This document shows positions 1-22,166 of a stretch of 22,166 bases of DNA, one piece after another. This DNA is from a virus. Numbering within the stretch: the first letter of the stretch is position 1; the number at the start of each line of letters is the position of its first letter. The notes beneath the pieces are model-generated. The model was not told the DNA's origin, did not search any database, and worked only from the letters and a program-made list of their open reading frames with translations. The stretch is from positions 1 to 22,166 of the IMG/VR virus record IMGVR_UViG_3300044858_000473; one strand, 5' to 3'. Both the position numbers and the translations under genes were made by a program.

Positions 1-63
1 CCAAACGATTGTCCATGCCAACATGATTGGTCCTACGATGACCACTTTTTCCATCGGTTTCAT
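1..63 (-). CDS. Start of a small membrane protein (runs off the left edge)
   Basis: The first 21 codons of a gene that continues beyond the window. The ATG at 63 is preceded by a strong Shine-Dalgarno sequence, AAAAGGAGG, with a 4-base gap. The peptide begins MKPMEKVVIVGPIMLAWTIV, a short charged start followed by a hydrophobic stretch that could be a membrane segment or a signal anchor. It follows the secreted transglycosylase gene with a 35-base gap that holds only its ribosome binding site. In this lysis-type neighbourhood a holin or other membrane protein is plausible, but too little is visible to assign a function. Confidence 0.55.
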   Translation of the reverse strand, partial: MKPMEKVVIVGPIMLAWTIVW

Positions 64-98
64 ACAGCCTCCTTTTGGCTGAATGCGACCTTACGGCA

Positions 99-626
99 CT
101 ACTGGGTCAAGGTGTTGGATGCCAGTTTGTGGGTTGTCCACTGAGTCCAGGTGCCGTACTCCCAGATGGCGAGGGCGGCCCGAGCTGCGGTGGGCGGATC
201 TAGCAAGTTATCGCAAGTGCTAACAAGTCCGATGGTCTGTAGATAGCCGTCTGGGTAGTACTTGCTGGGCAGGCACCAGGACTTGGTGTGGATTTGGAAC
301 GCAGTCCAACTGATGCCGTTGTCGCCTCGGACATCCATCCGGCATCGGGACTCGAAGTAGGTGACTGCCCCAACCATTGGCAACTCGGCTTCAGGCCAGC
401 CAACCTCACGGGCTAGGTCTATCCACCCTGGGCAGGATTGGCCGTCAGGCGTCTCCAAATCGCGTAGGAGAGGCTCTGCTGGCTGTGCTGGGGCAAGTGT
501 CGTGGTTGTCACTGGAACGCTTGTAGAAGCCTGTGGTGAGGTTTCTGGGGCGTCTGCGGCTATCGCTGGGACAAGCCCAAGCAGAGCCCCGAAGGCAATG
601 GCTAGGGCGATGGTGAGGGTCTTCAT
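99..626 (-). CDS. Secreted lysozyme/transglycosylase-like protein
   Basis: A 175-aa exported protein. Residues 1-23 form a Sec signal peptide (MKTLTIALAIAFGALLG...) with a likely AIA/AD cleavage site. A Pro/Thr-rich linker follows (about 25-55, including TTTT). Residues 60-170 resemble soluble lytic transglycosylase/goose-type lysozyme folds: YFESRC at 90-95 offers E92 as the catalytic acid, GDNGISWTAFQIH at 101-113 matches the usual G-x-S-x-GLFQI region, and a DPPTAARAALAIW helix leads into a GTWTQW motif. Family members cleave the peptidoglycan glycan strand. Four cysteines (65, 95, 118, 138) could form disulfides outside the cell. The ATG at 626 has a weak AAGGG site about 10 bases upstream. 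The preceding 139 bases carry a structured leader. The role could be lysis from outside the membrane or local wall remodelling. The domain call is by motif only. Confidence 0.75.
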   Translation of the reverse strand: MKTLTIALAIAFGALLGLVPAIAADAPETSPQASTSVPVTTTTLAPAQPAEPLLRDLETPDGQSCPGWIDLAREVGWPEAELPMVGAVTYFESRCRMDVRGDNGISWTAFQIHTKSWCLPSKYYPDGYLQTIGLVSTCDNLLDPPTAARAALAIWEYGTWTQWTTHKLASNTLTQ

Positions 627-651
627 GAGTGGTAATCCCTTCAGGATGTAA

Positions 652-681
652 CCGCATCAGCCAAGGAGGAAACTGATGCGG
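652..681 (-). promoter_or_regulatory. 9-bp hairpin with an anti-Shine-Dalgarno loop
   Basis: In the transcript, CCGCATCAG and CTGATGCGG form a perfect 9-bp stem around a 12-base loop, TTTCCTCCTTGG. The loop contains CCUCCUU, the ribosomal anti-Shine-Dalgarno core, and nine of its bases are perfectly complementary to CCAAGGAGG further upstream (741..749). No U-tract follows, so this is not a normal intrinsic terminator. It sits 25 bases upstream of the transglycosylase start, within its only sizeable leader. A regulatory role is inferred. Confidence 0.5.
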
Positions 682-740
682 GGCCGTCAACTCTTTTCCC
701 GCCGAGGCAGAGGACTGACCACTGCCCAGCATACTGGACA

Positions 741-749
741 CCTCCTTGG
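741..749 (-). promoter_or_regulatory. Very strong Shine-Dalgarno site in the leader, partner of the hairpin loop
   Basis: The minus strand reads CCAAGGAGG, then TG and TCCAGT, then an ATG at 732. AAGGAGGTG is the best match to the 16S rRNA tail seen in this window. The frame it opens runs 95 codons to 445 and overlaps the transglycosylase gene out of frame, with composition unlike a normal protein. The site is perfectly complementary to the hairpin loop at 661..669, and its first bases also close a small 5-bp hairpin (CTTGG ACATC CCAAG). It may drive a leader peptide or act as a pairing partner rather than start a real gene. Confidence 0.4.
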
Positions 750-766
750 GATGTCCAAGCCGAACC

Positions 767-1027
767 CTACCTGAAGTCGGTGGGGAGGACAATCCTTATC
801 TTGACGACCATTCCGACCGGGACGCACAGCACCCCGTCAACGGAATGGTCAACGCCGATGCTTTGGGCGAGCACGACGTGGTCGGGTTTGGCGTCTGTCA
901 TCAGCCAGCCTATGGATTTCACTTGGTATGACTCTTGGTCTAGGTCCTCGATGTCCATCCAGGCGTTCTCAGCGTGGGCATCCAGCCAGGTCAGTTCAAC
1001 TATTTTGGCGTTACTCAGGTCAGCCAT
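767..1027 (-). CDS. Small conserved phage-type protein, function unknown
   Basis: An 86-aa soluble protein with no signal peptide or membrane segment. It is rich in Asp, Val and Ile and looks like a compact beta-rich domain; the middle reads SIGWLMTDAKPDHVVLAQS and the end VPVGMVVKIRIVLP. I recall similar small proteins (WLDAHA... then a VLAQS block) from phage genomes, without a known function. The ATG at 1027 overlaps the end of the phosphoesterase gene by 13 bases and has GGAG 8 bases upstream, so it is probably translated with that gene. It could be a small regulator or accessory protein; the sequence does not say which. Confidence 0.6.
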   Translation of the reverse strand: MADLSNAKIVELTWLDAHAENAWMDIEDLDQESYQVKSIGWLMTDAKPDHVVLAQSIGVDHSVDGVLCVPVGMVVKIRIVLPTDFR

Positions 1028-2022
1028 ACCACGTACTCCGCAGTCACTTGCCCTTTGTCTGGGTTGACGAAGTGCAGTCGTTGTGATGGTTTGCCGGTGG
1101 CAGCGACGAACTCTTTGGCGTACTCGGAGTCCGATTCGATGCTGCCGGATACGAACACTCGGCCACCGTTGGCGAGGGTCATCGTGATGTTCTGGTGGTA
1201 GTGGCCCATGTAGCAGTCGTTGAAGTCGGCGATTACTCCTGATGCCCAGGCGTTGACTTTGCGCATGATGCCGAACGCTGGCACGTTGCCTCCGAAGGAT
1301 TTGACTTCATCGCCGTGGACGAGGAGCACGTGGTAGTTGCCGATGGAGAAGGTTTGATACCAGGCTTCGGAGTGTTGCCAGATGACTGGGAGGTCTTTGG
1401 TTCGGTCTTGGGCGATGCGGTATGCCATCCGGTCGACGTTGTCGCCTGCGTAGGTTCCGTCGCCGTAGCGGCCGAGGCGTCCGTGGTTGCCCCATTCGCA
1501 GACGATCCGCAAAGGCTTAGCGAAGTTCGCTTGCAAGGTACGCACCATCTGCTCAATGATTCGAGCGGTCTCAAAGAGCTGCTCGAATAGGTGTGCTTCA
1601 ATTTCCCACACTTGGCTGGGGAACACGTTGCCGCCACCTTCAACCATGTCGCCACCCAACATCAGGACACATTCGTCTACCGGGTGGTCTTTGCGTTGGA
1701 TGTCGGTGAGGGCGATGACTTTGTCGGTGAACTCTGCGATGCGCCGATCAGCAACCTGAATGTTGTACGAGGCTGTCCGTTTGCCTAACTGCCAGTCGGT
1801 GGCGTGAACCAAGGCAACTTCGTGCCCTTTGCGTCGCTTATCCAAGGCAGGCCGCTTGACAGTTGCGCCTCGCCCAGATGCCTTAGCGGCCTCATAGGCG
1901 GCCTGGTAGATGGCTCCGACGATGTCGTCGGTTCGACGTTTGTTTCGGGCGGCTTCCGCTTGGGCTTTCTTGAGGAGCTTTTGAAGTTCGTCAACTTGGG
2001 CCTGCTCGTCGTACTCGGTCAT
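1015..2022 (-). CDS. Calcineurin-like metallophosphoesterase
   Basis: A 335-aa protein. Residues 1-50 are a charged helical, probably coiled-coil segment. The rest carries the metallophosphoesterase metal motifs in order: DWQ at 76-78, GGD with D125, GNH at 178-180 (N179, H180), HGD at 236-238, and GHYH at 273-276. The order and spacing resemble Mre11/SbcD-type and phage phosphoesterases, which use two metal ions to hydrolyse phosphodiesters, often in DNA. The first motif is normally D-x-H; here the histidine is glutamine (Q78), which could alter one metal site. The ATG overlaps the stop of the upstream 77-aa gene in an ATGA arrangement. No SbcC partner is visible. Within a lysis region it is an accessory gene; DNA processing, counter-defence or nucleotide turnover are all possible. 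Confidence 0.85.
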   Translation of the reverse strand: MTEYDEQAQVDELQKLLKKAQAEAARNKRRTDDIVGAIYQAAYEAAKASGRGATVKRPALDKRRKGHEVALVHATDWQLGKRTASYNIQVADRRIAEFTDKVIALTDIQRKDHPVDECVLMLGGDMVEGGGNVFPSQVWEIEAHLFEQLFETARIIEQMVRTLQANFAKPLRIVCEWGNHGRLGRYGDGTYAGDNVDRMAYRIAQDRTKDLPVIWQHSEAWYQTFSIGNYHVLLVHGDEVKSFGGNVPAFGIMRKVNAWASGVIADFNDCYMGHYHQNITMTLANGGRVFVSGSIESDSEYAKEFVAATGKPSQRLHFVNPDKGQVTAEYVVWLT

Positions 2023-2252
2023 GAAGAAGCAATCTCGCCACGAATCCGAGCCAACGCCGTGTACGAAGCAGGGAACCCTTTGTTCTTCAAGACCCTGTGG
2101 ATGACTGCGTTGTTGATGCTTGGGTCTTTGCAGGCTTTCTCAAAGTCTTTCCAACCTGCATCTCCGAGGAACTCACGCAGTCTTGAATCAACCTTATTTG
2201 CGTTTGGTCGCTTTGCTTGCTCGAGCCGTAGCGCGTCTAGGAACTCTCCCAT
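2019..2252 (-). CDS. Small helical protein, possible DNA-binding
   Basis: A 77-aa, charged, mostly helical protein. The section LREFLGDAGWKDFEKACKDP, followed by NNAVIHRVLKNKGFPASY, reads like a helix-turn-helix-type small protein: helices separated by short turns and a basic second half. I recall similar short proteins in actinobacteriophages, where their role is not settled. The start at 2252 is well supported by AGGAG 7 bases upstream, even though it overlaps the preceding holin-like gene by 59 bases in another frame. Its stop overlaps the start of the phosphoesterase (ATGA), so the two are probably translated together. A regulator is a guess from the fold impression alone. Confidence 0.6.
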   Translation of the reverse strand: MGEFLDALRLEQAKRPNANKVDSRLREFLGDAGWKDFEKACKDPSINNAVIHRVLKNKGFPASYTALARIRGEIASS

Positions 2253-2460
2253 TGCTTTTCTCCTCTATGTGCCATTGAAGGTGTGAATCCACCTTACCCT
2301 CCACGCGGTCTACCGTGTTGGATACTCGGTCAAGTACGTCCATCACTTTGGCGTGGTCATCACGGTTCTCACGCCTGAACTGTTGGATGATTGCGACGAT
2401 GATTGAGGCAACTGCGGCACTTACGCCGACAACGAGGAATGCCCAACCTTGGTCAAGCAT
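2194..2460 (-). CDS. Holin-like membrane protein with one TM segment
   Basis: An 88-aa protein when started at the ATG at 2460. It has an N-terminal hydrophobic segment (about residues 5-27, WAFLVVGVSAAVASIIVAI), then a charged helix (RRENRDDHAKVMDVLDRV) of coiled-coil character, and a Lys/Arg/Ala-rich tail. Proteins of this layout, one membrane helix plus an ENRDDHA-type cytoplasmic helix, commonly sit next to endolysins in actinobacteriophages and are treated as holins or holin partners. The frame is open further upstream (to 2526), but the longer version lacks this layout and would overlap the endolysin by 74 bases; the 2460 start overlaps by only 8. No clear Shine-Dalgarno precedes it, so translation is probably coupled to the endolysin. 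It overlaps the next gene by 59 bases. Confidence 0.65.
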   Translation of the reverse strand: MLDQGWAFLVVGVSAAVASIIVAIIQQFRRENRDDHAKVMDVLDRVSNTVDRVEGKVDSHLQWHIEEKSNGRVPRRATARASKATKRK

Positions 2461-2959
2461 TGGCTTTGGGTGGCGGAACTGTGCCGTTGCGGATGTGCTC
2501 GAAGCGGGTCTTGTATTCGGCTGCATCGTCGGCGAACTTCGGGCCGATCTCTATGTGCAGCCAGTCCCCACCGCCAGAACCCGTGATTGTTTGCTTGGTG
2601 TAGTCCTGCCAAGCGGCACGGTCACAACGCCAGCCGCGACCGAACTGTGGGAAGTAATCCAAGACGCATTCGATGTGCAGGTACCGCCAGTTGGCAAGCA
2701 GGATGTCAAGCGTCTCTAATGCTTTGACACGGCCGTTTGGTATGCCTTTGGTTTCCATCTTGCGATACGACATGTCGGTGGCCCGCCCGGTGGCATGAAC
2801 ACTCAACGTGGTCTTGCCACGCATGGGGCGATTCGCATAGGTTCCATTGTTCCAAAGCGCACCATCAGACAACTTCGCCACCTCAATGACGAACTGCTCC
2901 AGACCTGCCCGCTTACCTTTGGCAGCACCGTCAGTGGTGCCCGTGTACGGGCGAGTCAT
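2453..2959 (-). CDS. Endolysin, M15-type peptidoglycan peptidase
   Basis: A 168-aa protein with the zinc-binding pattern of the M15/VanY-like peptidases: SVHATGRATDM at 53-63 supplies H55 and D62, and GGDWLHIEIGP at 130-140 supplies H135 and an acidic residue (E137). These enzymes cut peptide cross-links in peptidoglycan (D-Ala-D-Ala carboxypeptidase or L-Ala-D-Glu endopeptidase type). There is no signal peptide, so release would depend on a holin, and holin-like genes lie on both sides. The ATG at 2959 follows the stop of the upstream holin-like gene by two bases. The length is that of a catalytic domain alone, and no separate wall-binding repeat is visible. Together with the secreted transglycosylase, the phage encodes two kinds of wall-cutting activity. 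Confidence 0.8.
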   Translation of the reverse strand: MTRPYTGTTDGAAKGKRAGLEQFVIEVAKLSDGALWNNGTYANRPMRGKTTLSVHATGRATDMSYRKMETKGIPNGRVKALETLDILLANWRYLHIECVLDYFPQFGRGWRCDRAAWQDYTKQTITGSGGGDWLHIEIGPKFADDAAEYKTRFEHIRNGTVPPPKANA

Positions 2960-2961
2960 GA

Positions 2962-3159
2962 CTACTTCGTGCGGCCGAACGCAGCGTCTTTGGGGTTGAC
3001 GTAGCGCAAGATCGGTGGGAGTGCCGCAGCCAGGGCGGCTTTCACCAAGTCATCGGGTGCATAGTTGCCGGTTGACGCAACTGCGACAACGGCAGCGAGC
3101 ACGCTGCGAAGGTACGAATGGAGCATCGCTTTGTGTTGCTCATTCAGGTTCAAGTTCAT
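2962..3159 (-). CDS. Holin-like small protein
   Basis: A 65-aa protein with a short polar start, a hydrophobic Ala/Val segment (RSVLAAVVAVASTGNYAP), a second Ala-rich hydrophobic segment (DLVKAALAAALPPILRYV) and a polar tail NPKDAAFGR. Two short membrane helices separated by a turn, next to an endolysin, is typical of phage holin-like proteins, and the closing LRYVNPxDxAFGR pattern is one I recall from such proteins. The start at 3159 overlaps the preceding gene by 20 bases; only a weak AGAG precedes it. A pore-forming role in lysis is inferred from size, hydrophobicity and neighbours. Confidence 0.6.
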   Translation of the reverse strand: MNLNLNEQHKAMLHSYLRSVLAAVVAVASTGNYAPDDLVKAALAAALPPILRYVNPKDAAFGRTK

Positions 3160-3412
3160 TGTTCTCTGCTTTCTTCTTGATGCCGTTAGACGCTACTAGA
3201 CCTGACAGGGTTCCTGTCATGAATACGACGATGGTACTCAACATGTCCACGAAGGCGATGTCATTGGGGCTGGACTCAATCGGCTGCGATACGAATAGCA
3301 GTCCCCAGACGAAACCTATGACGATGATTGCGAACACGGAAGCCAAGATGATTCCAACTGCTGCAATCAGCCGTACATGGATTTCTTCAGGTGTAAGTCG
3401 GCGTCGGTTCAT
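3140..3412 (-). CDS. Small membrane protein with two TM segments
   Basis: A 90-aa protein starting MNRRRLTPEEIHVRL. It has one strong membrane segment (about 15-42, AAVGIILASVFAIIVIGFVW), a short loop, a second hydrophobic segment (about 58-76, FVDMLSTIVVFMTGTLSGLV) and a charged tail ending KKKAENNELEPE. The ATG at 3412 is chosen over an upstream in-frame ATG (3436) because it overlaps the stop of the 37-aa lipoprotein gene in the ATGA arrangement used throughout this operon, and because the upstream extension would lie entirely inside that gene. It sits in a run of tiny membrane proteins ahead of the endolysin, so a holin, antiholin or other lysis role is plausible. No family is recognised with confidence. 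Confidence 0.65.
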   Translation of the reverse strand: MNRRRLTPEEIHVRLIAAVGIILASVFAIIVIGFVWGLLFVSQPIESSPNDIAFVDMLSTIVVFMTGTLSGLVASNGIKKKAENNELEPE

Positions 3413-3522
3413 GGGTTGCATCCAGCCAGAGGGCATTCCTCACCGGTTCGAGGGTTGAAGTTTGTGCGGGTTGTTTCGCAACCAGCCAACAGCAACGTCA
3501 AAACGATTAGAGCAGCTCTCAT
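3409..3522 (-). CDS. Tiny lipoprotein (37 aa)
   Basis: A very short gene. The peptide begins MRAALIVLTLLLAGCETT: a positively charged start, a hydrophobic core and a perfect lipobox L-A-G-C with C15 as the lipidated residue. The mature peptide would be only 23 residues, with two more cysteines (C30, C35) and prolines, and ends GCNP. Its ATG overlaps the stop of the preceding gene (ATGA), GAGG lies 4 bases upstream, and its own stop overlaps the next start (ATGA), so the coupling supports a real gene. The size recalls outer-membrane spanin subunits such as Rz1, but an actinobacterial host would make a true spanin unexpected. It could instead be a surface-anchored lysis factor or a superinfection-exclusion lipoprotein. 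Confidence 0.65.
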   Translation of the reverse strand: MRAALIVLTLLLAGCETTRTNFNPRTGEECPLAGCNP

Positions 3523-3692
3523 TTGTCCTCATCCGATTGACTTGCTGTTCCTGCCAAGTGTAATGCAAGAGACAGAATCGTGAAGAACAACGCCCAGTTC
3601 TGAATCGACCCGGACAGGGTCATGATGGTGATGGCGGATGCACCCAGGGTGAAACCCAGGGCGAGCATCTCGTTGCCAATCTTCTTGAACAT
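3519..3692 (-). CDS. Small two-TM membrane protein (57 aa)
   Basis: A 57-aa protein: a short basic start (MFKKIGNEM), a hydrophobic segment (LALGFTLGASAITIMTL), a short polar break (SGSIQN), a second hydrophobic segment (WALFFTILSLALHLAG) and an acidic tail (QSDEDK). The ATG at 3692 shares one base with the stop of the mucin-like gene (TGATG), and the stop overlaps the start of the lipoprotein gene. That tight chain, with clean membrane topology, supports it as real. Its size and hairpin topology suit a small holin or a partner of the lipoprotein. The function is not established by the sequence. Confidence 0.65.
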   Translation of the reverse strand: MFKKIGNEMLALGFTLGASAITIMTLSGSIQNWALFFTILSLALHLAGTASQSDEDK

Positions 3693-5050
3693 CAGTTATT
3701 CCGTCTACGCAGGCTCGCACCAACAGCCACCATTGTAGAAGAAACTGCCACCAGTGTCCTTCGTTCTTCCACAGGAATCGTGGAGCCAACCATCACATAG
3801 GAATCAAACAGCCCGGTGAACACGTTGATGGCCGCCTCGAATGCTTCACGAACTTCCTTCGGTGCTTCTTGCACCGCGTCCACGATTGCTTCACCTTGCT
3901 CGGCAGTCAACTCCTCAACGACGACCGCTTCAAAGATTGCTTCGGCCTGCGCCTCGGTGACAACTGCCAAGACCTCTGAGGTCGTGGCAAGTTGTGTGGC
4001 CTGCTCGGTGGTCGGGGTGGTGGCAAGGATTTGTTCTACGGCTGCGACGATTTGCTCAGGTTCGAGGACGGTGACGTCGGCGAGTAGCTCTTCTACGAAC
4101 TCGTCCACTTCTTCTTCGGTGCTAGTTTCGGGCAATGCTTCTGTCTCTGGCTGCTCTGGTTCTGATGGCTCCGGCAGCGTTGTGGTTGTGGGTGCTGGCT
4201 CGGTGGTTGTTGATTGAGGAGGCACAGTTACAGATGGCAGAGTCGTCTCGGGAACTGGATCAACAAACAGAGTCGTCGTAGTTGATTCGGTAGTTGTTGT
4301 CGGAGGCTCGGTCGTAGTCGTAGTGGTGGAAGTCGTAGTGGTGGAAGTCGTAGTCGTAGGCGGCTCAGTAGTTGTAGTCGTGGTGGTAGCCGGGGCGACG
4401 TAGACGGTCGTGGTTGTCGTGGTCTGCTCGGTGGTGGTGGTTGCAGGCTCAGTCGTGGTCGTCGTAGAAGTGGTGGTGGTTTCTGGAACGGTGGTGCTAG
4501 TCGAAGTGGTGGTGGTTGGTGTTGAGGTTTGGGTGAACGCTTCGTCGGGAACTATTGACCAGCCTGCGTCGTCAATGTTCCAGACAAGCATGATGCAGGA
4601 CGACCCGCCGTGCTCATACATCCACACGTTGAGCGGCTGGATGCCTGCCTCAATCTCTAGTTGACCTGACGGTATCCAGGAGCAGCCTTGGTCGTTCCAT
4701 GATTCAAACTCGTTGCCGCCGATGTCCGCATAGCCACCGTCGTCTGTGGCCAACCAGAACTCAATCGTCGTGTGTTCAGGGATGTTGATGTAGCCAGTCA
4801 TGTGAACCATGAACAAGTCGCCTGTGCAGCTCTCGTATGGTTCGCCGTCGTAACTGCGGTTGATGTTGTTCTCTGTCTCGGTTCCGCAGATCGGATACTC
4901 GCTGGTGGAACGTAGCGGTGGTATCTCGTCGATGGTGTAGTAGGTGGTGGCAAGCCCTGGTTGCGGGTCTGCTTGTGCGGTAGTCGGCCAGAAGGCGAAG
5001 AAGACTGCCGGTGCGAGTATCAGCCAACGAAGGCTGTTAGAGAGGCGCAT
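3692..5050 (-). CDS. Secreted PA14-like protein with a mucin-like Thr/Pro stalk
   Basis: About 452 aa. A signal peptide covers residues 1-27 (MRLSNSLRWLILAPAVFFAF, ending AQA/DP). Residues 28-170 hold a Cys- and Trp-containing beta-rich domain whose ATDDGGYADIGG motif (about 101-112) is typical of PA14 carbohydrate-binding domains. Residues 173-291 are a Thr/Pro/Glu stalk with long Thr runs. An acidic section and two helical Glu/Ala/Val-rich stretches (about 310-425) follow, then a weakly hydrophobic end and RRRNN. The layout is that of an exported adhesin, and Thr-rich stalks of this kind resemble exported Acidimicrobiia proteins. The frame is open from a TTG at 5056; the ATG at 5050 is preferred but GAGG abuts it, so the start is uncertain. 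It follows the fibre genes, so it could be a host-surface protein made during infection or an unusual virion adhesin. Host origin is inferred. Confidence 0.75.
   Translation of the reverse strand: MRLSNSLRWLILAPAVFFAFWPTTAQADPQPGLATTYYTIDEIPPLRSTSEYPICGTETENNINRSYDGEPYESCTGDLFMVHMTGYINIPEHTTIEFWLATDDGGYADIGGNEFESWNDQGCSWIPSGQLEIEAGIQPLNVWMYEHGGSSCIMLVWNIDDAGWSIVPDEAFTQTSTPTTTTSTSTTVPETTTTSTTTTTEPATTTTEQTTTTTTVYVAPATTTTTTTEPPTTTTSTTTTSTTTTTTEPPTTTTESTTTTLFVDPVPETTLPSVTVPPQSTTTEPAPTTTTLPEPSEPEQPETEALPETSTEEEVDEFVEELLADVTVLEPEQIVAAVEQILATTPTTEQATQLATTSEVLAVVTEAQAEAIFEAVVVEELTAEQGEAIVDAVQEAPKEVREAFEAAINVFTGLFDSYVMVGSTIPVEERRTLVAVSSTMVAVGASLRRRNN
4178..4534 (-). repeat. Low-complexity Thr-codon repeat tract
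   Basis: This part of the PA14/mucin-like gene consists largely of ACT/ACC/ACG/ACA codons broken by Pro-Glu pairs, giving irregular repeats of EPPTTTT and TSTTTT type. On the plus strand it appears as GTAGTCGTAGTGGTGGAA-like repeats. The tract is imperfect, which fits a protein-level repeat under selection. Slippage-driven length variation between strains is likely. Confidence 0.8.
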
Positions 5051-5237
5051 CCTCAACTACTGGTGGTGCGCTGAACGTGTCGGTGTCTGCGTCGTAGATC
5101 CAGCCGATGGCAACGGTCAAAGGTTCTGGGCCGAGGTCGTGCCAGTCACCGTCAAGATTTGCTGTCGCCCATTCGTAGTCGCCAACGATGATGGCTTCAA
5201 CGATGTTGTTCGCTAGTTGTGCGACGTAGTTCTTCAC
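5037..5237 (-). CDS. Small protein coupled to the tail fibre, possible fibre accessory
   Basis: A 66-aa protein starting with GTG, which overlaps the stop of the fibre gene (GTGA). The sequence runs VAQLANNIVEAIIVGDYEWA, then VAIGWIYDADTDTFSAPP. Short proteins with this layout, a V...NNxV..xIVG..EWA opening and an IGW.YD....F..PP ending, are common directly after phage fibre genes and often appear as a C-terminal domain of fibre or fibre-assembly proteins. A chaperone or a small tip subunit for the glycine-rich fibre is the likeliest role, by position and resemblance. The end overlaps the start of the secreted PA14-like gene by 14 bases. Confidence 0.6.
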   Translation of the reverse strand: MKNYVAQLANNIVEAIIVGDYEWATANLDGDWHDLGPEPLTVAIGWIYDADTDTFSAPPVVEDAPL

Positions 5238-6421
5238 GACTTGAACCTTACGTACACGACGCCGTCTGAGCCTGCGCCTGATGTCGTGGTGCCTCCACCG
5301 CCTCCACCTGAACCGAAGAAGGCTGCTGAGGCTGCGCTTCCTGCGGTGCTACCTGCGACTCCGCCGTTGCCGCCTGACGAGTTGCCTGCCGTTCCGCCTG
5401 TTCCGCCTGAGCCTGTTGCACCACCACCACCGCAACCGATGTGCGTCACAACTGTTGCGCCTGTGAATGTGGTGGTCGCTGTTCCTGTGCCGCCTGCACC
5501 ACCTGTCGTTGAGCCGCCGTTAGACCCGACTGATGTCGAGCCTCCGCCACCGCCGGAACCTGATGTGGTTGACGCTGCGCTGCCGTTGCCTCCGTTGAAG
5601 GCTTGCGTTGAGATGAGAGTAATCCCGCCTGTGTTGATTGCGAAGTCGCTACTGCCGATGCCGCCGCCACCTGCACCGGCGGCGTCTGCGTTCTTGAAGC
5701 CAGCGCCATCGTTGCCAATACCGCCACCGCCACCGCCCGCAGCAATAGAACCGACTCGGCTGAAAGTGCCACGATTACCCGTAGTGCCGGTGACCGTTAC
5801 GGCGATGCCTTTGGCACCGACAGTCACCGTCTGATTCGTGTCGGCAAAGAAAGTTGCTTCAACTACTCCGCCGCCACCACCGCCACCTGCTGAACCGAAG
5901 TTGGTGCGGAATCCGCCCGATCCACCTCCACCGACCATGAGCACATCAAAGAGTCCCGACTTCGTAACCGTCAGCGTTGAAGACGATGAGAAGGTGAGCA
6001 TCGTGTAGTTGACCCCGCCGACTGTGATACTGCTCGACGTGCCACCTGTGGCGGTTCCGTAACTTATACCGCCGCTAGGAAAAAAAGTAAAGACCGACGC
6101 CGACGTAGCTACAAGTGTGCCGCCTCCATGTTGCGCCAATACAAGTGAGCCTGCTGTGTTGATGGTGACGCCTGCACCGGCGGTGACGGTGGTTGCACCT
6201 GCGCCCTTGTTGGCGATGAAGATTGTGTCGCCGACTGCAAAGACTGAATTGTTGATGGTGACGGTGTTCGCCGAGGCGACGTTCATCACGATGCGTTTGC
6301 CGACATCTCCAACGACCGCAACATAGGACGCAGTCTGGTCGTTGATGGGCAATGTCGTGATTGCGTTCATCTGCGCAGCGGTAAGGACTTGACCCTGCGT
6401 GAATGGGAATGGTGTCGTCAT
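5234..6421 (-). CDS. Tail fibre with a glycine-rich adhesin domain
   Basis: A 395-aa protein. The N-terminus FPFTQGQVLTAAQMNAI (5-21) is the kind of short anchor seen at the start of phage tail fibres. Residues 25-115 are beta-rich repeats with VTINNSVFAVGDTIFIANKG-type strands. Residues 140-165 (STLTVTKSGLFDVLMV) lead into a long glycine-rich region (about 163-385) with runs of five to seven Gly separated by short Ser/Thr/Asn segments, closing with VVYVRFKS. Glycine-rich tips of this kind are known phage receptor-binding domains that can form polyglycine type II helix bundles whose loops decide host range. The gene starts 7 bases after the minor tail gene with AGGAT upstream. Codon repetition in the Gly runs offers material for recombination. 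Confidence 0.8.
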   Translation of the reverse strand: MTTPFPFTQGQVLTAAQMNAITTLPINDQTASYVAVVGDVGKRIVMNVASANTVTINNSVFAVGDTIFIANKGAGATTVTAGAGVTINTAGSLVLAQHGGGTLVATSASVFTFFPSGGISYGTATGGTSSSITVGGVNYTMLTFSSSSTLTVTKSGLFDVLMVGGGGSGGFRTNFGSAGGGGGGGVVEATFFADTNQTVTVGAKGIAVTVTGTTGNRGTFSRVGSIAAGGGGGGIGNDGAGFKNADAAGAGGGGIGSSDFAINTGGITLISTQAFNGGNGSAASTTSGSGGGGGSTSVGSNGGSTTGGAGGTGTATTTFTGATVVTHIGCGGGGATGSGGTGGTAGNSSGGNGGVAGSTAGSAASAAFFGSGGGGGGTTTSGAGSDGVVYVRFKS

Positions 6422-6428
6422 ACGGGGA

Positions 6429-7043
6429 TTATCCTAGCCCAACCTCAGCGTCGTCAAGTTCGCTGGTGTCCAAGATGAACAAGCCAAACAGGTCCGCTGG
6501 TGAACATTGCAAAATGACCGTGTGATTTGATGGGGTTATCTTGTGGTCGATACCCTCCACGAACAAGTCCTCCACCACCGGGTTAGCCACATTCGGGAAC
6601 CGCTTGGACACCCGTATCTGGTCACCAATCTCCAACACCGCGACCAAATCACGTTGGGCTTCGCTGATGCCGTTCATAGAAATCTCAATGTTGCTGAACC
6701 AATACTGCGGCAGTTCCCGCACCAGATACCCGGCAAGGTCTTGGGCGAAGCTGACACCAGTTTCGGGGTTCGTCGAGTTGTCCAGAATCGTCACCAGTTG
6801 CGCCGACGTCTCACCGAACGTGGACACCGAAGTTGCCGAAGTTGCGGTGACTGCTTGCAAATCGGTCGTCGTCGGAGCCGACACCGCGGCCGTATCCGCA
6901 ACAACAACTTGCACATTGTTGACCACACCCTGATCCAATGTGAGTTTCTGTCCGAACGACTGATTGTTCTGCTGAGCCAACCCAGCCAGCAACAAATCAA
7001 AATCATCCGCAGGAATCAAGTCAGACGTGAAGACGACACTCAT
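6429..7043 (-). CDS. Minor tail protein, C-terminal half of a hub-like protein
   Basis: A 204-aa protein whose ATG overlaps the stop of the preceding minor tail gene (ATGA). Residues 85-195 hold the recognisable part: LVRELPQYWFSNIEISMNGI, then VLEIGDQIRVSKRFP and VEGIDHKITPSNHTVILQCS. This matches the C-terminal half of siphophage minor tail/baseplate hub proteins, where an L-E-I-G-D turn and a VEGI.H.ITP strand are typical. The protein ends with LDTSELDDAEVGLG, a motif also found in two other proteins of this window. Residues 1-80 are Thr/Ser/Ala-rich and less distinctive. In related phages I would expect one longer protein, so this and the upstream gene may be a split pair acting together at the tail tip. 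Confidence 0.7.
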   Translation of the reverse strand: MSVVFTSDLIPADDFDLLLAGLAQQNNQSFGQKLTLDQGVVNNVQVVVADTAAVSAPTTTDLQAVTATSATSVSTFGETSAQLVTILDNSTNPETGVSFAQDLAGYLVRELPQYWFSNIEISMNGISEAQRDLVAVLEIGDQIRVSKRFPNVANPVVEDLFVEGIDHKITPSNHTVILQCSPADLFGLFILDTSELDDAEVGLG

Positions 7044-7828
7044 CGGTAAATCACCTCAAAACTACGGAACGGAATCTCACCATCACCAACATCGGAGAAC
7101 TCTGCGATGATGTCCTGAAACTCACGACCAGTACGAGCCTGAGCCACCAAGACTCCCGCCCGGCTGATAAAGATGCGACCCTGCTCAGCGGTCTGAATGC
7201 GATCAAAATACTCCGACACCTTCACACCCGCCTCAACCGCCTGGGCACCCAACTTGGCAACACCAACCTCAATGTCCCGTTCACCCGGCAACACGAACAA
7301 CTGCACCTCGGCACGGTCCAAGATGGCTTCGATACGTTCACTCGACAACTCAGCCGTGGGCACATGACGGTCAATCGACACCTTCTCCAACACCTTCAAA
7401 TCATCCACCGCGGTCACCGTCACATACGACTTGTTATCCAACGTGATCTGCTGGTTGTACGACTGAATCTGCCCCACGAACAGCTCCTCACCGTCACGAG
7501 TCACCTTCACCCGCTTCGTCGGAGTGAAACCGAGACGGTCTTCGTCCACGTCCCAATACGGTGACGCAGGATTCACCACCGAGAAATCGCCCTGAACATC
7601 GTCAATCGTGATGGTGCAACGCCCAGAGTCAATCGGTTGACGAAACTCGCTACGACCCCGAGCAATGGACACAGCCAACACATACTCAGTCACATCAAAA
7701 AACTCGGTTGACCCGTCAAGCGTGTCCAATCCATCAAGCGTTGAACTGTCCAACTTGAACTCGTCCGTGGTGAACCCAGCATCCAGGAACACGCCATAGT
7801 TGCCGAAGTTGAGCAGGTTCTTTGACAT
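7040..7828 (-). CDS. Minor tail protein, N-terminal half of a hub-like protein (distal tail region)
   Basis: A 262-aa protein directly after the tape measure gene; its ATG shares one base with the tape measure stop (TAATG). Residues 24-39 hold FKLDSSTLDGLDTLDG, a motif repeated elsewhere in this window. The body is beta-rich: SIARGRSEFRQPIDSGRCTI, VVNPASPYWD, then KRVKVTRDGEELFVGQIQSY and YVTVTAVDDLKVLEK, followed by helices and AQARTGREFQDIIAEFSDVG. That order (ARGR...AGRCT, then a VxVxRDGxxLFVGQI strand pair) is typical of actinobacteriophage minor tail proteins at the tail tip. The protein ends abruptly at FRSFEVIYR, where longer homologues would be expected to continue; the next gene supplies that continuation. 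Confidence 0.7.
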   Translation of the reverse strand: MSKNLLNFGNYGVFLDAGFTTDEFKLDSSTLDGLDTLDGSTEFFDVTEYVLAVSIARGRSEFRQPIDSGRCTITIDDVQGDFSVVNPASPYWDVDEDRLGFTPTKRVKVTRDGEELFVGQIQSYNQQITLDNKSYVTVTAVDDLKVLEKVSIDRHVPTAELSSERIEAILDRAEVQLFVLPGERDIEVGVAKLGAQAVEAGVKVSEYFDRIQTAEQGRIFISRAGVLVAQARTGREFQDIIAEFSDVGDGEIPFRSFEVIYR

Positions 7829-10191
7829 TAGAGAATCTGTACGTTGAGTGGGCCTTGATTGCGATTGTAGGTACGCAACGCATCAACCAGTTTCTCAGGC
7901 AAATCCGCATCAGCAACAGTCGAATTGACGTTGATGACCACCTGTTCGGACATCATGCGTTGCCCGTCGCCGCCGTTGAACCCTCCACCGGCTGGTGGCG
8001 TGGGGACGATGGGCACCAGGTCAGGTGAACCGATACGGGCTGCAACCTTCGGGAAGTTGAGAATGGCTGTCGCCAACAAATCCAACTCCTTGCGATACTC
8101 CGCAACCGCTTCAGTCTCCGCTTCCAAAGCCTCCGTGTTGCGCTCATGAGCCCTCGTCTGAGCCTCCTGAGCATCAGTAACAGCCTTCTGCAACGGCACC
8201 AGCTCTGCGTCACCTTGACGCAACCCGTCGGTGGCGATACGTAAATCGCGTTGAGCAGCCTCCAACTTGCGGGTGCTATCAATCTGATCATCTTCCTGGT
8301 CAACGACACGCAACTTCGCCTCAGCCAAAGCAATCTCAGCCTCACGAATGTCTTGCGCTGTTGACCCAGCATCGGCACGAACCTCAGCCAGTTTCCGTTC
8401 AGCGTCACGAACCGCAAAGATTGACTGCTCCTGCGCAAACTTCGAGCGAGTCAACCCACGCTCAGCCGCAGCTACCGCCCGTTGAGCGTCAGCAATCTCA
8501 CCCGGCGACCCAGCACCTTGCGCTTCAAGCAACGCCTGCTGGGCTGCAGCCAAATCTTCGTTCGCTTTCGTCAACGACTTCTGGGTGTCACGCACATTTC
8601 GTTGCGCACGACTGTACGAATCTGACGCACCTTGCGCCGACTTCAACACAGCCGTGTATGCCTCCAACGGTTTGATGGCCTCAGCCGTAGCCCGCGACGA
8701 CCCACCAGTCTTTTTGGCTGTGTCGCCAAGCAAAGCGTTCAACACGGACTGGGCAGCCGACTGGTCTTTGAGGGCCTGATTCAACACTTCAATGGATGTG
8801 CCACCCTTCAACGCTTGGGCACGCAACTGGTTCACCCGATCGGTTTCTTTCGCCAGTTTCGCTTCAGCCTGGGCAACAGACACCAACCCTGTTTCAAGGT
8901 TCGCAGCAGCCAAACGTCGAGCAGCCATGTCTGATGCGTCAGCAATCCCTCTGATTGCTCCAGCCGCCTTATCTGCACCGACCTTGATACGGTCGAACGA
9001 TACTTCCCCAATGGTCGCTGTCTTCGGCAAGCTGATACCTACAAATCGGACAACGTCACCAACGACATTGCCCCATTGAATAAACGAGTTGATGACCCCA
9101 ATGACTGCGTTGACGAGCAACTCAAACCCTGCGATTGCAATGTTGATGAGGGTTGCCAGAACTTTGCGGAACCCTTCGGACTTCATCGCAGCCAACACCA
9201 ACGCACTCACCAACAAACCGATGACCACAACGATTGCCCCGATACCAGTTGCCGAAAGGGCAACACCGAACAAGGTCAGTTTCGCTGCCGCCAAAGCTGC
9301 CGCTATTGCCATCACCTTCAACGCAATCGACATCGCCACAATCGCCCCGGTGACAGCCGCAAACCCTGCACCCAACGCAACCATGACTTCAGAGTTACGT
9401 GCAGCGAAATCGGCAAACTTTCCGAGTGCAGCCACAATCGCCTCAAACGCTGGCAAGAGTGCCGTACCGATGTTGGTGCGCACATCATCAAAACTGTTCC
9501 GCAACGCCACCATGCGACCCTCAGCGGTCTCACGAGCAGCCTCATTGAACCCGCCATACGTTGAGGACAAGACGTCGACGATGGCAGCGGCACGCTCGGC
9601 CTCTGTCCCGTTGCTGATCAACGCCTTCGTGTTGTCGTCAAGTACGAACCCTGCTCGGGTCAACGCACCGAACTGGCCGTTCAACGCCTGAGCCAAGCCG
9701 TTGGTCATTGACTTGAAATCTTCCCCAGTGGCCGTCGCACCCTTTTCAGCGATGACATAGTCAACAATCGCTGGCGTCAACTTCTCTATGGTCTCAAACT
9801 GCAAATCAAACGTGGCAAGTTGTGCTTGCGCCACCGTAATGTTCCCAGCCGACGCAACACCAACCTGTTGCAAAGCATCAGCCTGGGCAAGCAAAGCATC
9901 AACCTGCTCATCGGTTGCCGCCCCAGTGGTGAGAAGTATTTGACGGAGACGTTCCTGTTCAGCCTGAGCTTGCACGGCTGCGCTAATCGACAACCCTGCG
10001 GCCGCCGTGATACCTGCAAACGCAATAGCCGAAGCAGCCTGCACCTTGCCGAACACTGGGACAAGTTCTTGGAGTTTTGTTTGTGATTCCCCGAACGCTT
10101 CACCGGCAGCACCACGAACTTGTTGGAAGCCTGCGATCAACTGCCGAGGGTCGGCAATAAGTTTGACTAAGAATGAACGCTCAACGGCCAT
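7828..10191 (-). CDS. Tape measure protein
   Basis: 787 aa if started at the ATG at 10191 (a TTG at 10200 is also in frame; neither has a clear Shine-Dalgarno). It is the longest gene of the window, in the expected place between the chaperone region and the tail-tip genes. The N-terminal third is helical with QALNGQFGALTRAGFVLDD, a conserved-looking block in phage tape measures. About residues 265-340 are strongly hydrophobic (several possible membrane-spanning segments). About 450-720 are Ala/Glu/Gln/Arg-rich coiled coil with repeated RAQRNVRDTQKSL-like heptads. A Pro/Gly-rich tail follows. Tape measures set tail length and pass into or through the host membrane; at about 0.15 nm per residue this predicts a tail near 118 nm. 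No peptidase or lysozyme domain is visible in it. Confidence 0.9.
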   Translation of the reverse strand: MAVERSFLVKLIADPRQLIAGFQQVRGAAGEAFGESQTKLQELVPVFGKVQAASAIAFAGITAAAGLSISAAVQAQAEQERLRQILLTTGAATDEQVDALLAQADALQQVGVASAGNITVAQAQLATFDLQFETIEKLTPAIVDYVIAEKGATATGEDFKSMTNGLAQALNGQFGALTRAGFVLDDNTKALISNGTEAERAAAIVDVLSSTYGGFNEAARETAEGRMVALRNSFDDVRTNIGTALLPAFEAIVAALGKFADFAARNSEVMVALGAGFAAVTGAIVAMSIALKVMAIAAALAAAKLTLFGVALSATGIGAIVVVIGLLVSALVLAAMKSEGFRKVLATLINIAIAGFELLVNAVIGVINSFIQWGNVVGDVVRFVGISLPKTATIGEVSFDRIKVGADKAAGAIRGIADASDMAARRLAAANLETGLVSVAQAEAKLAKETDRVNQLRAQALKGGTSIEVLNQALKDQSAAQSVLNALLGDTAKKTGGSSRATAEAIKPLEAYTAVLKSAQGASDSYSRAQRNVRDTQKSLTKANEDLAAAQQALLEAQGAGSPGEIADAQRAVAAAERGLTRSKFAQEQSIFAVRDAERKLAEVRADAGSTAQDIREAEIALAEAKLRVVDQEDDQIDSTRKLEAAQRDLRIATDGLRQGDAELVPLQKAVTDAQEAQTRAHERNTEALEAETEAVAEYRKELDLLATAILNFPKVAARIGSPDLVPIVPTPPAGGGFNGGDGQRMMSEQVVINVNSTVADADLPEKLVDALRTYNRNQGPLNVQIL

Positions 10192-10206
10192 GAGCGGCAA
10201 TTCTAC

Positions 10207-10944
10207 TCAGTCAAAGACCCATGACTTTCGCAGGTCTCTCAACTCGCCCAACAACCTGCCAGCAATCTGCGGTTGCGTCAAGCCAGCGAACCGAGTCAAA
10301 TCTTGTGGTTCATTCCACCACGACTCATCTTCCCAGTATCGAACCTGACGTGAAGTTGACTGCACCGACTTCGGCATCCGAGCGACACCAAACCGAGGCG
10401 GAACGAACAACTCACCCAACTCAGCATCCAAGAACTCGCCATGCCCATACTTCCGAGACGACCAATCAAACCGTCCCACAGGATGCTGAGGGAGATAGAA
10501 GATGCGTGCAGGGTCCTTCGTGGCTGGGTCGCCGACGACGTTGATGCGTTCATGCAACCGAGTCCACACCTCTGCCCAACGATGTGCAGGCACCGGGTCT
10601 TTGAGAGGGAGCACCAAGTGCCAGTGCTCATCGTTCGGGCGATGCGACCATGTGGTGTATGCGAACCATTCCAAGCCATCCAACCGAGCGTGGTCAAACG
10701 ACTCACCGTCCATGTCCACCACGAGACAGGTCACAGCCTCAACGTTGCGATTGCTTCGTGTGGTGCCTGATGCGTAGATGACTGGCGACCACAGCGCACG
10801 CTGATCCTTGCGTCGGGTTTCCTTACGGATGCACAGACGAGACCACAACTGCACCCATGAACCAGCGAACGGTTTGGGTACGACTGCTTTGGTGTAGTCG
10901 AATCTGACTGCACGGACGTTGTCTAACTGAATCTCAGGAAACAT
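10207..10944 (-). CDS. AEP-type primase-like protein
   Basis: A 245-aa protein when started at the ATG at 10944, which has a perfect AAGGAG 6 bases upstream; the frame is open to 10992 but that would overlap the previous gene. Three motifs fit the archaeo-eukaryotic primase superfamily: CLVVDMDG (73-80, acidic D77 and D79), a T-x-SHRP...EHWHLVLPL block (98-114, H101, H107, H109), and KDPARIFYLPQHP (143-155). This arrangement resembles the catalytic core of plasmid and phage primases that make primers or extend DNA. No helicase or zinc domain is attached. Its place between tail assembly genes and the tape measure is odd for a replication gene; it may be an inserted accessory gene. I am fairly sure of the fold family and unsure of activity. 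Confidence 0.65.
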   Translation of the reverse strand: MFPEIQLDNVRAVRFDYTKAVVPKPFAGSWVQLWSRLCIRKETRRKDQRALWSPVIYASGTTRSNRNVEAVTCLVVDMDGESFDHARLDGLEWFAYTTWSHRPNDEHWHLVLPLKDPVPAHRWAEVWTRLHERINVVGDPATKDPARIFYLPQHPVGRFDWSSRKYGHGEFLDAELGELFVPPRFGVARMPKSVQSTSRQVRYWEDESWWNEPQDLTRFAGLTQPQIAGRLLGELRDLRKSWVFD

Positions 10945-10972
10945 GGCGGGCTCCTTGTAGGTCAGCGTAGCG

Positions 10973-11512
10973 TCAAACAGCACCCTTGGCAAGGTTCTTC
11001 AATACCAGCTCAATGGCGTCTGAATACTCCTTGACAACGAAAGACTTTGAATCCCGTACCGCCTGCCAGAAGAAGTAGCCCTGACGGCCACGATGGCGAG
11101 TGAATTGCATCGTTGTCTTTCTGCGACGACCACCGAACTCGGCACCGAAAAACACATTACCCATCGTCACTTTTCTTGCGCGCTTACCGTTCGGACGGGA
11201 AGCAGAAACGAAACCACGCTTGTGATCCAGTTTGATGGTTGGGATGCGGTCATGTCGAGCACGCAAACCTCTGACCACTTGGCTGGCCTGCGAATGACCG
11301 GATGAACCGTCTCGGGGTTTTCCTTGCGGTGCTTGACCGTTTGCGTTGATGACCGCCCGGTCAACAACATGCTGTGCAACTTGCTGAGCTGCCTTACGCA
11401 TCTCAGCGTCAAACTGTGGCAAAGCCTGCGACGCTTCACGCAAGAACTCAAACAGTCCTGGTGCACTGAACGCAACCTGATCTGCTCGACCGATAGCAAT
11501 CTTGTTTGCCAT
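10973..11512 (-). CDS. HK97 gp10-like tail completion/neck protein
   Basis: A 179-aa basic protein. A helical N-terminal part (LFEFLREASQALPQFDAEMR, then AQHVVDRAVINANG) is followed by a Gly/Ser linker and a C-terminal beta/helix part with MGNVFFGAEFGG and YFFWQAVRDS, the pattern expected of the HK97 gp10-like family of head-tail joining or tail completion proteins. In most siphophages this gene lies between the connector and the tail terminator; here it follows the tail assembly chaperone. The ATG at 11512 lacks a Shine-Dalgarno but sits one base after the stop of the frameshifted chaperone extension, so its translation may depend on ribosomes that finish that extension. Confidence 0.65.
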   Translation of the reverse strand: MANKIAIGRADQVAFSAPGLFEFLREASQALPQFDAEMRKAAQQVAQHVVDRAVINANGQAPQGKPRDGSSGHSQASQVVRGLRARHDRIPTIKLDHKRGFVSASRPNGKRARKVTMGNVFFGAEFGGRRRKTTMQFTRHRGRQGYFFWQAVRDSKSFVVKEYSDAIELVLKNLAKGAV

Positions 11513-11513
11513 G

Positions 11514-11932
11514 TCAACGATTGTACGGCGTGTTCGGATTCTGTTTCACCGACTTGTATCGCAAGTAAGCGACCAACGTGTACAACATTCGGGGTGACTC
11601 AGCCAACAGTTGAGAAGGCGCAATGCCTGTCTCGCACGCCAAATAGGCGATCAACCAGTGGGCTGAGTGCTCTCCAAAGGGACAATCCTGTCCTCTCCTT
11701 CGGCAGAGATTTGTTCAACGGTGTCAAGCCACGAATCAAAGTCGAGGGCTGTCACCTTGTTGCGCTTCTCGCAATGCCAAGCCAACCAGGCAAGGTCACG
11801 CACTTTCATCTCAGCCTCAACACGTGCCATTGACACGTTGTGTGCTTCTTCGTATTTGACGAAGTCGGGGAATGCAACGACAGCCAAGCGTTGCTTGCCG
11901 TCCGTTCCGTGAACGGTCAATCCGAGTTTCAT
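11514..11932 (-). CDS. Tail assembly chaperone fusion (GT-type, made by -1 frameshift)
   Basis: The product expected when ribosomes slip at CCCTTTG. It shares the first 86 residues with the 93-aa chaperone (11932 down to 11675), then reads from 11675 in the -1 frame to a TGA at 11514..11516, adding 53 residues: GEHSAHWLIAYLACETGI, then PSQLLAESPRMLYTL and YLRYKSVKQNPNTPYNR. This extension is helical with conserved-looking aromatic and Leu positions and has no start of its own. Phages related to lambda and HK97 make the same pair of G and GT proteins in a fixed ratio; the GT form recruits the tail tube protein while the G part coats the tape measure. The slippery sequence, order and position before the tape measure all fit, so the call is strong without a database search. 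Confidence 0.85.
11651..11932 (-). CDS. Tail assembly chaperone (G-type)
   Basis: A 93-aa protein with an ATG at 11932 preceded by GGAGG 6 bases upstream. It is mostly helical: VAFPDFVKYEEAHNVSMARV, then EMKVRDLAWLAWHCEKRNK and DFDSWLDTVEQIS. The AWLAWHC...DFDSWLDTV pattern is typical of actinobacteriophage tail assembly chaperones. Genes encoding this protein lie between the major tail protein and the tape measure, as here. The last few codons overlap the frameshifted extension, and the 0-frame stop (11651) comes 8 codons after the slippery site. Confidence 0.85.
   Translation of the reverse strand: MKLGLTVHGTDGKQRLAVVAFPDFVKYEEAHNVSMARVEAEMKVRDLAWLAWHCEKRNKVTALDFDSWLDTVEQISAEGEDRIVPLESTQPTG
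11675..11681 (-). other. Slippery heptamer CCCTTTG for -1 frameshifting
   Basis: In the chaperone frame the bases read GT C CCT TTG GAG. This is a perfect X XXY YYZ heptamer (C CCT TTG); after a one-base slip the codons become CCC TTT GGA, and the -1 frame is then open for 53 codons. It lies near the end of the chaperone frame, exactly where lambda-like phages place theirs. A purine-rich stretch (GCCGAAGGAGAGGACAGG) lies about 12 bases upstream and could act as an internal Shine-Dalgarno-like stimulator. Confidence 0.8.
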
Positions 11933-11963
11933 GTATTACCTCCGCAGGGTGAAGTGATTAGAA

Positions 11964-12374
11964 CTAGGCGCCGACGCTCTTGGTGATTCCGCCCGAGATT
12001 GGGAACGTGACGTCTGCGGTGGCGAGTTCGCCGACTGCACCGTTCACTGGTGTCCACTCGGTCACGAGCACGCTGAACGAATACGAAGGGTTCGCCGAGG
12101 AAGCGGCAGCAGTTCCGTTTGGCTTCACGACGCAGGTGACTGCGGTTGAGCCGACGAGTGGGAAGAACAGTCCGTCGATGGCGTTGTAGTCGTTGTGAAT
12201 TGCCATGGTCACGCTGTTGTCAATCAAACCGGACACGCGAGTCACAGCCGACGATCCGAATGCGGTTGTCGCAACTTCAGCGGCCGATGTGGTCAGGGTT
12301 ACTGATGCGACGTTTCCCGAAATGTCGGTGCCGTTGAAAACTACGTTGACGTCTTTGAGGACTAACTTTGCCAT
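11964..12374 (-). CDS. Major tail (tube) protein
   Basis: A 136-aa beta-rich protein: KLVLKDVNVVFNGTDISGNV, then SVTLTTSAAEVATTAFG, MAIHNDYNAIDGLFFPL, VTCVVKPNG and SFSVLVTEWTPVNGAVGEL with a closing ADVTFPISGGI. The pattern of a DxSxxVxSVTLxxxxxEVxxTxFG opening, a central LFPLVG segment and a P(V/S)xGxVGExxTxxVTFP ending is characteristic of small actinobacteriophage tail tube proteins. It is placed directly before the tail assembly chaperone, the usual position. The ATG at 12374 has AGGAG about 10 bases upstream inside the end of the preceding gene. At 136 aa it is at the short end of tube proteins and has no extra Ig-like domain. Confidence 0.85.
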   Translation of the reverse strand: MAKLVLKDVNVVFNGTDISGNVASVTLTTSAAEVATTAFGSSAVTRVSGLIDNSVTMAIHNDYNAIDGLFFPLVGSTAVTCVVKPNGTAAASSANPSYSFSVLVTEWTPVNGAVGELATADVTFPISGGITKSVGA

Positions 12375-12376
12375 GA

Positions 12377-12550
12377 TTACTTGTCTCCTGCCTTATCGGC
12401 TTTTGAGGGTTTTGAAACTTCTTCTGCAACTGGCGTGATGATGCCTGCCGCAATCAACAACTCTACATTGTCAATGCCGCTGCCGTCCACATGACCGCCA
12501 GGCTTTACACCAGTCACCGGGAAGGGTCCAGATACGAGATACTTTGCCAT
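12377..12550 (-). CDS. Small virion-module protein (57 aa)
   Basis: A short gene of 57 codons. The peptide starts MAKYLVSGPFPVTGVKPGGH, continues with a DNVELLIAAGIITPV helix-turn and ends in a Lys/Asp/Ala-rich tail (SKPSKADKAGDK). Its ATG lies 3 bases after the tail terminator stop and its stop lies 2 bases before the tail tube ATG, and the frame is intact throughout. Small proteins with a G-x-V...LLxxGxxxP core occur often in phage head-tail regions; the role here is unknown. The first part of the alternative frame at 16754..17047 shows a similar LLxxG pattern. Confidence 0.7.
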   Translation of the reverse strand: MAKYLVSGPFPVTGVKPGGHVDGSGIDNVELLIAAGIITPVAEEVSKPSKADKAGDK

Positions 12551-12553
12551 GGT

Positions 12554-12961
12554 CTAAGCGTACACGAGCAGTTGGAAGTCCACCGTCAGATACAGGGTGT
12601 CGTTGGCGTCAATGTTCGTGATGTTGGTGGCACCGGTGACGATAAGGTCTTGCACGACACCACCCAGCGTTCGGTCGGCTTCAAGAGCTCGACGCACGGA
12701 TTGCGCACCGTCGTATGCGACATAGCCATCAAGTTTTTCTTGGGCTGTTCGCTCTGAGGCTCGTTGCACCACCACGGTGATGGAGAAACGGTTGACGATG
12801 TTGCCCGCACCCATCGCCCCGTGATACGTGATTTCTTCCAGCGTTGCGAAGGCGAACGGTGGGTTGACTTGATCTGGTTGGTAGTCGTAGGCCCGCAATC
12901 CAGGGATGGTCTCTAGGGCAACCTTGAGTGCGTCTTTGATTTGGCTTGGTGTTGCGGTCAT
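12554..12961 (-). CDS. Tail terminator protein
   Basis: A 135-aa alpha/beta protein: TPSQIKDALKVALETIPGLR, then QVNPPFAFATLEEITYHGAM, a beta strand RFSITVVVQR, a long helix and a final strand YLTVDFQLLVYA. The order helix, NPPxAxV..., strand, helix, strand is that of tail terminator proteins, which cap the tail tube and join it to the head connector. Its ATG overlaps the stop of the connector gene (ATGA), a position expected for this protein. It is followed at once by the 57-aa gene. Confidence 0.75.
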   Translation of the reverse strand: MTATPSQIKDALKVALETIPGLRAYDYQPDQVNPPFAFATLEEITYHGAMGAGNIVNRFSITVVVQRASERTAQEKLDGYVAYDGAQSVRRALEADRTLGGVVQDLIVTGATNITNIDANDTLYLTVDFQLLVYA

Positions 12962-13587
12962 GCAAACATCCGCATCCGTCGATACGGCTCAACCAACTGA
13001 GCCATGTCAGGGTCAAGGAATCGAGAGACACGAATAGCACCGAGGTCACCGAACCCGGCAACACCGAGAGGGCTGTCCAACCGTTTGAACAATCGTGATG
13101 CTTGGATGATGCACGCCTGCTTCACAGGTGATGGCACGGTGGCCCACCCGTAGCGGGCGGTGACTTGCACGAGGGCTTGTTCACCGTAGTTGGCGTTGAC
13201 GGTGGGGAACAGGTAGTCGCCAACGGCACGCAGTTTGTTGAACGACCATTCGATGCCATCCAAGTATCCGTTCAACGGTTCAAGTTGCACATCCGTAGCC
13301 GACCATGTCACATCAAAGTTTCCATCAGCAAACGTCGAGGTCTTCAAGATGAACCCGGTGGTCGTGTAGATGTCGTCAATGTCGCACACGTATTCGGTGT
13401 TCGCTTGGTAGACGCGAACCGTTGCAGAACCATACGCCCAGAACTGTCGGTTGCAATAGCCGTCAATCAAACGGGATGCAGATTCGGTTGCGCTGTCAAT
13501 GAGCGTGTCGTCGGCCGTGTCAGCCGTACCGATTCTGAGAGCGGCCTTGACTTCTGCCCTGGTCGCGTAACCGTTCGTGATTGTCAT
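12958..13587 (-). CDS. Head-tail connector (gp6-like adaptor)
   Basis: A 209-aa protein with the helical start typical of head-tail adaptors: YATRAEVKAALRIG, then DDTLIDSATESASRLIDGYC and NRQFW. A central beta section (VRVYQANTEYVCDIDDIY) is followed by a C-terminal helical section, with YGWATVPSPVKQACIIQASR, RLDSPLG and a final MAQLVEPYRRMRMF. The VPxPVKQAxxxxAxRLxKRxxSPLG block is a good marker for this family, which docks under the portal. It follows the glycan cassette with a 12-base gap and only a weak AGGAT site, so expression probably depends on read-through from the cassette. Confidence 0.85.
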   Translation of the reverse strand: MTITNGYATRAEVKAALRIGTADTADDTLIDSATESASRLIDGYCNRQFWAYGSATVRVYQANTEYVCDIDDIYTTTGFILKTSTFADGNFDVTWSATDVQLEPLNGYLDGIEWSFNKLRAVGDYLFPTVNANYGEQALVQVTARYGWATVPSPVKQACIIQASRLFKRLDSPLGVAGFGDLGAIRVSRFLDPDMAQLVEPYRRMRMFA

Positions 13588-13599
13588 GGTGGCTCAATC

Positions 13600-14286
13600 C
13601 TACTCAATCCAGTCCTTGCGTCGGGCAACACCAATGCCGAAGAACGAACCATTGACCGATTCATACTGTTCAACGAACTCCCAGAAATCGTGCGTCTGGG
13701 AATACTTATCACGATGCTCCAACCAATACTGTCGAACCGCTGGACACGAATCCGACGAGATGTCATGGAACACCTGGATGTTGCAATGCCCCACCGTGGC
13801 CTCGGCATCATCCTTCACACCTTCATACGAATGATCGCCATCGACGAACACGACATCAAAGAACTGGTCGCCGACCCAAGCCTTGAAACTATCCAACCTC
13901 GTGTCCTCTTGCCGATACTCAAACTCGGTGAGCATCGGCGGCTGGTCAATCAAATCCACCGCTATTGCCCGCACGAACCCAGGGTTCATACGACGCAACG
14001 TCTCGGCCTGCACGACGAACGTCCCACCATGCCGAGTTCCTATCTCTAGGTAAGACCGAACCATTGACGCCGTTGACGCAAGCCACGCCATGTACGGGGC
14101 GAACTGGCATGGGTACTGCCAAATCCGCAAACCTAATCCAGGGCTATTCAACATCAGTTCTGGCAACTCCTCCGGATTCTCGTCGTTGAAACCGAACTCC
14201 GCCAACAACTTTTCCCACACCTCAACCCGACACAACGCCTCTGCACTTGACGTCTCCAATCGCTCTCGCACCAACTCAACAGACAT
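13600..14286 (-). CDS. SAM-dependent methyltransferase of the glycan cassette
   Basis: A 228-aa class I methyltransferase. YLEIGTRHGGTF (about 79-90) is the SAM-binding glycine-rich loop; VDLIDQ and later VVFVDGDHSYEGVKDD (about 145-160) match the CmcI/Methyltransf_24 group, which often methylates sugar or peptide hydroxyls; HD at 174-175 adds likely metal or active-site residues. The ATG at 14286 is preferred over the TTG at 14289 because AAGGAG lies exactly 7 bases upstream. It overlaps the third glycosyltransferase gene by 11 bases, so it belongs to the same cassette. The substrate is probably a sugar added by the neighbouring transferases, although this is inferred from order only. Confidence 0.8.
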   Translation of the reverse strand: MSVELVRERLETSSAEALCRVEVWEKLLAEFGFNDENPEELPELMLNSPGLGLRIWQYPCQFAPYMAWLASTASMVRSYLEIGTRHGGTFVVQAETLRRMNPGFVRAIAVDLIDQPPMLTEFEYRQEDTRLDSFKAWVGDQFFDVVFVDGDHSYEGVKDDAEATVGHCNIQVFHDISSDSCPAVRQYWLEHRDKYSQTHDFWEFVEQYESVNGSFFGIGVARRKDWIE

Positions 14287-15127
14287 CAAGCAACTCCTTC
14301 ACCTCACGCTCAAACACCGAACGATTCTTCGCCACCCAACCTTGATACACAAGTTGCGAAGCAGAAGGACTCTCACGATCCATCAACTCAGCCACCTTCC
14401 CAATCACCTCATCCAACGTCTCAAACTTGTACCAGTTTGACAACGGCATGTCTTCCCAGTAGGTGGCCGACCCGATGTATGTCGACATCACAAGACACCC
14501 GGCCAACGCCGCCTCACGAGGCAAACGGTCCCGCCCCGGATGCTTACCGAAATCCACATACACCTTCGAAGCGTGCAACACCTCCGACACTCCAAGACTG
14601 TCCATGCCACCCAACTCGGCAACTTGGAACCGACCCGACTGCACGAACGGTCGCAGCAACCCAGCATCCTTCGCAGGGTTCACCACTACCTGCGGCTGCC
14701 TCTCACGCAACACAGGTTGCACCGACACCCAATCGGTCAACATCATCCGCTTGCCCTTGTCACGGACATGGTCCCAGGCGTACTCAGATTGGCAGAGATG
14801 CAACGAAATCTTGTCGAGGTTCCGTTGTCCATGGGTGCCGAAGTTGCCGACGCTCAGCCACCACAACGCGCAACGGTTCTTGAACGTGCTCGCCATCTCA
14901 GGCCAAATCTCAGGCAACACGACCAACGCATCCTCGGGCACCTGGTCTCGGAGAATCTTCGGGCAGACATAATGCTGATAGGGCTGCGGAGTTGTGTGCG
15001 GTGCGAACGGCCAATAGAGGATGGCAGCCGATCCACGCTCAACATGGTTCGCGGTGTGCACCAACTGGTGCATCGCCTCAGGCCCACCAGTCACAGCATT
15101 CGCCGGGCACACCACCACCAGTTTCAA
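14276..15127 (-). CDS. Glycosyltransferase, GT-B-like
   Basis: A 283-aa protein. From the TTG at 15127, which overlaps the GT2 stop in a TTGA arrangement, the peptide reads MKLVVVCPANAVTGGPEAMH, the usual start of this group; a longer frame to 15163 would only add a non-homologous extension inside the GT2 gene. A central section contains YVCPKILRDQ and CQSEYAWDHV. The C-terminal part has VDFGKHPGRDRLPREAALAG, a nucleotide-sugar domain signature of phage and bacterial GT-B transferases in which DFGxHPGxDRxPREAA takes the place of the E-x7-E motif. The donor sugar cannot be told from sequence. It overlaps the methyltransferase gene by 11 bases. Confidence 0.75.
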   Translation of the reverse strand: MKLVVVCPANAVTGGPEAMHQLVHTANHVERGSAAILYWPFAPHTTPQPYQHYVCPKILRDQVPEDALVVLPEIWPEMASTFKNRCALWWLSVGNFGTHGQRNLDKISLHLCQSEYAWDHVRDKGKRMMLTDWVSVQPVLRERQPQVVVNPAKDAGLLRPFVQSGRFQVAELGGMDSLGVSEVLHASKVYVDFGKHPGRDRLPREAALAGCLVMSTYIGSATYWEDMPLSNWYKFETLDEVIGKVAELMDRESPSASQLVYQGWVAKNRSVFEREVKELLDVC

Positions 15128-15774
15128 TCCCACCCCAACTCCAATCGTCGGTTCAAATCCCAATCCAACGGCAGGTCTGCAATCATCCGTTGCTCGAACA
15201 GCCGTCGGTTCGCATCAAAGGTTGCTTGGTTGCGCATCTGGAACTTTGCGTTTGATTGCAGGGTGCTGGAGTTGCGGTGGTTGATGGCAGCCGAAGAACG
15301 GTGAATGTCCACACCTTTGCGTTGGGCTCGCACCTCGTAGTCGTTGTCCTCAAAATACGCAGGATGGTAGCCCTCGTGGAACAGTCCGACCTGCTGCACC
15401 ACTTGTGAACCCAACCAGAAACACGACCACGGTGGCTTGCCACCCAACACCAGATTCGTTGACGACGCCTGGGCAAAGAAGTCGGCGACACCGTTGAGGC
15501 CGAACCCGACATCATGGTTGACGATCATCCACCCGGTGGACTTGCAGGTTGCTTTGATACCAAGATTCCAAGATGCTGCAACACCGAGATTGGTTGGCAT
15601 CCGATAGTGGAAGATGCGTTGCGCCTTCGTGGTGTGTGGCTCCCATGTCGGATGGTTGCCGTTGTCGATGACGACCAGGTCAATGATGCGCCCATCAAAC
15701 GACGTCAGCATCGAATCCACTCGCTCATGCTCGGTCAAGACCGGCACGATTACGACTGGGACAAGCGGCACCAT
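15124..15774 (-). CDS. Glycosyltransferase family 2-like (GT-A)
   Basis: A 216-aa GT-A enzyme. An N-terminal strand (VVIVPVLTEHERVDSML) leads to LVVIDNGN at 33-40, NLGVAASWNLGI at 62-73, and a D-x-D-like NHDVGF at 86-91 that would bind metal and the nucleotide sugar. AYFEDNDYEVRAQRKG (139-154) provides the acidic catalytic-base region (E142, D143). These are the ordered features of GT2 inverting transferases, in a short form without membrane segments. The start at 15774 has GGAG about 9 bases upstream and overlaps the GT4 gene by 25 bases. It probably extends the glycan begun by one of the neighbouring enzymes. Confidence 0.85.
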   Translation of the reverse strand: MVPLVPVVIVPVLTEHERVDSMLTSFDGRIIDLVVIDNGNHPTWEPHTTKAQRIFHYRMPTNLGVAASWNLGIKATCKSTGWMIVNHDVGFGLNGVADFFAQASSTNLVLGGKPPWSCFWLGSQVVQQVGLFHEGYHPAYFEDNDYEVRAQRKGVDIHRSSAAINHRNSSTLQSNAKFQMRNQATFDANRRLFEQRMIADLPLDWDLNRRLELGWD

Positions 15775-17051
15775 TCTGCAATCTCCTTCATCGCTGGCTT
15801 CCAGTAGGTCTCATAGACGTGGTCGGCTTCGTACTGTTTGGCGAAGTCAATCGCCTTCTGCGAACGGCCACGGCCACGGGCATACGCCTGCTCGAGTCCG
15901 TTGAGGATGCTGGGCACCGACGGGGTCAAGAACCATGAGGCTTGGGCTGGGTCCCAATACGGTTGCCCGTCTGCTATCCAACCGTCACCACACAGCTCAG
16001 GTTGCGCTGTGAAGCGTGAAACCACCACAGGCGTCCCACACGCCTGGGCTTCCACCACAGGGATGCCAAAGCCCTCTCCCATGCTCGCAGCCAGATACAC
16101 GTCTGCGGCCGTGTAGAGGGCTGCCATAGCGTTCTGAGGCAAGCCCATCCGGTAGGTGTACGGATCGCAGTAACGGATGCGAGACTCGTCAATGCCACAC
16201 ATGTGAGCCAACAACTTCAAGTCAATGCCACCCATGGAGGCCGACTGCTCGGTGTGCATGTAGAGCACCGCATCGTCATGTTTCTGGGCAAACATGCTGA
16301 ACGCCATGAAGTTCTCAGCGAACGCCTTGCGGGGAGGATGCGCACCTTTGTTCACGCTCGTCATCATCACAACGAACTTGTCTTCTGAGAAGCCCATGAT
16401 GTCTCGCCCGGTGATGACCTTGCCGTGGTTGTCTTTGATGTGGGCAGTCGGTTTGAACACCGACTCGATACCGTGCGGCACGTAGACGTTGCGAATCCCA
16501 AAGTTGTTCAGTTGCTCATGCCCGAACTTGGACATTGAAATCGGCATCACATTCGGACGTTGACACCAGGCTGCGACATCCGGTGGGCAAGGCTGATGGT
16601 CAATCGGAACCCACGACGCAATGTTGGGAACCTTCTCCAAACTTGGAGACTTCAACACCCAGACATCAAACAATGTCATCAACAGTTTCGGCAGGTTTGA
16701 ACCTTGTGTCCAATCCATCCAGTGTGCAGCGACGATGTCGTCGCTGTATGCGTTCATTCCTCGCGGATAGATTTTGATTCCGTTCCACGTTGACGTGGAC
16801 GCTTCGAGGCCGTAGATGGAGTGGATTGCGATTTCGTGCCCGTCTTGGATGAGCCTTTTCGTGGCTTGCTGGGTTTGCTGACCGTAGCCTGTTCCTGCCC
16901 ATGGGGCGTTGGAATACCAGAGTGCTCGGACTGCGTCCGGGGATCTACGACTGACTCCTCTGGCAAGTGAGCTACGCCCCGCTGCAAGAGCAGGATCGCC
17001 TCCGGGCCCGGTAAGTCCAATGGGACTCCCTTGATGATTACTCGCATTCAC
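15750..17051 (-). CDS. Glycosyltransferase family 4-like (GT-B); start of frame doubtful
   Basis: A 433-residue frame. From residue 42 it is a clear GT4 transferase: RALWYSNAPWAGTGYGQQT (42-60) is the acceptor-side glycine loop, SVNKGAHPPRK (232-242) the typical donor-side opening, and GEGFGIPVVEAQACGTPVV (325-343) carries the E-x7-E pair E326 and E334. It would retain stereochemistry and transfer a sugar from a nucleotide donor. Residues 1-40 are Gly/Pro/Ser-rich, have low GC at third codon positions (about 39% by hand count) and do not resemble the family. The only in-frame start before the GT domain is a GTG at 17051. Over the same bases the frame from the ATG at 17047 codes better, so the true protein probably crosses from that frame near 16939. 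The catalytic call is firm; the N-terminus is not. Confidence 0.85.
   Translation of the reverse strand: MNASNHQGSPIGLTGPGGDPALAAGRSSLARGVSRRSPDAVRALWYSNAPWAGTGYGQQTQQATKRLIQDGHEIAIHSIYGLEASTSTWNGIKIYPRGMNAYSDDIVAAHWMDWTQGSNLPKLLMTLFDVWVLKSPSLEKVPNIASWVPIDHQPCPPDVAAWCQRPNVMPISMSKFGHEQLNNFGIRNVYVPHGIESVFKPTAHIKDNHGKVITGRDIMGFSEDKFVVMMTSVNKGAHPPRKAFAENFMAFSMFAQKHDDAVLYMHTEQSASMGGIDLKLLAHMCGIDESRIRYCDPYTYRMGLPQNAMAALYTAADVYLAASMGEGFGIPVVEAQACGTPVVVSRFTAQPELCGDGWIADGQPYWDPAQASWFLTPSVPSILNGLEQAYARGRGRSQKAIDFAKQYEADHVYETYWKPAMKEIAEWCRLSQS
16754..17047 (-). CDS. Overlapping frame whose first ~36 codons look real (N-terminal part of the GT4 gene or a small protein)
   Basis: The ATG at 17047 has AAGGAG 9 bases upstream. 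It begins MRVIIKGVPLDLPGPEAILL, continues LQRGVAHLPEESVVDP, and reads like a small folded domain similar in pattern to the 57-aa protein at 12377..12550. GC at third codon positions over these 36 codons is about 69% by hand count, like the genes around it, against about 39% for the competing GT4 frame. Past the bases near 16939 the picture reverses: this frame becomes Ser/Lys/Thr-rich junk and the GT4 frame becomes clearly coding. The simplest reading is one protein joined by a -1 shift at GATCCCCGG, either programmed or from an indel. A separate small gene is the alternative. Confidence 0.45.
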   Translation of the reverse strand: MRVIIKGVPLDLPGPEAILLLQRGVAHLPEESVVDPRTQSEHSGIPTPHGQEQATVSKPSKPRKGSSKTGTKSQSTPSTASKRPRQRGTESKSIREE

Positions 17052-17091
17052 GCAGTCTCCTTTCGCAGGTTGCAGGGTTTATCAGTTGTAA

Positions 17092-17129
17092 TGGGCCGAC
17101 GCGACCCTGCGTTGTTTCGCGTCGGCCCA
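17092..17129 (-). terminator. 12-bp GC-rich hairpin after the capsid gene
   Basis: The minus strand reads TGGGCCGACGCG, a 14-base loop AAACAACGCAGGGT, then CGCGTCGGCCCA: a perfect 12-bp stem. It begins 30 bases after the capsid stop and is followed by ATTACAAC, with no U-run. It could be a U-less terminator or attenuator of the kind discussed for high-GC actinobacteria, or a 3' structure protecting the capsid mRNA. Either would lower or uncouple expression of the glycan cassette relative to capsid protein. Partial termination is inferred because essential connector genes lie downstream. Confidence 0.6.
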
Positions 17130-17159
17130 CCAAACTGTATTCGGTGGTAACTCTTTGAA

Positions 17160-18341
17160 CTAGCTGTTCGCGTTCTTGTAGAACTTGACGTGGCTGGTTT
17201 GTGGGAGGTTACCGTCCACGCGCATTGTGGCGCGGAAGGTGACGAGGTCCGCACTGAATGCGAAGTCGTCCGAACGGTCCAGACGGAGGCCGCCTGCCAT
17301 GCGTACGTAGTACGAAGGCAAGTGTCCGAAGATGACCGACTTGGTTGCCGAAGCGTTCGAGGCCATTGCTGGGTTCTCGAACACTGGGTAGCTCAGGACA
17401 CGGTCGTTTCCGTCAGCCAACGCTGGGCTGAAGATGTACGAGCCGTTGTTGTCCTTCAGCTTGCGAACGACACCCAATGACTGGGTGTTCATCATCCAGC
17501 CGACACCAGGCAAACGACGTGCTGCACCGTCAAGGCTGTACGCCAAGTCGATGAGGTTGTCTGCGGTGAAGGTTGGACCCGAGGCTGTGCCAGTCACAGC
17601 CGAGGAGGCTGCGGTGACGATACCGAGTGGGAGCGTGGTGCCCGTACCGACTGTCAGGTCGTTGTTGACCTTGAAGCCGAGTGCGTTACCGGTCTGGGTT
17701 GCGAGGAAGGCGAGGATGTCCACGCCCGAGTCCTCGATGAGTTCACGCGACAGTTGCACCAGGAACGAATACTTGTATGCGCCCAGGGTGATGAAGCTGT
17801 TGAACGTCGGGTCGGACTCAGCGATGGCTGTGCCTTCACCGGTGATTGCTGCCGTTGACCAACCAGCCTGCGATGGGATCTGGAGGTTTTCGCCACCAGC
17901 CGTGCGGAGGGTTGTTGAGGTCTCAAGCATTGGACCGACGAGTCGGGCCTGCTCAATCACTTGGTTGTAGAACGACGTTGGAACTGGTGCGCCAGTCGAA
18001 GTCTTGACGACGTCGCGCTGTTCAAACGTGTAGCCACGGGTTTCGCCACGGGCCATTGAACGGATGACATCCGCATCAAAGGTCTGTGCCTTCTCCGTAC
18101 GAACCTGGCCGACGAGGTCGCGAGTAGCGGCCTCAATCTTGGCCTCACGGACAACATCAGCCTTCAAGGCTTCAATGCGTGCCGCACGCTCGTTCAGCTC
18201 TTCGTTCATCTTGCTGTATGACGCCTCTTCTTCAGAGGTGAGGTCGCGCTTCTCTGCGGCTGCGGTGTCAAGAAGAGCTTTCGCTGCATCCCAAGCACGC
18301 TGACGCTGCTCGACTTGTCGTTGAATGTAATCGTTTGACAT
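17160..18341 (-). CDS. Major capsid protein, HK97 fold
   Basis: A 393-aa protein. Residues 1-75 are a charged coiled coil (RQVEQRQRAWDAAKALLDT, then LTSEEEASYSKMNEELNER), the scaffold-like delta domain that the prohead protease removes. The mature part shows typical HK97-family blocks: VPTSFYNQVIEQARLVGPML, the E-loop-like AITGEGTAIAESDPTFNSF, LGAYKYSFLVQLSRELIEDS, then ALGFKVNNDLTVGTG and GWMMNTQSLGVVRKLKD with a closing FGHLPSYYVRMAGGLR. It forms the icosahedral shell. AAAGGA lies 7 bases upstream of the ATG. A possible promoter lies in the 113-base gap before it and a strong hairpin follows it, so the most abundant virion protein may have its own expression unit. Confidence 0.95.
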   Translation of the reverse strand: MSNDYIQRQVEQRQRAWDAAKALLDTAAAEKRDLTSEEEASYSKMNEELNERAARIEALKADVVREAKIEAATRDLVGQVRTEKAQTFDADVIRSMARGETRGYTFEQRDVVKTSTGAPVPTSFYNQVIEQARLVGPMLETSTTLRTAGGENLQIPSQAGWSTAAITGEGTAIAESDPTFNSFITLGAYKYSFLVQLSRELIEDSGVDILAFLATQTGNALGFKVNNDLTVGTGTTLPLGIVTAASSAVTGTASGPTFTADNLIDLAYSLDGAARRLPGVGWMMNTQSLGVVRKLKDNNGSYIFSPALADGNDRVLSYPVFENPAMASNASATKSVIFGHLPSYYVRMAGGLRLDRSDDFAFSADLVTFRATMRVDGNLPQTSHVKFYKNANS

Positions 18342-18383
18342 TGGGTGTCCTTTCAGACGTTAGGTATTCGTGGTACGCAAGGG

Positions 18384-18412
18384 TTTGTATCGCATCCAGC
18401 GAGGCACCTCAA
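18384..18412 (-). promoter_or_regulatory. Possible sigma70-type promoter of the capsid gene
   Basis: In the 113-base gap between protease and capsid, the minus strand has TTGAGG, a 17-base spacer and TACAAA, each matching four of six consensus bases. The spacing is ideal and the capsid start lies about 43 bases downstream. The gap also contains a small hairpin, CACAC AGTC GTGTG (18434..18447). The match is modest and could be chance. Confidence 0.3.
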
Positions 18413-18454
18413 CTGGTAGTCGTAGCGGCTCCGCACACGACTGTGTGAAGAATA

Positions 18455-19174
18455 CTAGGCGATGGTCTTCAGCAGGTCAAGTTGTTTGGCCATGATGCCA
18501 ATACGTGACGGAGTGGAAGTCGGCTCGGGTTGCTTGCGCAACTTGCCGACAACTTCGCTCAACAACCCAGCCTGCTCGTCGTTCAACTCCGACCCGGCTT
18601 CGAGCACGGTGATCGCTGCAGCAAGTTTGTCTGGGTCAACCTGGGTGCGTTCGGCAAGGATGTCGAGACTGCGCACGCTGGCCGTTGTTGCTTCGTAGGC
18701 AGGGAAGCCGGTCACGACGGACACTTCATACAGACGGACTTCTTTGAGTTCGCGTGTTGAGCCGTCGTCGGAATACTTGTCGCCGCCACGAGGCACCGAG
18801 AAGCCGAACGACATCGAATCGACATCGCCGCGTTGCATGAGGATGGACAAGTCACGGCCGACCGTCGTTGGTGGCAGGTCTGCGTCAACTAGCAAACCTT
18901 TGGAATCTTCCTCCAGGCGCAACGTCCCGGCACGAGTGGTGGCGAGCAACATGTTGGAGTCATGGTTCAGATACATGCGCACGTTGTTGCGTGAGTTCAA
19001 AGACTTCTTGAATGCACCAGGCATCACCATCTCGGTGAATGGCAACGGTTGCGATGGTGAGTTGAACACGGCAGCGTACCCACGGAACGACATGTATTCG
19101 TTGTCGTCATCAACGGTTGAACGAATCTCAAACTCGCTGAACTGGACTCTGCGTGTCTCAACTTTATCGGTCAT
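18455..19174 (-). CDS. Prohead protease (HK97 family, peptidase S78)
   Basis: A 239-aa serine protease. FRGYAAVFNSPSQPLPFTEM (about 30-49) and MPGAFKKSL are the standard opening of the family; LNHD (69-72) supplies the catalytic His (H71) and DSMSFGFSVP (about 119-128) the catalytic Ser region; VRLYEVSVVTGFPAY is the conserved closing block. A helical tail (about 165-239) may contact the scaffold. The protease matures the head by removing capsid delta domains and then itself. The frame opens with two ATGs: the first overlaps the preceding stop (ATGA) but its GAGG is only 2 bases away, whereas the second (19174) has GAGG at 5 bases, so the second is chosen. Confidence 0.9.
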   Translation of the reverse strand: MTDKVETRRVQFSEFEIRSTVDDDNEYMSFRGYAAVFNSPSQPLPFTEMVMPGAFKKSLNSRNNVRMYLNHDSNMLLATTRAGTLRLEEDSKGLLVDADLPPTTVGRDLSILMQRGDVDSMSFGFSVPRGGDKYSDDGSTRELKEVRLYEVSVVTGFPAYEATTASVRSLDILAERTQVDPDKLAAAITVLEAGSELNDEQAGLLSEVVGKLRKQPEPTSTPSRIGIMAKQLDLLKTIA

Positions 19175-20334
19175 CATTTCCTCGAAGATCGTGGGTGGCC
19201 TTTTGGAAGGAGGTCATTGTCTGTGATGTATGCAGCATTCGCAGGTCTGCCACGCTTCAAGAGTACCAAGAAAGCGTTGACCCTTGCCATAGACCACGCA
19301 GCTCTGCTAATGCCAGGACGATGAGACGTCGAGTAGGCACCCGACCCGCGACGATAGACAGCACGCAACATCCCAGGAGTTGCCCGCTTCCAAGTCGGAT
19401 CACCTGCATCCAACGAGTCGTTGTGCTCAGTGACTTTGTTCTTCAAACTTGTTTCGATTGCTTCGGTCAACTCAATCGTTCCCGACCCTGCAGCCTTACC
19501 GGCTGAACCTTCAGGGTTCACTTTGGAACCTTTGATTTGGTCTTTCGCAGGTGCAGGTGCGTCGGCGCGTTCAGCCTTCACCTTCTCCGACTGACGCTCA
19601 AACCATTGCAACGCAGGTTGCGGATCAGTCGGGTCCATGCCCCACAAATAGAACGCAACCGCACCAGGCCCAGGGAACTGCTCATTGTTCGGATTGCTGT
19701 TTTGAACTGCATCCAAATCAACCATGTGGCGTGCACCCCAAGCAGCGGCACGCACAACCTTGTCCTCGGTCACTCGACCTGCTGCCAAGTCACGGGCTTC
19801 ACGAATCGTCTTGTCTGTGACACCGTCACCAGCCAACCCTTTGCCGTAATAGTCCAAACCTTTGCGGGCGTTGCTGCGAATGTAGACGGGAACATCGAAG
19901 GACAGTTGGCGGAAGATGTTGATGAACGGAGCCGAGTAGTAGGCGTCTTCACCGCTGATGTTGCCAGTCTGAATCGTTTGCCCTGGGTTGTCGTTCGGTA
20001 TTCCCTCGACTGGTTCCCATGCTGCGCAGTAGTAGGCAGGTGCGACCAACGCATCCCACCGTTTGCAGTAGAAGTTTTTGTAGTAGCCGCAGTTGCCACA
20101 GTTGCGATTCGCAGGAACATCAGGTGACGACGCAGGCCGATAGGCAGCAGGCAGGTTCGGTGACACGCGCTCGTTGTAATCGCCACCCGGTTCCAAATCC
20201 TCAGCAATCGACACCGCAACCATCTGAGCGATAGCAGCTTCTTTCGTGGTGTGGCAACCGATTACTTCACCGTCTTCTTTGACGGTGGCAAAGCCGTTGC
20301 ATCCGGCCGCAGAGTCATCAACGAAATAAGGCAT
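19174..20334 (-). CDS. Head-module protein with a four-cysteine motif
   Basis: A 386-aa protein. The ATG at 20334 shares one base with the preceding stop (TGATG) and gives MPYFVDDSAAGCNGF, then DGEVIGCHTTKEAAIAQMVA, the usual N-terminal block of this phage group; the longer frame to 20355 is rejected. Residues 79-106 carry C-x2-C-x7-C-x12-C-x2-W (C79, C82, C90, C103), a likely metal or cluster site. Residues 153-250 (IRSNARKGLDYYGKG, ... REARDLAAGRVTEDKVVRAA ... AFYLWG) and 318-380 (MLRAVYRRGSGAYSTSHRPG ... NDLLPKGH) are two further blocks I recall as recurring in phage head proteins of unknown function. Position between portal and protease suggests a head-assembly or packaged protein. The biochemical role is not known. 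Confidence 0.65.
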   Translation of the reverse strand: MPYFVDDSAAGCNGFATVKEDGEVIGCHTTKEAAIAQMVAVSIAEDLEPGGDYNERVSPNLPAAYRPASSPDVPANRNCGNCGYYKNFYCKRWDALVAPAYYCAAWEPVEGIPNDNPGQTIQTGNISGEDAYYSAPFINIFRQLSFDVPVYIRSNARKGLDYYGKGLAGDGVTDKTIREARDLAAGRVTEDKVVRAAAWGARHMVDLDAVQNSNPNNEQFPGPGAVAFYLWGMDPTDPQPALQWFERQSEKVKAERADAPAPAKDQIKGSKVNPEGSAGKAAGSGTIELTEAIETSLKNKVTEHNDSLDAGDPTWKRATPGMLRAVYRRGSGAYSTSHRPGISRAAWSMARVNAFLVLLKRGRPANAAYITDNDLLPKGHPRSSRK

Positions 20335-20597
20335 CAGGGAGTCACATGCAACCAAGAGACGTCGTGGCTACCTTTGGTGGAGATTGCGTACAGCACTTGC
20401 TCAGCAAAGATTTGAATGTCAATCGAATCAGACTTGAGAATGCCGTGACCCGTTGACGTGGTGACAGCGGCACCACCAACAAACACCGTGTCCGTGTTGT
20501 CTCGGTTCGTGATGTGCACAATCCCAGGCATTGACTGGGGACTGTTGAGTTGAGCAACTGCCGTACCGACAGCGACTTGACCTTGTGTGATTGCCAT
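20334..20597 (-). CDS. Small virion protein, possible head decoration or fibre
   Basis: An 87-aa beta-rich protein: TQGQVAVGTAVAQLNS, PGIVHITNRDNTDTVFVGGA, AAVTTSTGHGILKSDSI, then QVLYAISTKGSHDVSWLHV. The alternating strands with a V..GTAV.QL opening, a TD-xVFVGxxxVTxxxGxxL centre and a LYAISxxGxxxVxxLHV end are a common phage small-virion-protein pattern, often listed as a decoration or adaptor protein. GAGGT lies 5 bases before the ATG at 20597, and its stop is shared with the next start. The exact place in the particle cannot be read from the sequence. Confidence 0.65.
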   Translation of the reverse strand: MAITQGQVAVGTAVAQLNSPQSMPGIVHITNRDNTDTVFVGGAAVTTSTGHGILKSDSIDIQIFAEQVLYAISTKGSHDVSWLHVTP

Positions 20598-20604
20598 GAT
20601 TACC

Positions 20605-21357
20605 TCAGAGCATCAACATTACTTGCAAGTCGTCATCCTCGGCAGAGAATGTGATAGACCCCACAGCCGACGCCGACAGTCCGACGAAGATCGGGGCAAG
20701 ATACGCCTCCACCACATTCGGCGCAACCTCAACGATGATGTCCTCAACGATGACAACTTCTTCAATCTTTTTCTTCTTTGGTCTTGGGTATCGGTACGGT
20801 TCGCCACCGCCACCCGCATCAGGCTGAGGTTGCGGAGTAACCGTTCCCACCGCAGTAGCAACCATCGGACCAAGCTCGGCAGTCATCGAGCCGAACGGTG
20901 TCACCGACCCGGTGGCCGCAGCAGTCAAACCACCCAGCGACGACTGGGCAGAAGCAGGGTGTGTCACCGTGCCAGTTGCGCTCGATGTCGCCGCTCCGAG
21001 GCTGGCAGATGCCGATGCGATGATTGTGACGACACCTACCGCAGCAGCAGTCAACCCACCTAACGCAGCCGAAGCGTCACCATCAACCTGAATCTCAACC
21101 CCGCTGACCTCAGCGAACAACTCACCCAGCGACGCTTGCGCTGTGGCAGTCACGACCGGCACGACCGTGCCAGTTGCCGTTGCCGTCAAACCACCCAGGG
21201 CACCAGCGGCCGTGGCCGTGGTCGTGAACGTGAAGCCGTCTAGTTTGCCGTCACCGTCAAGCGTTGAGGTATCGAGAACGAACGCAGGTGACGGACCGTC
21301 AAGGCCGACGTCAGCGTCGTCAAGTTCTGAGGTGTTGAGTATGAACCGTGTTGTCAC
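20605..21357 (-). CDS. Repeat-rich virion protein with LDTS/LDG motifs
   Basis: A 250-aa protein starting at GTG (21357), which has only a weak TAGG site. Residues 6-41 contain two copies of an F-x-LxTSxLDxxxxLDG motif (ILNTSELDDADVGLDG and VLDTSTLDGDGKLDG). Residues 49-175 are about six imperfect repeats of roughly 20-25 residues built on SLGGLTAAATGxVTP, suggesting a beta-repeat rod. A Gly/Pro spacer, a basic RPKKKK patch, a hydrophobic/acidic EEVVIVEDIIVEV stretch and a last repeat-like part close the protein. The same LDTS motif occurs at the start of one minor tail protein and the end of another. Its position between portal and protease suggests a head fibre or decoration; attachment to the tail is also possible. 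Confidence 0.55.
   Translation of the reverse strand: MTTRFILNTSELDDADVGLDGPSPAFVLDTSTLDGDGKLDGFTFTTTATAAGALGGLTATATGTVVPVVTATAQASLGELFAEVSGVEIQVDGDASAALGGLTAAAVGVVTIIASASASLGAATSSATGTVTHPASAQSSLGGLTAAATGSVTPFGSMTAELGPMVATAVGTVTPQPQPDAGGGGEPYRYPRPKKKKIEEVVIVEDIIVEVAPNVVEAYLAPIFVGLSASAVGSITFSAEDDDLQVMLML
20833..21213 (-). repeat. Imperfect protein-level repeats (SLGGLTA...TGTV units)
   Basis: About six units starting near residues 52, 76, 96, 117, 138 and 159 of the 250-aa protein, each centred on LGGLTAxAxG and followed by VxVT-like strands. DNA identity between units is partial (CACCCAGCGA/GGCA and GCAGTCAAACCACC recur), so the copies are old or under protein-level constraint. Confidence 0.7.
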
Positions 21358-21367
21358 GGTTGCCTAC

Positions 21368-21751
21368 TTAGGAAGCGACGGTCAGCGAGACAGTGAGCGC
21401 ACCCGACGAAATCGTGAACGTGTCGCCTGCCGTGTAAGCGTTCGCAGTTACCGTTCCAGAGAACAAGAAGTTTCCTGCTGAGACGTTGTCCCATGCTGAG
21501 AAGAATGTTGCGTCTTGCGAACCGGCGATGTTCGTCCAGGTAAGTGCGGCATCAGATGTGAGCGTGCCCGCCGATGCTGCGGAGAACGACGCTTCCTTGC
21601 GAGTGGTTTCCGTTGCCGCGTTTGCGGTTGCCGCTGCACCTGGATCACCAACATGAAGTTTTACATACACGGCCGCGACAGCGAAAGTGTCATTGTTGCC
21701 CAAAGCATCAAGCCATTGGTCGGCCAAGTAGGAGCTGATACCCGTTGCCAT
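21368..21751 (-). CDS. Small virion/tail-fibre-family protein
   Basis: A 127-aa beta-rich protein. It opens SYLADQWLDALGNNDTFAVA, then VYVKLHVGDPGAAATAN and TRKEASFSAASAGTLTSDA; the end has ATFFSAWDNVSAGNFLFSGT and YTAGDTFTISSGALTVSL. The pattern LD.LGN....A..YVKLHxGDPG...NA..., then FSAWD...GNFLFSG.L... and GDTFTI is a well-known phage protein family, often labelled a tail fibre or head-associated protein. The ATG at 21751 shares one base with the portal stop (TAATG). Placement in the head module favours a decoration or neck fibre. Confidence 0.7.
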   Translation of the reverse strand: MATGISSYLADQWLDALGNNDTFAVAAVYVKLHVGDPGAAATANAATETTRKEASFSAASAGTLTSDAALTWTNIAGSQDATFFSAWDNVSAGNFLFSGTVTANAYTAGDTFTISSGALTVSLTVAS

Positions 21752-22166
21752 TAGTCGTCAACCCTTTCGGTGATGTGCAGGATTCGACCATCGGCGTCAC
21801 GCTCAACCGTACGAACAACGGTGCGCTGCTCAGGCATCTTGACGTTCACGACGGTCTCTGGCACGTTGACGATTGGTGCATCAACATGCACGTTCGGTGT
21901 TGACACATGGAAGATTTGTTCAGGCATGTTCAAGTTCAGTTCACGAGTGCCAGCGTCATAGACCGTTGCCGGGGCGATTGGGTTGATGGAAGCCACAGGT
22001 TGCAACGCCGAAGTTGGCACACCCGTGTGTTCAATCTCTGGCATGTCAAGAGCCTTCAACACGGCAGCAGGTTGGAAGCCTGATGCGACGAGTCGTTGAA
22101 CGATTGCAGACTTGCGATCCATGTCGGCAAGGTTCGCTGCGTTGATGTCGATGTTGGTGAGTGGAA
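21751..22166 (-). CDS. Portal protein, C-terminal part (runs off the right edge)
   Basis: The frame is open from the right edge. An ATG at 22122 lies inside it but has no Shine-Dalgarno, and the codons before it (LTNIDINAANLADMDRKSAI) continue the same helix. The sequence VQRLVASGFQPAAVLKALDM, then EIEHTGVP, is the typical C-terminal block of HK97-type portals, which end in an A..L...GF.P..V......L...HTG pattern. It is followed by about 85 residues of alternating strands (NVHVDAPIVNVPETVVNVKM, then RTVVRTVERDADGRILHI), a tail seen on several phage head proteins. Portals form the dodecameric DNA channel. Adjacent head genes support the call, but most of the protein is outside the window. Confidence 0.75.
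   Translation of the reverse strand, partial: PLTNIDINAANLADMDRKSAIVQRLVASGFQPAAVLKALDMPEIEHTGVPTSALQPVASINPIAPATVYDAGTRELNLNMPEQIFHVSTPNVHVDAPIVNVPETVVNVKMPEQRTVVRTVERDADGRILHITERVDD

Follow-up and report, generated by a model that had tools for sequence, protein, structure and literature searches.

The window analysed here, that is, the whole 22,166-base virus record, in which most of the genes lie on the minus strand, raises the question of why one short peptide should recur in virion proteins encoded far apart, in the tail module and in the head module. An earlier note had attributed a single common motif to three such proteins. All four copies were confirmed at the places given for them, and they are indeed related. 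A and B, the two classes into which they fall, have the core F-x-LD-x-S-x-LD in common and are distinct sub-motifs of 16 residues each. Motif A (FILDTSELDDADVGLG) comprises the first copy in a 250-aa protein (residues 5-20, FILNTSELDDADVGLD, 21298..21345, minus strand) and the end of a 204-aa protein (FILDTSELDDAEVGLG, 6432..6479, minus strand), where it does stand at the very end of the chain, as its last 16 residues and not 14 as had been proposed. Motif B (FxLDSSTLDGxDVLDG) comprises the second copy in the 250-aa protein (residues 26-41, FVLDTSTLDGDGKLDG, 21235..21282, minus strand), which carries A and then B in tandem, and residues 24-39 of a 262-aa protein (FKLDSSTLDGLDTLDG, 7712..7759, minus strand). 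The back-translated B pattern found two matches in the window and none in 100 shuffles.

The 262-aa and 204-aa proteins, previously counted as two minor tail proteins, are the halves of one gp27-type tail hub, which reduces the carriers of the motif from three proteins to two families. The two hub ORFs (6429-7828) overlap by 4 bases in different frames, and the near-identical copies of their products in the relative G006 match positions 3-263 (N-terminal part, 7040..7828, minus strand) and 277-418 (C-terminal part, 6429..7043, minus strand) of the unsplit hub. In L039-L042 and many more relatives, which are metagenomic fragments, the hub is one ORF of ~417 aa, in which B lies close to the N-terminus and A forms the final 16 residues. 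A sequencing slip is an unlikely cause of the split, because L043, a contig from another sample, has an identical 262-aa protein and the same division, the hub being one ORF elsewhere. The 204-aa half also has an N-terminal extension of its own, of roughly 40 residues. In the tail module, the hub follows the tape measure gene (7828-10200). The AlphaFold model, a monomer built from 45 sequences for the unsplit relative L042 and not for the split hub of the window, has the gp27/gp44-type hub fold, with Foldseek E down to 5e-17 and VIA-align Z of about 19-24 (maximum 24.2) to T4 gp27, Mu gp44 and the phi812 and MC58 hubs. Since this fold spans residues about 6-398, the C-terminal motif A is an extension beyond it. 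Among known phage records, the hub matched only phiPsal1 and Microcystis phage Mae-JY09. The phiPsal1 protein annotated as 'putative tail fiber' (AUV61428.1; L061:14044-15231) is a gp27-type hub relative and probably misannotated.

The other carrier is the 250-aa virion protein (20605..21357, minus strand), which is rope-like: its N-terminal A and B are accompanied by six repeats of ~21 residues (ASASLGGLTATATGTVT..., 20830..21210, minus strand; repeat sequence ASLGGLTATATGTVT...), a basic PRPKKKK stretch and a conserved acidic and hydrophobic C-terminus, whose tail EDDDLQVMLML (20608..20640, minus strand) is the only predicted helix in its model. This model is poor throughout (mean pLDDT 39.5) and is uninformative on fold or disorder. 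Neither the 250-aa nor the 204-aa protein found a match among known phage records. Within the family of the 250-aa protein, 12 of the 14 invariant columns lie in the first 41 residues, the region of A and B, and the number of repeats differs among relatives. The longest relative (L070:1-1566) exceeds 520 aa, is open at its 5′ end and has about 20 repeats. The upstream neighbour of the gene (21368..21751, minus strand) encodes a gp80-like protein, a probable bead subunit, which matches Pfam PF23140 (E 1.6e-21) and the chain 8jou_a (phmmer E 2.3e-6); PDB 8JOU is fibre I of the Ralstonia podophage GP4, with gp80 dimers on a rope protein. In every relative examined, the gene of the repeat protein lies in the head module beside the gp80-like gene, and the latter stands upstream wherever the upstream flank is covered; in L199 the two genes are about 0.8 kb apart. 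From this pairing with gp80 and from the repeats, both of which were observed, together with the gene order in the Burkholderia phage BcepMigl and in mycobacteriophages and the reported make-up of GP4 fibre I, we read the 250-aa protein as the probable rope on which the beads of a fibre are strung.

The correspondence between rope and hub respects the division into A and B. Without prompting, the rope profile aligned its A positions with the hub C-terminus and its B positions with the N-terminal hub copy in 40 long relatives, in most of which it matched the hub motif copies with E of about 1e-3 to 6e-7 per record. An iterated rope profile drifted into the hubs through the common motif, and its rope counts were left out. 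The mean identity across genomes (permutation means) was 0.63 between rope A and the hub C-terminus and 0.69 between rope B and the N-terminal hub copy, compared with 0.43-0.50 for the remaining pairings, a contrast that may be somewhat inflated by the extraction of the copies with regexes, a weakness of which the profile search is free.

At the DNA level, the 16 bases that had been noted as common to 6445..6460 and 21311..21326 (both TCAGCGTCGTCAAGTT, plus strand) are exactly identical, and the complement encodes ELDDA at both places, ELDDA(D/E) being encoded in both genes. This sequence has four matches at up to three mismatches, with 0.38 expected, and no shuffle reached four. The identity exists because the peptide is common to both genes, and a function of the repeat at the DNA level was rejected, codon identity being hardly raised. 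The exact match would also be expected if the segment had been copied by recent gene duplication or gene conversion without any common function, an explanation that we consider very unlikely. Codon identity at shared residues was 0.44-0.48 within genomes and 0.40-0.41 between them (P 0.02-0.09), so that a small excess is possible, with no clear sign in this comparison of recent gene conversion; moreover, the A and B classes stay separate across divergent relatives, and the motifs are kept while rope relatives fall to 33-60% identity overall. The duplicated module suggested in the earlier note is possible only as a distant origin and not as a recent duplication, since synonymous identity within a genome barely exceeds that between genomes. 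Agreement of the motifs within a genome was likewise not clearly above that between genomes (P about 0.1), which does not demonstrate co-evolution.

The motif was found to be confined to these two families wherever it was sought. DNA-pattern scans covered 2.9 million viral contigs, and among the matches listed the B pattern fell in at least 112 distinct ORFs, at least 65 of them hubs and at least 46 ropes as assigned by profiles built without the motif, together with one fragment of 81 aa that reads as a rope N-terminus. The A pattern gave 21 stretches (nine hub and 12 rope), and hub and rope were the sole families among the pattern-scan matches listed. When 1017 genes from 41 sequence pieces (about 38 contigs) were scanned with a 9-column matrix, 105 matches lay above the threshold of 14 bits, 66 in hubs and 39 in ropes, against about one in shuffled proteins. 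No third class of protein with the motif was detected among the 1017 genes of about 40 relatives or in the scan matches listed, and a literature search found no description of the motif. The search across related phages that had been proposed for this locus found the motif present in the relatives of both proteins.

How the hub displays its two copies can be judged from the model of L042. Its mean pLDDT is 84, falling below 50 only at residues 22-26, 28-40, 398-408 and 413-416, segments that coincide with motif B (22-40) and motif A (398-416), although a low pLDDT does not by itself prove disorder. Motif B is modelled in an insert after the first strand of the hub, and motif A as a C-terminal tail. 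Among the 400 16-residue windows of the hub, that of motif B (24-39) ranked first for conservation, while the C-terminal copy of motif A was of average conservation (rank about 173). A segment such as hub motif B, conserved yet predicted to be unstructured in isolation, has the typical appearance of a docking peptide that folds on binding. The features of a short docking motif, namely shortness, conservation and a location outside folded domains, were found together in the hub, and in the rope as far as conservation is concerned. On balance, we favour the reading that both motifs are short docking peptides of the SLiM type and that the fibre rope borrows the attachment peptides of the hub. The common docking tag put forward in the earlier note is in this respect the best-supported reading, given the conservation, the disorder predicted in the hub, and the occurrence of the same sub-motifs in two virion families.

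The pattern of conservation bears on two other functions. The motif could serve phage-encoded glycosyltransferases (genes within 14276-17051) as a recognition sequence, the conserved Ser/Thr of exposed floppy segments being the residues modified; most copies have the Ser/Thr pair, and glycosyltransferase homologues occur in 30 of 39 records as well as in phiPsal1 and Mae-JY09, two phages with hub relatives. We regard this as improbable, however, because several hub copies (LDQD, LDTN) and the long variant LDDxxFGVLD lack the Ser, whereas F, L and D are retained, and conservation is dominated by the hydrophobic and Asp positions. The motif could also be a small metal-binding segment used independently in the two proteins. 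RTX nonapeptides have a calcium-binding pattern of the GxDxLxG type, which the GTDVLDG of hub B resembles; nevertheless, in rope B the position at which RTX requires Asp is occupied by G or R (GNGVLDG, GTRVLDG), tandem nonapeptides are lacking and the pattern is absent from motif A, which makes this origin extremely unlikely. As for the surrounding genes, glycosyltransferase-like and methyltransferase-like genes lie between the capsid and tail genes of the window (13600-17051), and the glycosyltransferase homologues of phiPsal1 occupy the same place. The 454-aa product of another gene (3692-5056) combines a signal-like stretch at its N-terminus with an extended Thr-rich (TTTT) region and has homologues in 21 of 39 records.

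Regarding ancestry, the hub motif is probably older than the rope. The hub relatives of phiPsal1, Mae-JY09 and the contigs G007, G011 and G032 have some form of the N-terminal motif, and no rope or gp80-like gene was detected in these five, the sequence upstream of the protease gene extending for only a few kilobases in G011 and G007. The hub C-termini of the five have a longer variant or no clear motif. The short form of hub motif A was present in 16 of the 17 cases with a rope and in none of the four without one, a comparison that is uncorrected for shared descent and in which one of the four is only partly covered. In L183, a rope with short motifs coexists with a hub that has the longer variant at both ends.

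This association of short hub A with the rope would also suit an arrangement in which motif A binds motif B of the neighbouring hub subunit, and in which the A-B tandem of the rope inserts into or caps that contact, an assembly that would locate the fibre at the tail tip. In its favour, a single A and a single B are found in most hubs and in most ropes, and the hub copies stand at opposite ends of the chain, whereas the rope joins them in tandem. Against such pairing, A and B have the same F-x-LD-x-S-x-LD core, a likeness that does not point to complementary halves, the ropes of L185 and L199 keep only A, and both motifs are unstructured in the hub model, which is a monomer only. For these reasons, we hold direct A-to-B binding to be unlikely.

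Under the preferred reading of docking peptides, the mechanism that we infer, from binding and the identity of the partner to bead threading and the position of the fibre, would be as follows. The hub would present B in a floppy insert and A as a floppy C-terminal tail, and each motif would become ordered upon binding a virion partner. The rope, with its 21-aa repeats, would probably string gp80-like beads together as a bead-chain fibre. Its N-terminal tandem of A and B would mount this fibre at the binding site that receives the floppy segments of the hub, or at one of the same type, so that a single ring or bead protein could accept the tags of either hub or rope. Candidate partners are the hub itself, a tail-ring protein and the gp80-like bead. 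A more specific and rather doubtful version is a two-letter docking code, in which the hub ring would display A and B by turns and the head-module rope would repeat them side by side, so that the bead-chain fibre is mounted by copied hub tags. The transfer of the 250-aa protein from the head to the tail tip, which the earlier note had drawn from the motif, is possible, but the gene belongs to the head module, and a position at the neck is just as consistent with the gene order and with GP4. It is usually assumed that head-encoded and tail-encoded virion proteins are recruited through unrelated contacts; if the docking reading is true, a tag common to hub and rope would be a simple rule for the exchange of flexible fibres between phages and for their mounting. 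The motif would also offer a sequence handle with which to find bead-chain fibres in metagenomic phages, as well as a binding motif that is small and open to test.

Compared with known systems, the hub shares with those of T4, Mu, phi812 and the MC58 prophage the same fold over residues about 6-398, and differs from them in the A tail beyond the fold, in the B motif placed in an insert predicted to be disordered, and in the splitting of the gene. Short linear docking motifs such as the cargo-loading peptides of encapsulins, in which a floppy peptide is reused on different proteins to reach one site on a shell, offer an analogy only: the likeness lies in a short floppy peptide carried by different proteins. 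Fibre I of GP4 was reportedly described by Zheng et al. in 2023 as gp80 dimers strung on a rope protein, and the gp80 fibre is said to be located at the head vertex or neck. As in GP4, a gp80-like bead gene adjoins that of a repeat protein of similar size in the window, the difference being that the 250-aa protein, compared with solved structures, has no sequence match to any chain. BcepMigl (gp56-gp57) shows the same order, its gp80 homologue preceding a similarly sized repeat protein. In mycobacteriophages, the gp80-like genes are located in tail operons and come immediately behind the gene of a minor tail protein that has repeats and ends in a Gly-rich stretch. Some records annotate these mycobacteriophage genes (L217:11001-11384, L218:10998-11378, L219:11001-11384) as 'head protein'. 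No counterpart of the hub-like A and B tags was found in the bead-rope phages JoeDirt, Megabear, phiGD20-1 and BcepMigl. The idea that ropes as a rule take over peptides of other virion proteins was rejected, no such sharing being found in these four. In the Anabaena myophage A-1(L), the bead-chain neck fibre (gp80-gp81-gp82) consists of trimers joined head to tail and is anchored by a folded domain, gp82N, rather than by peptide motifs (PMC10966104). The numbering of A-1(L) gp80 is unrelated to that of GP4 gp80, and the likeness, compared by description, is that of a bead-chain appendage that is assembled separately and attached to the virion at one end.
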